From Culicoidibacter larvae (GTDB taxonomy: Bacteria > Bacillota_I > Bacilli_A > Culicoidibacterales > Culicoidibacteraceae), in NCBI RefSeq assembly GCF_005771635.1, contig NZ_VBWP01000003.1, positions 1 to 64,000 on the forward strand: a stretch of 64,000 nucleotides of DNA, given 5' to 3'. Positions 1 through 64,000 of the stretch are shown here, one piece after another. The notes beneath the pieces were generated by a model. That model was not told where the DNA came from, ran no database searches, and saw nothing but the letters and a program-made list of their open reading frames with translations. The position numbers and the translations under genes were made by a program. Positions within the stretch are counted from its first letter, which is position 1. The number at the start of each line of letters is the position of its first letter.

Positions 1-726
1 CGAGTATTATTTACCGATTTAATCTCTGCCGTCTTTCCGTTTCCTAACGTGTAGTTCTTACTTGTCAACGTGTATGTCCAGACTGGCATGTTACTTCCAT
101 TCTGGTCTATGACCAATTCGTACTCACCTTTACTGATTGCCTCAGTTCCTACAGTGTAGTAAAAACTTCGTGCATTCCCAGAAACTGCACTCACTGTAAC
201 CGCAACTTCTTCTTTTGTCGCTATATTTACATATTTCGCACTTACATTTTTCAGTGGTACTGTCGCACCACTTCCATCTAATGTTACTACTTGTAATCGC
301 AAGTCATTATTCACTACACTTGCTCCTACATACTCCGTTCTAATCCCCGTTGTGCCCTGCTGATTAATAACAACTCGCAGTCGAGTATTATTTACCGATT
401 TAATCTCTGCCGTCTTTCCGTTTCCTAACGTGTAGTTCTTACTTGTCAACGTGTATGTCCAGACTGGCATGTTACTTCCATTCTGGTCTATGACCAATTC
501 GTACTCACCTTTACTGATTGCTTCAGTTCCTACAGTATAGTAAAAACTTCGTGCATTCCCAGAAACTGCACTCACTGTAACCGCAACTTCTTCTTTTGTC
601 GCTATATTTACATATTTCGCACTTACATTTTTCAGTGGTACTGTCGCACCACTTCCATCTAATGTTACTACTTGTAATCGCAAGTCATTATTCACTACAC
701 TTGCTCCTACATACTCTGTTCGAATT
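1..726 (-). repeat. 381-bp tandem repeat inside the glucosaminidase gene
   Basis: The block at 1-381 recurs from 382 to about 726 with only a few substitutions until both copies diverge near the GIRTEYVGA-coding end. The period is 381 bp, exactly 127 codons, so copy-number change keeps the frame. The array continues past the left edge, so total copy number is unknown. Confidence 0.95.
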
Positions 727-2342
727 CCCATCTGTTCACCAGAATCAACACTCCCCTGTATATAAGCCACATCTGTCTTCTTAACATACCCAACATTAGT
801 TGAATAATTATATGTCCCATCTTGATTCCCAAATAACCAACCATCATTTCTATTCGTTGGAATAGAGTCTAACTGCACTTTATAATATGAACCACTCTCT
901 CCTAAAATAATTACTGGATAAATCAATGTTTCTCTCGATGTACCATAAGCATATTTAAACCAAGTTGTTCCATTTGTATCTTTATAGACTTGAGTCTGTT
1001 CATTAAGCATACCAATAGTATATTTATTAATATCTTTGCCGCCTAAATACGTGTCAAAGTTTTGCATATGACCAGCAATTTTATAGCCCCAATATGGATC
1101 AGATGCATATTTAACATTCATTCCTGACATCTTATTTCCAACATGAAACCCATAATATTTCGAACTATCATTTGTAGCAAAGCTATCTGATAAAAAGAAT
1201 CCCTGAGCATCAATCCCAGCCGAGACACTTGGAAAATAAGATGCCTGACCCGGATCCGAATCAATTGCATTCACTCCAAACAAATTATTTCTATCAACCG
1301 CAAATGCACTAGTTCCGTACGCACTTTCATGAATGCCCATCGCCATTACCAGCAACGCATTAGTCCCATACTTATTTTGGATGTCAATAAAATTCTGTCC
1401 CGTATTGAGCATCTTAGTAGTTTGTCCATTATAGCTCGAATTTTCGTAGAAATATTTAAATGCTGAATTTAGTTGTGCAGCAGAGTAATTTGTCTTACTA
1501 CGGGCAGACAAATTATCAAAATAAATAATGAAAGGATTACTGCTATTAACTGCATTAGTTTTACTATCCACTGTACCTAACTTACTAATATCATCCTTGA
1601 AATAAACACCATCGAAACTATAATATTTTTTATTTGTTTCCATCCAACTTGGAGCGGTACCAAGTCTTGAAATGAAAATGTAGCTATTATCAGCTTTAGG
1701 GTTATTTTCTATATAGTAAACTAACTTACCATTACTGTCTTTCGTATAGTATGGAAAGCTCCTTATTTGACTTTGATTGAGAATTTCCGAAGTATCAGAT
1801 TTTTTTATTGCAACAACAGTACCCATATATCGTACATTATAATAATTGCTATCCAGCGCATTTACTCCTATATACTCCATCAAGTATCCTGAACAGTTAA
1901 TATACGAATGAACTGTACTCAGTCGCTCCGGATAATATAAATTCATCGTTTGATTCCAGCCACGATTAGAAGAATAGATAAACTGCTTCTCAGCATTTGC
2001 AGCTCGCAAAAGTTCTCTAGCATTATTAGCATCTTCTACTTCATAATCATTCGCACCTTTTAATGCACCTAATTCTTCAAGCGTCAAGATTTCCTCACTA
2101 TTAATGTCATAATTTTCAACAACATCACTTCGTGGCTCAGCGCTGTTATTTTCAACCTCTGAAGTTTGTTCCTCACCTTTTACATCTTTTTCTTCATCAG
2201 AAGCTATATCAGAATTAGCTTCTGACGCATTATTTTCCGATGTAGTCATCCCGCTTTGGGCAAATACAGAAAGCACCTCTGTATTTGCAGTAACTAAGAT
2301 TAATGCAACCAAAAAAGTTATTATTATTTTAAACGTCTTCAT
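1..2342 (-). CDS. Secreted N-acetylglucosaminidase with C-terminal tandem repeats (partial, runs off left edge)
   Basis: The gene starts at ATG 2342 behind AAGAGGTG and stays open to base 1 (780 codons visible), so its end lies outside the window. The N-terminus is a signal peptide (MKTFK then a hydrophobic stretch), followed by a Ser/Glu-rich linker. A glucosaminidase (GH73-type) domain spans roughly residues 260-420; its motif MGIHESAYGTSAF places the catalytic Glu near residue 339 and it is followed by VDRNNLFG. An SH3-like region comes next. From about residue 540 there are 127-residue repeats encoded by a 381-bp unit. Known role of the family: hydrolysis of peptidoglycan glycan strands outside the cell. 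The neighbouring surface-polysaccharide genes fit an envelope role. Family call is firm; the repeat function (wall binding or adhesion) is inferred. Confidence 0.85.
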   Translation of the reverse strand, partial: MKTFKIIITFLVALILVTANTEVLSVFAQSGMTTSENNASEANSDIASDEEKDVKGEEQTSEVENNSAEPRSDVVENYDINSEEILTLEELGALKGANDYEVEDANNARELLRAANAEKQFIYSSNRGWNQTMNLYYPERLSTVHSYINCSGYLMEYIGVNALDSNYYNVRYMGTVVAIKKSDTSEILNQSQIRSFPYYTKDSNGKLVYYIENNPKADNSYIFISRLGTAPSWMETNKKYYSFDGVYFKDDISKLGTVDSKTNAVNSSNPFIIYFDNLSARSKTNYSAAQLNSAFKYFYENSSYNGQTTKMLNTGQNFIDIQNKYGTNALLVMAMGIHESAYGTSAFAVDRNNLFGVNAIDSDPGQASYFPSVSAGIDAQGFFLSDSFATNDSSKYYGFHVGNKMSGMNVKYASDPYWGYKIAGHMQNFDTYLGGKDINKYTIGMLNEQTQVYKDTNGTTWFKYAYGTSRETLIYPVIILGESGSYYKVQLDSIPTNRNDGWLFGNQDGTYNYSTNVGYVKKTDVAYIQGSVDSGEQMGIRTEYVGASVVNNDLRLQVVTLDGSGATVPLKNVSAKYVNIATKEEVAVTVSAVSGNARSFYYTVGTEAISKGEYELVIDQNGSNMPVWTYTLTSKNYTLGNGKTAEIKSVNNTRLRVVINQQGTTGIRTEYVGASVVNNDLRLQVVTLDGSGATVPLKNVSAKYVNIATKEEVAVTVSAVSGNARSFYYTVGTEAISKGEYELVIDQNGSNMPVWTYTLTSKNYTLGNGKTAEIKSVNNT

Positions 2343-2383
2343 TCAGACACCTCTTTTTTCTCATAGATAATTTTATTTTATCA

Positions 2384-2420
2384 AAAAAACAACTAAAATA
2401 CGAGTTTTTAGTTGTTTTCT
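2384..2420 (-). terminator. Intrinsic terminator after the flippase gene
   Basis: Inverted repeat AAAACAACTAAAA / TTTTAGTTGTTTT around a short loop, followed on the minus strand by a run of seven T. It separates the sugar cluster from the glucosaminidase gene. Confidence 0.75.
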
Positions 2421-2422
2421 CT

Positions 2423-3835
2423 TTATTTTCTTATATTAATTAATCTATCTTTATATTTACGAACAAGTAAAATAATTACGATAACAAATACAATTTCAAT
2501 AATGCAATTTATTACAAAAGCAACACCTCTATCTACAAAAGTATTAATTATTGAGCCTATTACAATTGCGATAGTAAATAGGATATACTTACCTAATGGA
2601 AACTTATACCATAGCTTTCTAGAAATAATAGTTCTTAGCCAAAAGAAGATAACAAAGGATACACCAGTTGATATTGTTGCACCAACTGCCCCCATTGATG
2701 GAACAAGCAACCAGTTACCAACAAAATTTATTATCAAAACAATAATCGAAATAACCATTAAGTATGAGTTTTTTCTTGCAAAAGATATCCCTAGTCCTGT
2801 CACCTCTGCAAGAGTTGGCATGAGATAACTTAGCGTAAGAAACGGAAAAATCGTCATAATTGGTGTATAAGAACTACCAATAATTAATACAATAAATTCT
2901 CTACCAATCATAACTCCAAAAAACACAAATAATAAAAGGAAAATGAGGACTGTTCCCATAAACTCATAATTCTTGTTAGGTGCACCTTCAGTATTCCACC
3001 GGTAAGCAATAGGTACCCAACCATTAGTAAAAGCTTGCTGAATAACTGAAATCAGCATACTAATACTCATCGAAACTTGGAACAAACCTAATTGTTCTTC
3101 CGTTGAATACCATACAATAGATAATCTTCCTAATGACTGGAACAACAAATTAATAACTAACGCCGGAATTAATGGCGTTGAAAAGTAAAGTAATTTCAAA
3201 AATAATTTCTTATTAAACTGAAACTTTTTAATCAGCCAATATTTTTTGGTAACTACAACTGCTATTACACCGACAATTATATTAGCAATAAGATTGGCTA
3301 CAACAATACTTTCAAAACTTGAGCTCCAGAATTTCAATAAAATAATATTTAAAATAAAAATAATAACATTTGTTAACAATGAAACAATAGAGTAGACAAT
3401 CCCTCGATTCTCCATACGCAAAATCACATATGCAAACCTTAATGTAAAAATACTTATTAACGTAATCGCCGTCCCGTAAATAAGATACACATATTCTGGC
3501 GAACCAAAAATAAGTTGACTCCAAAACTCTGGAAATATGAATAAAACTAATGTATTAACAGCAATAAATACTAAAGGTAAAATTATTGAGTTAAAGAATA
3601 GCATTGACTTATCTTTAATTTGGAAAAACTCGCGCATAAATGCTTGATCAAATCCCAAGGTAACGATAATATTTCCAAAACTTAAATATATCTGGAAAAT
3701 TCCGATCTTTCCATATTCTGCTGGAGCAATTAGCCAGGTCAAAATCGTCATGCTAAAAAAGCCTATGACCGCTGAACCAATCGGTCCTATAGAATATTCA
3801 GCGAAATTTCTAATTATACCTTTAACCTGATTCAC
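2423..3835 (-). CDS. Polysaccharide/oligosaccharide flippase (Wzx/MATE-like)
   Basis: A 470-residue protein made almost entirely of hydrophobic segments (about 12-14 predicted helices), typical of the polysaccharide transport superfamily that flips lipid-linked repeat units across the membrane. The start codon is GTG at 3835, nine bases after AAGGAGG; no ATG fits better. It is the last gene of the sugar cluster in transcription order, after the glycosyltransferases that would build its substrate. The family length (about 420-510) agrees. The exact cargo cannot be read from sequence. Confidence 0.8.
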   Translation of the reverse strand: MNQVKGIIRNFAEYSIGPIGSAVIGFFSMTILTWLIAPAEYGKIGIFQIYLSFGNIIVTLGFDQAFMREFFQIKDKSMLFFNSIILPLVFIAVNTLVLFIFPEFWSQLIFGSPEYVYLIYGTAITLISIFTLRFAYVILRMENRGIVYSIVSLLTNVIIFILNIILLKFWSSSFESIVVANLIANIIVGVIAVVVTKKYWLIKKFQFNKKLFLKLLYFSTPLIPALVINLLFQSLGRLSIVWYSTEEQLGLFQVSMSISMLISVIQQAFTNGWVPIAYRWNTEGAPNKNYEFMGTVLIFLLLFVFFGVMIGREFIVLIIGSSYTPIMTIFPFLTLSYLMPTLAEVTGLGISFARKNSYLMVISIIVLIINFVGNWLLVPSMGAVGATISTGVSFVIFFWLRTIISRKLWYKFPLGKYILFTIAIVIGSIINTFVDRGVAFVINCIIEIVFVIVIILLVRKYKDRLINIRK

Positions 3836-3864
3836 TCACTTATTCCTCCTTAATTATTTATAGA

Positions 3865-4966
3865 CTAACTTATTAAACTAATAAATTTATTTATTGATGA
3901 ATGCATTGAAAATTTTTTGCTTTTTAGTGCAGCTTTTTCTCCTAAGTATTTAATCCGTTCCATATCAGTGATAACTTCACCTAAAACACTCTTCATTTCA
4001 GCAGCATCTTTAACAATAAAACCATTCTGTCCATTCTCAATTACCTCGTTTAATCCAATTGTGTTATTCAACATAACTGGAACAACACCATAGCTCATTG
4101 CTTCAAGCATTGCCATTGAGAAACCTTCGGCATTAGCCATATTCAAATAAATGCTTGCATCATTTAAAGCTATACCAATATCAGATACTGCATCATGTAA
4201 ATTAATTTTACCTAACATATTCAAGTCAGTTATTAATTGTTTACATGTATTTTCATGTGGTCCATTACCATAAATCTCTAATGTCCAGTTATGATTTGTC
4301 TTGTTTTCTAACTCTGCAAACATTTGTATCATTCTATCAATATTCTTGTCCTTAGAAATTCTTGTTAAAACCACAAACTTGTTCATATATATTTTATTTG
4401 AGATATCAGGATAATCTGCTAAAAAATTATAAATGAATGTTCCATTTTCTTTAGTTGCTATTCCTTCTAGCAGACCCAATCTTAAATTTTCTTTTGTCAA
4501 AAAAAACTATGTTCTTATATTGTTTCTTAAAATATTTTAAAAATAAAAATGTGAGTTTAAAATCTTTTTTTGCTCTTACGACACTATCATGTAATTGAAT
4601 AATCGTATTTTTACGCCATCTTTTAGGAATGTACATACCATAAGTCGGATTCGTAGCAACAAAAATGTTATCTGAATTTTTGTAAAGTAAGGCAATCTTT
4701 CTTTGCATTTTTTTCGTTAAATCATAAAAATCAAATAATTTTCTGCCAATAGATTTCGGAGCCACAATCTTATTCAAGGCAGCAATATTATGAACTGTAA
4801 CTCTTGAATCAACTACAGTATTATTGTTTCCTTCATCAAAAAGGTTAATAACATCTACATTATAACCTGCTTCAAGCAGTCCGTTAATATAGTGAATAGT
4901 AATCTTTTCAATTCCACCAAGCAGATTAATATTTCTCATTATAAAAACAATCTTCTTACTTTTCAT
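3865..4966 (-). pseudogene. Glycosyltransferase family 4, frameshifted
   Basis: Two adjoining reading frames make one GT4-type enzyme of about 366 residues. The N-terminal part (4966 to about 4500) begins MKSKKIVFIMRNINLLGGIEK; the C-terminal part (about 4500 to 3865) contains VVLTRISKDKNIDRMI and the family's E-x7-E region near NAEGFSMAMLEAMSYG. The frames join cleanly if one T is removed from the run of eight T (plus-strand A 4499-4506), giving NIVFLTKENL. This could be a real inactivation, a phase-variable tract or a sequencing indel; the rest of the gene is undecayed. Its 5' end overlaps the upstream GT2 gene by 11 bases. Predicted role: retaining sugar transfer in surface glycan assembly. 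Confidence 0.8.
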
Positions 4967-5918
4967 CTGAAAACCACATCCGATTCCAAAATCTTATTAA
5001 TAAAAATCGATAATTCCATAAATTCAAGGAATTACTAGATTTCACTTCCTTTTTGTCACTACTGTTTAAAATTTTTACATATGGCTTTAAAATAATTAGA
5101 TTCAAGTATGGACCGTTTAGAAAATCTAAACAAGCCTTGGCACATTTTTGTATCTTTATATTACTAAAATTCTTAATGTGTATATAGCACTTCTTTAACA
5201 TTTGCTTTCTATCCAGCAATCGTTTCTTTATCCATGCTTTTTCTTTACTAGTTGTTGTTGAGTTTTCTCTTATGTTTCGTTGATAAAATGTCTTATTAAC
5301 AAATCCTACACGCTTGGCTAAAGAAATCATATGAAAATAATATTCCAAATCTTCATGTAATTTTCCCACTTCATAAAACAAGTCGTTTGCAAGCAAGAAA
5401 TCTTTACTATAAAAGAATAACGTTGCTTGAACATTTCGTTTATTATATAATATCCAGTCATGATAAAAAGCCATTTCTCCACTAAGATTATCATATCCAG
5501 GGGTAGCCTCAACAACACGAGGTATTAATTCAATCTCACTATCGTTATGAAACTCATTCATCAAAAAACCAGATACTTCTGTATTATTGACTTCTGAAAA
5601 GTTAAAAAGTGCTTCGCATGCTTCAGCCAACAAAAAGTCATCTGAATCCACATATAAAATATATTTGCCTCGAGACTGTTTTAAAGCCATATTTCTGCTA
5701 TCACTTTGACCACTATTTCTCGGTTTTTGAATAAATACTATTTTATTTTCATATTCTACCAAAAATTGTTTAGCAACCTCGGCAGACTCATCAGTTGAAC
5801 CATCATCAATAACTAAAATCTCGATATCTTCTAATGTCTGATTTACTAGCGAATGTAAACAACGCTCTAAATACTGTTCCGTGTTATAAACTGGAACAAT
5901 TATACTCACTTTTGGCAT
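4956..5918 (-). CDS. Glycosyltransferase family 2
   Basis: A 320-residue cytosolic or membrane-associated enzyme with a GT-A fold. The first residues MPKVSIIVPVYNTEQYLERC, then LVIDDGSTDES and the DxD-type motif YVDSDD, are the standard GT2 signatures for nucleotide-sugar and metal binding. The start ATG directly follows the TAG of ugd, with a purine-rich stretch inside the ugd end serving as ribosome site, so translation is probably coupled. The C-terminal 100 residues are basic. Acceptor and donor sugars are unknown, though the adjoining ugd makes UDP-glucuronate a possible donor. Confidence 0.85.
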   Translation of the reverse strand: MPKVSIIVPVYNTEQYLERCLHSLVNQTLEDIEILVIDDGSTDESAEVAKQFLVEYENKIVFIQKPRNSGQSDSRNMALKQSRGKYILYVDSDDFLLAEACEALFNFSEVNNTEVSGFLMNEFHNDSEIELIPRVVEATPGYDNLSGEMAFYHDWILYNKRNVQATLFFYSKDFLLANDLFYEVGKLHEDLEYYFHMISLAKRVGFVNKTFYQRNIRENSTTTSKEKAWIKKRLLDRKQMLKKCYIHIKNFSNIKIQKCAKACLDFLNGPYLNLIILKPYVKILNSSDKKEVKSSNSLNLWNYRFLLIRFWNRMWFSDEK

Positions 5919-7220
5919 CTACTTTTCTCTCCCAATTGAGTAATAGTCTACTCCAGCAGCCTTCATAACTTTTGTCTCGTAACAATTACGTCCATCATAA
6001 ATATTAGCATCACTCATTAATGCTACAAATCTTTCTGCTGGATAATTCTTGATTTCTGCCCAATCAGTCATAATAAAAGTAATATCTTTTCCATTGATTG
6101 CATCATCGATATTCGTTGCATATTTTAATTTCTTACCATATTCTTTTTCAAATGCAGGAATCCCCTCCGGATCATACACTGTAATTTCGGCCCCTTCTTC
6201 TAGTAATAAATCAATATTATAGTACGCAGCTGATTCTCTTGTGTCGTCGGTTCCAGCTTTAAATGTCAAACCTAAAACTGCAACTTTTTTCCCTAAGAAG
6301 TTCCCAAAATCATCTTTCGCTTTATAAAACAGTCGAACTTTTTGATCATTGTTAATACTAATAATGCTATCAATTGTTTTAAAATCAAAATCATATTCAT
6401 TTTTTGCTAAATGAAATAATGCCTTAGTATCTTTTGGAAAACAAGAACCACCAAACCCGATACCAGCTTTCAAAAACTTATCTCCAATACGCGGATCATA
6501 CGACATACCTTTGGCAACCGTTTCAACATCTGCTCCGATTAATTCACAAAAATTAGCAATTTCATTAATGTAAGAAACTTTCAATGCCAAGAAAATATTT
6601 GAAGCATACTTTATCATTTCAGCACTAGCACGATTAGTACACACGATAGGTTGATTAAAAGGTGAAAAGATTTCATACATCTTTTCTTTCGCCCAGTCAC
6701 TTTCAACACCAATAACAATTCTTGATGCCTCTAAAGTATCTTTAACTGCTGTCCCTTGCGCTAAAAACTCTGGATTTGAAGCAACTTCAATATGAAGACC
6801 TGGTTTTACATGATCTTTCAAAAATTGTTCGATAATTTCATTTGTTCCAATAGGAACAGTAGATTTAACAACAACCAAAGTATCTTTATCTACTGATTCA
6901 GCAATCGTTGTTGCTGTTTGATACACATATTCTAGATTCGCTGTACCATCTTCAGACTCTGGAGTTCCGACAGCAATAAAGACAGTTTCTGCATCGTTAT
7001 ATGCTGTTTGAGCATCAGTTGTATACTGAATTTTCCCTGCTGCTGCAACTTTTTGCATTAATTCTTCCAGTCCTGCCTCATAAATAGGCGATTTTCCTGA
7101 ATCCATTAATGCAACTTTTTTTTCATCAATATCCACACATGTTACATCATGACCCATTTCAGCTAAACAAACGCCCGTTACCAAGCCAACATATCCTGTT
7201 CCCGCTACTGCAATTTTCAT
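5919..7220 (-). CDS. ugd: UDP-glucose 6-dehydrogenase
   Basis: Oxidises UDP-glucose to UDP-glucuronate using two NAD+. The N-terminal Rossmann motif is GTGYVGLVTG; the catalytic Cys lies in GGSCFPKD near residue 258, followed by the NAD/UDP-binding C-terminal domain (LGLTFKAGTDDTRESA). At 433 residues it matches the bacterial class. ATG at 7220 follows AAAGGAGAA. Together with GalU and GalE upstream it supplies activated sugars to the linked glycosyltransferases, implying that the polymer contains uronic acid. Confidence 0.95.
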   Translation of the reverse strand: MKIAVAGTGYVGLVTGVCLAEMGHDVTCVDIDEKKVALMDSGKSPIYEAGLEELMQKVAAAGKIQYTTDAQTAYNDAETVFIAVGTPESEDGTANLEYVYQTATTIAESVDKDTLVVVKSTVPIGTNEIIEQFLKDHVKPGLHIEVASNPEFLAQGTAVKDTLEASRIVIGVESDWAKEKMYEIFSPFNQPIVCTNRASAEMIKYASNIFLALKVSYINEIANFCELIGADVETVAKGMSYDPRIGDKFLKAGIGFGGSCFPKDTKALFHLAKNEYDFDFKTIDSIISINNDQKVRLFYKAKDDFGNFLGKKVAVLGLTFKAGTDDTRESAAYYNIDLLLEEGAEITVYDPEGIPAFEKEYGKKLKYATNIDDAINGKDITFIMTDWAEIKNYPAERFVALMSDANIYDGRNCYETKVMKAAGVDYYSIGREK

Positions 7221-7257
7221 TTTAAATTCTCCTTTATCAATTCGATCTATAATTATT

Positions 7258-8262
7258 TTATTTCCTTATAACAAATCTAAGCATATTCACTGTTAGTTTT
7301 GGATGCTTCAATAACATTCTAATATAGATACGATAAACAAACCTTAAACGTTTATAATACTTATTCTTACTCAAATCGCTCTTTTTAGCTATTTGAACTA
7401 GTTTATCAATTTCATTTACATCTGTTCCATACATTAATACCCTATACACTTCTCCAATAAGTAAATGATATACTTTTAAATAATCTAATTCCTCAATAAA
7501 GTCTTCATAGTGATTATATTTTTTATAATATCTCTCTACATCATCAAAAATACGAATCGTGTTGTCCACATTTAACATTTTTTTTATTGAAGAAGACTTT
7601 TCGTACACAAAATAGTCTAAAACATCTTTATCAAAAAAAGCGATCTTGCCACCCGTGAGCATTTGTCTTAATGTAAAATCTAAATCCTGATTGCGCAAGT
7701 ATTCTAAATGAAATAATGGATATTCAGTATCAACTAAAAGCGAATCTCGTTTATAAAGCTTACCCCATGGAGCGGTATACACATCAACTAAAATTTCTTT
7801 ATTATCAAGAATACTTTGTGCCACACCTTGTTCAATTGGCAACGAAACATTATAACTAAATTTCTTGGTAATCTTACTACTTGCTTCAGAAAATACACGT
7901 TTATATTTTGCCACAACAATATCAGCATCAGTTTCTTTTAGGTACTTCATCATTTTTTCAACACTTGAATAATAAAGAAAATCATCATTATCGAAGAACA
8001 TAATATAATCTCCTTGCGATAATTCAAATCCAACATTTCTGGCGTTGGAAACTCCGGGAACTTCTAAATCTAATACTTTTACCTTATCTGGATTATCTAT
8101 TTCATATTGTTTTGCGAGTAATAATGAATCATCCGTACTACCGTTATTAACCAATATTATTTCAATATTATTATAGGTCTGACCCAATAATCCATCCATA
8201 CATCTATGTATATCATTTGCTCCATTATAAATTGGAACAATGATACTAACTAAATCATTCAT
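7258..8262 (-). CDS. Glycosyltransferase family 2
   Basis: A 334-residue GT2 enzyme. It opens with VSIIVPIYNGANDIHRCMDG, continues with LVNNGSTDDS and the metal-binding FFDNDDF, then a largely helical C-terminus ending in a basic stretch. ATG at 8262 follows GAGGTAAAG. It lies between galU and ugd in the same direction, so it probably belongs to the same transcription unit. It resembles capsule or teichoic-acid decorating enzymes; its specificity is not readable. Confidence 0.85.
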   Translation of the reverse strand: MNDLVSIIVPIYNGANDIHRCMDGLLGQTYNNIEIILVNNGSTDDSLLLAKQYEIDNPDKVKVLDLEVPGVSNARNVGFELSQGDYIMFFDNDDFLYYSSVEKMMKYLKETDADIVVAKYKRVFSEASSKITKKFSYNVSLPIEQGVAQSILDNKEILVDVYTAPWGKLYKRDSLLVDTEYPLFHLEYLRNQDLDFTLRQMLTGGKIAFFDKDVLDYFVYEKSSSIKKMLNVDNTIRIFDDVERYYKKYNHYEDFIEELDYLKVYHLLIGEVYRVLMYGTDVNEIDKLVQIAKKSDLSKNKYYKRLRFVYRIYIRMLLKHPKLTVNMLRFVIRK

Positions 8263-8287
8263 ACTTTACCTCGTCTATTTTACAACA

Positions 8288-8313
8288 ATAAGGGCAGTCG
8301 AAACTACCCTTAT
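8288..8313 (-). terminator. Stable UUCG-capped hairpin between galU and the GT2 gene
   Basis: On the minus strand, ATAAGGGTAGT-TTCG-ACTGCCCTTAT forms a near-perfect stem with a UUCG-type loop just after the galU stop. No long T-run follows, so it may only attenuate read-through or protect the galU 3' end. Confidence 0.45.
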
Positions 8314-8317
8314 CATC

Positions 8318-9214
8318 TTATTTTTCCTCAACTAGTTGTTTAATATAGTTTTCTACTTGCTCATGCAACGAACTGTCACGTAAAGCATAGTCAATAGTTG
8401 CCTGAACAAAACCAAATTTGTCCCCAACATCATAACGACGTCCGACAAAATCATATGCATATACTTGCTGGCGAGCCATTAACCTTTTAATTGCATCGGT
8501 TAATTGAATTTCGTTTCCTGCTCCCGCAGCTTGTGTTTCTAACAAATCAAAAATTTCTGGATTCAATACATACCGTCCCAAAACAGCCATTTGTGATGGT
8601 GCCTCTTCAACGACCGGCTTCTCAATCATATCTGATAACTTGTATGTTCTTCCATCAACAGATTTTTGTGTTTTTGAAGGTGCAACGATACCATATTTAT
8701 TAACATCCTCTTTAGCAACTGTCTGTACACCAACAACAGACGCACCAGTTTGGTTATAAACATCAATCAGTTGCCCTAAAGCTGTAGTTTGCCCAGGCTC
8801 AGTATAAACAATATCATCGCCTAACAATACTGCAAACGGCTCATCATTAATAAATGCTTTAGCACAAAGTACCGCATGCCCTAAACCTTTAGGCTCCTTT
8901 TGACGAATATAGTGAATGTTAACCATGTTAGAAATATTTTGAACCATTTCTAACATCTCTTTTTTACCTTTTTTCTCCAAAGTATCTTCCAACTCATAAG
9001 ACTTATCAAAATGATCTTCAATTGAACGCTTATTCCCGCTGGTAATAATCAAAATTTCTTCAATTCCAGAAGCAATTGCTTCCTCAACGATAAACTGAAT
9101 TGTTGGGGTATCAACAATCGGCAGCATTTCTTTTGGCTGTGCCTTTGTCGCCGGTAAAAACCTTGTTCCTAATCCTGCGGCAGGAATTACTGCCTTCTTC
9201 ACTTGTTTCTTCAT
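8318..9214 (-). CDS. galU: UTP--glucose-1-phosphate uridylyltransferase
   Basis: Makes UDP-glucose from UTP and glucose 1-phosphate. The N-terminal signature [20 protein letters not shown] and the sugar-binding EKP motif ([12 protein letters not shown]) are present; the length of 298 residues is normal. I place the start at ATG 9214: the GGAGGT ribosome site lies between the possible ATG at 9232 and this one, at proper spacing only for 9214. galE ends at 9232 immediately upstream, and product flow GalU to Ugd/GalE explains the linkage. Confidence 0.95.
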
Positions 9215-9231
9215 TTGTTTATAGACCTCCA

Positions 9232-10224
9232 TTATTTTCCTTCGTATTCATATTTAGGCGCTTTTCGCCAATTATAATCTGATTCAATCATAGAAGCTAA
9301 ATCATATTCAGGAACCCAGCCCAACTCTGCTTCAGCACGTTTATTTGATGCAACAAGATAATCCGGATCACCAGCACGTCTTGGCCCATATTCAACAGGT
9401 ACCGGCTCAGCAAGAACCTCTTCAGTTGTTGTAACAATATCTTTCACTGAAAAACCATTGCTTGAACCCAGATTGTATGTTTTACTGGTCATAGTTTCAG
9501 CAAGTTTCTCAACTCCAAGAACATGTGCTCGAGCTAAATCAGTTACATGAATATAGTCACGAATACAAGTCCCATCTTCAGTATTGTAATCTGTGCCAAA
9601 AACAATTAACTTATCACGCAAACCTAACACCGCTTCATTCGTAGATGGGATAATGTGCGAAACAGTTTTGGGAGAAAGTCCAATCTGTCCCTCACCATCG
9701 GCTCCGGCCACATTAAAATAGCGGAAAATAGTATACTTAATACCATAAGGTGCCTCGCACCAACCAATTAATTTTTCAGCTGATAGCTTACTCTCTCCAT
9801 AAGGATTAATTGGTTTAGTTTCTGCGTCCTCAGTAATCGGTACCGACTGGTTTGGCATACCATATACTGCCGCAGTTGATGAGAAGATAAATTTATCCAC
9901 TTTAGCATCGCGCATTGCTTGCAACAATACTCCAACACCATAAACGTTATTCTCAAAATATTCAGCTGGTTGTTCTACGCTTTCAGGAACAACAATTTTT
10001 GCAGCAAAATGCATCACCGCATCAATTCCATGCTCTTCAAACACAGCATCCAACATTATCTTATCTCTAATATCACCTTCAACAAATGTTGCTTCACGAT
10101 GAATAGCTTTTGTATTTCCAGTAGATAGGTTATCATAAACTACTACTTCATGCCCACTGCGAATCAGTTCATAAACGGTATGGCTTCCAATATACCCAGC
10201 ACCACCAACAACTAGTACTCTCAT
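9232..10224 (-). CDS. galE: UDP-glucose 4-epimerase
   Basis: Extended short-chain dehydrogenase interconverting UDP-glucose and UDP-galactose with bound NAD. Seen: nucleotide motif GGAGYIGSH at residues 7-15, the catalytic Ser in STAAVYG, and YGESK (the YxxxK pair) around residue 145. At 330 residues it has the usual length. ATG 10224 follows AAAGGAGC. It is the first gene of the leftward sugar cluster and has its own strong promoter upstream (10257-10284). Confidence 0.95.
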
Positions 10225-10256
10225 GTACTTCAGCTCCTTTGTTCTACATTGGTTTT

Positions 10257-10284
10257 ATTATAACATAGTGAGACTTAAAGTAAA
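10257..10284 (-). promoter_or_regulatory. Promoter of the galE sugar operon
   Basis: Minus-strand TTTACT (10279-10284), 16-base spacer, TATAAT (10257-10262), about 30 bases before the galE start. Fits a housekeeping sigma-A promoter. Confidence 0.7.
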
Positions 10285-10576
10285 ACCAAGAATCCGTGGT
10301 TTGATCTTCGTGTAAAAATTTATCACTGTAATGCACTAAAATCTTGGTTTTTAAATAATCAGCCTCATCGTCGACCGCATATATAAATCTGCTAGCTATA
10401 AAACATCATTAGTTCTACACTCGCCACTATCATTAACTGCCAGGATTCGAATTGGCATTATTTTCATAGCATCGAATTATTCAAAGTCAGCGCTTAAACT
10501 GTAAGACTAATAAAAGACCAAAAAAACTCATTCAAAAAGATTCCCACAAAACTTCGAACCGTCTATTAAAAGTTAA
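10285..10576. other. Gene-free stretch beside the tailocin
   Basis: No convincing ORF on either strand. It contains a 23-base element (10487-10509, core CAGCGCTTAA) that recurs with one mismatch at 11491-11513 between the two receptor-binding genes. This suggests the remains of a further, deleted receptor-binding cassette. Confidence 0.5.
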
Positions 10577-10606
10577 AAAAACGACTGACTAAAGTCAGCC
10601 GTTTTT
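10577..10606 (-). terminator. Terminator closing the tailocin operon
   Basis: Minus strand CGGCTGAC-TTTA-GTCAGTCG followed by a run of seven T, directly after the last receptor-binding gene. Nearly the same hairpin follows the other receptor-binding gene at 11601-11630. Confidence 0.85.
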
Positions 10607-10625
10607 CTCTATTAATTATTAGTAA

Positions 10626-11453
10626 TTAAAATACACTCTTTTCTCCCCAAATTCGTAACACTCTATATCTCATATTTTGACGATAAGTCTGTAGCTTCCC
10701 ATCACCAGCATTTTGAATTTCAAAAACTCCGCCAATAACACTCATATCCATTTTTTTATACCAGTGACATGCAATAGCTGCATATGTTATTGGAGCTGGA
10801 ATTATTGTCAAAGGACCACGAACCCAACGACCATCTAAATAGTAGTCATATTCTAGTCTTAAAAAATCAAAATTATTTGCTGATTCAGTTAGTGGCACTT
10901 GATAGGTCGTATAGTTTGTAACTGCATCTACCGTGCCTGAAAAAATTAGTCTTGTTTGGGCAACACGTTGACTCAGTTGCTTCAGAGTATTCTCATCTTC
11001 CTCCAACCGCGAATCCAAATTACTATAAGTCTTTCCGTTAACAGTTGAATTACGAGCCGTATTCACTTCGCTTACAACATCTTTCAACTTTGTCTCATCC
11101 GCTTCCAGACGCGCATCGACCGATGCATAATTCACTGCATATGCTGTCGAATTACGTGCCTGCTGAATCTCAGAACGCAAGTTATCATCACTCAAATCGT
11201 CCATAACTTCAACAATACGTTCTTCAACTTTTGTATCAACATACTCACTAACAGCAACAGACAACTCCTCAGTAAACCGACCAAAGTCATCATTTAATTT
11301 CGTTTCTAATTTCGTTGTTGTAGCAGCCTCATACTCATTCTGTGCATCAACTACATTTTCAAATCCATCCGCAATCGAGTCACGAACCTCAATCCCATAA
11401 ACCGCTTCACGAATTTTTTGTGATGTATCTCTTAATTTTTCTAATGCTCCCAT
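10626..11453 (-). CDS. Tailocin receptor-binding/tail fibre protein, copy 2
   Basis: A 275-residue protein. Residues 1 to about 155 are nearly identical in pattern to the other fibre gene at 11630 (shared start MGALEKLR, and the repeat LEADETKLKDVVSEVN). The C-terminal 120 residues are unrelated to it. A conserved N-terminal anchor with a variable tip is the normal plan of phage receptor-binding proteins. The shared part is rich in heptad-like polar segments, consistent with a trimeric stalk. ATG at 11453 follows GGAGGAATAAG. It is the distal gene of the tail operon, flanked by its own upstream terminator. Confidence 0.75.
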   Translation of the reverse strand: MGALEKLRDTSQKIREAVYGIEVRDSIADGFENVVDAQNEYEAATTTKLETKLNDDFGRFTEELSVAVSEYVDTKVEERIVEVMDDLSDDNLRSEIQQARNSTAYAVNYASVDARLEADETKLKDVVSEVNTARNSTVNGKTYSNLDSRLEEDENTLKQLSQRVAQTRLIFSGTVDAVTNYTTYQVPLTESANNFDFLRLEYDYYLDGRWVRGPLTIIPAPITYAAIACHWYKKMDMSVIGGVFEIQNAGDGKLQTYRQNMRYRVLRIWGEKSVF

Positions 11454-11490
11454 AATTACTTATTCCTCCAAGTTATTAAAATATTCAGAA

Positions 11491-11513
11491 TCAGCGCTTA
11501 ACCTGTAAGACTA
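11491..11513. repeat. 23-base repeat between fibre cassettes
   Basis: Matches 10487-10509 with one mismatch; both copies lie next to a fibre-gene terminator of the same sequence type. Together they delimit a duplicated cassette. Confidence 0.75.
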
Positions 11514-11600
11514 TTATATGCTATTTACCTCCTATTGAAACGCCAGAAAAATGTCATTCAAAAGACTATATTAGGACTAAAATCATAGTTATTTAAATGC

Positions 11601-11630
11601 AAAAAGACTGACCAAAGTCAGCCCTTTTTT
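11601..11630 (-). terminator. Terminator after the first fibre gene
   Basis: Minus strand GGCTGAC-TTTG-GTCAGTC followed by T4, overlapping the end of the 11630 gene. It resembles the terminator at 10577 and implies that the second fibre gene is expressed by read-through or its own weak promoter. Confidence 0.7.
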
Positions 11631-12463
11631 TACTCGATTATCCACGACGTATTTACTGGAAACCATTTATTAACTCCATATTGATCCGCGTTAGTAACCG
11701 CTTGTAAATCTAAGTTCCCTGTTTTATTTGATGTTTGCCATCGACATAAATACACATTACTTGTCGTTAACCAGTTCCCAGAATTAACAAATGTATGTGG
11801 CTGGCTAGGCCTAAAACCAACTGGAATATTCAAATATGTTCCTGCTTTAGTAATATTCTTCATTGCTCCACATAAATAGACCATATTCCCTACCTTGAGC
11901 AACATCACTTTTTCATCATCACTAAAAATTTGTGCGCCATTTATTGGCGTAAGCATAACTTTTTCAACCTTTAGTTTGCTCTCAGTTACTATTAATCGAC
12001 CTTCATCTTCCTCCAACCGCGAATCTAAATTACTATAAGTTTTCCCATTCGCAGCCGAATTACGTGCCGCATTCACTTCGCTCACAACATCTTTCAACTT
12101 CGTCTCGTCCGCTTCCAAACGTGCATCCACCGAAGCATAGTTCACTGCATACGCCGCCGAATTACGCGCTTGCTGAATCTCCGAACGCAAGTTATCATCG
12201 CTTAAATCGTCCATAACCTCAACAATACGTTCCTCAACCCGATCATTCACATACTCACTAACACCAACCGTTAACTCCTCAGCAAATTGCCCGAAGTCAG
12301 TATTCAGTTTAGTCTCGAACTTTGCAGTTGTAGCAACCTCATACTCATTCTGAGCGTCAACCACGTTCTCAAATCCTTCAGCAATATCCTCACGAACCTC
12401 TACCCCATATACAGATTCACGAATCTTCTGTGCTGTTTCTCTTAATTTTTCTAATGCTCCCAT
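11630..12463 (-). CDS. Tailocin receptor-binding/tail fibre protein, copy 1
   Basis: A 277-residue protein starting at ATG 12463 behind AAGGAGA; an upstream in-frame codon lacks a ribosome site. Residues 1-155 match the anchor half of the neighbouring fibre protein. The C-terminus is a distinct domain ending in a beta-rich tip with IPVGFRPSQPH, a motif common at the ends of siphophage tail fibres. It sits right after the Tal gene, where phage receptor-binding genes belong. Predicted to set the target range of the particle. Confidence 0.8.
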   Translation of the reverse strand: MGALEKLRETAQKIRESVYGVEVREDIAEGFENVVDAQNEYEVATTAKFETKLNTDFGQFAEELTVGVSEYVNDRVEERIVEVMDDLSDDNLRSEIQQARNSAAYAVNYASVDARLEADETKLKDVVSEVNAARNSAANGKTYSNLDSRLEEDEGRLIVTESKLKVEKVMLTPINGAQIFSDDEKVMLLKVGNMVYLCGAMKNITKAGTYLNIPVGFRPSQPHTFVNSGNWLTTSNVYLCRWQTSNKTGNLDLQAVTNADQYGVNKWFPVNTSWIIE

Positions 12464-12510
12464 AAAAATCTCCTTCCTCTTCGAAGTCCTTACAATAGCA
12501 AACAACTATT

Positions 12511-13644
12511 TTAAAGTTTTAACATATAATTAAACTGCTTAGTAATATACGCCGTTACATCCAAAAAATCAATGCGGCGATTAGCCAAAGTCAATATTGG
12601 CTCATGCGGGGCAAAAATATTCGTAGATATTTCAACAATCCGTAAGCTTGCCGAAATATCAAAAGCCTTATGCACTAAAGCAATCCGATCACCAATAAAA
12701 AAACTTTCCTCCACCTTTTTCAAGTGACTCAAATCCAACGCCCCCAACTTAATCGAAATCGTCGGCTCCTTATTGTCATTCAGACGCTGCTGCGCAGCCT
12801 CCTTCAAACTCTTCGCATCCTTATACTTAGTATCAATCCAAACCTCTTCAAAAACCCCATAAGTCTCAATTGAACTCTGATCCTGCAAATAATTCAAATT
12901 ACTATTTACGCTAGTAATATTGATATTCTTACCACTCACCTCAGCACCGTATGGAATAATCTTATTCACAACACTAGCTGCATCATAATCAATAGTAATA
13001 TCCTGCAAGTTCACTCCGGGAATGATAGTAATATTCGTATCATTCCCGCGCATAGCAACCAAATCCAAATAATTGCGATACTGATTATCAGTACGCAATA
13101 CAAACTCGCCACTGCTCAACTGCTCGCGCACTTTGTTCACCAAAGTACTATACTTCTCAACATTCGTTTCCAGCTTGTTTGCTAACGTATAGTTAGCAAA
13201 CACCCCCTTCTCCAAACGCCGTTCACCATCAACCTCATTATTGAACTTCGTCAACAAATCGGTCAACAACGCACTCGTCGTCGTAGCCGTTGGCACACTC
13301 TCGCAAAACGCATCACTTAAATAAGCAAACGCACTCTCACAGGCAATATCTTGTGTAAACATACCAGAATTGTCCATCTTTTGCGTAATCTTCAAGACTC
13401 GCCCGGAAAATACATACATCTCCTTTAAATGATCATAAACAAAAATCTTCGAACGCATCGCATGCAACTGTCCCCAAGCTGGGTTATTGGGATAAATACT
13501 AAAATGAAATTCATCAATCCCGCTTAGCTTCTGCTTCAACGTCCCGCTCGCCAACTTTGGTGCATCAAAACTCGTAGACGGAGCATGAATCAAAGTTGTC
13601 TCAACACTATTATTCACTTTTTGTCGTAAAAAAATACTATACAT
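12511..13644 (-). CDS. Tail-associated protein Tal / prophage endopeptidase tail
   Basis: A 377-residue protein with the baseplate-hub fold typical of gp18/Tal N-terminal domains: LSGIDEFHFSIYPNNPAW near residue 40 and KMFVYD-like strands (SKIFVYDHLKEMYVFSGRV). In siphophages it closes the tail tube and leads peptidoglycan or membrane penetration. It is shorter than many Tal proteins and no lytic domain is visible at the C-terminus. Its ATG overlaps the Dit stop codon, indicating translational coupling. Confidence 0.8.
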   Translation of the reverse strand: MYSIFLRQKVNNSVETTLIHAPSTSFDAPKLASGTLKQKLSGIDEFHFSIYPNNPAWGQLHAMRSKIFVYDHLKEMYVFSGRVLKITQKMDNSGMFTQDIACESAFAYLSDAFCESVPTATTTSALLTDLLTKFNNEVDGERRLEKGVFANYTLANKLETNVEKYSTLVNKVREQLSSGEFVLRTDNQYRNYLDLVAMRGNDTNITIIPGVNLQDITIDYDAASVVNKIIPYGAEVSGKNINITSVNSNLNYLQDQSSIETYGVFEEVWIDTKYKDAKSLKEAAQQRLNDNKEPTISIKLGALDLSHLKKVEESFFIGDRIALVHKAFDISASLRIVEISTNIFAPHEPILTLANRRIDFLDVTAYITKQFNYMLKL

Positions 13645-14339
13645 TATAATCGCTCCATTACAAATTCAATCTGCACATTCCCGGTTCCGGCAAAGGTAAC
13701 CTCATTCGCACCCTCAAGCAATTCAAGTCCGTAATAATCAAACTTACCAACCTTCAAACTCGTCGCCTTACCATTAACAACCATTGTCATCGCACTTGTT
13801 GCGGTAATTGTTAACACTGACACATTGTGAAGAAAGACAGTTTCCGCTGCCGAGCCGGCCACCGTAAACTCAAGATTTTGCAGCCAATCAGTCTCAAAAC
13901 AAAACGTATCCCAAAGCTGTTTGGAAAAGTAACCCTTAATTCGGAACGGATAAGCCGTCAATTGCAACTTCACACTAAAGTAACCGCCAAACACCTCTTC
14001 AAAAACCGGCGTCGCTTCCAGCTCCGCCATATAGTACCAGCCAATAATATCGGAAAACTCTAGTTTCTGTTTTCCAATACTAGTAAAAAAGTCCATAACC
14101 TTCTGATGCAAAATAAACGCCTGCTCACGACTTTTCGCAGCTAACAATAGCTGCACCTCAATCGCTCGCTCGCCATAATAATTCTTCGCCTCATTCGCAT
14201 AAGTAAAATCATAAGTACCATTCATATATGGAATTTCAGCTTTAATCTTCCGCTTTTCAGGGTAACCAATCGCAATGTCCTGGATGAAAATGGCCTTACT
14301 TACTTTCGATAATTCTTTCTCTGCAAATTTTATCTCCAT
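13644..14339 (-). CDS. Distal tail protein (Dit)
   Basis: A 231-residue protein of the siphophage Dit family, the hexameric hub linking tail tube and baseplate. Visible hallmarks: N-terminal region with YPEKRKIKAEIPYMNGTYDF, then RAIEVQLLL and SVKLQLTAYPFRI, then a galectin-like C-terminal half. I start it at ATG 14339 (ribosome site GGGGGTAGG); the alternative TTG at 14345 overlaps that site. It lies between tape measure and Tal, the canonical position. Confidence 0.85.
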   Translation of the reverse strand: MEIKFAEKELSKVSKAIFIQDIAIGYPEKRKIKAEIPYMNGTYDFTYANEAKNYYGERAIEVQLLLAAKSREQAFILHQKVMDFFTSIGKQKLEFSDIIGWYYMAELEATPVFEEVFGGYFSVKLQLTAYPFRIKGYFSKQLWDTFCFETDWLQNLEFTVAGSAAETVFLHNVSVLTITATSAMTMVVNGKATSLKVGKFDYYGLELLEGANEVTFAGTGNVQIEFVMERL

Positions 14340-14346
14340 ATTCAAC

Positions 14347-15858
14347 CTACCCCCTTAATAATAAATTGAGATCAAAAGTATTCATATCTTTCAGATGCGG
14401 ATTGACAATCTGTGCCACCTGTTTCCCATCTAAATTCAACTGAATAACAATATTCTCATTACTGCCACTATCTTTACCGAGCGCCTTATGTCCACTTGTA
14501 AGTGGAATAACTGATGTCTTTGCTCCACGCTGAAGCAACATTTCCGGACCAGCTTCCCCAACAATTGCCATCCCGCCGGACATAACTGTCCCACCTTTAG
14601 CAAGCATAGGAAGTGCGCCAATATTAACTCCAGGAATATTATTAATCCCAGAAATTACAAAGTTAATTGGGCTAATTACAAAATCATTAATCATTCCCTT
14701 AATATTTTGAATTGCTCCATCAATAGCACCGAAAATTGCGTCTCCAATACCAGCAAAAAATCCAGACACCGCATCCCAAACGCTTTTCACTTTGTTCCAA
14801 GCTGTCGTAAAGGCATTAATAATGAAATCTTTTACTCCACTAATGACACCCGTAATTGTATCTATTACTCCACCAATGAAGCTACCGATAGCACTAAATA
14901 TACCCATAACAATTGGTGATAATGTTTCCCAAATAGCAATTATTATTGCTATAGCTGTTTGAATTATTACCCAAATCACTTCCATAACGACCACAATAAA
15001 ATCCCAAATTGCTTGGAATACTGCCATAATAGTTTCTCCGTGCTCTTCCCAAATTGCCATAATGGTTTCAACTATTACTGAAATAATACTCCAAATCACT
15101 TCCATAACAACTACAATAAAATCCCAAATTGCTTGAAATACTGCCGTTATTGTGTCACCATGCTCTTCCCAAATTGCCATGATTGTTTCCACTACCACTA
15201 CAATAACATTCCAAATTACTTCCATTGCCATCATAATGAAATCCCAAATTGCTTGAAATACCATCTTAATTTCTTCTTCGTGCTCTGTCCAAAACTTAGA
15301 TAAATCTTGAATTATTGCTCCAATAAATGCAAGTAAATCATCCATGATGGAGGAAATTCCTTCTTGAATACTATTCCAGATTCCTAAAACTGCATTTCTA
15401 AATTCTTCGTTTGTATTCCAAAAATGCATTAATGCAGCAACTGCCGCTGCAATAACTATCGCAATAAGTGCAATCCATCCTCCAGACAATTTTGTTGCAT
15501 CCCCCAGTGACTTCATCGCTTTTGCCGTTCCTTGAACAACTCCCGCCGCATTTCCTGCTAACCCGCCAAACAATGCAAGCGAATCAAGAAATCCAGTCAA
15601 TTCAGGAGGAGCAACATCTTTCAAGTTTTTTGCTAACTTTTCTAAGCTAGATCCTGCATCCTTTATTCCTCCTGCAAAATCAATAAACTCTTTACTTATT
15701 TTTGGAGTCTTCACTTCTTTGAACTCAGCATCAATAACTACAGGCTTTACTGCTGGCAAATGTTTTACATAAGGAATAAGCGGCATTTTTACTTCTGGAA
15801 CATCAACCTTAACTACCTCATACTTAGCATCAATAACTACTAATTCATTCTTCGCCAT
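14347..15858 (-). CDS. Short tail tape-measure protein
   Basis: A 503-residue protein with a Gly/Ala-rich hydrophobic region and long amphipathic repeats. Residues around 195-310 are built from a 40-residue unit (FQAIWDFI...ETIMAIWEEHG) present about three times. The C-terminus has GGTVMSGGMAIVGEAGPEML, a tape-measure signature. The family sets tail length; at roughly 1.5 angstrom per residue this would give a tail near 75 nm, an inference. Most phage tape measures are longer. ATG 15858 follows AAAGGAGTGG. Confidence 0.85.
   Translation of the reverse strand: MAKNELVVIDAKYEVVKVDVPEVKMPLIPYVKHLPAVKPVVIDAEFKEVKTPKISKEFIDFAGGIKDAGSSLEKLAKNLKDVAPPELTGFLDSLALFGGLAGNAAGVVQGTAKAMKSLGDATKLSGGWIALIAIVIAAAVAALMHFWNTNEEFRNAVLGIWNSIQEGISSIMDDLLAFIGAIIQDLSKFWTEHEEEIKMVFQAIWDFIMMAMEVIWNVIVVVVETIMAIWEEHGDTITAVFQAIWDFIVVVMEVIWSIISVIVETIMAIWEEHGETIMAVFQAIWDFIVVVMEVIWVIIQTAIAIIIAIWETLSPIVMGIFSAIGSFIGGVIDTITGVISGVKDFIINAFTTAWNKVKSVWDAVSGFFAGIGDAIFGAIDGAIQNIKGMINDFVISPINFVISGINNIPGVNIGALPMLAKGGTVMSGGMAIVGEAGPEMLLQRGAKTSVIPLTSGHKALGKDSGSNENIVIQLNLDGKQVAQIVNPHLKDMNTFDLNLLLRG
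14990..15290 (-). repeat. 120-bp tandem repeats in the tape-measure gene
   Basis: About two and a half diverged copies of a 120-bp unit (40 codons). A change in copy number would lengthen or shorten the tail in steps without breaking the frame. Confidence 0.8.
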
Positions 15859-15878
15859 CTATATCCACTCCTTTCTTT

Positions 15879-16163
15879 TTATTTAAATATGTTCCCGCGC
15901 TCGTCGAGGGAACCAACTTTTATCTTCTCATCTTCATCCTGCGGAAAGAGTGGCATTTCCTTCCGATTTTTCGGTCGATTTACATTATATTCAGCATTTA
16001 TAATTACCATCCGTAATAGTTCAGCATCTTGTTTTTGTTTCTTCTGACTCATCATCAGCATCTCTTGCAACTCAGCTTGCGTCAACAACCAAAACTCTTG
16101 ACTATCGATCGCCAAATAAACCCGTGCTAAAGCTACCCATTCCTCATAGTCAGTCTGCTCTAC
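15879..16163 (-). CDS. Frameshift extension of the tail chaperone (T part of gpGT)
   Basis: This frame has no good start of its own: the first usable codon is TTG at 16115 without a ribosome site, while the frame is open back to the end of the upstream chaperone gene. It joins that gene through a -1 shift on GGGAAAG (16163-16169). The product would be a fusion of 132 plus 94 residues. The T part contains EEWVALARVYLAIDSQEFW and a polar C-terminus. In lambda-like tails the fusion binds tape measure and tail tube protein during assembly and is absent from the finished particle. Confidence 0.8.
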   Translation of the reverse strand, partial: VEQTDYEEWVALARVYLAIDSQEFWLLTQAELQEMLMMSQKKQKQDAELLRMVIINAEYNVNRPKNRKEMPLFPQDEDEKIKVGSLDERGNIFK

Positions 16164-16558
16164 TTTCCCGCTTTACTAGCCGCTGCCTTTTGCTTCTTCA
16201 TATTTTTTTCCATCTCAATGCGCTGTTTTTGTGACACCATTGAACTTGCCAAGCCCATAAATAAATTTTCCAAGAAAACATCATAACCCATTTTTTCAAT
16301 CACTTGATCAATCAGTTCCTCAGCCTCTTCATAAGTAAGCGTCATTTGGCTTCCGTACTCAACACCAACCTTAAAAATTTTCAAAATCTCATCATTGGTA
16401 ACTGTACGACTTTTATCGCCAAGTCCGGCAAATAGATTATTAATATCTATTTGCTCAATCATTTCCAGCTTTCTGCGCGCTCCAAATGGAAACCGCAATT
16501 CTACCTTCGAACCACTGCCATCTACATTGCTATACTCTAAAATTGTGTTTGCTATCAT
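16160..16558 (-). CDS. Tail assembly chaperone (gpG-like)
   Basis: A 132-residue acidic/helical protein between the major tail protein and tape-measure genes, the fixed position of the gpG chaperone. ATG 16558 follows AAAGGAG. It ends in a Lys/Ala-rich tail, with the stop codon TAG set immediately after the slippery heptamer GGGAAAG. A fraction of ribosomes should slip to make the longer gpGT form. No enzymatic motif is present or expected. Confidence 0.8.
   Translation of the reverse strand: MIANTILEYSNVDGSGSKVELRFPFGARRKLEMIEQIDINNLFAGLGDKSRTVTNDEILKIFKVGVEYGSQMTLTYEEAEELIDQVIEKMGYDVFLENLFMGLASSMVSQKQRIEMEKNMKKQKAAASKAGK
16163..16169 (-). promoter_or_regulatory. GGGAAAG slippery site for programmed -1 frameshift
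   Basis: In the chaperone frame the codons read GCG-GGA-AAG-TAG, so the heptamer G-GGA-AAG lets both tRNAs re-pair one base back as GGG-AAA and continue at GTA. It is the same heptamer used in phage lambda G-T. The zero-frame stop follows at once. Confidence 0.85.
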
Positions 16559-16625
16559 ATTAAAACTCCTTTTCTATCTTTGACAAATGAAGCGCAGATA
16601 TACATCCGCGCTATTTATTTTATCC

Positions 16626-17033
16626 TTATGCTTGTGCTTTTGAAGACACTAAAGGTCCTGAACCTTGTAATGTCATACTATAAGTTAACGCATCATCAAA
16701 TGGCGCTTCCATAGGGAAATCAGTAATCAATACTTGCCCTTGCTCTTTTTCATTTGTTGCTTCATTATGTAAAACAATAGTCACTGCTTCACCATCAACA
16801 AATGCTGTTTTCAATTTAGCTAATGCTGCATCATCGGCAACATAAATACCATCACAATCAACCGACCACTCTTTAAATCCAGTAATGAATGTTTTATATC
16901 CACCACTTGATTTTGAAGTTGTTTCAATCGGCTCTGCCGAACGATTTAATGTCGCACCCTTTTGTCCTGCGATCACTTTTTCAGTTGTCCCGTCTAAAAT
17001 TTTTACTACTACCTTTGCTCCTGCCATACTCAT
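16626..17033 (-). CDS. Major tail (tube) protein, TP901-1 type
   Basis: A 135-residue beta-rich protein with GYKTFITGFKEWSVDCDGIY and the terminal region DALTYSMTLQGSGP, typical of phage TP901-1-like major tail proteins that polymerise into the tube. ATG 17033 is nine bases after AGGAGG, the best ribosome site of the operon, as expected for the most abundant subunit. It matches the role of the LmaA antigen in Listeria monocins by position; homology was not tested. Confidence 0.85.
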   Translation of the reverse strand: MSMAGAKVVVKILDGTTEKVIAGQKGATLNRSAEPIETTSKSSGGYKTFITGFKEWSVDCDGIYVADDAALAKLKTAFVDGEAVTIVLHNEATNEKEQGQVLITDFPMEAPFDDALTYSMTLQGSGPLVSSKAQA

Positions 17034-17046
17034 AAATTTCTACCTC

Positions 17047-17388
17047 CTATAATTTTTCCATGAATCCAAACTCAAAATCCACTCGTGCCTGATACACACG
17101 CGTCTCCTGAATTCGAACGGCATTAATTTTTTCATTCTGCAATACATACTGGGCATGTGCAAAACTTACTTGCCCATATGCCTCAATAATCTTATCAACC
17201 ATCTGTGCCAGAGTCTCCCCCAACTTTGGCTGTAAAATGTAAAGTGATACTGATACTGCAGAATATTGATTGCTTTTTGTTACATTATCATGAACGACCA
17301 CTTTGCCGACTGTCGCTACAGTTTGATCGTAGCCAGCTCGCTGCAAACATCTATTCATGTAATCAACAACTAATTGTGATTTAATCAT
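17047..17388 (-). CDS. Tail terminator/completion protein
   Basis: A 113-residue protein in the first position of the tail operon, just upstream of the major tail gene. Order and size fit a tail terminator (gpU-like) that caps the tube. Seen: a helical N-terminus and a strand-rich C-terminus (RVYQARVDFEFGF). In a headless particle this cap would seal the end where a phage head would join. The start at 17388 has only a weak ribosome site. Confidence 0.6.
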   Translation of the reverse strand: MIKSQLVVDYMNRCLQRAGYDQTVATVGKVVVHDNVTKSNQYSAVSVSLYILQPKLGETLAQMVDKIIEAYGQVSFAHAQYVLQNEKINAVRIQETRVYQARVDFEFGFMEKL

Positions 17389-17490
17389 TCTTCCATATCA
17401 CCCTATCTAAAAAATTTGACAATTCCAGCACACATACAAATGTTATTTTTGGATATCTCTTCATCCCATAATTGCTGCTCTCTTGTCATA

Positions 17491-17518
17491 TGGTGAGCTC
17501 AACCATGATTAAATTATA
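17491..17518 (-). promoter_or_regulatory. Tail-operon promoter with palindrome at +1
   Basis: Minus-strand TATAAT (17513-17518), then 7 bases, then the near-palindrome TGGTTGAGCTCACCA (17491-17505). The same arrangement stands before the holin gene. No good -35 box is seen, suggesting dependence on an activator. Confidence 0.65.
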
Positions 17519-17606
17519 CCCCGTATTTTAAAGACCAAAACGCCACCATTAAGCCCGCTTTCCGCCTCACTACAGCCACCAAAACGACTGGAAAAAGCCA
17601 CAAAAA

Positions 17607-17632
17607 AAGCACGTCCTAAAGACGTACTTTTT
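17607..17632 (-). terminator. Terminator after the endolysin gene
   Basis: Minus strand AAGTACGTC-TTTAG-GACGTGCTT followed by T5, separating the lysis unit from the tail operon. This explains the need for a second promoter at 17513. Confidence 0.85.
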
Positions 17633-17645
17633 TAATATTTCTATT

Positions 17646-18356
17646 CTATTGAAAAGCATTTTTCTCAAGCCATGCTAAACGGAAATGTTTATCAACTTGC
17701 ACTTCACACAAGTAGAAATCATTTTTCTCAGTTAAAATGATTTCTACCCATTGTGGCTTTACCTTAACAACATTATTGTAATTATTTTGATTTCCAAAAC
17801 CAACTAGATTTTGATCACCCCAAGCTGGTGTATGTCGTACCCAAGCTTCTTTCTTTAAATACTTGCTGCCTTTATCCCACATAAGATAGTTCTCCTCCTT
17901 GATTGTAATTTCAGTTAATCCATTTTGTACTATATTATACGGATCAATCTTTTCTCCGTTCTTCTGTACTTCGAAATGCAAATGCGGCGCGTAACCGCCG
18001 CTGCCTCCCTCACTGCCAATTCGATCACCTTTTTTTATCATAACACCATTAGCAATTGCTATAGTATCGAGATGTAAATAACGAATGGTATATTCGCCAA
18101 ATCGCACTCGCACTTCATTTCCGGCAGCTCCGTTATTATATAATACTTCTGCTGTACCGCTTGTTACTGCATAAATAGGTGTCCCCAAACCTTGTGTCAA
18201 ATCGATACCGCCATGTCCTTTATAAGGATTAGGCGTTGCTGTCATAGAATAACCATATTCTGCAACCCAATCACGGATGCCACTACCATAACTCTTGTTA
18301 TCAAAAAGACAAGTTACTTTTACTTCTGCTTTGTGGGCCAAACTATAAATTCTCAT
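17646..18356 (-). CDS. Endolysin, M23 peptidase with C-terminal SH3-like region
   Basis: A 236-residue cell-wall hydrolase. The M23 (lysostaphin-type) zinc ligands are visible: HGGIDLTQG (His and Asp), YLHLD, and HLHFEV. The C-terminal 75 residues (from MWDKGSKYL) look like a wall-binding domain. There is no signal peptide, so export depends on the holin whose gene overlaps by 14 bases upstream. I start it at ATG 18356 (site GGAAGGGG). Cleaves peptide cross-links so that assembled particles are released by lysis. Confidence 0.85.
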   Translation of the reverse strand: MRIYSLAHKAEVKVTCLFDNKSYGSGIRDWVAEYGYSMTATPNPYKGHGGIDLTQGLGTPIYAVTSGTAEVLYNNGAAGNEVRVRFGEYTIRYLHLDTIAIANGVMIKKGDRIGSEGGSGGYAPHLHFEVQKNGEKIDPYNIVQNGLTEITIKEENYLMWDKGSKYLKKEAWVRHTPAWGDQNLVGFGNQNNYNNVVKVKPQWVEIILTEKNDFYLCEVQVDKHFRLAWLEKNAFQ

Positions 18357-18741
18357 GTTTGTCAGCCCCTTCCTCATCTTCTGCATGTTGTTCTTCCTCA
18401 AGTTTGCTGATTAAACTATGTAATTCTTTCGGTAACTCAATATGGTTACGAACTTTCTTAATGATACTTAGAAACTGTATAATTGTCATCCCAGTCAACA
18501 CAGTGAAAAGTACCGTAGTATTTTGAAATAAAATGTAGCTGATCGCACCACTGGCAACAATTACTAATAAAATCATCATCTTGCGAATTAATCCATCAGT
18601 CAAAATCGTATGACTAAAAGTCTTACTGATAATTGCCGCTAAAATTCCCATAACAACATCAATTGTCATTACTATGATTAAAATCATTAACGGTATTTCC
18701 ATTGCTGTTAATCCATTAATAAATAGCTCATAAAAATTCAT
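18343..18741 (-). CDS. Phage-type holin
   Basis: A 132-residue membrane protein with three to four hydrophobic helices (residues about 15-40, 48-75, 80-95) and a highly charged C-terminal tail rich in Glu, typical of the toxin-secretion/phage-lysis holin family. It makes the membrane lesions that let the overlapping endolysin out. ATG 18741 follows GGGAGGAAG. It leads the lysis unit driven by the promoter at 18788. Confidence 0.8.
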   Translation of the reverse strand: MNFYELFINGLTAMEIPLMILIIVMTIDVVMGILAAIISKTFSHTILTDGLIRKMMILLVIVASGAISYILFQNTTVLFTVLTGMTIIQFLSIIKKVRNHIELPKELHSLISKLEEEQHAEDEEGADKHENL

Positions 18742-18766
18742 CTTCTTCCTCCCTTATTCCTCATTA

Positions 18767-18793
18767 TGGTAAGCTCACCACTCTATAATTATA
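18767..18793 (-). promoter_or_regulatory. Lysis-unit promoter with palindrome at +1
   Basis: Minus-strand TATAAT (18788-18793), 7 bases, then TGGTGAGCTTACCA (18767-18780). Spacing and palindrome equal those at the tail-operon promoter. Confidence 0.65.
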
Positions 18794-18863
18794 CTAGAGT
18801 ATAGCGCTTCTCAACTGGCATTCGGAAGTCAAAAAAAAGACTCATTCGGGTTATTTAGTTGCA

Positions 18864-19244
18864 TTAAATTATTTCGCAGGATTGAATAGTTTTTACCGCT
18901 GCATTCAGATATCTCTGACATGTTTTTTCAGAATAATTAAGTTCCATAGCAGTTGCAACCCAAGAATTGCCGGAAAACAATCGTTCCTCGACAACTGAGC
19001 GTTGATCATCTGATAAAAGTGAAAGCCATCGTTCAACCCGTAACTTTGTAATTTGATTTTGATTCATTGCCTGAGTTAGTTTATCTCGTTCACTGCGATG
19101 ATCATCAAATTCTCCATTTAAGGACATTTCCTTATTAGTCAGTTGCATATTTTGATACATGGCAATTTCCTTTTCCCAACCAGCAATCAATCGACACACT
19201 TTCGGGTACGCTTTAAAATCTTCAATTATTTGTTTCTTATCCAT
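18864..19244 (-). CDS. Phage-type late-gene transcription regulator (sigma-70 region 4-like)
   Basis: A 126-residue protein. The C-terminal third reads like an HTH of sigma region 4 or ArpU/RinA activators: LLSDDQRSVVEERLFSGNSW followed by a recognition-helix segment ELNYSEKTCQRYL. The N-terminus is helical and charged. It is the first leftward gene after the repressor and precedes the lysis and tail units, the place of a late activator. ATG 19244 has the ribosome site GAGGTGAG. Family assignment is by pattern only. Confidence 0.65.
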   Translation of the reverse strand: MDKKQIIEDFKAYPKVCRLIAGWEKEIAMYQNMQLTNKEMSLNGEFDDHRSERDKLTQAMNQNQITKLRVERWLSLLSDDQRSVVEERLFSGNSWVATAMELNYSEKTCQRYLNAAVKTIQSCEII

Positions 19245-19270
19245 TCATCTCACCTCTCACTAAAATATGG

Positions 19271-19377
19271 ACACATCTGTAATCATTTGTTTACAATACT
19301 ATGTTATCATATATGAACACGTTTGTAAACTATATTTTACAAAATAATTGACTTTTTGTAATTTTTAGTTTACAATA
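19271..19377. promoter_or_regulatory. Divergent control region with repeated operator sites
   Basis: GTTTACAATA occurs at 19289-19298 and 19368-19377, and its inverse TTGTAAAC at 19323-19330. ACAC[A/G]T[C/T]TGTAA occurs twice (19271, 19317). The rightward promoter is TTGACT (19348) -17- TACAAT (19371); a plausible leftward one is TTTACA -17- TAACAT. One site overlaps the repressor's own -10, suggesting autoregulation. Confidence 0.65.
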
Positions 19378-19394
19378 GTATTGAGGTGATATAT

Positions 19395-20090
19395 ATGGCA
19401 ACAAAAACGTTAGCCAAATACATTCAAGAATACCGGCAAGCACACAATCTTTCATTGCGTGACTTTGCAGCTGAATGTGATTTAAGCCATACTTATATCA
19501 GCAAACTCGAAAAGGGGATAGATGATCGAACCGGAGCGGCTATAGAGCCGAATTTACAAATATTAGAGCAGATTGCCAAGGGTACACATACGGATTTAAC
19601 TAATCTTTTAATGTTACTTGGCAAAATTGACAGCTCACTTATCTATTATGATGATATTCCCTTGTCTGAATCAGAAGATGCTCAAATGGAACATGTTGTT
19701 CAGCTTCCTATCCTGGGAGAAATTCGCGCCGGCGAGCCAATCTTTGCTGATGAACACATTATGGGATATGAATATATCAATAAGGATGAAGTAAAGACCG
19801 GAAAATTTTTCTTTCTCCACGTAGTTGGCGATAGTATGATAAATGCCCGAATCTATGATGGTGATACAGTTTTAGTGCGGAAGCAAGAAGACGTTGATAA
19901 CCGCGATATCGCTGTTTGCTTAGTAAATGATGATACCGCAACTCTGAAACGAGTAATGAAGACTGATCAAGGAATCTTCCTGCAACCGGAAAATCCAAAA
20001 TATGACCCTTTATTTTTCTCGCATCAGCAAGTCTTGAATGGTGAAGTAAAAATTATTGGTAAAGTTATAAAAGTTATTTTTAAACTCTAA
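19395..20090 (+). CDS. S24-type phage repressor (XRE-HTH plus LexA-like protease domain)
   Basis: A 231-residue CI/LexA-style repressor. N-terminal HTH (residues about 8-65) with DFAAECDLSHTYISKLEKG; C-terminal S24 domain with the cleavage site RAG in LGEIRAGEPIF, the nucleophile in VVGDSMI and the base Lys in TLKRVM. The family cleaves itself with RecA* after DNA damage, so induction by SOS is expected. ATG 19395 follows GAGGTGAT; an upstream GTG overlaps that site. It is divergent from the late genes and is the only plus-strand gene of the tailocin. Confidence 0.85.
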   Translation: MATKTLAKYIQEYRQAHNLSLRDFAAECDLSHTYISKLEKGIDDRTGAAIEPNLQILEQIAKGTHTDLTNLLMLLGKIDSSLIYYDDIPLSESEDAQMEHVVQLPILGEIRAGEPIFADEHIMGYEYINKDEVKTGKFFFLHVVGDSMINARIYDGDTVLVRKQEDVDNRDIAVCLVNDDTATLKRVMKTDQGIFLQPENPKYDPLFFSHQQVLNGEVKIIGKVIKVIFKL

Positions 20091-20091
20091 A

Positions 20092-20124
20092 AAAAGCGGT
20101 GGATGTTTAACATCCACCGCTTTT
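20092..20124. terminator. Bidirectional terminator
   Basis: AAGCGGTGGATG-TTTAA-CATCCACCGCTT flanked by A and T runs; serves the repressor gene (+) and the following minus-strand gene. Confidence 0.9.
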
Positions 20125-20488
20125 AAAATTCTTTTGACAACCCGCAACCAATGTTGGAAAACAATTGTTCCAGCGTCCGCTCGATAACTATCCCATCAGG
20201 GACTTCGCTATAGTAGCGAACAATATTACTGCGGTCAGTTATTGCTGCACCACTCTGTTCAACCGGCCGGTCAATAACATAGGCAAACTGATAATCGCTG
20301 ACATCTATGTTCTCACCGATGAGCAACACAGCTACATCACGGTCCTTAGCAAACCATTGCCCTAGAATCGTTTTTGCTTCTTTTGTCAATCCATTTGGCA
20401 AAAAGAAAAACAGCTTGTCTTTATTGGCATATTTATTGCAATCAACATAGTGCATATATGGTTCAGGTAAAAACTCGTTCAAAATCAT
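20123..20488 (-). CDS. Conserved-looking hypothetical protein
   Basis: A 121-residue soluble protein that I do not recognise. It has a globular alpha/beta composition with segments such as KLFFFLPNGLTKEAKTILGQW and VAVLLIGENIDVSDYQFAYV, and no signal peptide or membrane helix. ATG 20488 has AGGAG at nine bases; the upstream TTG at 20497 is too close to it. It has its own flanking terminators, so it is a single-gene unit between the tailocin and the glycosyltransferase pair. Whether it belongs to the tailocin (for example as immunity) cannot be decided. Confidence 0.55.
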   Translation of the reverse strand: MILNEFLPEPYMHYVDCNKYANKDKLFFFLPNGLTKEAKTILGQWFAKDRDVAVLLIGENIDVSDYQFAYVIDRPVEQSGAAITDRSNIVRYYSEVPDGIVIERTLEQLFSNIGCGLSKEF

Positions 20489-20555
20489 AATCCTCAACTC
20501 CTATTGCATTCAGTATACCGCACAATCTTAAAATTGAGAATTGAAGTGCTTAACA

Positions 20556-20586
20556 AAAAAACAGGCCGAAACGGCCCGTTTTTTTA
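20556..20586 (-). terminator. Terminator after the Alg13-like gene
   Basis: Minus strand CGGGCCG-TTT-CGGCCTG then T7; also works in the other direction. Confidence 0.85.
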
Positions 20587-21054
20587 TAATTCATCAATAT
20601 ATTTACCAACTGTTTCAACAATCTGATTGCTAAAATCATATGGTTTCGGGGTAAAATTTTGTGCCTTGCGAATCGCCCGGGTCACATCAGCATGAGCATC
20701 TAAAATATAGCCGCCCTTAGCCAATTTGCTAACCAGCTCCACCTGATGATCATCATTGTGCTCGCCAAACTCTGCTAGCCGCGCCATTGCAATAACTTTT
20801 TTCTGCAAATGCATAGCCTGAAACAAAGTTCCGGCACCGCCATGAGCGATAATTAGGTCTGCTTCATTAAATAAGCGCTCGTATTCCTCGGGGGAAAAAT
20901 ACTTACTAATATGCATGCGTTCACTTGCATAATCAGTGACCCCCACTTGAGCAAAAATTTCATCTTCCAGTTGCAATTTTTGCACTGCCTTCTCAACTTG
21001 ATCCATTAATCGTGGGAATGGACTATCCTGAGTTCCCAATAAAATTAGAATCAT
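20584..21054 (-). CDS. Glycosyltransferase, Alg13/CpsG/EpsF-like catalytic subunit
   Basis: A 156-residue protein matching the C-terminal half of family 28 transferases: ILLGTQDSPFPRLMDQVE at the start and the donor-binding ADLIIAHGGAGTLFQAM around residue 85. In capsule clusters such proteins pair with an Alg14-like membrane partner to add the second sugar to a lipid-linked primer. Here the partner gene lies 15 bases upstream in the same operon. ATG 21054; the pair stands apart from the sugar cluster at the left end. Confidence 0.8.
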   Translation of the reverse strand: MILILLGTQDSPFPRLMDQVEKAVQKLQLEDEIFAQVGVTDYASERMHISKYFSPEEYERLFNEADLIIAHGGAGTLFQAMHLQKKVIAMARLAEFGEHNDDHQVELVSKLAKGGYILDAHADVTRAIRKAQNFTPKPYDFSNQIVETVGKYIDEL

Positions 21055-21069
21055 TACTTATCCACTCCT

Positions 21070-21534
21070 TTATAAAATTGTGCCGTGATATTCAGCATTC
21101 TTATAGACTTTTTTCATTTCCGGCCATTGAACAATTATCTTGTCACATTTCTTCTCGATAATTTTTCCAGTCATAGATTGAGAATGTACTCTGGCACAAC
21201 TTTCAATAAAAACAATTTTTTTGCGGAAAAGTTTAGCAATATAAACCATTGGTACTGCGCTATGAGCACCAGTTGTAACAATCACATTTGGTCTAAAGGT
21301 AATAAAGTACCAGAATGAAAGCAAACAATTAATCGCAAACTTAAATGTATACGAAACAATATGCTTACGGGTACCAAAAATCAGATACTGAATCGGAATA
21401 TCCAGCTGTAACGACTTTGTCGTTTCACTCTTCTCCGTAATTAATTTGCTCTTGTATTTAGTAAAAAGCGGCTTCAGTTTTAAAAGTTCACTTAAATGAC
21501 CGCCACCCGAACTAATGAAAATAACTTTTTTCAT
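21070..21534 (-). CDS. Alg14/CpsF-like membrane partner of the glycosyltransferase
   Basis: A 154-residue protein starting KKVIFISSGGGHLSELLKL, the Alg14 Rossmann-type motif, with a hydrophobic segment (CLLSFWYFITFRPNVIVTTG) and VFIESCARVHSQSMTG. The family recruits the Alg13-type subunit to the membrane and contributes acceptor binding. ATG 21534; only 15 bases separate it from its partner, so co-expression is likely. Confidence 0.85.
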   Translation of the reverse strand: MKKVIFISSGGGHLSELLKLKPLFTKYKSKLITEKSETTKSLQLDIPIQYLIFGTRKHIVSYTFKFAINCLLSFWYFITFRPNVIVTTGAHSAVPMVYIAKLFRKKIVFIESCARVHSQSMTGKIIEKKCDKIIVQWPEMKKVYKNAEYHGTIL

Positions 21535-21546
21535 TATAACGACTCC

Positions 21547-21963
21547 TTACTTTAAGTATTTCTTTATTTGTTCCAAAATCAACTCAGCCCGATCACCAAC
21601 AATCAGCTGAACATACTTCGTCGTCTTCAGCACTCCTGATACTCCGGCAGCTTTCAATGCCTTTTCATCAATTTTAGCGCGGTCATTAATGACTGCCCGC
21701 AAACGAATCGCGCACTGCTCAATACTCGCAATGTTTTCTGCACCACCAAGCGCAACAATAATCTTGCTCGCCTCGTCATCACTCAGCTGCACCCGCTGCT
21801 GCTCACGCAACGCTTCTTGTTCTTCATCTTCCTGCAAATACTTTGCAGCTTTCAGCATCACATCATATTGCTTTTTCTTACGATATAAAAAGACCCCACC
21901 GGCAATTGCCGCAATAAGAACTATTATACCTATGATAATTAAAATAATTTGCCATGTTTCCAC
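21547..21963 (-). CDS. Membrane-anchored orphan PTS EIIB domain protein
   Basis: A 138-residue protein: one N-terminal membrane helix (WQIILIIIGIIVLIAAIAGG), a charged linker, then a glucose-family EIIB domain with the phospho-cysteine in SIEQCAIRLRAVI and the conserved GVSGVLKT. No EIIC permease or EIIA is linked. The start is GTG 21963 with site AAAGGATG; an upstream ATG frame would run through the terminator. Predicted to receive phosphate from a soluble EIIA or act as a regulator; substrate unknown. Confidence 0.75.
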   Translation of the reverse strand: METWQIILIIIGIIVLIAAIAGGVFLYRKKKQYDVMLKAAKYLQEDEEQEALREQQRVQLSDDEASKIIVALGGAENIASIEQCAIRLRAVINDRAKIDEKALKAAGVSGVLKTTKYVQLIVGDRAELILEQIKKYLK

Positions 21964-22041
21964 GCTTGTATCACATCCTTTTGTCCTTTTTATTGTATCA
22001 AGGAAACTAAGTATACGCAATGGACATTTCCGGGAGAAAGA

Positions 22042-22076
22042 AAAAAAGCGGGAGGCGCTGCGCCTCCCGCTTTTCA
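22042..22076. terminator. Bidirectional terminator
   Basis: AGCGGGAGGCG-CTG-CGCCTCCCGCT between A and T runs, closing the fakA-like gene on the minus strand. Confidence 0.9.
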
Positions 22077-22079
22077 AAT

Positions 22080-23738
22080 TTATTCAACCGAGATTAAGAA
22101 GTTGTAAACTGGTTGCTTGCCATCAAAACATTCAATATCAATATCCGGATGTTTTTCAACAAGATATTCATAAATAGTTTTAGTGTCTTTGACTTTAGTG
22201 TCAGCACCAGCAATAACGGTAACAATTTCAGCATCTTCATCAATCATTTCATCAAGCAATGCTTTTGTTGATTCAACTAATGATTTATCAGCAGAAACAA
22301 TAGTTTTTTCATCAATACCGATGAAATCTCCTTGTTTAATTGTTAAACCGTCCATAGTTGTATCACGAACTGCATAAGTAACTTGTCCTGAGCGGACATT
22401 TTCCAATGCATTATTCATTCCGGTAGCAATGTCTTCAACGCTGCTTTCGCTGTTGAAATGAATCATTGCTGCTAATCCTTGAGGAATAGTTCTTGTCGGA
22501 ATGATTTCAAGCGGGATATCCACTAATTCCTTAGTTTGTTGTGCCGCCAAGATGATGTTGCTGTTATTTGGTAAAATAACAACTTCTTGAGCACCCACTT
22601 CTTCAATTGCTTTAACGAAGTCTTGGGTAGATGGATTTAATGTTTGTCCGCCTTCAATAACATAAGCACAGCCTAAATCTTTAAAGAGATTGGCAACGCC
22701 GCTACCGCTGGCAACAGCAATAACTGCTACTTTAGGACCTTGCGGATTTGCTTGTACCTTTGGCTCGTTGTGTTCTTTTTGTTTTTCGAATTGTTCTTGC
22801 ATGTTTTCTGACTTTAAAGTAACAAACTCCCCTAAAGTACTGGCAATTTCAAAAACTTGAAGTGGATGTTCAGTATGAACATGCACTTTTACAATATCAT
22901 CATCAGATACAATAACAATTGAATTTCCATCAAGTGATTCTAATTGTTTTTGTAGCTTTTCATTGCTATATGTTTTTTGCGCTCTTTCATGTAAACGAAT
23001 AATGAACTCGGTACAGAAACCGTATGCATCATGTTCATGATCATCATCAAAGCCAAAATCAGATAAATCCAATGTTACTGGAACATAGTCACCATCTCCG
23101 GCTATAACAGCAGTATCAATTTCTTCGCCGCGAAGCGCTTTTAACATACCTTCAAATAATATAACTAATCCTTGTCCACCAGAGTCAACAACACCAACTT
23201 CTTTTAAAACTGGTAGTAAATCTGGGGTTTTAGCTAAAGATTTTTTAGCAGCTTCGAGTACTTGCTCTAAAAACGATTCAAAATCGTCAGTTTTTCTGGC
23301 AATTTTTACTGCATCTTTAGCAGTTTCACGAATAACCGTTAAAATCGTTCCTTCAACAGGTCGCATAACTGATTTATAAGCAACTTCAGCACCCTTTTTT
23401 AAGCCCTCAGCAAATAATTTAGTATCTGCCGTTTTATGCTTTTCAAATCCTTGCGCAATACCACGGAAAATCTGTGACAAGATAACTCCTGAATTCCCGC
23501 GGGCACCAAGTAGCAATCCACGTGAAAGCTGTTTACTTATTACACCTAAATCTGTGCTTGTTAATGTTGAAATTTCATTTCTTCCCGAAACAATAGTTAA
23601 GTGCATATTGGTTCCGGTATCACCATCTGGGACGGGAAATACATTTAAAGAATTTATATATTCAACGTTCTTTTCAAAAAATGCAACGCCACCCGAAAAC
23701 AATGCTTTGTATAAAGCACCATCCATTGATTGTATCAT
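22080..23738 (-). CDS. fakA: DhaL-domain kinase, YloV/FakA family
   Basis: A 552-residue cytosolic protein. The N-terminal DhaL/DAK2 domain (residues 1-200) has NVFPVPDGDTGTNM, the metal and ATP-binding signature, and GARGNSGVILSQIFRG. The middle and C-terminal domains are of the FakA type and include the family's GHEHD-like region (DHEHDAYGFCTEFI). Known role: phosphorylates fatty acids bound to FakB. I start at ATG 23738 with AGGGAGG before it. It follows the Asp23 gene, as yloU-yloV do in Bacillus. No fakB gene is in the window. Confidence 0.9.
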   Translation of the reverse strand: MIQSMDGALYKALFSGGVAFFEKNVEYINSLNVFPVPDGDTGTNMHLTIVSGRNEISTLTSTDLGVISKQLSRGLLLGARGNSGVILSQIFRGIAQGFEKHKTADTKLFAEGLKKGAEVAYKSVMRPVEGTILTVIRETAKDAVKIARKTDDFESFLEQVLEAAKKSLAKTPDLLPVLKEVGVVDSGGQGLVILFEGMLKALRGEEIDTAVIAGDGDYVPVTLDLSDFGFDDDHEHDAYGFCTEFIIRLHERAQKTYSNEKLQKQLESLDGNSIVIVSDDDIVKVHVHTEHPLQVFEIASTLGEFVTLKSENMQEQFEKQKEHNEPKVQANPQGPKVAVIAVASGSGVANLFKDLGCAYVIEGGQTLNPSTQDFVKAIEEVGAQEVVILPNNSNIILAAQQTKELVDIPLEIIPTRTIPQGLAAMIHFNSESSVEDIATGMNNALENVRSGQVTYAVRDTTMDGLTIKQGDFIGIDEKTIVSADKSLVESTKALLDEMIDEDAEIVTVIAGADTKVKDTKTIYEYLVEKHPDIDIECFDGKQPVYNFLISVE

Positions 23739-23751
23739 GACTTTTGCCTCC

Positions 23752-24111
23752 CTAGTCCTTTCTCTGTACATCTTGTACAAAGACATTCACGCTACCAAGC
23801 TGAATATTTAAGGCAGCTTCAATATCATATTTTACTTTTTTCTGTATTTCATGAACAACTTCAGAAATGCGCACTCCAAAGCTAACAATTACATACATAT
23901 CAATATGGATTACTTTGTCTTCTTCGCGAACAATAATTCCGCGTTGATAATTTTCTTGTTTTAATAACTCCGCAATACCATCGCGAAAGAATTGTTTTGA
24001 TGCCATTCCGACAACGCCGTAACATTCTGTTGCGGCAGCACCTGCTAAAGATTGAATCACTTCTTCACTGATTTCAACTGTTCCCAGGTCGTTTTCAAAG
24101 AGTATAGACAT
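23752..24111 (-). CDS. Asp23/Gls24 family protein (YloU-like)
   Basis: A 119-residue protein of the Asp23 family: GTVEISEEVIQSLAGAAATE, then VDMYVIVSFGVRISEVVHEIQ-type central strands and the C-terminal NVFVQDV. The family sits at the membrane and is linked to envelope homeostasis. ATG 24111 has GAGGAG at nine bases; a TTG two codons upstream is too close. It is co-transcribed with the fakA-like gene, as in Bacillus yloUV. Confidence 0.88.
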   Translation of the reverse strand: MSILFENDLGTVEISEEVIQSLAGAAATECYGVVGMASKQFFRDGIAELLKQENYQRGIIVREEDKVIHIDMYVIVSFGVRISEVVHEIQKKVKYDIEAALNIQLGSVNVFVQDVQRKD

Positions 24112-24214
24112 ATACAAACTCTCCTCACTCTATTTATTATCTTTACTATTGTACCACAATTTTAATAAATTTCAATTCTTAGCTGTAGAAAGCAACTTTT
24201 TTTATTCAAAGTAA

Positions 24215-24262
24215 TTGACAACGTAACATTGTTGCGTTATCATAGTTTTGTAACATTGTTAC
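24215..24262 (+). promoter_or_regulatory. Promoter with two GTAACATTGTT operator copies
   Basis: TTGACA (24215-24220), 17 bases, TATCAT (24238-24243). GTAACATTGTT lies in the spacer (24223) and again at 24250 as the perfect palindrome GTAACATTGTTAC (24250-24262), 27 bases apart. A dimeric repressor site is likely. Confidence 0.75.
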
Positions 24263-24278
24263 AGAAGGAGTGAGCAAT

Positions 24279-24992
24279 ATGAAGCGATCACAAATAAGCG
24301 GCGGAATTATTCTTGTTGTTTTAGGGGTGCTGTTCCTATTAAATAACTTTAATATCATTGATATTTCAAATCTATGGAGTGTCATCGTATTTGGCGCATT
24401 AACTTTTTTCTTTTTAATAGGTGGATCATTCTTCCTTACCTTATTATTTGGCGCACTACTGGTTAATTCTGTATTAACTTCGATTATGCATATAGACTTA
24501 CCTTTCTGGCAATACTTCTTACCGGTTCTGGTTATTGTTTTTGGTTGCTATTTGATTTTCAAACCGCGGCATAATAAGTACGAACGGCAATATGCTGAGT
24601 ATAAAAAAGCACAACAAGAGCAACATGCGAATGGTACAAGCAATACTGGGGGATGGCAATTTCAAGATTACAGCCAATCTTTTAATTTCCAATCGCAACA
24701 AGTTGATATTACTACAGCAATGGAGACAGTTGCTCTAAAATGTAATTTTGGTAATTTAGATATCAGTTTTCTATCAAACGAACGAACCAGCGGCACAATT
24801 CGCTTAAGTGTTAAAGCAAACTTCAGTAATGTTAACATTATTGTTCCAAAAGGCTGGAATATTGTTTATGCTTATAATAATGAATCATTCTCACAAACTG
24901 ATTTCTTCCAGCAAGAATTTAATCCGGATATGCCAACGATAGAAATCAGTCAAAAACTTTCTTTTAGTGAAGCAAAAATTATTAATGCTTAA
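24279..24992 (+). CDS. LiaF-like membrane protein
   Basis: A 237-residue protein with four closely spaced hydrophobic helices in residues 8-95, a polar linker rich in Gln/Asn, and a C-terminal beta-solenoid-like domain (VALKCNFGNLDISFL, FSNVNIIVPKGWNI). This is the layout of LiaF-type proteins that sense or modulate envelope stress responses. ATG 24279 stands eight bases after AGAAGGAG. It is a single gene with its own operator-bearing promoter; no LiaRS two-component pair is nearby, so its partner is unknown. Confidence 0.75.
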   Translation: MKRSQISGGIILVVLGVLFLLNNFNIIDISNLWSVIVFGALTFFFLIGGSFFLTLLFGALLVNSVLTSIMHIDLPFWQYFLPVLVIVFGCYLIFKPRHNKYERQYAEYKKAQQEQHANGTSNTGGWQFQDYSQSFNFQSQQVDITTAMETVALKCNFGNLDISFLSNERTSGTIRLSVKANFSNVNIIVPKGWNIVYAYNNESFSQTDFFQQEFNPDMPTIEISQKLSFSEAKIINA

Positions 24993-25009
24993 ATTTATTA
25001 CAAATCGTA

Positions 25010-25038
25010 TTGTAACTCATCAAAATTTATGATAGAAT
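25010..25038 (+). promoter_or_regulatory. Promoter of rpmB
   Basis: TTGTAA (25010-25015), 17 bases, TAGAAT (25033-25038), about 48 bases before the rpmB start. Confidence 0.7.
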
Positions 25039-25086
25039 ACAAGAGCATGATTTTTAGAGATAACCGCAAAAAAGGAGGTTTTATAC

Positions 25087-25275
25087 ATGGCACGTGTTTG
25101 TTTTGTAACAGGAAAAAAAGCAATGACAGGGAACAAGCGTTCTCACGCATTGAATACTTCAAAACGTCGTTGGAATGCTAACTTACAAAAAGTTCGCATC
25201 TTAGTGGATGGAAAGCCAAAAAAAGTATATGTTTCAGCTAGAGCATTAAAATCTGGCAAAGTTGAACGTGTATAA
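25087..25275 (+). CDS. rpmB: 50S ribosomal protein L28
   Basis: A 62-residue basic protein beginning [20 protein letters not shown] and ending KVERV, the standard bacterial L28. AAAGGAGG precedes the ATG. It binds 23S rRNA in the large subunit. As in Bacillus it lies between the thiN side and the asp23/fakA side, and is oriented opposite to both. Confidence 0.97.
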
Positions 25276-25294
25276 TTAAAACCTTTGAATAAAG

Positions 25295-25332
25295 AGACCC
25301 CGGGAATGCCAATGGCATTCCCGGGGTTTTTA
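25295..25332 (+). terminator. Terminator of rpmB
   Basis: ACCCCGGGAATGCC-AAT-GGCATTCCCGGGGT followed by T4. Confidence 0.92.
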
Positions 25333-25345
25333 CATATCTGATGCT

Positions 25346-25378
25346 AAAAGCCTGCGCCGCAATCGGCGCAGGCTTTTA
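25346..25378. terminator. Terminator of the GNAT-HIT gene
   Basis: AAAAGCCTGCGCC-GCAATC-GGCGCAGGCTTTT overlapping the end of the minus-strand gene. Confidence 0.85.
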
Positions 25379-26212
25379 TTGTGGGTTTATCTCCAAATGA
25401 ATGTGTTTTTTACTGGCAGGCTGAATACTTGCGCACCAACTTATTTGAACAGTCTCTAATTGGTTGTTAGTCATAAGATAATCTTGTGCCTGCTGGATAA
25501 ATGGTCGTAATGAAGTCCATTCTGCATCGCTGAGTTCAGCAATTGTAGTGCGATGGGTTTTGGGAATAATCAGCCAGCTATCCATTTTTTCCGGCAGCCA
25601 ACTTTCAACAAAAATCCAATCATCATTATGCAGCAGGATAGTGCTACCGTTGTGGAGGCAGTATGGGCAGAGAAATTGTTCTTTGGTGTGGTGCAAAAAG
25701 AAAACTTCTTTTTGCAGGCGCCAGGAAATTTCCATTTCGGTTTCATAGTAGATGCTAAAGCCATTCTTTTCAAGCACTTTTTTTGATGCCGGGTTGGTTT
25801 TATGGGTTTTAGCGCAAACATATTTACAGTTATCTTGTTTGAAAGCCCATGTAAGGATAACTTCCAAAGCCTCACTCATTATACCTTGGTTGCGGTATTG
25901 TTCAACAAGTCCGTAACCAACTTCTACTCGTCCTTTGATGTCAGGCAGCGATTTAAAGCCGATGGTGCCGATAACAGCGTTGTCGGCAAGGTGGAAAATG
26001 AGCCAATAAGTTTGCCAGTTATAATCTAGTGCATCAAGCTCCAACATTTTTTCAAGTTTTATTTTCGCCGCATTGATGACCGCTGCATCAGCAACACCAG
26101 GCATCAATTTTATGTCTGGCAGAGTGGCTGCCAGCTGGTTTGTAGCTGCTAATTCTTGCAGCTGGGGTACGGTTAAGGGGATTAATCTGACACGGTTTGT
26201 TGTTCCCATCAT
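25376..26212 (-). CDS. GNAT acetyltransferase fused to a HIT-like domain
   Basis: A 278-residue two-domain protein. Residues 1-170 are a RimJ/RimL-type GNAT fold: IGTIGFKSLPDIKGRVEVGY, QYRNQGIMSEAL for acetyl-CoA binding, and NPASKKVLEKNGF. Residues 180-278 resemble the HIT/GalT superfamily: a CPYC pair, WLIIPKTH, and the terminal KKHIHLEI, which keeps two His of the HxHxH triad and has Glu in place of the third. Substrates are unknown. AAGGAGG precedes ATG 26212 (ATG 26209 is equally possible). It is inserted in an otherwise conserved housekeeping order. Confidence 0.75.
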   Translation of the reverse strand: MMGTTNRVRLIPLTVPQLQELAATNQLAATLPDIKLMPGVADAAVINAAKIKLEKMLELDALDYNWQTYWLIFHLADNAVIGTIGFKSLPDIKGRVEVGYGLVEQYRNQGIMSEALEVILTWAFKQDNCKYVCAKTHKTNPASKKVLEKNGFSIYYETEMEISWRLQKEVFFLHHTKEQFLCPYCLHNGSTILLHNDDWIFVESWLPEKMDSWLIIPKTHRTTIAELSDAEWTSLRPFIQQAQDYLMTNNQLETVQISWCASIQPASKKHIHLEINPQ

Positions 26213-26222
26213 TATTTCCTCC

Positions 26223-26843
26223 TTAATTTCGGAAAATTTGAATATATAATAATTTTCCGGTGTTGAATTTTATATGAAAAAGAGAAGACTCCTTTAATTC
26301 ATTACTAACTGTTAAATCGGAAAAAGGCGCAATCGTTGCATTATTCAAAGGATATTCGACACCATCCAGATAAAGTCCATTCACTGGCTCAAGCGCTATA
26401 AGCGAAAGATAGTCGGTATTCACTGGTTCAAACTCATATGCCCCCGGTGTCAACAATTCCATTTGCGCATCATCAAGAATTATTTTGGTTGGCACAACTG
26501 CATTGGTTAAAAAACCTATGAAAGTAAGTTGCTGATCAATACGGCCGCCAAAACTACTATAGATATCAATCATTGTAGCTTCTAATTCCTTTGCAAGCTG
26601 CAATGCTGCCTCAGTGTCAGTTATGTCTTTATGGGCATCTAAAGTAATAACCTGCGTCTCGGTTTTATGGAGAAGTTGCAGTGTTTCTGGGTCAATAGTA
26701 TCGAAATCACCAATGGCGTAATCAAAGGGTACGCCATGGTGATAAAGCAAGCCCGCACTTGCATCAGTCGCAATTACATAATCATACGCTTTAAAATCAA
26801 TTGTGCCGACTTGTTGTCGGTATGTAATAATTGCAACCTTCAT
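26223..26843 (-). CDS. thiN: Thiamine pyrophosphokinase
   Basis: A 206-residue cytosolic enzyme making thiamine diphosphate from thiamine and ATP. Motifs: DYVIATDASAGLLYHHG, IGDFDTI, HKDITDTEAAL and SSFGGRIDQQLTF, the last being the substrate-binding loop (family usually has GGRxDH; here Gln replaces His). It follows rpe by 12 bases, the order also seen in Bacillus. Confidence 0.92.
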   Translation of the reverse strand: MKVAIITYRQQVGTIDFKAYDYVIATDASAGLLYHHGVPFDYAIGDFDTIDPETLQLLHKTETQVITLDAHKDITDTEAALQLAKELEATMIDIYSSFGGRIDQQLTFIGFLTNAVVPTKIILDDAQMELLTPGAYEFEPVNTDYLSLIALEPVNGLYLDGVEYPLNNATIAPFSDLTVSNELKESSLFHIKFNTGKLLYIQIFRN

Positions 26844-26855
26844 GATTCTAACCTC

Positions 26856-27500
26856 TTATCCAATAATTTTTTCAATAGCAATAGCATAACTGCTTTGGCT
26901 GTAAATTGCTGAGCCGGCAACAAGTATTTCAGCACCGGCAGCAATAACTTGCGGTGAGGTAATCGCATCAATACCGCCATCAACCTCAATCTTAACCTGC
27001 AAATCGTGTTCTTCAATATAAGCCTTAGCCTCACTAATTTTTTCAATTGCTTGCGGTTGGAATTTTTGCCCGCCAAACCCAGGCTCAACAGACATCACTA
27101 AAAGCAAGTCGATCTTATCTAGCCAAGGAATGATTGCCGCCACCGGAGTATCAGGCTTAATTGAAAGTCCAACGCCACTTCCGGCTTCGCGAATAGTGGC
27201 AACCACATTCGCAAGCTCAGTCGTTGCCTCAAAATGAACGGTTAAATATTTCGGCTTAAACTTTAAATAATCAGCTAAATAACGCTCAGGCTTTTCAATC
27301 ATTAAATGAATATCAAGTGGTTTTTTAGCTGCTTGAGCAATTGCTTCAATGACAACTGGTCCAAATGAAATATTTGGTACAAACATACCATCCATAACAT
27401 CGACATGATGCAAGTGAGCACCTGCAAGCTCTATTTTATTAATCTCTTCTGCTAGGCAACCAAAATCAGCTGCTAATAATGAAGGAGCAATTTGAATCAT
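26856..27500 (-). CDS. rpe: Ribulose-phosphate 3-epimerase
   Basis: A 214-residue TIM-barrel enzyme interconverting ribulose 5-phosphate and xylulose 5-phosphate. Seen: IAPSLLAADF, HVDVMDGMFVPN with metal-binding His and Asp, HLMIEKP, and VEPGFGGQKF. ATG 27500 follows AGAGGTGA; the GTG within that site is not the start. Operon with rsgA upstream and thiN downstream. Confidence 0.95.
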   Translation of the reverse strand: MIQIAPSLLAADFGCLAEEINKIELAGAHLHHVDVMDGMFVPNISFGPVVIEAIAQAAKKPLDIHLMIEKPERYLADYLKFKPKYLTVHFEATTELANVVATIREAGSGVGLSIKPDTPVAAIIPWLDKIDLLLVMSVEPGFGGQKFQPQAIEKISEAKAYIEEHDLQVKIEVDGGIDAITSPQVIAAGAEILVAGSAIYSQSSYAIAIEKIIG

Positions 27501-27515
27501 AACTTTCACCTCTAA

Positions 27516-28406
27516 TTATTTTTTATAAATAACTTTCTGTTCTTGAATTTCAGTAATAAACTGTGTATATGATTGGTAGCGGGATTGGAAAATTTCACCA
27601 TTTTCTACCGCCGCTTTTACCGCACATCCTGGCTCATTAATATGCAAACACCCTCGGAATTTACAGTCATTGATATATGGGACAAAATCAATGAAGTCCC
27701 AGGTCAATTCCTCGACACTAATCATATCCAGCTCCAACGAACTAAATCCTGGTGTATCTGATATCCAGCCATCAAAAAGCGGATACAAAGTTACTTGGCG
27801 GGTCGTATGTTTGCCGCGTCCTAAAGCCATTGAAATAGCATTGGTTTCTAAATTCAGAGTATGCTTAGATAAAGTATTCAAAGCAGTTGATTTACCAACT
27901 CCGGTTTGACCCGCAAGCACGGTTATTTTATCTGCTAATAATCTGATGAGCTCTTGCTCATCGATTATTTTCTTTTCTTCACCCAGAAAAACTGCATAAC
28001 CAATTTTTTCATATATCTTTTTAACAGCCAGCAATTGTTCGTATTCATCAGTGTTCAGCAAATCAGTTTTGGTAAACAATATAATCGGCGTTACATTTTG
28101 GTGTTCCATCAGGGCAATAAATTTATTCAATAGATAGAGTTGCAAATCTGGTTCTTTAGCGGCACAAACCAAGAGCGCTTGGTCAATATTAGCGATAGCG
28201 GGACGCACAAAACTATTTTTGCGTTTGGAAAATTCTTGCACATATCCGCTGCCGTCATCATTGATGGTGAAAGTAACACGATCGCCAACCATAGGCGCGC
28301 GTTTCTGGTTACGAAACTTTCCGCGCGCTCGGCATAAATATGATTTTCCATCAGCAAACACTGTATAGAAACCACCCTGTAATCCAATTATCAACCCATT
28401 TTTCAT
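27516..28406 (-). CDS. rsgA: Small-subunit-dependent GTPase RsgA
   Basis: A 296-residue circularly permuted GTPase for late 30S maturation. An OB-fold occupies residues 1-65; the G motifs appear in permuted order, TKTD first, then GQTGVGKST near residue 164, then SDTPGF. A Cys/His zinc site (CKFRGCLHINEPGC) lies near residues 247-262. ATG 28406 follows GAGGG. Normal length and position between prkC and rpe. Confidence 0.95.
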   Translation of the reverse strand: MKNGLIIGLQGGFYTVFADGKSYLCRARGKFRNQKRAPMVGDRVTFTINDDGSGYVQEFSKRKNSFVRPAIANIDQALLVCAAKEPDLQLYLLNKFIALMEHQNVTPIILFTKTDLLNTDEYEQLLAVKKIYEKIGYAVFLGEEKKIIDEQELIRLLADKITVLAGQTGVGKSTALNTLSKHTLNLETNAISMALGRGKHTTRQVTLYPLFDGWISDTPGFSSLELDMISVEELTWDFIDFVPYINDCKFRGCLHINEPGCAVKAAVENGEIFQSRYQSYTQFITEIQEQKVIYKK

Positions 28407-28479
28407 ACCGATTTAGCCCTCATTTCTTATTCTTTCATTATACGTTACTGCGGTTTTGAATACAAGTTATAGGGAAAAA

Positions 28480-28513
28480 GAAAACCCGGTTGCCTATGGC
28501 AACCGGGTTTTAA
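28480..28513. terminator. Terminator after prkC
   Basis: AAACCCGGTTGCC-TAT-GGCAACCGGGTTT with flanking A and T runs. It separates the kinase from rsgA. Confidence 0.9.
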
Positions 28514-28538
28514 ACTTTACTCAGATAAATAATCTAAA

Positions 28539-30257
28539 TTAGTTATTATTTGTAGTTGGCGCTACCGGTTCAGGTCCTTTTGAAATAACGACTGAAATAG
28601 TGTCACCTTTTTTCACTTCTTTGCCAGGGTAATCATTTTGGCGAATGACGTAGTCTTTTTGAACCCAACTTGAATACTCTTCGGTTTCGTTCACATATAC
28701 GCCATTCTCGCTTGCCCATTGATTTACCTGATTAATGTTCCATGTTGACATATCTGGCACAGCAACTGTTTCCGGTCCCGAACTTACTGTTAAGGTAACA
28801 GTTCCTTTAGTTGGGTCAATAGCTGTTCCTTGTGCCGGATTTTGACCAATGACCGTATCTTTGTCCTTGTCATCAGTTTTATAGTTAATCGTTATCTGAC
28901 TCTCACTGTATCCGAGGTCTATTAACTGCTGTTTGGCTTCATCAACTTTTTTGCCATCAAGATTCGGCATTGCTACTTGTTTCCCTTTAGAAACGATTAA
29001 GGTAACCTGGCTGCCTTTTGCAACTTCAGTACCAACTTTAGGATCAGTAGCGATAACCATCCCGGCAGGAACTGTATCAGAATATTCTTCCTTATTGGTT
29101 GCGTTCACTTTTAGTTCTTGACCAATCAAGATAGTTGTAGCCTCTTCAACCGTGTTATTGGCAACATTTGGCACTGGAACCGTACCGCCACCTTGATTCA
29201 TAAGCACAAATGTCAGCACAATAGCAGCAATAACAACGACTACTCCACCAATTACACCGCCGATAATCATCTTTTTCTTCTTATCTTTTTTCTTTTGTTC
29301 TTCATCACTCAATTTATTTTCACCATTAACCGGCAGCTCACTGGTTGTCATTAATGTATGCTCAATTGTTTGTGACATAGTATCTTCGCTGATGGCATCA
29401 TCATCAAATACTAATAATGGTTCATTCATTCGCTCCGGGGATAAACAACTATCAATATCAATCAACATTTGTTTAGCAGTTTTATAACGATTTTCCGGAT
29501 TTTTCGCTGTCGCACGAATAATAACATTTTCTACACTTTGCGGTACATGTGGATTGTAATCACCAACATGAGGCACTTTATCACGGAGATGTTGCAAAAC
29601 AATATTAACTGCGCTGTCACCATTAAATGGCACCTCGCCGGTTAACATTTCATAAAAAACAATACCTAGTGCATATATATCTGATTGAACCGTTGCAGTG
29701 TCACCGCGAGCCTGTTCAGGTGACAAATAATGTACCGATCCCATGACTGCGTTTGTTTGTGTCAAAGCTGTGGCATCCTGTTGATAAGCGATACCGAAGT
29801 CCATGATTTTTACTACACCATCGGCACGAATCAGAATATTTTGCGGTTTTAAATCACGGTGAATGATTCCATAACTATGGGCACAAGCAACGCCAGAAAC
29901 AATTTGCTTCATAAATTCAACAGCTTGACTTACCGAAATGACTCCCGCTTCACGAATATATTGCTTCAATGTTTTTCCTTGGACAAATTCCATAACGATA
30001 TAATGTAATTCATCTTCTGAACCAACATCATATACCTCAACAATGTTCTTATGTACCAAAGCCGTAATTGCCTGAGCCTCACGCTCAAAGCGCTTTACAA
30101 ACCGCTCATCTTGGGCTAATTCATGACGTAAAATCTTTACAGCAACTTCGCGGTTTAAAATAACATCATCTGCTAAATAAACATTTGACATCCCACCATC
30201 ACCAATAAGTCTCTTGAGCCGATAGCGGCCACCTAACATATCTCCTACGCTTAACAT
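28539..30257 (-). CDS. prkC: PASTA-domain Ser/Thr protein kinase
   Basis: A 572-residue membrane kinase. The cytosolic Hanks domain (about residues 10-275) shows GDGGMSNVYLADD, VAVKIL, HRDLKPQNIL and DFGIA. A Lys-rich stop-transfer segment and one membrane helix lie near 329-352, then three extracellular PASTA domains to the C-terminus, which sense muropeptide or lipid II. I start at ATG 30257 because GGGAG is correctly spaced only for it. The phosphatase gene ends one base upstream, so the pair is translationally coupled. Confidence 0.95.
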   Translation of the reverse strand: MLSVGDMLGGRYRLKRLIGDGGMSNVYLADDVILNREVAVKILRHELAQDERFVKRFEREAQAITALVHKNIVEVYDVGSEDELHYIVMEFVQGKTLKQYIREAGVISVSQAVEFMKQIVSGVACAHSYGIIHRDLKPQNILIRADGVVKIMDFGIAYQQDATALTQTNAVMGSVHYLSPEQARGDTATVQSDIYALGIVFYEMLTGEVPFNGDSAVNIVLQHLRDKVPHVGDYNPHVPQSVENVIIRATAKNPENRYKTAKQMLIDIDSCLSPERMNEPLLVFDDDAISEDTMSQTIEHTLMTTSELPVNGENKLSDEEQKKKDKKKKMIIGGVIGGVVVVIAAIVLTFVLMNQGGGTVPVPNVANNTVEEATTILIGQELKVNATNKEEYSDTVPAGMVIATDPKVGTEVAKGSQVTLIVSKGKQVAMPNLDGKKVDEAKQQLIDLGYSESQITINYKTDDKDKDTVIGQNPAQGTAIDPTKGTVTLTVSSGPETVAVPDMSTWNINQVNQWASENGVYVNETEEYSSWVQKDYVIRQNDYPGKEVKKGDTISVVISKGPEPVAPTTNNN

Positions 30258-30258
30258 T

Positions 30259-30996
30259 CTATTCATCTCCCTTTTCCAGGCACATAGCCACTGATATATT
30301 ATCGAAACCGCCACGTTCATTTGCGGCATATATGAGCAAATCAACCGCTTCATGAGCTGTATTTGCCTCTTGAATGTAATGTAAAATATCTTCGTCTGAA
30401 AGCATTGTTGTTAAACCATCTGAACAAAGCATTAAACCTTGAACATCACGCATATGCACCTCAAAGATATCAACCTCGATTTGGTGTTCAGTTCCTACTG
30501 CTTGTAAAAGAATATTTTTATTTGGATGGGTAGCAAACTCTTCATCAGTGATTTCACCATTACGTAAAAGTTCTGCAACCAAAGTATGATCATGAGTAAT
30601 TTGTTCAATAGCATTGCTGGTAACAATATAAGCGCGGCTGTCACCAACATTGGCAATCAATAAGTATGATTCAGTCAAGAATGCAACAACTAAAGTTGTC
30701 CCCATACCGCTATATTGCGGTTCCGCTTTTGCCTGCGCCAAAATAGTTAAGTTAATATTCTCAATAGTTCGTTTTAACCACTCTTTTGCCTCCGCCTTAT
30801 TCAGCGGCTCCTCAATCGTTTGAAAAGCATGTTGCAAATACTCAACTGCCATAGAACTGGCAATCTCGCCAGCCAAATGTCCGCCCATACCATCCGCAAC
30901 TACTAATAAATAACTAGCGTCTTTTTCAAAGATAGCACAACTATCTTCATTATGATAGCGTACCTTGCCGACATCAGTTGCGATGTACATATCCAT
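30259..30996 (-). CDS. prpC: PP2C-type protein phosphatase, PrpC/Stp
   Basis: A 245-residue metal-dependent phosphatase that reverses PrkC phosphorylation. Motifs: DVGKVRYHNEDS, VVADGMGGHLAGE, SGMGTTLV, LIANVGDSRAYI, LMLCSDGLT and GGFDNISV carry the conserved Asp metal ligands. Start ATG 30996 has AAGGAG at ten bases and overlaps the stop of rlmN. Order rlmN-prpC-prkC is conserved in Bacillota. Confidence 0.95.
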   Translation of the reverse strand: MDMYIATDVGKVRYHNEDSCAIFEKDASYLLVVADGMGGHLAGEIASSMAVEYLQHAFQTIEEPLNKAEAKEWLKRTIENINLTILAQAKAEPQYSGMGTTLVVAFLTESYLLIANVGDSRAYIVTSNAIEQITHDHTLVAELLRNGEITDEEFATHPNKNILLQAVGTEHQIEVDIFEVHMRDVQGLMLCSDGLTTMLSDEDILHYIQEANTAHEAVDLLIYAANERGGFDNISVAMCLEKGDE

Positions 30997-30997
30997 A

Positions 30998-32065
30998 CTA
31001 TTCACGCTCCTTTTTCATTTGTTTGCTTCTTAACTGCCCGCATGCAGCATCAATCTCGGTGCCATGTTCTTTTCTGATAACCACATTGACATTTGCTTTC
31101 TTTAAAACATCATAAAATGCTAAAACCGTCTTCTGCTCACTGCGCTGATACATATCATGTTCACTTACCGGATTATACGGAATCAAGTTCACATAAACCA
31201 AGTGCCGGTAGTTACCAATCAAATCAGCAAGCTCACGCGCCTGAGCCGGTTGATCATTAACCCCGTTCAACATAATATATTCAAAAGTCACCCGACGATT
31301 TGTCTGCTCCATATAATAACGCACCGCATCCATCAACACTTCAACCGGATAATTATTATTAATCTTCATAATCCGTGAACGAAGCTCATTATTTGGCGCA
31401 TGTAGTGACAGCGCCAAATTAACCTGGATACCCTCATCAGCAAATTGGCGAATCTTTTTAGCCAAACCACTGGTAGAAACAGTGATATGCCGCGCACCAA
31501 TTGCCAAACCTTTAGGATGATTGATAATCCGAATAAAAGTCATCACATTTTTATAATTATCAAACGGCTCACCGATACCCATAATAACAACATGACTCAC
31601 CCGCTCCTCGCGACCAGCATCATCCAGTGCCCATTGTACCTGCATAATCTGCTCAACAATCTCACCAGCATTCAAGTCACGCTGTTTACGCAATAAACCA
31701 CTGGCACAAAAACTGCAGCCAATATTACACCCAACCTGTGTTGTCACACAAATTGAAAGTCCATATTCCTGCTTCATCAAAACCGTCTCAATCAGATTCC
31801 CATCAGCTAAACGAAATAAGTACTTACGCGTTCCATCCTTCGCCACTTGAGCTACACTAAGCTCTAGTGAAGAAAGCCAAAACTGTTCATTTAAAGTCGC
31901 GATTAAATCTTTAGAGATATTTGTCATCTCCGCAAAATCACGCACACGTTCGCGATATAGCCACTGCCAAATTTGTTGTGCCCGAAACTTCTTCTGACCA
32001 TGGTCAACAAGCCATGCCTCAAGCATCTCAAATGACAAACTATATATCGAAGTTTTTTCACTCAT
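30998..32065 (-). CDS. rlmN: 23S rRNA A2503 / tRNA A37 C2-methyltransferase
   Basis: A 355-residue radical-SAM methyltransferase. The cluster motif reads [11 protein letters not shown] near residue 112; [10 protein letters not shown] and [10 protein letters not shown] are family motifs, and the C-terminal Cys stands in DAACGQL. ATG 32065 follows GAGGAG; an upstream ATG would lie before this site. An extended -10 (TGGTAAAAT) sits about 50 bases upstream. Confidence 0.95.
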
Positions 32066-32188
32066 GAAAAAACCACTCCTCAATTAATTTACTGTCTTTA
32101 TTATTTTACCATAAACCGCCTGAAATACCACAATAATTGATACTGCAACAAGCTTTTTCACTATTTTGATCATGTCAAAAACGCCGAA

Positions 32189-32226
32189 AAAACAGCGGCC
32201 GGGCAAAAGTCCGGTCGCTGTTTTCG
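32189..32226. terminator. Terminator after yebC
   Basis: AACAGCGGCCGG-GCAAAAGT-CCGGTCGCTGTT followed by T-rich sequence on both sides. Confidence 0.88.
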
Positions 32227-32229
32227 ATA

Positions 32230-32952
32230 TTATTCAGTTTCCACATCAGCATTGTGGTAAACATCGCTGACATCATCAACCTCATTTAAAGCATCAATTA
32301 ACTTCTCGAATTGCTCAGCATGTTCACTGCTCAACTCAATCTCAGTATTCGGCAGCATCGTTAACTCCGCTACTGCAAACTCATCATAACCGGCACCGCT
32401 CAATGCGACTTGCACCTTGTGCAAATCTTCCGGCGCAGCTTGAATAATCATCGTCTCATCTTCTTGCACGATATCGCGAACATCACAATCCGCTTCAAGC
32501 AACAATTCCAACACTGCATCGCTATCGCTCGCAGTTATACCAATAATTGCTGTCGGCTCAAATAAATAACTAACAGCACCGCTCACACCCATGTTACCGC
32601 CATTCTTATTGAAAGCAGTACGCACTTCAGCAACCGTACGATTCACATTATCAGTCAAAGCATCAACAATAATCGCACTACCGCCAGGACCATAACCTTC
32701 GTAGCGAACACTATCAAAGTTTTCTACAACATTACTCTTCGCCTTTTCAATTGCCCGCTCAATAATATCACGCGGCACTTCATATGTTTTTGCTCGCTCA
32801 ATAGCAACCTTCAACTCATGATTGGCCTCTGGATCAGTAGAACCATTTTTTGCTGCCATATAAATAACCCGTCCGAATTTTGAATAAATCCGCGTCCGGC
32901 TGGCATCTTTTTTAGCTTTACCTTCTTTTATATTATTCCATTTACGTCCCAC
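32230..32952 (-). CDS. YebC/PmpR family protein
   Basis: A 240-residue acidic protein with the family start [19 protein letters not shown], then [14 protein letters not shown] and [17 protein letters not shown]. YebC-type proteins act as DNA-binding regulators or, in recent work, in translation of proline-rich stretches. The start is GTG 32952 (AAGGAG at ten bases), which aligns with the usual N-terminus; the GTG at 32961 is too close to the ribosome site. Confidence 0.92.
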
Positions 32953-33022
32953 AAGGAACACGCTCCTTTGCCTGTTTGTAATACTCTTTGTATTTTATCA
33001 CAAATCCCCGAATATTTCATCA

Positions 33023-33053
33023 AAAAAAGCTGGTCCTTGGACCAGCTTTTTTT
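33023..33053. terminator. Terminator after the ABC-2 operon
   Basis: AAAGCTGGTCC-TT-GGACCAGCTTT followed by T-run. Confidence 0.88.
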
Positions 33054-33066
33054 ACATTTTTTAAAA

Positions 33067-34272
33067 TTATCCGCGGAACAAGAATTGTTCTCTAGTTAAT
33101 AAACGACGAATTAATATCAGCGCCAGAACTACATAAATGAGGTTCCAGGCAATCGTTATCAGAATATTCGGCCAAATATAAATACCTGACATAACTTGTT
33201 TCATAGTAACAATCATGTTGATAAATGGCAAGTTCAACTGCCAGAACGGCACATTGCGGATATCGCTGAACATGGTGATGTAAGATGGCACTAAGAAAAT
33301 CAGTGACATATAGCCAAGATATGTTTGTGCTTCTTTATATGATTTAGCAATTAAACTGATTGTTAAGGCAATTGTACTCATGAAGAGCGACATGACTAAA
33401 ATTAGAACGCAAGTAATCAATACCATCGGCAATGAAATATAGCTGCCTATAACTGCCATAACTTCCGGAAAGAAGAAAATCGGAATCGTATATATGAGTA
33501 TCCCGCCCACAAATATAAGTGAAGAGATTAACCCAAATGAGATAACCGTCAATAACTTCCCAGTCAAGATTTGCACCCGGTCAGCTTTAGTTGAAAGCAA
33601 GATTTCAAATGAATTCCGCTCTTTCTCTGCTGCGCCAAGCTCAGTAGCAATTGAGAATGTTGCACCGTTTCCGGCAAAAATGAGCATCATTGGCAAGAAA
33701 GAAATCAAACCTGCAATTGCGCCACCGATAACATCATTGCCATCACTAACACCGCTACTAGTAATATTAATCTTCTGTTCTTGTACTAAATGCGTAATAT
33801 CCGGATTAATATTATTGGCAATAAGTTGTTGATTGAGTATATTCTCATTTACTTTACTAATTACATAGGTAACATCAGAAGCAACATCAGTTGACGCCTG
33901 ATTAGTCGGCTCACTGATAATTTCAACAGTAATTGATTCCAATGCATCTAATTTTGCTTGATAATCATCAGGAACATTAATTCCAATAGCAATTGTCCCA
34001 TTCTCAATTTCTTGCTGAAAATTGGTTGTTTCAACAAACTCACTGTTTGGTCGCTGTTCTTGTAAAGCGGCAACAATCGGGTTGTTCATATTATTTACCC
34101 CAATAGTTACCGGACGTGAAAAGAAACTATACGCCAATAACCCTACGATAACAATAACAATCGGCATAATGAAAATCGGTGCAATCATTGCCATAATCAT
34201 CCGCTTGTCACGGAAAATTGATTTCATCTCTTTTAGGTATACAACCATTACTGCATTTCTAGGTTTATTCAT
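33067..34272 (-). CDS. ABC-2 type transporter permease (NatB-like)
   Basis: A 401-residue membrane protein: one helix at residues 22-48, a large extracytoplasmic domain (about 50-180), then five to six helices. It contains GAAEKERNSFEILLSTKADR, the coupling-helix motif of NatB/YhaP exporters. ATG 34272 overlaps the ATPase stop codon. Exports sodium or an unknown amphipathic compound in related systems; substrate not determinable here. Confidence 0.85.
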   Translation of the reverse strand: MNKPRNAVMVVYLKEMKSIFRDKRMIMAMIAPIFIMPIVIVIVGLLAYSFFSRPVTIGVNNMNNPIVAALQEQRPNSEFVETTNFQQEIENGTIAIGINVPDDYQAKLDALESITVEIISEPTNQASTDVASDVTYVISKVNENILNQQLIANNINPDITHLVQEQKINITSSGVSDGNDVIGGAIAGLISFLPMMLIFAGNGATFSIATELGAAEKERNSFEILLSTKADRVQILTGKLLTVISFGLISSLIFVGGILIYTIPIFFFPEVMAVIGSYISLPMVLITCVLILVMSLFMSTIALTISLIAKSYKEAQTYLGYMSLIFLVPSYITMFSDIRNVPFWQLNLPFINMIVTMKQVMSGIYIWPNILITIAWNLIYVVLALILIRRLLTREQFLFRG

Positions 34273-35038
34273 GATTTACACCTCCAATTAACTCAATAAA
34301 TATATCTTCAAAACGTTCCTGATTATACTTCGCTTTCAATTCTGGTAAAGTTCCTTCTTCACGTTTTTGACCTTGATGCACAATTACAACTGTGTCGCAT
34401 AAACGCTCAACCTCATACATTGAATGCGAAGAAAGTAAAATTGTTTTCCCCTCTTCACGAAACTGCTCAAGAAAATCATAAACAACTCGCGCCGCAGTAA
34501 TATCCAAACCGGTTGTTGGCTCATCAAAAATAATAACTGACGGATCATGAATAATCGTCCGCGCAATTGCAGCTTTTTGCTTCATACCACGCGAGAAATC
34601 TTTTACTTTTTGGTCAAGAAACTTACCTAATCCTAAACGCTCAGCCAAAACTTCGGCACGAGCATTTGCGGTTTCGCGGTCCATACCATTTAACTCAGCA
34701 AAATAAACAATATTTTCCCGTGCACTTAAACGATCATATAACACCGGTTCACCACCAAATAAAACACCAATTTGCTGACGCACTTTAGATGAATCTTTTT
34801 GCACATCCAAACCATTGATTTTAGCAACACCCTCAGTTGGCTGAATCAATGTAGCAAGCATCCGCATTGTCGTTGTTTTCCCGGCACCATTCTCACCGAT
34901 AAGACCGGTAATTACCCCGGGCTTAGCAACAAAATTAAGCTGATTAACTGCATATTTATCAACCTTTTGCGCTTTTTTCTCTTTGGTCTTTTCAAGTTTT
35001 ACTTTATATACTTTTGTCAGATTGCTCACTTCAATCAT
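34265..35038 (-). CDS. ABC transporter ATP-binding protein (NatA-like)
   Basis: A 257-residue ATPase: Walker A GENGAGKTTT, signature FSRGMKQK (variant of LSGGQ), Walker B VIIFDEPTTGLD, and switch His in LLSSHSMYE. It energises the permease encoded next to it; the genes overlap by eight bases. Its ATG overlaps the stop of the hydrolase gene upstream, giving a three-gene coupled operon. Confidence 0.92.
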   Translation of the reverse strand: MIEVSNLTKVYKVKLEKTKEKKAQKVDKYAVNQLNFVAKPGVITGLIGENGAGKTTTMRMLATLIQPTEGVAKINGLDVQKDSSKVRQQIGVLFGGEPVLYDRLSARENIVYFAELNGMDRETANARAEVLAERLGLGKFLDQKVKDFSRGMKQKAAIARTIIHDPSVIIFDEPTTGLDITAARVVYDFLEQFREEGKTILLSSHSMYEVERLCDTVVIVHQGQKREEGTLPELKAKYNQERFEDIFIELIGGVNHE

Positions 35039-35802
35039 TATTCAAAACTCCCTTCATATAAATCCTTTTCAACTTGTCTTATCCATGTATCGAGATCGCT
35101 GACAATCTCATCTTGCTGCACAGTAGCGGGAATCGTTGCCGCACCATCGCCATCCTGAACACCATAAAGGCCGAACTGAGCATGATTACCGCCGGCAATC
35201 ATGTCCACTTGGTTTTCCGGACTCGATGACTGATTCGGCAAGTATTGCGCCTGCTTCTCACTGGTTACCAATCCATCGAATTCGCTAAATATAAATAGCA
35301 TCGGTAATTGTCGTTCAGAAAAGTCTTGTGCCGGATAAGATGCCAGAAAGAATAGTCCGGCAAGCTTCTCTTGCTCAGGATGAGCAGCTGCATAGCTTGC
35401 CGCCATCGAGCCTCCTAACGAGTGCCCGCCAAGATACCAGCGATTAATAGCCGGATTCTGTTCAATAATTGTTCCTGCAAGATCAATATTGAAAAAAGCC
35501 CAATTGCCCGGCATACGACTGATGAAAACATGATATCCTTTAGCCTGTAATTGTTCAGCTAAATACGCATAACTGTAACTATCCACTCGTGCGCCTTGAT
35601 AAATAATGATTCCCGGCGCATCCTCGTTTTTAGATGGAAACTCAATCCACTGTTCATGTTCAACATAATCATAGTTCACCAAATTATTTTGCAGTTCCTC
35701 GACCGGCTTATACGAATACGTAAAATAATACGCACTATAACCGCCCAGCGCCACAACAATAATCGCAAAACTCACTAATAGAATCTTCAACCATCGCTTC
35801 AT
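35038..35802 (-). CDS. Membrane-anchored alpha/beta hydrolase
   Basis: A 254-residue protein with an N-terminal membrane anchor (residues 6-28) and an extracytoplasmic alpha/beta-hydrolase domain. The nucleophile elbow is GGHSLGGSMA; candidates for acid and His are FSEFDGLVT and GGNHAQFG. It resembles the alpha/beta-hydrolase 5 group. It heads the operon with the ABC exporter, so it might act on the exported compound, an inference. Confidence 0.8.
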   Translation of the reverse strand: MKRWLKILLVSFAIIVVALGGYSAYYFTYSYKPVEELQNNLVNYDYVEHEQWIEFPSKNEDAPGIIIYQGARVDSYSYAYLAEQLQAKGYHVFISRMPGNWAFFNIDLAGTIIEQNPAINRWYLGGHSLGGSMAASYAAAHPEQEKLAGLFFLASYPAQDFSERQLPMLFIFSEFDGLVTSEKQAQYLPNQSSSPENQVDMIAGGNHAQFGLYGVQDGDGAATIPATVQQDEIVSDLDTWIRQVEKDLYEGSFE

Positions 35803-35889
35803 AATAAAACCTCTTTTAAAAAACTTCTGCTGTATTAGTTATATAGTACAGTTTTTTATTTTACATTTCAAGTCCTTTTTGAAAATCCC

Positions 35890-35922
35890 AAAAAAGACGA
35901 CAATTGAATTGTCGTCTTTTTC
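35890..35922. terminator. Bidirectional terminator
   Basis: AAAAGACGACAATT-G-AATTGTCGTCTTTT, closing the ABC-F gene. Confidence 0.9.
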
Positions 35923-35928
35923 AAATTC

Positions 35929-37554
35929 TTATTCATCACCATAAGCTGCAAGAATTTCTGCCTGCAACGCTTGGTCTTCAAGGTATTCCTCATATGGCAT
36001 TTCTTTATCGAAGATACCATTCGGCACAACTTCAATGATTCGGTTTGCTAATGAGTCAATAAATTGTTGGTCATGCGATGCAAATAACATACTGCCTTTA
36101 AATGCAACTAAACCATTATTCAAGGCGGTAATTGACTCCAAATCCAAGTGGTTAGTTGGGTCATCCAAAATAAGGATATTAGCATTTTGCAACATCATTT
36201 TCGCTAACATACAACGCATTTTTTCGCCTCCGGATAAAACCGGCACCTTTTTCAATGCTTCCTCACCCGAGAACAACATCCGTCCTAAGAAAGAACGCAA
36301 GAAGCTTTCAGTCTGATCATCCGGTGAATACTGTCGTAGCCACTCAACCAAATTTAAATCCAAGCCATCAAAATAGCTTGAGTTGTCTCTCGGTAAGTAT
36401 GAAACCGAAGTGGTAACACCCCACTTGTAACTACCTTCATCCGGCTCAATTTCACCCATAACAATCTTAAACAAGGTCGTAATCGCAATATCATTTCGTC
36501 CGACAAATGCAATTTTATCGCCCTTTTTCATCGTAAAGGTCACATTATCAAGCACTTTAACACCATCAACCGTTTTCGAAAGTCCCTCAACTGTCAGCAA
36601 ATCATTACCAACCTCACGCTCCTGATTAAACCCAACAAACGGGTAACGACGTGATGAAGGTGCAATATCATCCAAGGTAATCTTTTCCAAAACTTTTTTA
36701 CGAGAAGTCGCTTGACGCGATTTAGACGCATTGGCGCTAAATCGCGCAATAAAGTCCTGCAACTCCTTCATCTTTTCCTCTTTCTTGCGGTTTGAGTCCT
36801 GCATCATCCGCTGCGCTAACTGACTTGACTCATACCAGAAATCGTAGTTTCCGGGATATACCTTAATCTTACCAAAATCAACATCAGCAATTTGGGTACA
36901 AACCTTATTCAAGAAGTGACGGTCATGGGAAACCACAATAACCGTATTATCGAAGTTCAATAAGAACTCTTCCAACCAACGAATTGCCTGAATATCCAAG
37001 TTGTTGGTAGGCTCATCCAAAAGTAAAACATCAGGATTTCCAAACAACGCCTGCGCCAACAACACCTTCACCTTTTGTCCGGCTTTCAGCTCAGACATTT
37101 GCTTCTGGTGAATTGAAGACGGAATACCCAGTCCTTCCAGCAAAATAGCTGCATCACTTTCAGCGTCCCAACCATCAAGCTCAGCAAACTCACCTTCAAG
37201 TTCAGCAGCACGCATACCATCATCCTCATTGAAATCCGGCTTTGCATACAAAGCATCCTTTTCTTTGATAATCTCATACAAACGCTCATGACCAATAATA
37301 ACTGTTTCCAAAACCGGATACTCATCATAAGCAAACTGATTCTGCTTTAAAAAAGACATCCGCAGCCCCGGCGCCATATGCACATGACCGCTCGTTGAAT
37401 CAACCTCACCCGAAAGCACCTTTAAAAACGTTGACTTCCCGGCACCATTAGCACCAATCAATCCATAACAGTTCCCCGGCGTAAATTTAATATTCACATC
37501 CTCAAACAGCTTCCGATCCGAAAACTGCAAACTAACATTACTCACTGTAAGCAT
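35929..37554 (-). CDS. ABC-F family ATPase (YbiT-like)
   Basis: A 541-residue soluble protein with two ABC domains and no membrane part. First domain: GANGAGKSTF, variant signature SELKAGQKVKV, LLLDEPTNNLD. Second: GRNDIAITTLF (degenerate Walker A) and VLSGGEKMR, ILDDPTNHLD. The linker near residues 250-310 is Lys/Arg-rich. ABC-F proteins act on the ribosomal E site. The second Walker A lacks the usual GKS/T, which is notable. ATG 37554 fits AAGGAG best. Confidence 0.88.
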   Translation of the reverse strand: MLTVSNVSLQFSDRKLFEDVNIKFTPGNCYGLIGANGAGKSTFLKVLSGEVDSTSGHVHMAPGLRMSFLKQNQFAYDEYPVLETVIIGHERLYEIIKEKDALYAKPDFNEDDGMRAAELEGEFAELDGWDAESDAAILLEGLGIPSSIHQKQMSELKAGQKVKVLLAQALFGNPDVLLLDEPTNNLDIQAIRWLEEFLLNFDNTVIVVSHDRHFLNKVCTQIADVDFGKIKVYPGNYDFWYESSQLAQRMMQDSNRKKEEKMKELQDFIARFSANASKSRQATSRKKVLEKITLDDIAPSSRRYPFVGFNQEREVGNDLLTVEGLSKTVDGVKVLDNVTFTMKKGDKIAFVGRNDIAITTLFKIVMGEIEPDEGSYKWGVTTSVSYLPRDNSSYFDGLDLNLVEWLRQYSPDDQTESFLRSFLGRMLFSGEEALKKVPVLSGGEKMRCMLAKMMLQNANILILDDPTNHLDLESITALNNGLVAFKGSMLFASHDQQFIDSLANRIIEVVPNGIFDKEMPYEEYLEDQALQAEILAAYGDE

Positions 37555-37681
37555 AGCCATTCTCCTTCAATATATATAAAGACCACGGGGTAAAACCCAT
37601 GGTTCTTCCTGTTGCACATACTACGATATTATAGCATATCCTGCCTTTGAAAACAAAGGTAATTTTCATTCCCTCTCAAAG

Positions 37682-37718
37682 CAAAAACCCGGGCGGAGAC
37701 CAGCTCTGCCCAGGTTTC
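37682..37718 (-). terminator. Terminator after the YdeI-like gene
   Basis: Minus strand AAACCTGGGCAGAGC-TGGT-CTCCGCCCGGGTTT with small mismatches and a following T-rich stretch. Confidence 0.75.
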
Positions 37719-37724
37719 ATTTTC

Positions 37725-38285
37725 TCACATCGGTTTCAAGTTTCTGTTTAAACGATCAACCATCCACAGCAAGCGGCTTTCACGTCCGGCTTCAGTCTTG
37801 GCATCAAAATAAGCTCGTGTATACGTCTTCTTCACTGAAGGCGACATTGCCATAAAGTTAGTATATGCTGGCTCATACTGTTTCAGCACTTCGCTCAAAA
37901 CCGTAATCTCTTCTTCGCCAATCACTGGCGCCTTCGGCGCCTCCCACTGCCCGTTCGGTTTCGCCTCAGCGATTTTGGCGCGACCTAAATCAGTCATCAA
38001 CCCCTGCTGCTCAAGCTCAGCAACTAGCGCCTTATTCTTCGCCGACCATTTGCTATTCGCCTTCCGCCGCGCAAAATACTTCTTATACTGAGTCTCGTCA
38101 ATACTCTGCATCTGCCCGTCAATCCAACCAAAACACAAGGCCTCTTCCAAAGCTTCACCAGCCTTCAAAGTTGCCGGACCGCCCTTCTTGCCAAACAACA
38201 ACCAAACGCCTTCACTATCCACACCATATTCCATCAACCACTCACGAAACGTCGCCCGATCCCGAAATTCCAAAAGCTCAGCCAT
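37725..38285 (-). CDS. YdeI/OmpD-associated family protein
   Basis: A 186-residue cytosolic protein with family motifs SEGVWLLFGKKG, EALCFGWIDGQ and FARRKANSKWSAKN. Related proteins are annotated as bacteriocin-protection (YdeI), although the biochemical role is unclear. ATG 38285 follows AAGGGGTGAT. It is monocistronic with terminators on both sides. Confidence 0.82.
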   Translation of the reverse strand: MAELLEFRDRATFREWLMEYGVDSEGVWLLFGKKGGPATLKAGEALEEALCFGWIDGQMQSIDETQYKKYFARRKANSKWSAKNKALVAELEQQGLMTDLGRAKIAEAKPNGQWEAPKAPVIGEEEITVLSEVLKQYEPAYTNFMAMSPSVKKTYTRAYFDAKTEAGRESRLLWMVDRLNRNLKPM

Positions 38286-38333
38286 AACATCACCCCTTCG
38301 TTTACCTTTAGTATACCTTATTTTGGAAAAAAG

Positions 38334-38370
38334 AAAAACCGCCCGGACGTTGAACGTCCGGGCGGTTTCA
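38334..38370. terminator. Bidirectional terminator
   Basis: AAACCGCCCGGACGT-TGA-ACGTCCGGGCGGTTT, closing the EIIA gene on the minus strand. Confidence 0.92.
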
Positions 38371-38379
38371 AATTCTCAA

Positions 38380-38691
38380 CTAAGCGTTGATTTTTTTATA
38401 CATTTCAATCATTTCACCAACTAAGTCACGTAATGTTAAAGTTGTCATTAATTGATCTTCTGCATGCATGAACAATAATGAGAATTCAATTTGCTCACCT
38501 TGAGCTTCTTTTTGAATTAAGCCCGCATGCGCGTGGTGTCCTGTTCCCATGTGTTCGTTAGCTTCTTCTAATTTTTCCGCTGCTGCATCGTAGTTTCCTT
38601 CACGTGCATCTGCTAAAGCTTCCATCATTAATGAACGAGCAGTTCCTACTGCTGAGATAATTTGAAATGATACTAATTCCATGCCTTCCAT
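38380..38691 (-). CDS. PTS lactose/cellobiose-family EIIA
   Basis: A 103-residue three-helix protein. The phosphorylated His lies in GTGHHAHAGLIQKEA, and LLFMHAEDQLMT is the second family motif. It passes phosphate from HPr to a lactose/chitobiose-type EIIB, none of which is in the window. The gene is isolated. AAGGAGG precedes ATG 38691, and a cre-like palindrome lies 40 bases upstream, so carbon-source control is likely. Confidence 0.9.
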   Translation of the reverse strand: MEGMELVSFQIISAVGTARSLMMEALADAREGNYDAAAEKLEEANEHMGTGHHAHAGLIQKEAQGEQIEFSLLFMHAEDQLMTTLTLRDLVGEMIEMYKKINA

Positions 38692-38731
38692 TGTGTGGCC
38701 TCCTTAAAATTCTTTTAAATTTTTTGTTTCA

Positions 38732-38746
38732 AAAGCGAAACGCTTT
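38732..38746 (-). promoter_or_regulatory. cre-like palindrome before the EIIA gene
   Basis: AAAGCGAAACGCTTT, a perfect inverted repeat around AAA; on the minus strand TGAAAGCGTTTCGC matches most of the CcpA cre consensus except its last positions. Confidence 0.5.
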
Positions 38747-38905
38747 CAGTAGTTATTTTACCATAGAAGGAACCTAGATTCAATTATTGGCGTTCCTTTT
38801 AATATACTTTTTCAGTTTTTAAAATGACCAACTTCCTTCAAAGACCTGCCACTTTCAAAACACTACCGAAATATGGTATGATAAAATGACATGAAAGGTT
38901 GGTGA

Positions 38906-40183
38906 TTGCATTTGAGTAAATGGTATCCGCTTGATAATGCGGCAAAATTGTTCTCAGCAGTGACAAAACCATCTAACACCTCGGTTTTTCGGGTAGCTAT
39001 CATCATGAAAGATAGTATTCAACCGGAAACATTACAGCTTGCCCTTGACCAAATTACTGACCGCTTCCCGACGATGAACTTACAGCTTCATAACGGACTT
39101 TTTTGGAAATTCCTGGCCGAGAATCCCAATCGGATTCTCGTCGAAGAAGAAAGCGAATATCCATGTGCTCCATTACATGCTAAAAGTAATCACAACTTCT
39201 ATTACCGGATTCTCTACTTCAATCGTCGAATTTCTATTGAAGTATTTCATTCATTAACTGATGGCAATGGTGCTGTTGAATTTTTAAAAACACTTGTCTA
39301 TCAATATCTCCATTTACTTGGTCACGATATTGAAGATGAGGGATTAATTTTATTACCTAAAGATATTGCTAGCAGCCGCGAAAAAGAAGATAGTTATGGC
39401 AAGTATTACGCTGCTAAAGCTTTTAAAAAGCAAAAGCATCCGCAAGCATTTCATCTTGCCGGCTCACCGCTTGATCCGCCCGGTAATAACGTTATCAATG
39501 GTTTGATTGAAGTTGACACTTTACGTGCGGTCGCAAAAAAATATGGGGTAACTATTACCTCATATTTATCAGCAGTTTTGATTTACACTATATATCAAGA
39601 ATGCTACTATCCAAAAATTGATAGCGGCGATGTGCGAATTACTATCCCAGTAAACTTACGTAATATTTTCCCATCTAAAACATTACGCAACTTTTTCTCT
39701 GTAGTCACGGTCGGAAATCCATACCAAGAGTCACTTGATTTTGCATTATTGGCTACTGAAATCGATCGCCAATTGAAGCATGAAACCAGTAGTGATAGCT
39801 TATTGCCAGTATTAGCGGGAAACATGCGTTGGGAACGCTTAATGGCTATTCGTTTGGTTCCTGAGTTTATTAAAAACTGGGGCATGCGTTATGGATTTAA
39901 TGCCTATGGCGAAGAAACAAAAACGATGTCGCTTTCAAATCTGGGAGCTATTCGTTTTCCAAGCCAAATGCAACCATTTATCGATTGGATGGAAGTTGTC
40001 CTTTATCCAACTCAAAAAAGCCCGATTAATTGTGGCATCTGTTCAACCGGTCATTTATTTACAATCTCCTTTGCAAGAACAATTGAAGATGCAGCACTTA
40101 TTTCGGCATTCTTCCGTTTCTTAAAGGAACACGATGATATTACTGCTACGGTTTATGGGAACGAATGGGGGTATGAACAATGA
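38906..40183 (+). CDS. Putative alcohol/condensation-type acyltransferase
   Basis: A 425-residue protein of the CoA-dependent acyltransferase/condensation superfamily: the active-site motif HSLTDGNG (HxxxDG) near residue 113 and RITIPVNLRN with FFSVVTVGN later. Similar proteins are annotated alcohol acetyltransferase; substrate unknown. No ATG is available; TTG 38906 or TTG 38912 follows AAAGGTTGGTGA. Its stop overlaps the next gene, whose product is a zinc-ribbon membrane protein, a pairing often seen in Bacillota. Confidence 0.65.
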   Translation: MHLSKWYPLDNAAKLFSAVTKPSNTSVFRVAIIMKDSIQPETLQLALDQITDRFPTMNLQLHNGLFWKFLAENPNRILVEEESEYPCAPLHAKSNHNFYYRILYFNRRISIEVFHSLTDGNGAVEFLKTLVYQYLHLLGHDIEDEGLILLPKDIASSREKEDSYGKYYAAKAFKKQKHPQAFHLAGSPLDPPGNNVINGLIEVDTLRAVAKKYGVTITSYLSAVLIYTIYQECYYPKIDSGDVRITIPVNLRNIFPSKTLRNFFSVVTVGNPYQESLDFALLATEIDRQLKHETSSDSLLPVLAGNMRWERLMAIRLVPEFIKNWGMRYGFNAYGEETKTMSLSNLGAIRFPSQMQPFIDWMEVVLYPTQKSPINCGICSTGHLFTISFARTIEDAALISAFFRFLKEHDDITATVYGNEWGYEQ

Positions 40184-40854
40184 CACACTGTCCTAATTGT
40201 CAGGTAGAGTTACTCGAAGCAACAAATCGGTGCCCGATTTGTCAAAAACATCTTACCGCCGAAACTGATGCGGTAGCACAATCATTTTATCCCGTTTATC
40301 ACCCACTGAAAGTTCACACTATTCAACGTTTTACTTTTAAACTCACACTTTTCATAGCTATTGCCATTGTTACTTTGATGATTGCTTTGCAAGTGCTGAT
40401 GGGAACAGTATACTTTGGCGCAAATTTGATTGGTGCTCTTGCTATCTATGGGTTCATCTTGGTCAATTATACCATTATGTCGCGGGTAAATACCGGTTAT
40501 AAAATTGTCGTGCAAGTTGCAGCCATTGCAGTATTGCTTGTGTATATCGATGCTGCTAACGGCGCCTATTGGTGGAGTACAATTGCAGTCATTCCCGCAG
40601 CAATCATTGGTGCAGTTATTGCGATTTTGGTTATTGTTAATGTACAAAAAATGCAATGGAACACTTATATTCATTATCTAATTTCGTTATTATTTTTAGC
40701 CTTGATGCCAGTTCCACTGATTATACTTGGTATTGTACCGTGGCTTTGGTTAGCACTGGCTGCAAGCTTATTTGCCATATTAACACTTATAGGTGTTTCG
40801 CTCTTAAGTAACAAAAGTTTGAAGAGCGAATTCATCCGCCGCTTCCATTTTTAG
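40180..40854 (+). CDS. Zinc-ribbon membrane protein (DUF6320-like)
   Basis: A 224-residue protein: an N-terminal zinc ribbon with Cys4, Cys7, Cys18, Cys21 (CPNC and CPIC), then six hydrophobic helices from residue 47 on and a short basic tail. It overlaps the acyltransferase gene by four bases (ATGA type), so they are co-translated. Function unknown; the arrangement suggests a membrane partner of the acyltransferase. Confidence 0.7.
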   Translation: MTHCPNCQVELLEATNRCPICQKHLTAETDAVAQSFYPVYHPLKVHTIQRFTFKLTLFIAIAIVTLMIALQVLMGTVYFGANLIGALAIYGFILVNYTIMSRVNTGYKIVVQVAAIAVLLVYIDAANGAYWWSTIAVIPAAIIGAVIAILVIVNVQKMQWNTYIHYLISLLFLALMPVPLIILGIVPWLWLALAASLFAILTLIGVSLLSNKSLKSEFIRRFHF

Positions 40855-40882
40855 ATAAAATTAAAAAAACATGTAAAAACAG

Positions 40883-40911
40883 TTGAAAATGATGAAAAAA
40901 AGCAGTATAAT
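40883..40911 (+). promoter_or_regulatory. Promoter of the antitoxin RNA
   Basis: TTGAAA (40883-40888), exactly 17 bases, TATAAT (40906-40911). Among the best consensus promoters in the window, and it reads into no protein gene. Confidence 0.88.
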
Positions 40912-40917
40912 AAAAAC

Positions 40918-40981
40918 ACCAAGTGATAACAAAAACCATATGAACAAAAAAAAGAGAAGCTCTGCAAAGCTTCTCTTTTTA
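40918..40981 (+). ncRNA. Antitoxin RNA of a par/Fst-like type I toxin-antitoxin locus
   Basis: A transcript of about 64 bases is predicted from the promoter at 40883 to the terminator at 40952-40981. Its 5' part carries AGTGATAACA-N5-CATATGAACA, which also occurs (with N4) over the start codon of the opposing toxin gene. Because the two RNAs run in opposite directions, the repeats are complementary between them, as are the shared terminator stems. RNA II of plasmid par has the same size and plan. No coding potential of note. Confidence 0.82.
40922..40946. repeat. Direct repeat DRb-like (antitoxin 5' region)
   Basis: AGTGATAACA, five bases, CATATGAACA. Partner copy at 41067-41090. Confidence 0.92.
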
Positions 40982-40982
40982 T
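40950..40982. terminator. Bidirectional terminator shared by toxin and antitoxin RNAs
   Basis: AAGAGAAGCT-CTGCAA-AGCTTCTCTT with A8 on the left and T5 on the right. Confidence 0.9.
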
Positions 40983-41005
40983 TTTTCTGTGACATAACTA
41001 CTTAC

Positions 41006-41083
41006 TTAATCATCCTTCTTGCCTCGATCAATTTGTCGAATCAAGAGTATAATCAATAAAATCACCAGTGATAACAGCTCCAT
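41006..41083 (-). CDS. Small hydrophobic toxin peptide, Fst-like (25 residues)
   Basis: A 25-codon ORF with one of the best ribosome sites in the window (AGGAGG, seven bases before ATG 41083). The peptide starts MELLSLVILLIILLI, a single membrane helix, and ends with a charged tail finishing GKKDD. Size and helix-plus-charged-tail design match Fst/Ldr-type membrane toxins, though the Pro of typical Fst is absent. The convergent antisense RNA, shared terminator and paired direct repeats support the call. An extended -10 promoter lies upstream. Expected role: membrane damage when not silenced; chromosomal purpose unknown. Confidence 0.8.
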   Translation of the reverse strand: MELLSLVILLIILLIRQIDRGKKDD

Positions 41084-41090
41084 ATGAACA
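41067..41090. repeat. Direct repeat DRa-like (toxin start region)
   Basis: AGTGATAACA, four bases, CATATGAACA; spans the toxin ATG and first codons. Confidence 0.92.
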
Positions 41091-41127
41091 CCTCCTTCCA
41101 GAGGCGATATAGTATTGCCACTCAGCA

Positions 41128-41136
41128 ATTATAACA
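41128..41136 (-). promoter_or_regulatory. Extended -10 promoter of the toxin gene
   Basis: Minus-strand TGTTATAAT (TG-n-TATAAT; hexamer 41128-41133), without a good -35 box. Predicted mRNA of about 170 bases ends at the shared terminator. Confidence 0.7.
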
Positions 41137-41208
41137 CAGAAATTTTAACCAAATTCACACATTTTAATTTTTTATCTATTTTTAGTATTTTACGCGATGA
41201 AACCTCAA

Positions 41209-42555
41209 TTATTTGGCCTCTTTCACGACTGTCTCAGCTTCTAACTCATCTTCAACTTCTTCATATTCTTTCAGGTGTGCCGTACCATACGCGGCATCTT
41301 TTCCAGGCAATACCAGATGCAAGACAATACCAACGATTGCGGCAAGCGCCATACCACTTAATTTTACCGGTCCAATAAAGAATACTGCACCACCAAGTCC
41401 AAGTACAATGATAATGGCAATCATCATCTGATTACGCTGATTCAACAAGTCAATCTTGTTATCAACCAAAACGCGAACACCATTGAGTGCAATCAGTCCG
41501 AACAAAATAATTGAAACACCACCCATAACCGGAGTCGGAATCGTAGAAATCAATGCTGAGAACTTACCGATAAACGAAAGCACCACCGCAATAACTGCTG
41601 CTGTTCCCAGCACAAAAACTGATGCAATTCTAGTCATGCTGATAACACCGGTATTTTCTGCATAGGTTGTTTCTACCGGGCCACCTACAAGGCCAGAAAG
41701 CAATGTAGCGATACCATCTCCCAGCAAGGTACGGAAAAGCCCTGGTTTATGAATCAGGTCTTTTCCAATAATACTTCCCAAAACCACATGATCGCCAACA
41801 TGTTCAGCAACCGTCACAATGGCTACCGGCAGCATAATGCTGATCATCTCCAAGCTTATTTCCGGCGTATAATTAACAAACGGAATACTGAATGCCGGCA
41901 TTGCAAAGAATGGCTGCTCAATCACCGGTGTGAAGTCAACAATGCCAAGAATACATGCGGTCACATATCCGGCAACGATGCCGATTAAAATCGGAATCAG
42001 CTTGATATAGCCTTTACCAAGAATCAGTGCCAACACTGCCGACAACGTTGTCACCGCAGCAACAATTGCATAGCTGACATTGAAACTCTCTTCTAGCAAA
42101 CCGGCGTTGCCGATTGCCACGCTCGCCAACCCAAGCCCGATAACAATGATAACCGGTCCGATAACAACCGGCGGCAAAATATAATTAAACCATTTAGTGC
42201 CGAATATCTTAATAACAAAAGCCAGAATGATATACACACAGCCGACCAGCGCCACACCCATAAAGGCATTGTTCAGACCCAACCCATTGGCAATTGCTCC
42301 AGCGGCAATCATCGGTGTGATGAAAGCGAACGAAGACCCAAGATATACCGGCGACTGCCCTTTTGTACTAAGAATATAAATCAGCGTTCCGACACCACTT
42401 GCAAACAAAGCGATTTCTGGCGGAAATCCTACCAAATACGGCACCAGCACCGTTGACCCAAACATTGCGAATACATGTTGTAAACTCAGTAAACCCCATT
42501 GAAAATAATTTTTCGGTTTCTCATTTACATCCATAACTAATTGTACTTTTGCCAT
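41209..42555 (-). CDS. NCS2 nucleobase permease, uracil/xanthine type
   Basis: A 448-residue membrane transporter with about 14 helices. Hallmarks of the UraA/PbuX branch: GLLSLQHVFAMFGSTVLVP near the N-terminus, the TM8-like motif TVAEHVGDHVVLG, and the TM10 region GLVGGPVETTYAENTGVI. The AEH and P-E-T-x-Y-x-E-N-x-G pattern favours uracil. ATG 42555 follows AAAAGGAG. A leader with an attenuator hairpin precedes it. The C-terminal tail is acidic. Confidence 0.85.
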   Translation of the reverse strand: MAKVQLVMDVNEKPKNYFQWGLLSLQHVFAMFGSTVLVPYLVGFPPEIALFASGVGTLIYILSTKGQSPVYLGSSFAFITPMIAAGAIANGLGLNNAFMGVALVGCVYIILAFVIKIFGTKWFNYILPPVVIGPVIIVIGLGLASVAIGNAGLLEESFNVSYAIVAAVTTLSAVLALILGKGYIKLIPILIGIVAGYVTACILGIVDFTPVIEQPFFAMPAFSIPFVNYTPEISLEMISIMLPVAIVTVAEHVGDHVVLGSIIGKDLIHKPGLFRTLLGDGIATLLSGLVGGPVETTYAENTGVISMTRIASVFVLGTAAVIAVVLSFIGKFSALISTIPTPVMGGVSIILFGLIALNGVRVLVDNKIDLLNQRNQMMIAIIIVLGLGGAVFFIGPVKLSGMALAAIVGIVLHLVLPGKDAAYGTAHLKEYEEVEDELEAETVVKEAK

Positions 42556-42575
42556 ATATACCACTCCTTTTTATA

Positions 42576-42736
42576 AGTAAAAAACGGCCTCCCGTCAAGC
42601 GGGCGGCCGTTTTAATTTTCACACAAAGAAAGAGCATTTCAATGCATAAATATCAGACGTCCTTATCAAACTCCCGGAATGACTTAAAGGATTTTTTCTT
42701 TTTAAAGAATATCACGTCACAATTTTATTGACAAGA
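42576..42736 (-). promoter_or_regulatory. Promoter, leader and attenuator of the uracil permease gene
   Basis: Minus strand: TTGTCA -17- TATTCT starts a leader of about 150 bases. A hairpin with loop TTCCGGGAG and arms TCCTT/AAGGA comes first, then the GC-rich terminator stem at 42581-42613 ending in T6, just before the ribosome site. This is a transcription-attenuation layout. The loop resembles but does not exactly match the PyrR-binding consensus. Confidence 0.6.
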
Positions 42737-42741
42737 TTTTT

Positions 42742-44067
42742 TTACACGCTGATACCAAAAATGACGCCAACAACAAAGTTAGCTATGAATATGATGTCTA
42801 GCACCCAGAGCAAGACCGGTATTTCACGGTAGCGGCCTTTAGCAACCATTGCGATAGTATAGAAGATAAATCCAATCGCAATCCCTTTGGCGATACTGTA
42901 AGTCAGCAGCATGAAAATGATGATGAAAAACGTTCCGATGACCACTGGCTCATCGCTGAAGTCGACATCACGCAGCGATTCGACCATCAGTGCGCCAACT
43001 AGAATCAACGCTGGTGCGGTGATTGCCGGCACTTGGGCAATGGTAATGATGAGCGGCGCGAAGAAGAGCGAAAGTAAGAAACAAAGTGCCGTGAAGACTG
43101 CTGAAAGTCCAGTACGACCGCCAACTTCAACACCAGTTAATGACTCAACAAATGATGTCACTGATGAAGTACCTAAAACGGCACCGATTGTAGTAGCAAT
43201 CGCATCACCGAACATTGCCCGGCCCATGTTTTTCACATTGCCTTCTTCATCCACTAAACCAGCCCGTTTAGTGACTGCCAACAAAGTACCGGCAGTATCA
43301 AAGAAGTCAACAAATAAGAACGCAAATATAATCGGTATAAACTGCCAAGTGAATACTGTTGGTATTGCTTCAAATACTGCACCAAAGGTTCCATCCAATG
43401 ACGGAATTGCGCCAAACACTGCGGTTGGCATTGGAACAATTCCTGCAACCATCCCGATAACTGTTGTCCCGACTAAACCAATAAAAATAGCTGCTGGAAT
43501 CTTCTTTACCATTAAAACTAAGGTAATAACTAAACCGACAACAGTTAAAATAACTGCCGGGTCACCAAGATTACCAAATGTAACAAAAGTTGCTTCGCTG
43601 GCAACAATCAATCCTGAGTTTTTCAAACCAACAAAAGCAATAAAAAACCCAATTCCAACGGCAACTGCTGCTCGCAGCGACTGCGGAATTGCTTTAATAA
43701 TCTTCTCACGAACACCACTTACTGATAAACAAATAAAGAGCACCCCGGAAATAAAAATTCCTGCTAATGCCTGTTGCCATGTATAACCCATAACAATAAC
43801 AACACCATATGCAAAGAAGGCATTCATCCCCATGCCGGGCGCTAACGCTACCGGCAAGTTTGCCATAAATGCCATAATCAGCGTCCCAATCACCGCTGAA
43901 AGTGCAGTTGCAACAAAAACTGCATCCGAATCCATTCCAGTTGCCGACAAAATTGCCGGGTTAACAACCAAGATGTAAGCCATTGCCAAGAACGTTGTCG
44001 TTCCTGAGATAGCCTCAGTTCGAAGATTCGTTTTGTTCTCCTTCAAATGAAATAACTTTTCAAGCAT
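42742..44067 (-). CDS. pbuG: Guanine/hypoxanthine permease (AzgA-like NCS2)
   Basis: A 441-residue transporter of the AzgA branch: RTEAISGTTTFLAMAYILVVNP at the start (positions 14 on), GMGMNAFFAYGVV, FVDFFDTAGTLLAV and TSSVTSFVESLTGVEVGGRTG. About 12-14 helices. ATG 44067 has GGAGG upstream. The purine riboswitch of the guanine class in its leader supports import of guanine or hypoxanthine. The gene symbol follows Bacillus usage. Confidence 0.88.
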   Translation of the reverse strand: MLEKLFHLKENKTNLRTEAISGTTTFLAMAYILVVNPAILSATGMDSDAVFVATALSAVIGTLIMAFMANLPVALAPGMGMNAFFAYGVVIVMGYTWQQALAGIFISGVLFICLSVSGVREKIIKAIPQSLRAAVAVGIGFFIAFVGLKNSGLIVASEATFVTFGNLGDPAVILTVVGLVITLVLMVKKIPAAIFIGLVGTTVIGMVAGIVPMPTAVFGAIPSLDGTFGAVFEAIPTVFTWQFIPIIFAFLFVDFFDTAGTLLAVTKRAGLVDEEGNVKNMGRAMFGDAIATTIGAVLGTSSVTSFVESLTGVEVGGRTGLSAVFTALCFLLSLFFAPLIITIAQVPAITAPALILVGALMVESLRDVDFSDEPVVIGTFFIIIFMLLTYSIAKGIAIGFIFYTIAMVAKGRYREIPVLLWVLDIIFIANFVVGVIFGISV

Positions 44068-44118
44068 ATACCTAAAACCTCCATGTTTTCTTTCTTCAAC
44101 TCCTATTTTTAAAAACAA

Positions 44119-44150
44119 AAAAAGAGTGATTGTTGATCACTCTCTACATT
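44119..44150 (-). terminator. Riboswitch-controlled terminator
   Basis: Minus strand AGAGTGATC-AACA-ATCACTCT then T7, between the purine aptamer and the permease gene. Confidence 0.8.
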
Positions 44151-44184
44151 GCGAAAAAATAACAAAAAAGATGCTTCGTTATTC

Positions 44185-44256
44185 TTATCGTAGTCTGCTG
44201 ATTTACGGTTAGCAGGTAGAGACATTTGGACCATATTTCCAAAAATATACGAGTCT
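44185..44256 (-). promoter_or_regulatory. Purine riboswitch, guanine class
   Basis: The aptamer core on the minus strand shows ACTCGTATA, AATATGGTCC, GTCTCTACCTGCTAACCGTAAA (read as two adjoining motifs: P2-loop TCTACC and ACCGTAAA) and GACTACGA. P1 pairs TCGTA (44248-44252) with TACGA (44188-44192). The J3/1 base in GACTA is C, the guanine-specific residue. Its promoter is TTGCTT (44293-44298) -17- TAGTAT (44270-44275). Confidence 0.92.
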
Positions 44257-44317
44257 TGAAGATAACTTAATACTACCAAAAATAGAACTTAAAAGCAATC
44301 TTTCTGAGGACAAAAAA

Positions 44318-44354
44318 ATCCTTACGGTGCAATTTCAACACCGTAAGGGTTTTC
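44318..44354 (-). terminator. Terminator after the anchored protein gene
   Basis: CCTTACGGTG-CAATTTCAA-CACCGTAAGG, followed on the minus strand by an interrupted A/T run with T7. Confidence 0.82.
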
Positions 44355-44361
44355 AATTTAA

Positions 44362-45024
44362 TTAAGTTGCATCAGTACCGTAATAATAAATATCTAAAAT
44401 TTCTTGCGGTATACCACCGTTATCTCCATTATAAATAATAGTATACATTTTTAACGGGGCATACTCAACCATCTCATCAATAACCATATTTCTCCCCATC
44501 TTGTTCTCATCACCATCAATTGGATTTAGGATGCGTATATAATGTATCTTCTCATTGCTCTCTGAATCTAAAAATACAACACCTCTGATTTGCTGGTTTA
44601 CCATTACAGTCTCATCTGGTCCAGCATATCCACAAGTCTTTTTATCAGCTTGAATATCTACAACATAACGATAATTAAGTTCAACTACTGCAAGTTTAGA
44701 AGCAAACCGTACACGTCCAGTTTCTGGATACATGTTAATTACTGTTCCAGAATATGAACAGCCTCCCTCATAATAAGTAGGTTGTACTATCTCTATATAA
44801 TCACCATTAGCAACCGCGGTACCGTCATTTAATTTTAAGCCTGTTTCATTTACCCCGGTAGCAGTATTAGTATTTGTTTGCGTCTTATTATTATTGGTAC
44901 TTTGCTGAGCTTCATCAGTTTGCTGAGTTCTACTACTAATAAATATATAAGTGCCAATCCCAATAGCACCAATGACTAAAACAACAGCAAGGATTATTAA
45001 TGCTACTTTCGTATTATGTTTCAT
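44362..45024 (-). CDS. Hypothetical membrane-anchored extracytoplasmic protein
   Basis: A 220-residue protein: basic N-terminus, one membrane helix (ALIILAVVLVIGAIGIGTYI), a Ser/Thr/Asn/Gln-rich linker and a soluble domain of about 150 residues with two Cys (GGCSYSG and TCGYAG) that could pair. No lipobox. I do not recognise the family. ATG 45024 follows GGAGAGG. Single gene with its own terminator. Confidence 0.7.
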   Translation of the reverse strand: MKHNTKVALIILAVVLVIGAIGIGTYIFISSRTQQTDEAQQSTNNNKTQTNTNTATGVNETGLKLNDGTAVANGDYIEIVQPTYYEGGCSYSGTVINMYPETGRVRFASKLAVVELNYRYVVDIQADKKTCGYAGPDETVMVNQQIRGVVFLDSESNEKIHYIRILNPIDGDENKMGRNMVIDEMVEYAPLKMYTIIYNGDNGGIPQEILDIYYYGTDAT

Positions 45025-45090
45025 AACTACCTCTCCTATTATAAAATACACTTAATTTCACTATAACAAAATATCTGTTATTTGTATATA

Positions 45091-45117
45091 AAAAAGAGTG
45101 TAATTACACTCTTCTAA
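45091..45117. terminator. Bidirectional terminator
   Basis: AAGAGTGTAATTACACTCTT with flanking A/T runs after the DUF212 gene. Confidence 0.75.
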
Positions 45118-45127
45118 AATTTATTCC

Positions 45128-45640
45128 CTAAAACGATAAAAATAACATAAATATTCCAAAAACAACAACACTCATGATTGCCCCATAAATGATGCCGCCA
45201 AGTACCTCAATTGGTTCATGACCAAGCAACTCTTTGAGCTTTTTGTCGTAAGCGGGATTATCAAAAACGCCACCTTCGGCAATGCTGTCACCCAGCTCTT
45301 GAACATCAGCAATAATCCGATTTAACATCTTAGCTTGAATTCCGGCATGACGTCTGATTCCCAATGCATCATGAATAACTACCCCGGCTAAAACTGCTGC
45401 AATCGCAAACTCAACCGAATTAATACCGCAAATAATACCAACGCTGACTGCCAAACCAATCATTGCCGCCGTATGCGAACTCGGCATTCCCCCAGTAGTA
45501 AGCAAAGCTGTTAAGCTCCATTCCTTTGTTCGCCAACGATGAACAAAAAATTTAAAAAACTGAGCAGTCACATTACACGATATAGTCGTAATAATAATAA
45601 AAATCCCCGGCCACTCACTGACTAATTTTTCATAAGCCAT
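45128..45640 (-). CDS. Divergent PAP2-family membrane protein (YuiD/DUF212)
   Basis: A 170-residue membrane protein. The motif GGMPSSHTAAMIGLA, followed by HDALGIRRHAGIQA, is characteristic of the DUF212/YuiD branch of acid phosphatase-vanadate enzymes. Four to five helices. Possible lipid-phosphate phosphatase; not proven for the family. ATG 45640 with AAAGGAG at eight bases; an upstream in-frame ATG at 45703 lacks a site. Confidence 0.85.
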   Translation of the reverse strand: MAYEKLVSEWPGIFIIITTISCNVTAQFFKFFVHRWRTKEWSLTALLTTGGMPSSHTAAMIGLAVSVGIICGINSVEFAIAAVLAGVVIHDALGIRRHAGIQAKMLNRIIADVQELGDSIAEGGVFDNPAYDKKLKELLGHEPIEVLGGIIYGAIMSVVVFGIFMLFLSF

Positions 45641-45727
45641 TCTGTAGTCTCCTTTAATATATATCCTTGTTTTTGCATTATACCACAATATAAGCGCCAG
45701 CACTACCTTGACTAGCTAACGTTTTTG

Positions 45728-46099
45728 TTATTTATTCGCAGGTTCGGCAACAAACTCAACCTCAAAACCATCAGGGTCTTTAACAAACAACAACTGACTA
45801 CCATTGCCAACTGTCATCGGCTCATGCTCAATCTTTACTCCACATGCTTCCAGATGCGCTAGAACCGTCGCCATTGACTCAACATAAATACCCATTGAAA
45901 CACCACTTGCTTTTACAGGTTCAGCATCACTTGAAGCAACCAATTCCAACTCAAAACCATTCTCACCAACAAGAAACAAAATCTCGGTTGTTGGCCCAGC
46001 GTTAAAGCGACGCAATTCCTTTAGTCCCAAAACTTCAGTATAAAACTTTTCTGATGCCGCTAAATCGCCTACATGTAATGTCATAAAATTAATATTCAT
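45728..46099 (-). CDS. VOC/glyoxalase-fold protein
   Basis: A 123-residue single-module VOC protein with the paired beta-alpha-beta repeats: FMTLHVGDLAASEKFYTEVL and FVKDPDGFEVEFVAEP. His (LHVGD) and Glu residues for metal binding are present. Substrate unknown: glyoxalase, dioxygenase or resistance roles all occur in the fold. It is the middle of a run of small minus-strand genes. Confidence 0.82.
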   Translation of the reverse strand: MNINFMTLHVGDLAASEKFYTEVLGLKELRRFNAGPTTEILFLVGENGFELELVASSDAEPVKASGVSMGIYVESMATVLAHLEACGVKIEHEPMTVGNGSQLLFVKDPDGFEVEFVAEPANK

Positions 46100-46116
46100 A
46101 AATAAATCCCGTCCTT

Positions 46117-46992
46117 CTATAAATCTTTCTGTACTTGCTCAATCAACTCGTCAAGCAAACCATATATCCAATCGCCAACTTCACTAAATGCAAAACCTAT
46201 TTCTTTGGCTAAATTTGCTGGTAGTGAGTATGATGGCGTGCCGTTATACGGCGCACCATCACCAGCTTCATCCAAGACCACAGCTTTACCGCACTTCTGC
46301 TCAACATAACTGATAATCTCACCAAGCGTAATCGTACCAAAGCTCGCGCCATTTATCGGACCGACAAAATCCGCAGTCGCTAAAAATGATAAAAATTGAC
46401 CTGCCTCATCAGCACTTACAAAAGCAAACTGAACATCAAGGCTATCAACAAACATTGCTTGCTGCTTGATAACATGCTCAACATAAAAATACAAGCGCTT
46501 CGTGTAGTCATCATTGCCGATGACATACGGATAGCGCACCGCGACACTTCGCGTCGCTGCATACTTCTGAAACAGCGCCGCCTCGGCCTGCCGCTTCACC
46601 TCATCATAAGTAAACGTATCCCGCTCACACCAAATCAAATCATGACTAAGCGGATCATAATCCGCCTCCGTAGTCTCCAAATGCAGATCGCGATATACCG
46701 ACATCGTCGAAGTAATCACATAACGCGCTGGCTGAATAGCATCAAGCAAATTACGCACATCATTCGAACTATACGCCAAATTATCAACAATTACATCGAA
46801 ATACTTTTCACCCAAAACCTGAGCAAGTTGTTGCCGATTATTGCGGTCAATAACCAGCCGATTAACTGCGGTTCCAAACGAATCCGCAGTTAATCCCCGT
46901 GTCGCAATCGTAACGTCATGTCCGGCTGCAAGCAAATAGTTCACTGCATGGACCCCGAAAAAACGGGTACCGCCAAAAAATAAAACTTTCAT
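46117..46992 (-). CDS. NAD-dependent epimerase/dehydratase family protein
   Basis: A 291-residue extended-SDR protein. The nucleotide motif is FFGGTRFFGVHAV (GGTxFxG type), then VDNLAYSSNDVRNLL and STMSVYRDL. The usual YxxxK is replaced by a region around FTYDEVKRQAEA, which provides Tyr and Lys. Substrate unknown, probably a nucleotide sugar or small sugar. GGTGGAG precedes ATG 46992. Confidence 0.78.
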   Translation of the reverse strand: MKVLFFGGTRFFGVHAVNYLLAAGHDVTIATRGLTADSFGTAVNRLVIDRNNRQQLAQVLGEKYFDVIVDNLAYSSNDVRNLLDAIQPARYVITSTMSVYRDLHLETTEADYDPLSHDLIWCERDTFTYDEVKRQAEAALFQKYAATRSVAVRYPYVIGNDDYTKRLYFYVEHVIKQQAMFVDSLDVQFAFVSADEAGQFLSFLATADFVGPINGASFGTITLGEIISYVEQKCGKAVVLDEAGDGAPYNGTPSYSLPANLAKEIGFAFSEVGDWIYGLLDELIEQVQKDL

Positions 46993-47002
46993 GATTCTCC
47001 AC

Positions 47003-47533
47003 CTAACTTTGCTGCCACTCTGTCTTCAAAATAGCATATTGATAACTATCAAACCAAATCGGCTTACCGGCCGAATCTTTTTTAAAATAAGCCTCTGCCA
47101 GCATATGCCCTTCGCGCCGCATATTCAGCCGTTCAAGCAAATGCCACGATGCCTTATTCTTCACATCACAAGCCGCCGTCACCCGGCGCGCCTGCCAATG
47201 CTCGAAAGCATACTCAATAATAAGCCTTACCGCTTCAGTTGCATATCCATACCCATAGTATTGTGGATTAAAAACGTAACCAACTTCCCAAGTATCAAAC
47301 ATCTGTTTGGCAAAATAAAGATTACCAATTAATTGGTCATTCTCACATAAACAAACCGCCCAAAAGTTTTCATCACTAGCACGTCGGCTCGCTTCTTTAC
47401 TGGCTTCTGCCTCAGTAAAGACTTTATAAGGTTCAAATTGAACAACCCGCTCATCTGATAAATACGCATACAGTGCCGGTCCATCTGTTTCAGTAAACCG
47501 CCGCAAATATACGCGCTCACCAATTATCTTCAT
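47003..47533 (-). CDS. GNAT N-acetyltransferase, RimJ/RimL type
   Basis: A 176-residue acetyltransferase: GERVYLRRFTETDG at the start, EVGYVFNPQYYGYGYATEA holding the acetyl-CoA loop, and NKASWHLLERLNMRREGHM. The RimJ-like class acetylates N-termini, tRNA-derived or small-molecule amines; target unknown. Ten bases before the epimerase gene, likely same operon. Confidence 0.85.
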   Translation of the reverse strand: MKIIGERVYLRRFTETDGPALYAYLSDERVVQFEPYKVFTEAEASKEASRRASDENFWAVCLCENDQLIGNLYFAKQMFDTWEVGYVFNPQYYGYGYATEAVRLIIEYAFEHWQARRVTAACDVKNKASWHLLERLNMRREGHMLAEAYFKKDSAGKPIWFDSYQYAILKTEWQQS

Positions 47534-47634
47534 AGCACTTCTCCCCTTTCAATAATTCATAATAACAAATTATTCATTGCTATACTGTTGAATAATAATC
47601 TACTCCTATATTACCATACTCACAAAATATTAAA

Positions 47635-47668
47635 AAGCAGTGCCGGGTCATTTTCCGGCACTGCCAAT
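47635..47668. terminator. Terminator after the DJ-1 family gene
   Basis: GCAGTGCCGG-GTCATTTT-CCGGCACTGC with adjacent A/T-rich runs. Confidence 0.8.
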
Positions 47669-47669
47669 A

Positions 47670-48281
47670 TTATTTTTGCTCTCGCTTCATCATCTCAATA
47701 TATCCGAGTTTATAAAAATCATACCATTCCGCTACCTCTTCGCTTGGTGCTACATCCAGCCAAAGCAAGATTTCGCGGGTAAACTCCAAGTATGCCGAAC
47801 CATTTGCGGTTACAATGTTACCATCAATAACCGCCTGTTCATGAACATAGTTTTCAGCATTGGTATACGCTTCACCGGCAGCAGCTTGTAAATCCTCCAG
47901 TTCATTACTGGTATGCTTTACTTCGTTCAGCATGCCAATCATCCCTAAGAACACACTGCCATCACAAATACCACCAATCAGGATATCACGTTTAGCAGCA
48001 TCTTCAACCAGCTGCTTGACAACCATGCTTTCCGGCTTACGCCAATTATCACCGCCAATTAATATCAAGGCCGCATAGTCATCCGGTACATCCTCAACAC
48101 TATAATCCGGTAATACGGTAAAGCCACCAATTGATCGTATCGGATCATGAGTCAGCGAAACAGTTTTGATAAAATACTTTTGCGTACCATCATCAGCTTT
48201 GGAATCAATAGCCGCCGCAAGCATTGCTGCTTCCCAGTCAGCATATTCATCAGTTATTACCAGTAATACTTCATTAACCAT
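47670..48281 (-). CDS. DJ-1/PfpI family protein
   Basis: A 203-residue protein of the glutamine-amidotransferase-like superfamily. The nucleophile elbow reads GGICDGSVFLG, giving the conserved Cys near residue 112, with the upstream Glu of LLVITDEYADWEA. Members act as deglycases, chaperones or proteases. ATG 48281 follows TAGGAG; the ATG at 48299 lacks one. Confidence 0.85.
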   Translation of the reverse strand: MVNEVLLVITDEYADWEAAMLAAAIDSKADDGTQKYFIKTVSLTHDPIRSIGGFTVLPDYSVEDVPDDYAALILIGGDNWRKPESMVVKQLVEDAAKRDILIGGICDGSVFLGMIGMLNEVKHTSNELEDLQAAAGEAYTNAENYVHEQAVIDGNIVTANGSAYLEFTREILLWLDVAPSEEVAEWYDFYKLGYIEMMKREQK

Positions 48282-48348
48282 TACGCCACTCCTAATCATA
48301 AATAGATACTTTAATTATACACTATAAATACCGTTGCCAAGCGACAAA

Positions 48349-48768
48349 TTATAATTGAATTATACCACTGTTTTGCATATCCACGGTTACTTTTACTTCA
48401 TCAAAATGGATTTCATACAAATTCAGATTTGGTCCAGCCATTGCAATTGTTTGCGCATAATGAGGAATCTTGCTGACGAAGCCTGCCTCAACATCATAAA
48501 CTGACTTATCGCTCAATACCACTTTAGCACCTTGCGCCCGCGCATGTGCAGTACCTTGATTTGGTATCGTTGTAAATGCCACAACATTATTTTGTTCAAG
48601 TTCAGCCACTTTCGGATTTTTATTAAAACTTGTAAAGTAAACAATTTTTGCTTCCGGGTCATAATAAAAATTAACCACCCGTACATTCGCTTTTCCATCT
48701 ACACTCGTTGCCAAAGCAATCATTTCATCAGTTGCCATAATTTTTTCAAATTCAATTTTAAGATCCAT
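48349..48768 (-). CDS. Pyridoxamine 5'-phosphate oxidase-like flavin protein
   Basis: A 139-residue split-barrel protein with VNFYYDPEAKIVYFTSF and AFTTIPNQGTAHARAQG, typical of the small FMN-binding PNPOx-like family. Cofactor FMN or F420 likely; substrate unknown. TAGGAGG precedes ATG 48768. It is transcribed divergently from the WYL regulator, whose palindromic operator lies 50-80 bases upstream, so this gene is the probable target. Confidence 0.82.
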   Translation of the reverse strand: MDLKIEFEKIMATDEMIALATSVDGKANVRVVNFYYDPEAKIVYFTSFNKNPKVAELEQNNVVAFTTIPNQGTAHARAQGAKVVLSDKSVYDVEAGFVSKIPHYAQTIAMAGPNLNLYEIHFDEVKVTVDMQNSGIIQL

Positions 48769-48819
48769 TTTTTTCGTCCTCCTAAGACTAATTATTTTTT
48801 ACTCTTTTAGTATACCAAG

Positions 48820-48849
48820 ATAACCTTGACAGCTGTCTGTCAAGGTTAT
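48820..48849. promoter_or_regulatory. 30-bp palindromic operator over divergent promoters
   Basis: ATAACCTTGACAG-CTGT-CTGTCAAGGTTAT, 13-bp perfect arms. The rightward promoter TTGACA (48826) -17- TAAAAT lies within it; the leftward gene has an extended -10 (TGGTATACT) next to it. Confidence 0.82.
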
Positions 48850-48884
48850 AAAATTAATTTACAAAAAATAAAGGATTTGATGAT

Positions 48885-49820
48885 ATGAAGATAGATCGGC
48901 TTATTTCAATAGTTATGGTTTTGCTTGAGCATGAGCAAATCAGCGCCCCAAAACTGGCTGAAATGTTTGAAGTCAGTCCGCGAACTATTTACCGTGATTT
49001 AGAGACGATTAATCAAGCCGGAATTCCGATTGTCAGCATACCCGGCGCTCATGGCGGAGTCAGTATTTTAGACACTTATAAAGTGGAAAAGAAAATTTTT
49101 ACCACTAATGATATGAGCACTCTGCTTACCGGGCTAGGCGGTCTTTCCTCAACGCTGCCTAAAAAAGAATTTGCCAATACCTTAGAAAAAGTAAAGAGCA
49201 TGATTCCAAAAGAACAAATGACTGATATTGAATTGCGTTCAAATCAAATCGCTATTGATCTGACCCGTTGGCGCGGCAACAAAAGCATCCTGCCAAACAT
49301 TGAAAAAATCAAATTGGCGCTTAACGAAAACCGTTGTCTGCGTTTTGCTTATTCTAATATCAATGGTGAACCAAGCATTCGTACCGTTGAGCCCTATCAA
49401 CTGGTTCTCAAGGAAGCAAGTTGGTACTTGCAAGCCTATTGTCTGGAAAAAAACGATTTTCGCATCTTTAAGCTCTCACGCTTTAGTAACCTTGAAGTCC
49501 TTGCCGATACCTTTATTCCGCGAGCATTCACACCCAAACCAATGGATGGCAGCGACTGGATTACTCGTCACATGCTTACTATCAAACTACGCATCCATAA
49601 AAGTCTGCGCGAAAAAATTATTGACCGCGTTGGCGAAGAAAACATCTATCCGGATAAAGATGCAAGCGACTACTTGCTGGTTGATTTTCCGTTTGTAGAA
49701 GATAATTTCGGTTACAGCCTCCTACTTGGCTTTGGCACTGACTGTGAAGTACTGGAACCGGCACATATTCGTCTTGAGCTGCAAAATCGGATTCAGCAGA
49801 TGCTTGATATTTATCAATAA
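48885..49820 (+). CDS. HTH/WYL-domain transcriptional regulator (YafY-like)
   Basis: A 311-residue regulator: N-terminal winged HTH of DeoR type (QISAPKLAEMFEVSPRTIYRD), then a WYL domain (LRFAYSNINGEPSIRTVEPYQL, SWYLQAYC, FRIFKLSRF) and a C-terminal WCX domain. WYL domains sense ligands or nucleic acids. It is divergent from the flavin-protein gene, with the palindrome at 48820 placed for autoregulation and control of that gene. Confidence 0.9.
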   Translation: MKIDRLISIVMVLLEHEQISAPKLAEMFEVSPRTIYRDLETINQAGIPIVSIPGAHGGVSILDTYKVEKKIFTTNDMSTLLTGLGGLSSTLPKKEFANTLEKVKSMIPKEQMTDIELRSNQIAIDLTRWRGNKSILPNIEKIKLALNENRCLRFAYSNINGEPSIRTVEPYQLVLKEASWYLQAYCLEKNDFRIFKLSRFSNLEVLADTFIPRAFTPKPMDGSDWITRHMLTIKLRIHKSLREKIIDRVGEENIYPDKDASDYLLVDFPFVEDNFGYSLLLGFGTDCEVLEPAHIRLELQNRIQQMLDIYQ

Positions 49821-49822
49821 AT

Positions 49823-49868
49823 TGGAACAAGCTGCGAGCTAAACTCGCAGCTTGTTCTTCTTTTTTTA
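49823..49868 (+). terminator. Terminator of the WYL gene
   Basis: GAACAAGCTGCGAG-CTAAA-CTCGCAGCTTGTTC followed by TTC and T7. Confidence 0.92.
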
Positions 49869-50001
49869 ACACCCACAATATCATTTAATATTAATTTTTT
49901 AATATAATTTAAATATGAATACAATTGCATTTTATATTTTTAGTTAGTTACCTTATATTAAGCTCGCAATTATTCAAATTTATAATATGAGGTGATCTGA
50001 C

Positions 50002-50355
50002 ATGAAGAAAATGCTTGCTATTGTTTTAACATTTTCGCTTAGCTATCTATTTGTCACCAATCTATTGATACCGCTTCAAGCAGCGGCTCAGAGCGATAAT
50101 TACGCAGCACAAATGTATAGCCCTGAAGGTGCTGCTGTGCAAGACCGCGGCAGCTGTAAAGACTTAGAGCGGGCGCGACTGCGGCCAAAAGGATTTTGCA
50201 ATGGTTCGTGGAAACCGCCGCATCGCAGAATGACCGCGTGGGAACGGAATTGTTTGAAAAATTTAGGCTACTCTGCTTTGGCTACAATGATAACTATGAC
50301 TTGGGCAAGTGCAGTGCAAAATTTTGGTTTTGGGATTTTAGCTTGTTATGTCTAA
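50002..50355 (+). CDS. Secreted Cys-containing peptide precursor, bacteriocin-like
   Basis: A 117-residue protein with a signal peptide (KKMLAIVLTFSLSYLFV, probable cleavage after AAA near residue 29), a basic middle part and a C-terminus of 40 residues rich in Gly, Ala and aromatic residues. Four Cys remain in the mature part. GAGGTGAT precedes the ATG. The next gene overlaps by eight bases and encodes a tiny membrane protein, the usual set-up of bacteriocin and immunity. No known bacteriocin motif was recognised. Confidence 0.5.
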   Translation: MKKMLAIVLTFSLSYLFVTNLLIPLQAAAQSDNYAAQMYSPEGAAVQDRGSCKDLERARLRPKGFCNGSWKPPHRRMTAWERNCLKNLGYSALATMITMTWASAVQNFGFGILACYV

Positions 50356-50536
50356 AAAATTCATTCCCCTCTTTACCAAAACCATTTTAAAAAACTTACC
50401 ATTCCCGGTCATTCTACTCATCATCAATTATTTTGATGGTGCAACAAATATGCTCATGCTGGCAATACTTTTCCTGGCATGGTTGCTTCTCTTTAGCATT
50501 ATTGAAACCATCATTACTATTAGAAAAAAGATCTGA
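50348..50536 (+). CDS. Small membrane protein, possible immunity protein
   Basis: A 62-residue protein with two hydrophobic helices (FPVILLIINYF and MLMLAILFLAWLLLFSII) and basic termini (MSKKF... and RKKI). It overlaps the end of the secreted-peptide gene, so expression is coupled. Size, topology and position fit a self-immunity protein, but this is inferred from context only. A terminator follows directly. Confidence 0.5.
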   Translation: MSKKFIPLFTKTILKNLPFPVILLIINYFDGATNMLMLAILFLAWLLLFSIIETIITIRKKI

Positions 50537-50556
50537 GCTAAAGCTCAGACCTTTTT
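50528..50556 (+). terminator. Terminator after the small membrane protein gene
   Basis: TCTGAGCT-AA-AGCTCAGA followed by CC and T5. Confidence 0.8.
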
Positions 50557-50598
50557 GTTCTTTGTAATTACATAGTCTTTAAATTAGTTGTTAATACT

Positions 50599-53500
50599 TT
50601 ATAGTGTTCCACCCACACCTTTAAACTTTTCAACAAAAGCTGATATCTTTTGAAAGACACTTTGCTTTTTTGTCAAATATTTAGGATTAAGCGGGCTCAT
50701 TTTAGGAAGCAGTTCATTTATTTCTGTCCCGGTTTCACTTGCATATTCCCTTTTCAATGATGAGAGAATATATCGTTTTGCAGCATCTACATTCAGTTCC
50801 TCTTCATAAATTAATTCCTCCGCTTCTCTTTTCTGCTGTATTTGCGCAAATTCGAAAAAGGAATCAATAATATTTGCTTTGTCTTGAATGCTATCTAAAT
50901 CAGTTTGGTTAATAAAATCTACTACCAAACCCTCTTTTGCACGGTTGCCAATACTAGAACGAATTATCCGACGTATTTCTTCAACCAAAACTTCTTTATC
51001 TTTCACTTTCTTATTTTTCTCAAAAATAAGTTCCAAAATATAATCTAAGTTTATTTCTTGTGATTTTAATAAATCTACCTCAAAGACAACATCATCCCAA
51101 TCAATTGAAGTGTTTTCTTTTTCCTTTCCAGCTTTTTCCCGACGAAGCCAATCCCGTATATCATTATAAGTAGAACGATAATCTTGAATCATTCGCTCTT
51201 CAGGAACACGAATACCTTCCATAGCTTCTATATCTTCATCACTCAAAAAATGAGATGTTTTAAATTCTTCTAAAGCTTCTGGATTGTGTATATCAACTGA
51301 TTGCAGTGCTTTCAGGTTAGTAAACTCGTCATAATTTTGCAATATATTCTCAATTCTTAAGTACTCACTAAACAGTTTGACAAATGCTTTTTTATCTTTT
51401 TCGGTGACAATATCATCAACATTAGGAAAGCGTAAATTTAACTCATTCACTACATCTACATATCCACGGCGTGCCTCACCAGTAGAAATATCAGTAAAAC
51501 CATCCAGATACTCCTTGTAACTTTTTTCCAGTACTACATTTTTTGTGTTTGTATCACCAAAAAGAACGATTGCATCTATTGTTGCTTGCTCTAAGTTTCT
51601 GAAAGTAACAATATTACCAAATGTTTTGGTAGAATTGTAAATACGATTCGTTCTGGAAAACGCTTGTATTAAACCATGATATCGAAGGTTTTTATCAACA
51701 AACAATGTATTCAGCATAGGAGCATCAAATCCAGTTAAAAACATCCCGACAACAATTAAAAGATCAATCTCTTGTTTTTTAACTCTATTCGTAAGATCAC
51801 GATAATAATTTTGGAATTCCTTACTATCAACACCAAAGCCAGTTGAAAACATTTCATTATAATCATTTATCGCTTTAGTTAAAAACTCTTTTGCGCTACT
51901 ATCCATTGCGCTTGGTTCAAAAGTTTCATCCAGAATTTCCCCAATGGCACTTTGTTCTTCGTTGGCTGCGAAAGAAAAGATGGTGGCAATTCTTATAGGT
52001 TTTTCGCTGTTCTTTTGAAAATCATTTAATGCTTCATAATATAACTTTGCTGCATCAACGCTACTTACAGCAAACATAGCATTAAAGCCTTTAGCGCCAG
52101 TATGAGAACGATGGGTTTTTATTCTAAAATTATTAAGAATATACTGTGATACTTCTTTTATTCTTTCAGGATGTAATAGAGCTTCCTTAGTTTCTGCTGC
52201 CGATAGTTTTCCCATGTCTTGTTCCATCTCTAAAGACTTAAACTGTGGACGAACATCATTATAATCAACTTTAAACTTAAGCACCTTTTCATCTCTAATT
52301 GCATCCGTAATTATATAAGAATGTAGCTCTCGTCCAAATACTGTGGCGGTGGTTTCAGCTCCCAACGCATTTTCAGGAAATATCGGTGTACCTGTAAACC
52401 CAAATTGATAATACTTCTTGAACTTCTTATTGATATTTTTTTGTGCTTTACCAAACTGCGAACGATGAGCCTCATCAAAAATAAAAACGACCTGTTTATC
52501 ATAAATCGGTAAATCCATTTCACTTTTAATAAGATTATTTAACTTTTGAATAGTGGTTACAATGATTTTATTATCATCTTTAGCAATGTTACGTTTAAGT
52601 CCGGCCGTATTTTCTGAGCCATTAACACTATCTGGTGAAAATCGTTGATACTCCTTCATCGTCTGATAATCTAAGTCTTTTCTATCTACTACAAAAAATA
52701 CCTTATCTATAAAATCAAGTTCGGTCGCCAATTGAGCAGCCTTAAAACTAGTCAGCGTTTTTCCTGAACCAGTCGTATGCCAAATATATCCACCGCCTTC
52801 TGTAGTTCCCCATTTCTTTGTCTCATATGAGCTTTTTATCTTCCACAAAATTCTTTCTGTTGCAGCTATTTGATATGGACGCATAATTAACAGATTATCA
52901 CTTGAGTCAAAAACCGAATAATGTAGCAGAACTTGTAGAAGTGCATTTTTTTGAAAAAACGTTGCGGTAAAATCTTTTAAATCTCTAATTCGTGTATTGT
53001 CTGCTTTCGCCCAGTTCATTGTAAAATCAAAACTGCTTTTATCACGCTTGGTGGTATTAGCAAAATAACGACTATCTGTCCCATTAGAGATTACAAAGAT
53101 TTGTAAATACTTAAATAAAGAGTTCTCTGAATTATAGCTCTCCTTACTATATCTATTAATCTGATTAAAGGCTTCTTGAATTGCAACCCCGCGTTTTTTT
53201 AGTTCTACCTGAATTAATGGCAACCCATTTACCAAGATGGTAACATCGTATCGGTTAGCCTGAGAGCCTATTTGTTCAAACTGAGAAATTACCTGCGTCT
53301 TGTTTTTTGATATATTTGCTTTATCCACTAAATAAATGTTCTGAATATGTCCATCATCAAAAACAAAGTCATAAATATAATCGTTATGAATTTTACGTGT
53401 TCTATCAATACGGTTATCACTCGGTTTGTCTAAGTACTCTTCACAGAACCTAGTCCATTCTGCGTTGCTGAATTGTACATCATTCAGTATTTGAAGCTGT

Positions 53501-53703
53501 ACCCTAACATTGTCAAGCATTGCTTCAGGTGTTTTTAGTTTCGGCAAATACTCATAGCCTTGATTAATTAGGTCTTGTATAAGCTCACTCTCGAGAGATG
53601 CCTCTGTTTGATAGGCTGCTGCTTCACCCAAAACTAAACATTTTGTGTATTTATCTAAAACTATAAAATTATTTGATTCTGCAATAGATTTATAATTTGT
53701 CAT
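50599..53703 (-). CDS. hsdR: Type I restriction enzyme, R subunit
   Basis: A 1034-residue translocase-nuclease. The endonuclease region shows [15 protein letters not shown] near residue 160 (E-x-K motif). The helicase part has Walker [13 protein letters not shown] near 311, DEAH in [10 protein letters not shown] near 411, GFTGTPIF, and the later motif [13 protein letters not shown] with QAFSRTNRI. Length is typical of the EcoR124 class. GGAGG precedes ATG 53703. Last gene of the operon, after the anticodon-nuclease-like gene. Confidence 0.95.
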
Positions 53704-53737
53704 AAGTCTTCCTCCTGAACCAACACATTATAAGTAA

Positions 53738-54891
53738 TTAGTTGAATTTATGGTTCTTTTTTAATTCTTCTAGCAAAAACTTCAGGACGCGTTTATCTGC
53801 CTCTGATAGTTCGGCAATTTCATCAGCTGAATGCTTTGAATGACTTGAAATATTGATAATCCTACTTTCATATGGATTAACTCTGCCGTTTTCCACTTTA
53901 GGTAAAAGTTCACCCCAATTTTTGTATCCTAAAAATGTTGATGTCTTTTCCAAAATGTTTCTAAGAAAATTGAAATGGTATTTCTTCAATTGTCCAGTTT
54001 CAATCGCTTTTTCAATCTCGGATTTTAAGGAAAGATGATAAGAAAAAGGAGAATCATTACCTTGATGTATTAATTCATATTCATTATTTTCATCTTTTTT
54101 CAAAAAGTAATTTTTATTTTTTTCATATTTAAACTCATTATAAAGAACATTGTAAAAGAGAGGATTATGTGTTGTAATAATGAACCTTAGTTTAGACTCG
54201 CTAGACTTAACTAATTGCGCTAGGTTTACAGCTACTTCAATTAAGTGGTTTTCATCTAACGAACTTACAGGATCATCAATAAACACATATTCTAGAATAT
54301 CAAACTGAGTTGTCTCTCTATCATCTTTTTCAGGGATATTTAGTACATTAACTATCTCCTCAAGTAATGAAAAAAATATACTCCAAACAAAACAACTTTC
54401 TTCACCTTTAGAAATTTTAATACCATCTGGATCTTCATCATTACCACGTTCATAGGAGAAAGTTACTTCCGAAAAGGCACTTATTGATATATCTTTTCCT
54501 GCCTCATCTTTAGTCGTGTACTCGGGATTAAAATGAGGAGTTAATTTTTCATCAGTATAATTTTGGAAATGATTGATAACATTTAATTCCTGTCCTTGCT
54601 CATTAAATATCCACCCAGTAAAAGCATTCGGGTGTATCTTTAATTTTGGGGCAACATCATTTTCAAATCATTATCCCAATAAAACAAATCCTCTGTGAAG
54701 GCACTATAATAAATAATCTTTTTACTGGCAAAATCTGCTTCTTCCATCTCAATCCCACTTTTCGGGTCAATTAAAAATTTAAACTCTCTTGAAAGTCTTG
54801 TTTTCCCTGTACCGTTAAAAGCGTAAATTAATTGTACTTTTTTGTCATTGTTTTGCAACTGTTTTGCAATTTCATTTAAACTTTTTCCCAT
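53738..54891 (-). pseudogene. PrrC/RloC-like anticodon nuclease gene, one frameshift
   Basis: Two frames join into one protein of about 384 residues. N-part: Walker [14 protein letters not shown] near residue 26. C-part: SKGEES (signature), [13 protein letters not shown] (Walker B/D-loop) near 202, then a C-terminal domain with R-N-I-L-E near 309 and SSHSKHS near 347. PrrC of E. coli (396 residues) has catalytic Arg320, Glu324, His356; the spacing is close. The genes cross frames at T 54660-54663, where one extra base would restore the ORF (DLKNDVAPKL). Position between hsdS and hsdR matches the prr locus. Could be a sequencing indel. Confidence 0.72.
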
Positions 54892-54892
54892 A

Positions 54893-56071
54893 CTACACCT
54901 CTAACTCAGCTTTTGGAAAAGTCAAAAGCTTATCACGATAATATTCATATTGTTTTTGTCGTGCTTTTATTTCGGCAGGTAAACCACTTGAAATATCATT
55001 ACAAAGTATGTCAAAACGATCAAGAATCTCAACAATACGTCGTTGCTTGGGGAGTGATGGTAGAGGTATATAAATCCCCATTATTAGTGAAGAATTTAAA
55101 TCTCCTCTTGCACCTTGCTTTCTTGAGAGTAATTCCTCATATTGGCTACAAACACAATAGAATACATATTTGTAAAGCGCTTTAGTTTCATCTATTTCCA
55201 TATTATAACAATGCTGGTTAGTTGTTGTTGGAATTTTATTTATAGCACATCTACCGGCTGTAGCACCTGAAATGGCAACAATTACACAATTGGTTGGTAT
55301 CCATTTTGCTGAAGTTTTCCTTACTGCTTCTTCAGTAATAAAACTACCAATTTTATAAATCTCATTAAACTTAACTTCTTGTGTTCTTAACCACGGCACT
55401 GATCCATTAGTATAAAATTCGCTATTTCCTTTATTAGGCGTAGCACCCGAGCAACTTTTCTTAACTACTGCTTTAAGCTGCACCATTGGCACCCCATCAC
55501 CAAAAGTAAGCAAGCTTTCTCTATAATACTCATACTGTTTTTTCCTTGCTCTAAGCTCTGCTGTAAGCTCTGCTGTAAGCTCTGTGAAATTGTCCAAAAT
55601 ACGGACAATTTCTTCTTGTACTGGCAATGGCGGGAGAGGGATTCGAAAATACGAGTATTTGGCTATCCATTGCCGTGAATGGTCAACAGGTTGATACTGA
55701 ATGTTCTTCATGCAATGATATATATACCTAAGCAATGCATTTTTATCTTCTAAAAGCTTTACTCTTAACATTTTCATCGCAGAAGATTTAATTTTAAAAC
55801 TAAAGTCCACCCAATGAAAAGATGTAGTAAAGTCATCAAAAATAATAGTAGGGTTTTCTTTTGTTGATATATATATTCCTCCTGTTTCATTTGTGTATCC
55901 TAACACAAATGTCTGTCCAGCAGTTAAAACAGGAGTTTCAAAACTATCATCATAATTAGTAGTTTCGACAATGTATTTTGTGGGTTGTTCATAATCTAAA
56001 ATGCTATTAAGCTCTACATACTCCACCCCATTAGGGCAAAGCTCATCTATCAGTTGCTCTAACTTACTCAT
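54893..56071 (-). CDS. hsdS: Type I restriction enzyme, S (specificity) subunit
   Basis: A 392-residue subunit with two target-recognition domains (about residues 1-150 and 195-340), each followed by a conserved helix: [17 protein letters not shown] and [17 protein letters not shown]. The central helix carries [14 protein letters not shown], the TAEL repeat known from EcoR124 that sets spacing between half-sites. The start directly follows the hsdM stop. Recognition sequence cannot be deduced. Confidence 0.93.
55547..55582 (-). repeat. 12-bp repeats encoding TAEL in hsdS
   Basis: Minus strand GAGCTTACAGCA twice plus GAGCTTAGAGCA with one mismatch, three units in register with the codons. Confidence 0.92.
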
Positions 56072-57622
56072 CTATTCCACCTCGATTTCTGCAATAATTT
56101 TATCTATTTCAGTACGAAGTTCATCTATTTTGGATACTGTTGTTTTTATTTCTGCATTCAAAACCTTTATATCTATGACCTCTCTCGTATCTTTTACATC
56201 AACATAAGTGCTTACCGACAGATTATAATTTTCAGCTGCAATTCCATCATTTTCTACAGACTTTGAAATATAGTCCATATCTTCTTTATTTGAAAATATT
56301 TCGATGATTTCTTCAATATGTTCTTCGGTTAAAATATTATTGTTCGTTGCCTTTTTATAAAACCTCTCACCACTCGCATCTATAAATTGAGTTTTTGTCA
56401 CACTCTTATGTTTTGAGAGGACCATAATATTCACTGCTATTGAAGTACCATAAAAGAGATTAGGGGCTAATGAAATTATAGTTTCAACATAGTTATTATC
56501 AATCAGATATTTTCTTATCTTTTGTTCTGCTCCCCCGCGATAGAATATACCAGGAAAACAAACGATAGCTGCTCGCCCTTTGCCAGAGAGATAACTGAGT
56601 GCGTGCAATACAAAAGCAAAATCTGCTTTAGACTTTGGTGCAAGTACACCTGCTGGAGCAAACCGTTCATCATTAATAAGTGTTGGATCATCACTGCCAA
56701 TCCAATTAATCGAATATGGTGGATTAGATACAATCGCATCAAAAGGTTCTTCGTCACCAAAACGCGGGTCTAGCAACGTATTTCCTAGCGCAATATTAAA
56801 TTTATCATAGTTTACATTATGTAAAAACATATTCATACGAGCAAGATTATAGGTTGTATGATTGATTTCCTGCCCATAAAAACCATCTTCAATAATATGT
56901 TCGTCAAATTGTTTTTTTGCTTGTAACAGTAGTGATCCTGAACCAGCAGCAGGATCATATATTTTATTAATCGTTTCTTGATTATGTATTGCTAATTTTG
57001 CAATTAATTTAGAAACACTTTGCGGTGTAAAAAATTCTCCACCTGATTTCCCAGCATTAGCAGCATAGTTAGAAATTAAATATTCATACGCATCACCAAA
57101 AAGGTCTATTTGATTGTCTTCAAAGTCGCCAAAATCAAGACCTTCAACACCTTTAATAACTGCGGCTAGTCGACTATTTTTATCATTTACAGTATTTCCC
57201 AATCTATTACTTGTTGTGTCAAAATCAGCAAATAATCCCTTGATATCAGGTTCTGATGGATACCCGTTTGCAGAACTTTCAATAGCAGAAAAGATTGTGG
57301 CTAAATCTGTGTTCAAACTTTCATTTGTATTCGCCTTTTTAGCAATATTAACAAACAGTTCACTTGGATAAATAAAGTATCCTTTGGTTTTTATCGAATC
57401 TTCTTTGATTTCTTTAGTTATAATAGCATCGTCCAGTTCTGCATAATTGATGCTGTCATCCCCACCTTCAATATAATTAGCAAAATTTTCACTAATAAAA
57501 CGATAAAAAAGTGTTCCTAAAACATATTGTTTAAAATCCCATCCATCTACCGAACCGCGGACATCATTAGCTATTTTCCAAATTTGTGCCTGTAATTTTT
57601 CTCTTTGTGCTGCGCTTGACAT
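56072..57622 (-). CDS. hsdM: Type I restriction enzyme, M (adenine methyltransferase) subunit
   Basis: A 516-residue N6-adenine methyltransferase. SAM-binding motif [10 protein letters not shown] near residue 225, catalytic NPPYSI near 302, with an N-terminal helical domain ([21 protein letters not shown]) that contacts HsdS. ATG 57622 is preceded by GGAGG. First gene of hsdM-hsdS-nuclease-hsdR; the DNA it protects is also the target of HsdR. Confidence 0.95.
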
Positions 57623-57737
57623 TTCAATTCCTCCACTTTAGTATAAGCTCTTTTCCTTTTACCTACATTATAGTTTATCCATTTAATTATACCATATTAT
57701 CTATACTTTATTTATTTAAATTTATAATTATAAAAAC

Positions 57738-57772
57738 CAAAAAAGTCTGAGTTTTTAACTCAGACTTTTTAT
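57738..57772. terminator. Bidirectional terminator at the island boundary
   Basis: AAAAGTCTGAGTT-TTT-AACTCAGACTTTT between the hsd operon and the mobile island. Confidence 0.88.
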
Positions 57773-57960
57773 TATCTCTTCTCCAAAACTGTCACATTCT
57801 CAACATGTTTTGAGATGAATTCATAGCTGTCAAAGGACAATTTCCATTTTCCTTTTTTACTGAATTCTCTTTGAGGGAACATATCTACTGTGGACTTTCG
57901 TATGTGGGAAGATATCAGTTCCTTTATCCGATTTGAAAAAATGCCTCCGACAAGTTGGAA
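57772..57960 (-). pseudogene. Degraded C-terminal gene fragment
   Basis: The minus strand is open for about 63 codons down to a TAA at 57772, ending with a protein-like tail (KWKLSFDSYEFISKHVENVT), but there is no usable start or ribosome site and stops lie just upstream. Another frame is open for the preceding 20 codons. This looks like the tail of a broken gene; family not recognised. Confidence 0.4.
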
Positions 57961-57995
57961 TCATGTTTGTCCCGAAAAACTTGTCTACTCAGTTT

Positions 57996-58778
57996 TTATT
58001 CCAGCAAAGAATGTATTACTTTAACAATGGTCAATCCGTAATCAACAAAGAAGCTTTTTTGTTCTTCCGAATAGGTTTTTCTTTCCGATATTGCATCATC
58101 TGTGGCATGCCTAAAACAATGCATTTTCTTTCTATAGCTTGTTACTACATCGTTAGAAATATAATCAAAACAAATCGTAGAATAATCAAGTGTAAGAAAC
58201 TTACCGTTCTTCTTTAATAAACTTTCTATTAAATTTGCTATCTCTGCAAGTTTTTCATCTGTACTCATATTATTGAATGATGCTTGTCGGTTTGATATCT
58301 CAATAAACTTTTGATTGATTGAATCATCTATATCAACATAGGTTGATTTCTGTTCAAATGTCAACCTTGCAACAAATGTTCTTCTGACAGCATATCGAAC
58401 AGTCCCATTATCATCATCTCCCTCTGCAATAATTCTGTTCCTAATTTCTCCATAAGTAAAGTCACTAGGTGCAACAGGTGGTCGTGCCAATAATCTAGGA
58501 AATTTTTTTATCACATATCCTACTTTGTATAAATAATACGATATGAGATAAAACCAACATTTATTTTCACTACCAGAAAAATCTACATCTGGCTGGCATA
58601 GTTCCCTAAACTTTGTTATCGCTTCCTCTGCATCATACACCTCAAATTCATAATCCTCTACTTCCGTATAACCACTAAATATATTGTAAACATTATTAAC
58701 GTTCTCGATCGAATCGTAAAAACGATAATGATATTCATCCTTTTGTATATTTTGGAAGTAAAAATCTTTTAAATCCAT
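57996..58778 (-). CDS. Hypothetical protein with Abi/HEPN-like C-terminus
   Basis: A 260-residue soluble protein starting at ATG 58778 behind GGAG. The C-terminal 45 residues (CFRHATDDAISERKTYS, then a hydrophobic helix VDYGLTIVKVIHSLL) resemble the RH-containing helical ends of HEPN/Abi-type proteins. The N-terminal 150 residues (acidic, aromatic) are not recognised. It lies beside another HEPN-like gene in the mobile island, suggesting a defence role; this is inference. Confidence 0.55.
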   Translation of the reverse strand: MDLKDFYFQNIQKDEYHYRFYDSIENVNNVYNIFSGYTEVEDYEFEVYDAEEAITKFRELCQPDVDFSGSENKCWFYLISYYLYKVGYVIKKFPRLLARPPVAPSDFTYGEIRNRIIAEGDDDNGTVRYAVRRTFVARLTFEQKSTYVDIDDSINQKFIEISNRQASFNNMSTDEKLAEIANLIESLLKKNGKFLTLDYSTICFDYISNDVVTSYRKKMHCFRHATDDAISERKTYSEEQKSFFVDYGLTIVKVIHSLLE

Positions 58779-58855
58779 ACTGTCACTCCAATTCTTTTGA
58801 TCAATTTCGTAATGCATCTTCAGATAATCATCACTACAAATTCTAATTTATAAAG

Positions 58856-58930
58856 TTACTCGAGCTCATTACCGCACTTTATTTCATCACCATCTGGTAA
58901 AGTCCAAAGCTCGATGATACAAGCATTATC
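58856..58930 (-). pseudogene. Remnant resembling the end of the XRE gene at 61730
   Basis: A 24-codon open tail contains LPDGDEIKCGNELE, which matches LPDGNEIKTGNE at the C-terminus of the XRE protein in 10 of 12 positions. No start is present. It suggests loss of a second XRE copy or recombination within the island. Confidence 0.5.
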
Positions 58931-58931
58931 C

Positions 58932-59837
58932 TTAAACAAGATATTGTATTGCTAAAGCAATTAGTGATAAACACCGATTAAAAAGATAATCGTAGTAGCG
59001 GATATCGGTGATATCAATCTTATTAGTTTCATGATGACGAATGCGGTATTTATTTCCTATATCTGTCAAGGTCTTAAATTCAGCATTAAATAGATCTACA
59101 AACTTATCATTCCCGTTTGCCATATCATTCACTATTTTTTCTGATGAATGTTTCTTATCTAATGTTGTATAGTAAGTTTTTAAGCGTTCTAATGCATCCC
59201 ATATCTTTTCAACTGAATCTTGCCGAGCTGCCGGGTTTGGTGTTTTATATAATGCAACGGCATCTTTCAACAACTCTCTTGAGCCTTGCTCATGTACCGA
59301 TGTAAAAGATTTTTCTATTTCCGCTGTAAGTGGACTGTTCTCAACAATTCTTTCAATAATCTTTTCGTCCGTAAGTTCATATAACAACCCAGACTCAGAG
59401 AATATTTCATTTATTGCCTCTTGGAAATTTGCAAATACATCTGAAGAATCATGGCAATCTATCGTTTGGTAGTTTCGGTATCTCTCATTATTCCATCGTT
59501 CTGAGATATCCTTAATATTTTGTGCAAAGAACTCAATAAGGTCTAAAAGCGAATATTGATCGTATTCATCTCCATATTGCGGTGTGCTAATTCTGTTATA
59601 CTCATCACGAAAGAGAGATGGTATTCTTATCTTTATTCTTGTTGTGAATCCGTTTTCATCAAATGCAATATAGTCGCTATCAGTAAAGTCGTGATGACAA
59701 TTTAGAGCAAAAATATGTGTTAAATTCTTTTGATATCTTTTGCAGCAATCTAAGAGCAATGAATACATATCTCTGTTAATAGAATATGTCTTTTCCTGCG
59801 GTGCTCTTATACCATGTCTTTCAGAGTATAATCTCAT
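58932..59837 (-). CDS. AbiJ-like abortive-infection candidate
   Basis: A 301-residue protein. The N-terminus MRLYSERHGIRAP resembles AbiJ-type N-terminal domains (SERxG), and the C-terminus holds GNKYRIRHHETNKIDITD followed by a hydrophobic helix, the pattern of the HEPN ribonuclease-like domain with its R-H pair. Start at ATG 59837 with GAGGAG before it. Such proteins block phage growth by RNA cleavage or toxicity. The call is from motif reading alone. Confidence 0.62.
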   Translation of the reverse strand: MRLYSERHGIRAPQEKTYSINRDMYSLLLDCCKRYQKNLTHIFALNCHHDFTDSDYIAFDENGFTTRIKIRIPSLFRDEYNRISTPQYGDEYDQYSLLDLIEFFAQNIKDISERWNNERYRNYQTIDCHDSSDVFANFQEAINEIFSESGLLYELTDEKIIERIVENSPLTAEIEKSFTSVHEQGSRELLKDAVALYKTPNPAARQDSVEKIWDALERLKTYYTTLDKKHSSEKIVNDMANGNDKFVDLFNAEFKTLTDIGNKYRIRHHETNKIDITDIRYYDYLFNRCLSLIALAIQYLV

Positions 59838-59972
59838 AAGCCATCTCCTCATAAATTTGTTTTATATATTAAGCCACTAAAATGACCATCATTAATTTAG
59901 AATCTGTTTTCGTGGGTTAATTTCATCACTGAACAAGTTCCAATATCGAAAAACTACACTAAAAGTTCTTAT

Positions 59973-61286
59973 TTACCAATAATACTTTTCTTCTTTTAAG
60001 AACTTATCTTTTTCTTCATCAGCCTTATGATGCTCTCTTTTTCCCAATAGTTCGTCCTCAACTGAAATTGTAGGATCAATCCAATCGGCCTTTCTTGACA
60101 TCCACTCAATGGTTTCTTGATCAGCCTTATCACTTTCTTTCAAAATATCTACAAACTTTCTGATTTCATTAGCAAGCTTATAGTCTGAAAGTATATTCAG
60201 AAACTCTCTTGTTTTCTTTTTTTCTTGGTCTATATGCTCTTGAAGAATCCTTGCCTTTTGTTTTTCTTCTTCTCGTATACGTTGTGCTTCTTCCCACTGT
60301 TCTCTACGATTACGAATCTCAAAATAACACTGATAAAATAGCAACATTATTTCTGGAATCATATCTTCCAATTTGTTTGATTTTGTATCTTTGAGATATT
60401 TACCATTTGGCATCTTAATCCTAAAAATACCATTTGGGATGTAATCATATTTTCGAATATTTGGTTTTGAAGCATAGCTCTGCCTTTTAATTTCATCATT
60501 ATATTTTACTAACTGCTGTGCCTCTCCTTTTGTTAACTCATGATTTATTTTATCTGTACTCTCAATTATTTCAAAAGAAACAATATCTTTACCAAATCGA
60601 ATACATAAATCATCGGTAACAATTTCTCCAATCTGTTCAAACACAGAAAATATGGTATCTAATATTCTATACAATCGTGGTAATTGCTCACTTGAAATTT
60701 CTTTAAGAAACTTAGGTTGTTCCAAAGTATTGCGCTCATACCTAGAATCATAATAGTTTCGTTCAGCTGCTTTCACGCGTTTATTCCAATTAACAACACT
60801 TTCTTTGTAAGAAGAAACTTTCTTGTGTAGCCTCTTATTCTCTTTTAGTTCAAATGTAGACAACACAAAAATAATGGTTTCAATCTTTTCGCTCTCTAAA
60901 TAATCTAGTGAACTCCGCACCCAATCTACATCAAATAAAAATTTGGCTGTGCTTTCTTCAATGCTTGGTACTGTATCGGTTTCTTTAATATCTTCATGAA
61001 TGGGCAAGATGTCTCCTGAAGTTGCTTTTTCTTTTTTTATTTTTATAGCCTGTTTCTCAACTTCAATTTCTTTTACACTAGAATCTGGTAGGGCAATAAT
61101 TAGTTCTTGAATATCTATCCCATTCTTCTTGTTATACCAATACTTCCCATTGGGAAGAGGAATACCATGCTCTTTACATTTCTTTAATAATGCGGGATAG
61201 TTTAATCCATATTTGTTTGCTACTTGCCTTGCACTGATTTCCCATATCTCTTGATACAATTGATCCCTAGAAAATTTCATCATCAT
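59973..61286 (-). CDS. Mobile-element protein with N-terminal HTH and coiled coil
   Basis: A 437-residue protein. The N-terminal 50 residues (SRDQLYQEIWEISARQVANK...GIPLPNGKYWYNKK) form an HTH module often found in proteins of mobile elements. The rest is highly charged; residues about 330-385 form a long coiled coil (EEAQRIREEEKQKARIL). No catalytic motif seen. The start is one of three adjacent ATG codons. Role unknown; the context is the recombinase-bearing island. Confidence 0.6.
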   Translation of the reverse strand: MMMKFSRDQLYQEIWEISARQVANKYGLNYPALLKKCKEHGIPLPNGKYWYNKKNGIDIQELIIALPDSSVKEIEVEKQAIKIKKEKATSGDILPIHEDIKETDTVPSIEESTAKFLFDVDWVRSSLDYLESEKIETIIFVLSTFELKENKRLHKKVSSYKESVVNWNKRVKAAERNYYDSRYERNTLEQPKFLKEISSEQLPRLYRILDTIFSVFEQIGEIVTDDLCIRFGKDIVSFEIIESTDKINHELTKGEAQQLVKYNDEIKRQSYASKPNIRKYDYIPNGIFRIKMPNGKYLKDTKSNKLEDMIPEIMLLFYQCYFEIRNRREQWEEAQRIREEEKQKARILQEHIDQEKKKTREFLNILSDYKLANEIRKFVDILKESDKADQETIEWMSRKADWIDPTISVEDELLGKREHHKADEEKDKFLKEEKYYW

Positions 61287-61370
61287 TTTTTATCACCCGC
61301 TTTTTATCTAATGAATATTTCACAGTAGCATCTTTGTATTTTCCTAGCGAAAACGCATACTCAAAAAGTT

Positions 61371-61715
61371 CTAATTCTCTGGTACCTCGTTTTCGCTTAA
61401 TATAAAAAGCAGTTCTTGTTTAAGGTTAGAAAATTCTTCTACGATTTTATCTAACCCTTTCTCAATATTTTGAACATGGATTTCGGAAATTGTTCCATGA
61501 TTATATGCGATTAATCTCTCTGCAACGATATGATAAGACCAACTCTCACTGAACCTGCGATCCTTTTCTTCGTTATGAATAGCAAGACCTATTGGCAGTA
61601 AGTTATTTCTCATACCAATTCCGACCGCATTTGGTGAAATACCCAGATAGTCACCAGCAATTTTTAACGTAACTTTTTTGCAATTTCTTATTTCTTCATC
61701 TGTATATTTTCCCAT
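61371..61715 (-). CDS. Hypothetical island protein, HTH-like
   Basis: A 114-residue protein: an N-terminal helix-turn-helix-like stretch (TLKIAGDYLGISPNAVGIGMR), then a central aromatic segment and a coiled C-terminus. AAGGAGG precedes ATG 61715. Fourteen bases separate it from the XRE gene, so they form one unit. Similar small proteins occur in clostridial integrative elements; precise role unknown. Confidence 0.6.
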   Translation of the reverse strand: MGKYTDEEIRNCKKVTLKIAGDYLGISPNAVGIGMRNNLLPIGLAIHNEEKDRRFSESWSYHIVAERLIAYNHGTISEIHVQNIEKGLDKIVEEFSNLKQELLFILSENEVPEN

Positions 61716-61729
61716 AATAACCGCCTCCT

Positions 61730-61954
61730 TTACTCGTTACCCGTCTTTATTTCATTGCCATCAGGCAATATAAAAGCCTGCTCAAACTTGACACCTAGCA
61801 CATCAGCAATGGCTTTCAACTCATCTAAGGTTACCGTTTCGCGTTTCAATTTCTTATTGAAATTCTGAGGAGTCTGGCCAATACGTCTAGCAAGTTCGGA
61901 AACACTTATATTCATTTGCTCACACAGTTCTTTAATCATTTCTGCCGTAGTCAT
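61730..61954 (-). CDS. XRE-family HTH regulator
   Basis: A 74-residue DNA-binding protein with a full HTH: CEQMNISVSELARRIGQTPQ, then FNKKLKRETVTLDELKAIA. It ends LPDGNEIKTGNE. GAGGTGCTGT precedes the ATG. Likely controls transfer or excision genes of the island. A matching C-terminal remnant lies at 58856. Confidence 0.85.
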   Translation of the reverse strand: MTTAEMIKELCEQMNISVSELARRIGQTPQNFNKKLKRETVTLDELKAIADVLGVKFEQAFILPDGNEIKTGNE

Positions 61955-62044
61955 ACAGCACCTCCAAGTTTACGCTAAGAATATTATAAACCATTTGGTT
62001 GATAAACACAATAGTTATTAAAATATTATTATAATCAGCAAGCA

Positions 62045-62084
62045 AAACAAAACCCACAACTCTACTTCAGAGTCATGGGCTATT
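62045..62084 (-). terminator. Terminator after the serine recombinase gene
   Basis: Minus strand CCCATGACTCT-GAAGT-AGAGTTGTGGG followed by TTTTGTTTT. Confidence 0.75.
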
Positions 62085-62096
62085 TACTTCTGATTT

Positions 62097-63659
62097 TCAT
62101 ATTTCAATTTCAATACCAGATTTAAAGGATATGACGAAGTGTTCTTCATAGACTGTAACGCTCTGGATTATCTTCCTTACAAGCTTATCATCGTATTCTA
62201 AGGTACGGAATTTGTTCTTGCGGATAAATTCAATCAGCTCATTGATTCGCTCGTTCTCGCCACTGAGGGAGGCATCTTCTACTAAAAGGAGCTGTCGCTT
62301 GTCTCTCAGCTCATCAATCTCATCTGCTAGATGTTCATAATCTTGACCCTTATTAGCCAGCTTGATGAGTTCTTTTTGCTTTTCCTCCAGTAAGTTGTTA
62401 ATCTCTGAAATTTGGTATTCTGTCGTTTCACCAATCACCGCATGAATATTTTCTTCCAGTGTCTTTATCATATTGTTGCCACCTGCAAGCAGTTTATTAA
62501 TTGCAGTCATTACAGCATCATAGAGTTCATCTTCTTTTACGGTTCGGTTCTTACATACCTCAGGACCCTGCTCGATTCTAGTCACACATCGCCAGACAAA
62601 TTCTTTTCTGCCATGAATATTCCAATAGGTTCTCCTATAAATATCGCCACAATCTCCACAGAAGGTGATGGCACTTAAAGCGTACTTGCTACTATAAATT
62701 CGTTTGTTCTTGCCTGCTCCCGTGTAGATATTGCTTCTTCGATGAATTTCCTCCTGAACTTGCAAGTATAATTCTTTGGGAATAATCGATTCATGGCTAT
62801 TTTCAACATAATATTGGGGAACATGCCCTTCATTTTTCACTCGTTTCTTGGTCAGAAAATCTACTGTGACAGTCTTTTGCAGAAGGGCATCTCCGATGTA
62901 TTTTTCGTTTTGAAGTATCTTCTTAACTGATTCTGGTCGCCATCTTGGTTTTCCCGCTGCTGTTAAAATACCATCCTTTTCAAGGGCTCGACCAATGCCC
63001 ACTAGACTCTGACCTTCAAGGTATTCTCGGTAGATGCGTTTGATAATCTCAGCTTCTTCGGGAACAATGATTAAATTTCCATCTTCATCTTTGGTGTAGC
63101 CCATAAATCGCTTATGGTTGACCTGCACCTTTCCTTGTTGGTATCGGTACTGTAGCCCAAGCTTAACGTTTTGTGAAAGGCTCTGGCTTTCCTGTTGTGC
63201 CAAAGATGCCATAATAGTCAGCAAAACCTCACCTTTGGCATCCATGGTGTTGATGTTCTCTTTTTCAAAATAAACGGATATGTTCTTATCCTTGAGCTGT
63301 CTAATATATTGAAGGCAGTCTAGGGTGTTACGTGCAAATCGGCTGATGGATTTAGTAATAACCATGTCGATGTTACCATCCATACACTCTGCAATCATAC
63401 GATTAAATTCGTCACGCTTTTTAGTGTTTGTACCGGAGATACCATCATCTGCAAAGATGCCAGCAAACTCCCATTCATTATTTTTCTTTATAAACTCTGT
63501 ATAGTGTGCGACCTGAACCTCATAGCTAGAATTTTGTTCTTCTGTTTCTGTAGAAACACGGCAATAGGCAGCAACACGAAGTTTCTTTATCTTTTCTTTT
63601 GCGGCTGTACTTCCTACTCTTTTACGAGCAGGAATAACCATTATATTTTTCTCTGTCAC
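62097..63659 (-). CDS. Large serine recombinase
   Basis: A 520-residue site-specific recombinase. The resolvase domain (residues about 27-165) starts [19 protein letters not shown] with the catalytic Ser, then [15 protein letters not shown] and [10 protein letters not shown] recombinase domain follows ([15 protein letters not shown]...[10 protein letters not shown]), then a Cys-rich zinc ribbon ([14 protein letters not shown], then Cys near VWRCV and EVCKN) and a C-terminal coiled coil. Integrates and excises elements by double-strand exchange. It begins two bases after the stop of the upstream recombinase gene. The start at 63659 is GTG. Confidence 0.92.
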
Positions 63660-63660
63660 T

Positions 63661-64000
63661 TTATTCCTCGCTTTCTATCAGACTGTATAAGTATTCTGCT
63701 CGTTCAAAAGGATCAACTGGCATCTTATTATCTGCCTTTCTCATTTTAAATCGTTCTTTGGGAGGGGGAGAGGTGAAAGCGGCAAGCTCTACCACTCGTC
63801 CTAAATCCTTTGCACGTTTATCTCTAACTTCTTCAGCTTTATCAAATATCTCTTTATCAATGATTGCTGGATACGTATCATTTCCAAGGTAGTTGACGTT
63901 TTTCAAAATGCGTCCCATCACAGAGTGTGTCTTATCAATACCTGCCTGTTCGCCAGCCACTGTAAGGGATAGTCCTGATATGTATTTCTCAAAGAATACC
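63661..64000 (-). CDS. Second serine recombinase, C-terminal part (runs off right edge)
   Basis: The frame is open from the right edge ([37 protein letters not shown]) to a stop at 63661. These motifs belong to the recombinase domain of large serine recombinases and are followed by a short basic end, not the usual zinc ribbon. The gene starts outside the window. Tandem recombinases of this kind occur in clostridial integrative elements and phages. Confidence 0.8.

Follow-up and report, generated by a model that had tools for sequence, protein, structure and literature searches.

The window analysed here, a stretch of 64,000 nucleotides of Culicoidibacter larvae DNA, contains a tail gene locus that spans 19.4 to 10.6 kb and in which every tail, lysis, and control gene is intact and in order. 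The tail genes are arranged as major tail protein, G, T, tape measure, Dit, Tal, and fibres, which puts G and T after the gene for the major tail protein and before that for the tape measure. Apart from the G/T junction, the features are, from the control end onward:

19386-20090, plus strand: CI/LexA-like repressor with S24 peptidase domain (PF00717, 2.5e-28; phrog_4, 2.1e-35)
19265-19384, no strand: divergent control region in which operators of the TTTGTAAAC type are repeated
18864-19244, minus strand: ArpU/RinA-like late activator (phrog_36, 2.2e-13)
18343-18741, minus strand: holin (PF05105, 3.1e-12; phrog_199)
17646-18401, minus strand: M23 endolysin (PF01551, 1.9e-19)
17047-17388, minus strand: probable tail terminator/completion protein (weak PF11367; placed as the phrog_176 tail terminators of related loci L016 and L017)
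16626-17033, minus strand: major tail protein, LmaA-like, Phage_tail_2 (PF06199, 2.4e-25; phrog_1407, 1.5e-37)
16591-16612, minus strand: terminator-like hairpin between the major tail protein and G genes (consensus match only)
14347-15858, minus strand: tape measure protein, 503 residues (phrog_58, 6.9e-34)
13644-14345, minus strand: distal tail protein Dit (phrog_33, 7.9e-14)
12511-13644, minus strand: tail-associated protein Tal, Prophage_tail (PF06605, 4.1e-34; phrog_3558, 7.9e-71)
11630-12505, minus strand: tail fibre 1 (phrog_3285, 3.1e-8)
10626-11453, minus strand: tail fibre 2, a paralogue of fibre 1 with another C-terminus (85% identical over the first 157 residues)
10575-10608, minus strand: terminator-like hairpin at the operon end

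Together with a further terminator-like hairpin past the lysin gene (17603-17633), the hairpin at 16591-16612 could set separate levels of lysis, tube, and chaperone products. The same genome has a complete prophage on contig C9 whose lysin (L180, 3533-4297) resembles the one listed here, which hints at exchange between this prophage and the locus. The fibre paralogues (10626-12505) stand in tandem with unrelated C-termini, and a similar small hairpin follows each. A fibre pair resembling them occurs in L122 (16873-17592 and 18929-19666); such tandem pairs suggest stored alternative receptor-binding ends. The fibre-like protein of L017 (4358-5527) carries a Hint/intein-like C-terminal segment (HYDTLVTMWDGTRKKV...).

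Reading frames at the G/T junction

The junction itself is made up of the following elements:

16160-16558, minus strand: G, tail assembly chaperone, 132 residues, with its own ribosome site (assigned by profile, predicted fold, and place between major tail protein and tape measure protein)
16173-16175, minus strand: TAA opening the T frame
16163-16169, minus strand: slippery heptamer G_GGA_AAG
16160-16162, minus strand: TAG that ends G in the zero frame, directly abutting the heptamer
15879-16163, minus strand: T, an extension of 94 codons entered by the −1 shift (phrog_7848, 1.5e-10; PF09550 weak)

GGGAAAG (16169-16163) adjoins the stop of the 132-residue reading frame, which in the zero frame reads GCG (16171-16169), GGA, AAG (16165-16163), and TAG. 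After a −1 slip, the reading would instead be GGG AAA GTA GAG and onward to TAA at 15881-15879. Counted from GTA, the −1 frame holds 94 sense codons and the fusion 226 residues (132 + 94), so that the frames bear out the initial annotation, which had placed a −1 site at the chaperone stop and followed the frame for 94 codons to 15879. As the TAA at 16173-16175 confines the overlap to 13 nt, this is the sole stretch where a −1 shift could enter T, and GGGAAAG lies inside it. Among the 14,648 codon positions of the 46 minus-strand genes in the window, in-phase GGGAAAG occurs once, at G/T, and in-phase X_XXY_YYZ heptamers of any kind occur at 74 (0.5%), which for the two positions available in the overlap corresponds to a chance of about 1%.

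G alone found no convincing match in direct sequence searches of phages, plasmids, and 395 genomes of the class, and a sequence search among solved structures returned nothing relevant. At the profile level, hhalign aligns G with its counterparts from 17 relatives (probability 94.6, E 7e-8), and three members of a 17-member set of relatives' G proteins match Phage_TAC_12. Its predicted fold (pLDDT 82) is best matched by a phage tail assembly chaperone (E 5.9e-5), with the fusion record of phage Saudage (A0A345AU70) at rank 4; a fold search of the PDB gave no match. The same fusion is matched by the predicted fold of T (E 4e-5), so that both halves meet in a single annotated protein. A 72-residue ORF in a phage-like region of the same genome (L002, contig C12, 1456-1674) has a YPFGARRKLEII motif in common with the N-terminal part of G.

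T is 37% identical to T frames of Paenibacillus phages (Fernvirus) in tblastn and reaches 40% identity with its counterpart in a headless Cytobacillus locus. Its conserved columns (D-Y-E-E, L-T, N, P-L-F) start upstream of the first TTG. This bears on whether T might be a separate gene, initiated at TTG 16115 or by re-initiation past the G stop. The resulting 78-residue ORF is what most mechanical ORF callers would report, but no Shine-Dalgarno sequence is present near the start codons of the junction (TTG 16115; the next TTG or ATG from 16088 onward), while G, major tail protein, tape measure, Dit, and Tal all have one. Moreover, the tblastn similarity sets in at residue 8, ahead of the TTG, and a start at 16115 would delete the first helix of the model (residues 7-20), and with it conserved residues. 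Together with the conservation of the slip site described below, this makes independent initiation of T very improbable, and the view that the T frame lacks a real start holds.

Slip sites in relatives and a proposed mechanism

Since G had no convincing direct matches, relatives were collected through the neighboring major tail protein, in phages, viral contigs, genome contigs, and further genomes; a tape measure search of the viral contigs and the first major tail protein search of the genome contigs yielded nothing. Removal of near-duplicates left 103 loci, in each of which G is overlapped in the −1 frame by a T of 80-160 codons. As these loci were selected for the overlap, they test the heptamer and not the overlap itself. 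An in-phase slippery heptamer lies at most 60 nt from the G stop in 90 of the 103 distinct relatives. Within the G/T overlaps, 130 heptamers are in phase compared to 9 and 5 in the other phases, and the rate across the remainder of G predicts 6.4.

The slip sites themselves vary and comprise TTTTTTC, TTTTTTA, TTTTTTG, AAAAAAG, AAAAAAC, CCCAAAG, and GGGAAAG. One prophage relative that has portal and capsid genes, L015/L019, repeats the exact layout of GGGAAAG followed directly by TAG. The depositors of phages Jacopo and Silence annotated G and T as joined, and both complete prophages of the C. larvae genome have a −1 G/T overlap, at CCCAAAAAAC and at nine A followed by G. Some relatives show no G/T pair under the mechanical rule, and the overlap of EG103P2 differs. 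A general lack of both heptamer and frame overlap, which would have spoken against programmed shifting, is not the pattern that the relatives display.

A split of G and T by frame would also result if one fusion gene had been broken by sequencing error or decay, leaving T as a pseudogene remnant. However, the split and its slip site are found in about 90 distinct relatives, annotated phages included, and the remaining genes of the operon are intact; we regard this explanation as still more improbable than a separate start of T. On four independent lines, namely the heptamer in the only usable overlap, homology of G and T to the two halves of known tail-chaperone fusions, the conserved slip site, and the lack of a usable T start, the site is very probably a programmed −1 ribosomal frameshift site of the lambda G/GT kind.

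The adjacent stop codon possibly helps the shift. The initial annotation had gone further and expected it to raise shifting by pausing, but a stop flush with the slip site occurs in only six of the 103 loci, most relatives having 6-15 nt in between. We therefore rejected the flush stop as part of the design or as a general requirement. Likewise, a computed fold of the RNA just downstream of 16160 gave no stable structure beyond shuffles (z 0.07 to 0.64), and a simple, low-efficiency site is thus most likely. As no Shine-Dalgarno-like stimulator is obvious either where one would usually lie upstream of GGGAAAG, the efficiency of slipping may be low. In Streptococcus- and Lachnospiraceae-type relatives (L050, L052, L070, L096, and others), a Shine-Dalgarno-like GGAG, GAGG, AGGA, or AGGG often lies 2-16 nt upstream of TTTTTTN. 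Such a stretch, absent at the GGGAAAG locus, accompanies 37 of 61 sites (a raw count) and is a possible stimulator there.

In lambda, the tape measure is covered by G, the less abundant GT delivers the major tail subunit, and both leave afterwards; in E. coli, G_GGA_AAG ranks with the most shift-prone heptamers (PMC5009743). By analogy, we infer the slipping, its efficiency, and the binding roles at the present locus. Most ribosomes would stop at TAG and release the 132-residue G, which would coat the tape measure protein. A minority would slip one base back on G_GGA_AAG to give the 226-residue GT, whose T part would draw in the major tail protein and so let the tube polymerise round the tape measure. 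G and GT would then both depart. The 226-residue protein would escape a standard ORF list.

A tail locus without head genes

Terminase, portal, capsid, and integrase genes are absent from the locus, which accordingly falls outside the definition of a complete prophage. All ORFs of at least 100 residues on the locus strand between 10.6 and 19.3 kb could be assigned to tail, lysis, or control. The non-contractile tail module is complete, no sheath family was found at the locus, and a regulator and a holin-lysin cassette are present. Both flanks are chromosomal. One carries galE and, as judged from their translations, genes for galU, UDP-glucose dehydrogenase, and glycosyltransferases; the other carries Alg13/Alg14-like genes and fakA. 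The TerL and capsid matches of this genome lie elsewhere, at C3:84-88 kb and on C9.

This gene content points most probably to an F-type tailocin of the monocin-like kind. Such a tailocin would be repressor-controlled and would be released by its own holin and lysin as a siphophage-type tail without a head. The S24 domain of the repressor suggests SOS control, and formation of particles and killing of related strains are predictions from sequence. The initial annotation was right about the frameshift, and it missed this headless setting, that is, a probable tailocin and not a phage.

Alternatively, the frameshift may be real and the locus an eroded prophage or a satellite. The genome has complete prophages that could lend heads, one of them on the same contig about 10 kb past the window end. 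Yet these prophages carry tail genes of their own, the tail, lysis, and control genes of the headless locus are all intact and ordered, and the same plan is found in five headless relatives from unrelated Bacillota. Erosion or a satellite lifestyle is therefore unlikely, although not to the degree of the two alternatives for T. For the joint explanation, a lambda-kind G/GT frameshift in a locus that is most likely an F-type tailocin, we estimate a probability of about 0.9.

The five further headless loci, which came from the same searches and an ORF survey, are those of Cytobacillus purgationiresistens (L111), L122, Lachnoclostridium An181 (L127), an Erysipelotrichales genome (L138 = G277), and Inordinaticella (L150 = G008). 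Here, headless means no portal matches and no long upstream ORFs, as the capsid marker is unreliable and also flags the major tail protein. Counting the window locus, a slip site in a G/T overlap is present in all six. The Lachnoclostridium locus carries an inserted transposase gene (16649-17781), and this copy may be inactive. The window locus itself belongs to a sparsely sampled family.

Two of the six lie inside surface-polysaccharide clusters (window 5000-10224 and 20584-21534; L016 335-1480 and 12882-14264), and weapon genes and possible receptor genes may travel together there. As a rule for tailocins of this kind, the link was rejected: it holds for the window locus and L016/L138 and was not seen at L111, L122, and L127.

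With some reserve, we favor the view that headless, repressor-controlled clusters for siphophage-type tails, F-type tailocins, turn up repeatedly in distant Bacillota and retain the G/GT frameshift though never joining a head. The frameshift would then persist in loci that need only a tail, and selection on the G:GT balance would concern only the assembly and length of the tube. Such a set would also be useful for asking what the G:GT ratio does when no head is involved. F-type tailocins have been called rare (PMC10811719), and Gram-positive bacteria have yielded very few cases, the monocins; headless loci with a common plan are therefore a useful lead for new bacteriocins.

Comparison with known systems

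The observation is confirmed as correct and its mechanism as well supported, and the device is the ordinary one of long-tailed phages. It was described before, as the passage of PMC5009743 that cites Xu, Hendrix and Duda (2004) sets out. A G/GT frameshift in tailocins was not reported in the part of the literature covered by our search.

The heptamer of lambda G/GT is likewise G_GGA_AAG. The two systems also agree in the −1 shift near the end of G, in the continuation of T in the −1 frame, and in the order major tail protein, G/T, tape measure. In contrast to lambda, the stop is flush with the heptamer and no head is encoded in the locus, and G and T of the window are unrelated to those of lambda by simple sequence search. 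Also comparable are the Paenibacillus larvae Fernvirus phages Jacopo and Saudage and the Bacillus phage Silence, which have a homologous major tail protein and annotated frameshift joins, the Fernvirus T showing the 37% identity given above. These are complete phages, however, and the slip site is an A-rich run in Jacopo and CCCAAAG in Silence instead of GGGAAAG. The monocins of Listeria, encoded by the F-type tailocin locus ftb (PMC7076858), share siphophage-type tail genes, regulators, a holin-lysin cassette, and an LmaA-type major tail protein with the window locus. While this cassette is most downstream in ftb, it lies upstream of the tail genes in C. larvae, and the likeness described here is one of overall plan.

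What the first reader, a model, noticed from the sequence alone, without database searches (positions are those of the whole stretch)
40883..41136. Chromosomal par/Fst-like type I toxin-antitoxin locus in about 250 bp
Seen: a 25-codon hydrophobic peptide ORF (minus, ATG 41083) with AGGAGG; a near-consensus promoter facing it (TTGAAA-17-TATAAT, 40883); a bidirectional terminator between them (40952-40977); and two direct repeats, AGTGATAACA-N5-CATATGAACA at 40922 and AGTGATAACA-N4-CATATGAACA at 41067, the second spanning the toxin start codon. Known: plasmid pAD1 par uses exactly this plan, with convergent RNAs, shared terminator and repeats DRa/DRb that let a short RNA II block Fst translation. 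The predicted antitoxin RNA of about 64 bases is the par RNA II size. The peptide lacks the Fst Pro, so it may be a new branch.
Basis: partly seen in the sequence, partly recalled or inferred. Interest (0 to 1): 0.92.

Follow-up and report, generated by a model that had tools for sequence, protein, structure and literature searches.

The report
Eight par-like antisense toxin-antitoxin cassettes
A 250-base stretch looks like a tiny gene for a membrane peptide, probably toxic, that a matching antisense RNA keeps switched off; the same genome carries seven more intact copies, and they are built like the plasmid addiction system par of enterococci but with a peptide that is not recognisably the same.

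Summary
The eight have convergent -10 boxes, a shared two-way terminator, an mRNA hairpin over the Shine-Dalgarno site, a 5'-3' "upstream helix" and repeats around the toxin start codon, the plan of par(pAD1). Paired bases covary across copies. By duplex energy each antisense RNA fits its own mRNA best; seven of eight beat all shuffles, while P4's match is weak and by repeat score is not its best. The peptide frame evolves as coding DNA. So the working model (type I toxin-antitoxin, par mechanism) is well supported from sequence; expression and toxicity are untested. The peptide fails the Fst membership tests (no P/D/S/TxxxG, no tryptophan, no Fst Pfam match, no profile similarity), although these tests recognise most true Fst yardsticks. 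No relative was found outside this genome in the samples searched. Three copies sit in duplicated segments whose near flanks are 81-93% identical while the toxin frames are only 43-54% identical, which points to cassette exchange or concerted divergence. Verdict: a new variant of a known kind.

The parts
40883..40911 (+). RNA II (antitoxin) promoter, TTGAAA-17-TATAAT
   Evidence: 11 of 12 consensus bases
40918..40982 (+). predicted antitoxin RNA II, about 65 nt (ends inferred)
   Evidence: ends inferred from promoter and terminator, not measured
40922..40931 (+). repeat AGTGATAACA, RNA II copy (DRb-like)
   Evidence: read; local alignment
40936..40946 (+). repeat CCATATGAACA, RNA II copy (DRa-like)
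40949..40980 (.). shared bidirectional terminator
   Evidence: covarying stem across 8 paralogs
40946..41121 (-). predicted toxin mRNA (RNA I), about 176 nt
   Evidence: fold z-score -4.84 for 40946-41125
40989..41002 (-). 3' strand of the upstream helix
   Evidence: covariation
41006..41083 (-). toxin-like peptide ORF, 25 codons plus stop, one hydrophobic stretch and a charged tail
   Evidence: coding signature across 8 paralogs
41067..41076 (-). repeat AGTGATAACA, mRNA copy (codons 3-6)
   Evidence: read
41080..41090 (-). repeat CCATATGAACA, mRNA copy over the start codon
41090..41105 (-). hairpin that sequesters the Shine-Dalgarno AGGAGG (41096-41091)
   Evidence: helix 3
41109..41121 (-). 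5' strand of the upstream helix
   Evidence: helices 1-2
41128..41138 (-). toxin promoter, extended -10 TGTGTTATAAT, no good -35
   Evidence: read; TGn-TATAAT in 5 of 8 paralogs by eye

Best explanation
This is a type I toxin-antitoxin cassette with the regulatory plan of par(pAD1). The minus strand makes an mRNA (RNA I) for a short membrane peptide. Its 5' end is locked in a helix with the region before the terminator, and its ribosome site is closed by a hairpin. The plus strand makes a small antisense RNA (RNA II) that ends in the same terminator. The two RNAs can meet through the complementary terminator loops, and two short repeats then let RNA II pair over the start codon and block translation. 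If RNA II falls, for instance when the DNA is lost or transcription stops, the peptide is made and would damage the membrane or arrest the cell. The layout, the covarying RNA folds, the locus-specific repeats and the coding frame are shown from sequence. Transcription, RNA contact, RNA stability, translation block and toxicity are inferred from the par system. The toxin is a distinct peptide class (ME, 13 mostly hydrophobic residues, R, charged tail) without the Fst signature.
For: Eight intact copies in one genome, found by profile and by RNA model; P1, P5 and P8 were found with a model they did not help build (95.3, 77.8 and 74.8 bits). RNA I structure on the model-fitted alignment: 96.3% of cells paired, 16 double changes, 0 of 500 shuffles as high for these two measures; 50 of 500 for the count of pair types. 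Cognate RNA II-mRNA duplex energy best in all 8 rows and all 8 columns; 7 of 8 beat 1000 of 1000 shuffles. Coding: pooled pS 0.763, pN 0.279; second codon positions differ 9.6% against 52.5% and 60.3%. Six true Fst loci show the repeats at the same place relative to the start codon. Features of par as listed in PMC7472228 (passages).
Against: No transcript or toxicity data. P4 keeps its frame but its repeats are weak: 12 of 1000 shuffles as good by energy and 63 of 1000 by repeat score, and by repeat score P4 is not its own best partner (own 10.3; P4's RNA II scores 11.9 on P8, and P3's RNA II 12.1 on P4), so the diagonal is best in 7 of 8 rows and columns by that measure (also 110 of 500). 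With a wider downstream stretch P7 is also weak (48 of 500), though its RNA II head is not (0 of 1000). One pair (P1-P6) has pN above pS. The peptide has neither Pro nor Gly in the membrane part, and these are reported as essential in Fst(pAD1) (PMC7472228, section 4). No relative was found outside this genome, so conservation rests on paralogs.
Confidence: 0.85

Rival explanations
1. A true but strongly diverged Fst/Ldr family member: same ancestor for toxin and chassis, with shortening of the membrane helix and loss of the motif and tryptophan.
For: Same regulatory plan with repeats at the same place. The peptide has R-x-I-D at the membrane exit in 6 of 8 intact copies, where the yardsticks have W-L-D. 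A true Fst locus (L080) exists in another genome of the same class. One of six yardsticks (L084) also lacks the xxxG motif.
Against: Profile-profile comparison gives probability 0.2. No Fst Pfam match in the own genome at E <= 1 or for the 8 copies, while 4 of 6 yardsticks match, the best at 1.6e-9. The Fst profile finds Fst, PepA1 and LdrD in the PDB, ours finds nothing. The RNA model gives 10 weak matches on the yardstick loci, none of which spans a toxin mRNA.
Confidence: 0.3
2. An antisense-regulated small membrane protein that is not a toxin, for example a modulator of a neighbouring transporter.
For: The window copy lies next to a permease gene, and the function of chromosomal par loci is open (PMC7472228, passages).
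Against: The copies lie in several different surroundings (P1, P2, P5 and P7 share flanks with no other copy), which fits a self-contained module.
Confidence: 0.12
3. Chance arrangement of a hydrophobic ORF, a terminator and promoter-like boxes.
For: Promoter-like sites are frequent in this stretch (8 found).
Against: Eight copies, covariation, locus-specific repeats and coding signature.
Confidence: 0.01

Closest known systems
par locus of plasmid pAD1 (Fst, RNA I, RNA II)
   Same: Convergent RNAs, shared terminator, repeats DRa and DRb at the toxin start, SD hairpin, 5' upstream helix (plan from PMC7472228, passages)
   Different: Peptide 23-25 aa without PxxxG (Fst has 33 aa); here eight intact copies in one genome
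Lpt locus of Lactobacillus plasmids
   Same: Same plan; the antitoxin is complementary over the start codon (PMC5608710, passages and section 11); the Fst-annotated locus of plasmid pLP5401 (L085) carries the repeats at the same place
   Different: Lpt has Pro11 (PMC6811638, passages) and L085 matches Fst in Pfam; this peptide does neither
True Fst locus L080 in another genome of the same class
   Same: Repeats over the start codon (4 of 500 shuffles as good); upstream helix and SD hairpin by eye
   Different: L080 peptide has PIVVG and W and was found with the Fst Pfam model
bsrG/SR4-type systems (recalled)
   Same: Small membrane peptide and convergent antisense RNA
   Different: Recalled: overlap at the 3' ends without repeats at the start codon; not tested here

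Membership tests
par-type regulatory module | convergent promoters | tested here: met
   for RNA II of the window copy; -10 boxes for both RNAs in 8 of 8 copies by eye; no good -35 for the window toxin promoter
par-type regulatory module | bidirectional intrinsic terminator shared by both RNAs | tested here: met
par-type regulatory module | direct repeats that let RNA II pair at the toxin start | tested here: met
   7 of 8 strongly, P4 weakly
par-type regulatory module | hairpin over the Shine-Dalgarno site | tested here: met
   helix 3, 93.8% of cells paired
par-type regulatory module | upstream helix at the mRNA 5' end | tested here: met
   helices 1 and 2, 100% and 81.5% paired
par-type regulatory module | U-turn motif in a loop | not tested
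   the review says not all homologs have it
Fst/Ldr toxin family | P/D/S/TxxxG(C) motif in the membrane part (in the majority of members) | tested here: not met
   0 of 8 intact copies; one of six yardsticks, L084, lacks it too
Fst/Ldr toxin family | tryptophan between helix and tail | tested here: not met
   0 of 8, 6 of 6 yardsticks; Fst(pAD1) itself has Val
Fst/Ldr toxin family | match to PF13955 or profile similarity | tested here: not met
   yardsticks 4 of 6 match at E up to 10, the first member at 31.6 bits, below Pfam's strict cut-off of 36
Fst/Ldr toxin family | short hydrophobic helix with charged tail | tested here: met
   sequence only; no structure was predicted
Fst/Ldr toxin family | toxicity on overexpression | not testable with these tools
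   needs an experiment

The most novel reading that the evidence does not exclude
A separate toxin class rides in the par chassis, and the whole 250-base module behaves as an exchangeable cassette. Copies swap in and out of a conserved slot, and toxin start and antisense repeat change together, so that co-resident modules stay mutually orthogonal. The par chassis would then be a general antisense control device, not a property of Fst toxins.
Probability: 0.35. Interest if true: 0.65.

Novelty: new variant of a known kind. Interest (0 to 1): 0.52.

Why it matters
If true, par regulation is uncoupled from the Fst toxin, which widens the search space for hidden type I systems: a search by Fst toxin sequence would miss these. 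Eight natural sense-antisense pairs with different repeats in one genome would also be a ready set for testing how short repeats give specificity and how such modules avoid cross-neutralisation.

Tried and rejected
Relatives elsewhere: single peptide over 100 genomes (L002-L005 read, no par layout); profile over 395 genomes of the class and 392 of the phylum; RNA model over 395 genomes (whose stricter filters also missed two of the nine own copies). These samples overlap. Outside hits that were read by eye: L020, L081 and L082, no par layout. L068 (the one outside hit) and eleven of the loci were scanned for SD-preceded small ORFs with a start repeat; none gave a candidate that I would follow (best 18.7, in L021). 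The other weak hits were not read; several lie in long open frames.

Databases: Pfam and PADLOC gave nothing above noise for the 8 intact copies; NCBIfam and PHROGs nothing above noise for 6 of the 8. Plasmids and phages by tblastn, one peptide each: none, while the true Fst peptide of L080 finds 219 plasmid records at E up to 10. DNA of the locus against plasmids and phages: only short partial matches covering 9-15% of the query. A DNA pattern that fits five of the eight copies found nothing in genome contigs or viral contigs. A looser pattern found L088, a longer phage-contig ORF, rejected.

Of the weaker hits of the RNA model in the own genome (54 at E <= 10) only some were scanned and none was taken as a further copy; several are the opposite strand of the same terminators.

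Automatic alignment A3 misplaced the upstream helix; it was replaced by a model-fitted alignment, which leans towards the given structure.

Literature (held library only): searches listed no paper whose title or shown abstract describes this peptide or these copies; only listings were seen except for the four papers cited, so this is no proof of absence. I guessed the genus Culicoidibacter; nothing confirmed it.

Full report
Observation. The window copy ranks first of 90 SD-preceded small ORFs in the window for similarity between its start region and the DNA past its stop; without the SD requirement it ranks sixth of 1683, behind five ORFs in a tandem repeat.

Paralogs. The peptide finds six further places in its own genome (G000, 2.5 Mb in 33 contigs). 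A profile of six copies gives nine places, and an RNA model has the same nine as its best of 54 hits at E <= 10. I call them P1 (window), P2 (C14), P3 (C24, a 3-kb contig), P4 (C3, 282.8 kb), P5 (C5), P6 (C3, 286.0 kb), P7 (C1), P8 (C15) and P9 (C3, 274.2 kb). P9 is decayed: no start codon at the aligned place, no terminator seen by eye, no start repeat (364 of 500 shuffles as good). It was left out of the counts below, which use the eight intact copies.

RNA structure. On the model-fitted alignment of eight copies, 24 pairs give 96.3% standard pairs, 9 pairs with changes on both sides and 16 such cells; no shuffle of 500 reaches any of these three, while 50 of 500 reach the number of pair types. 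Five of the eight copies built the model (P2, P3, P4, P6, P7), so the alignment leans to it; P1, P5 and P8 did not. The helices are the 5'-3' upstream helix, the hairpin over the SD site and the terminator, elements described for par (PMC7472228: abstract, passages and one section seen).

Repeats. The RNA II heads (terminator removed) were paired with a 48-nt start region of all copies. By duplex energy the cognate pair is strongest in 8 of 8 rows and 8 of 8 columns (-27.8 to -39.1 kcal/mol for seven, -17.3 for P4; the best non-cognate pair is -23.0). By repeat score the diagonal is best in 7 of 8 rows and columns; P4 is the exception. Seven beat all 1000 dinucleotide shuffles; for P4, 12 (energy) and 63 (score) of 1000 are as good. 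These energies ignore the RNAs' own folds. In a wider test on 200 bases downstream, P3 has 1, P4 110 and P7 48 of 500 shuffles as good; the other five intact copies have 0. Six true Fst loci treated the same way show the match over the start codon (0 of 500 for five, 4 of 500 for L080).

Coding. Over codons 1-16 of eight copies (28 pairs) pooled pS is 0.763 and pN 0.279; differences by codon position are 52.5, 9.6 and 60.3%. One pair (P1-P6) runs the other way.

Family membership. Fst/Ldr peptides carry a tryptophan (valine in Fst of pAD1), and most carry a P/D/S/TxxxG motif (PMC7472228, section 4). None of the eight has either. Pfam Fst does not match the own genome at E <= 1 nor the eight copies, but matches 4 of 6 yardsticks. 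The yardstick profile finds Fst, PepA1 and LdrD among solved structures; a profile of six of our copies finds nothing. Profile-profile probability is 0.2. For Lpt, proline 11 could be replaced by Ala or Val with toxicity kept but growth inhibition delayed (PMC6811638, passages), so loss of proline alone need not abolish function. PMC8309996 (passages) stresses that type I toxins share little sequence, so sequence tests alone cannot settle descent.

Genome context. P1 lies between an acyltransferase-DUF6320 pair and a xanthine/uracil permease. Named by eye: P5 lies by what looks like the rpoE delta gene, P2 by fructose PTS-like genes, P7 by genes that may belong to an integrated element. P3 lies beside an IMS polymerase and a YolD gene, and P8 beside a near-identical YolD frame. 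P3, P6 and P8 have alike flanks. For the pairs P3-P6, P6-P8 and P3-P8, identity is 80.9, 83.7 and 89.0% upstream (-400 to -60), 91.1, 91.8 and 92.8% downstream (+215 to +700), but only 45.8, 43.1 and 54.2% in the reading frame, while unrelated flanks align at about 37-47% (sharp drop at the module edge). P8's frame is closest to P5 (72.2%), which has unrelated flanks. On the RNA II side P3 and P8 are 91.0% identical, yet their antisense repeats differ and each fits its own mRNA. This suggests cassette exchange or concerted change; which of the two is not settled, and no tree test was run.

Distribution. No relative was found in the class and phylum samples, plasmids, phages, viral contigs or genome contigs, within the limits told under Tried and rejected. 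A true Fst locus was the only PF13955 match at E <= 0.001 in 295 genomes of the phylum.

Mechanism and verdict. The module most likely works as par does; the best explanation says what is shown and what is inferred. It is a new variant: the known chassis with a peptide that is not recognisably Fst.

Noticed in passing
44171-44272 (-): Purine riboswitch (RF00167, 75.8 bits) in front of a permease-like gene at 42742-44118 (named by eye).
   Followed up: no
1-729 and 14971-15294: Tandem repeats: 381-bp unit, 1.9 copies, 98% matches; 120-bp unit, 2.7 copies.
   Followed up: no
   Followed up: partly
L074, L078, L079: Duplicated segments around P6, P8 and P3 with alike flanks and different toxin cassettes.
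   Followed up: partly
L074:8327-16661: LRR and repeat-rich proteins with LPxTG-like ends near P4, P6 and P9 (named by eye).
   Followed up: no
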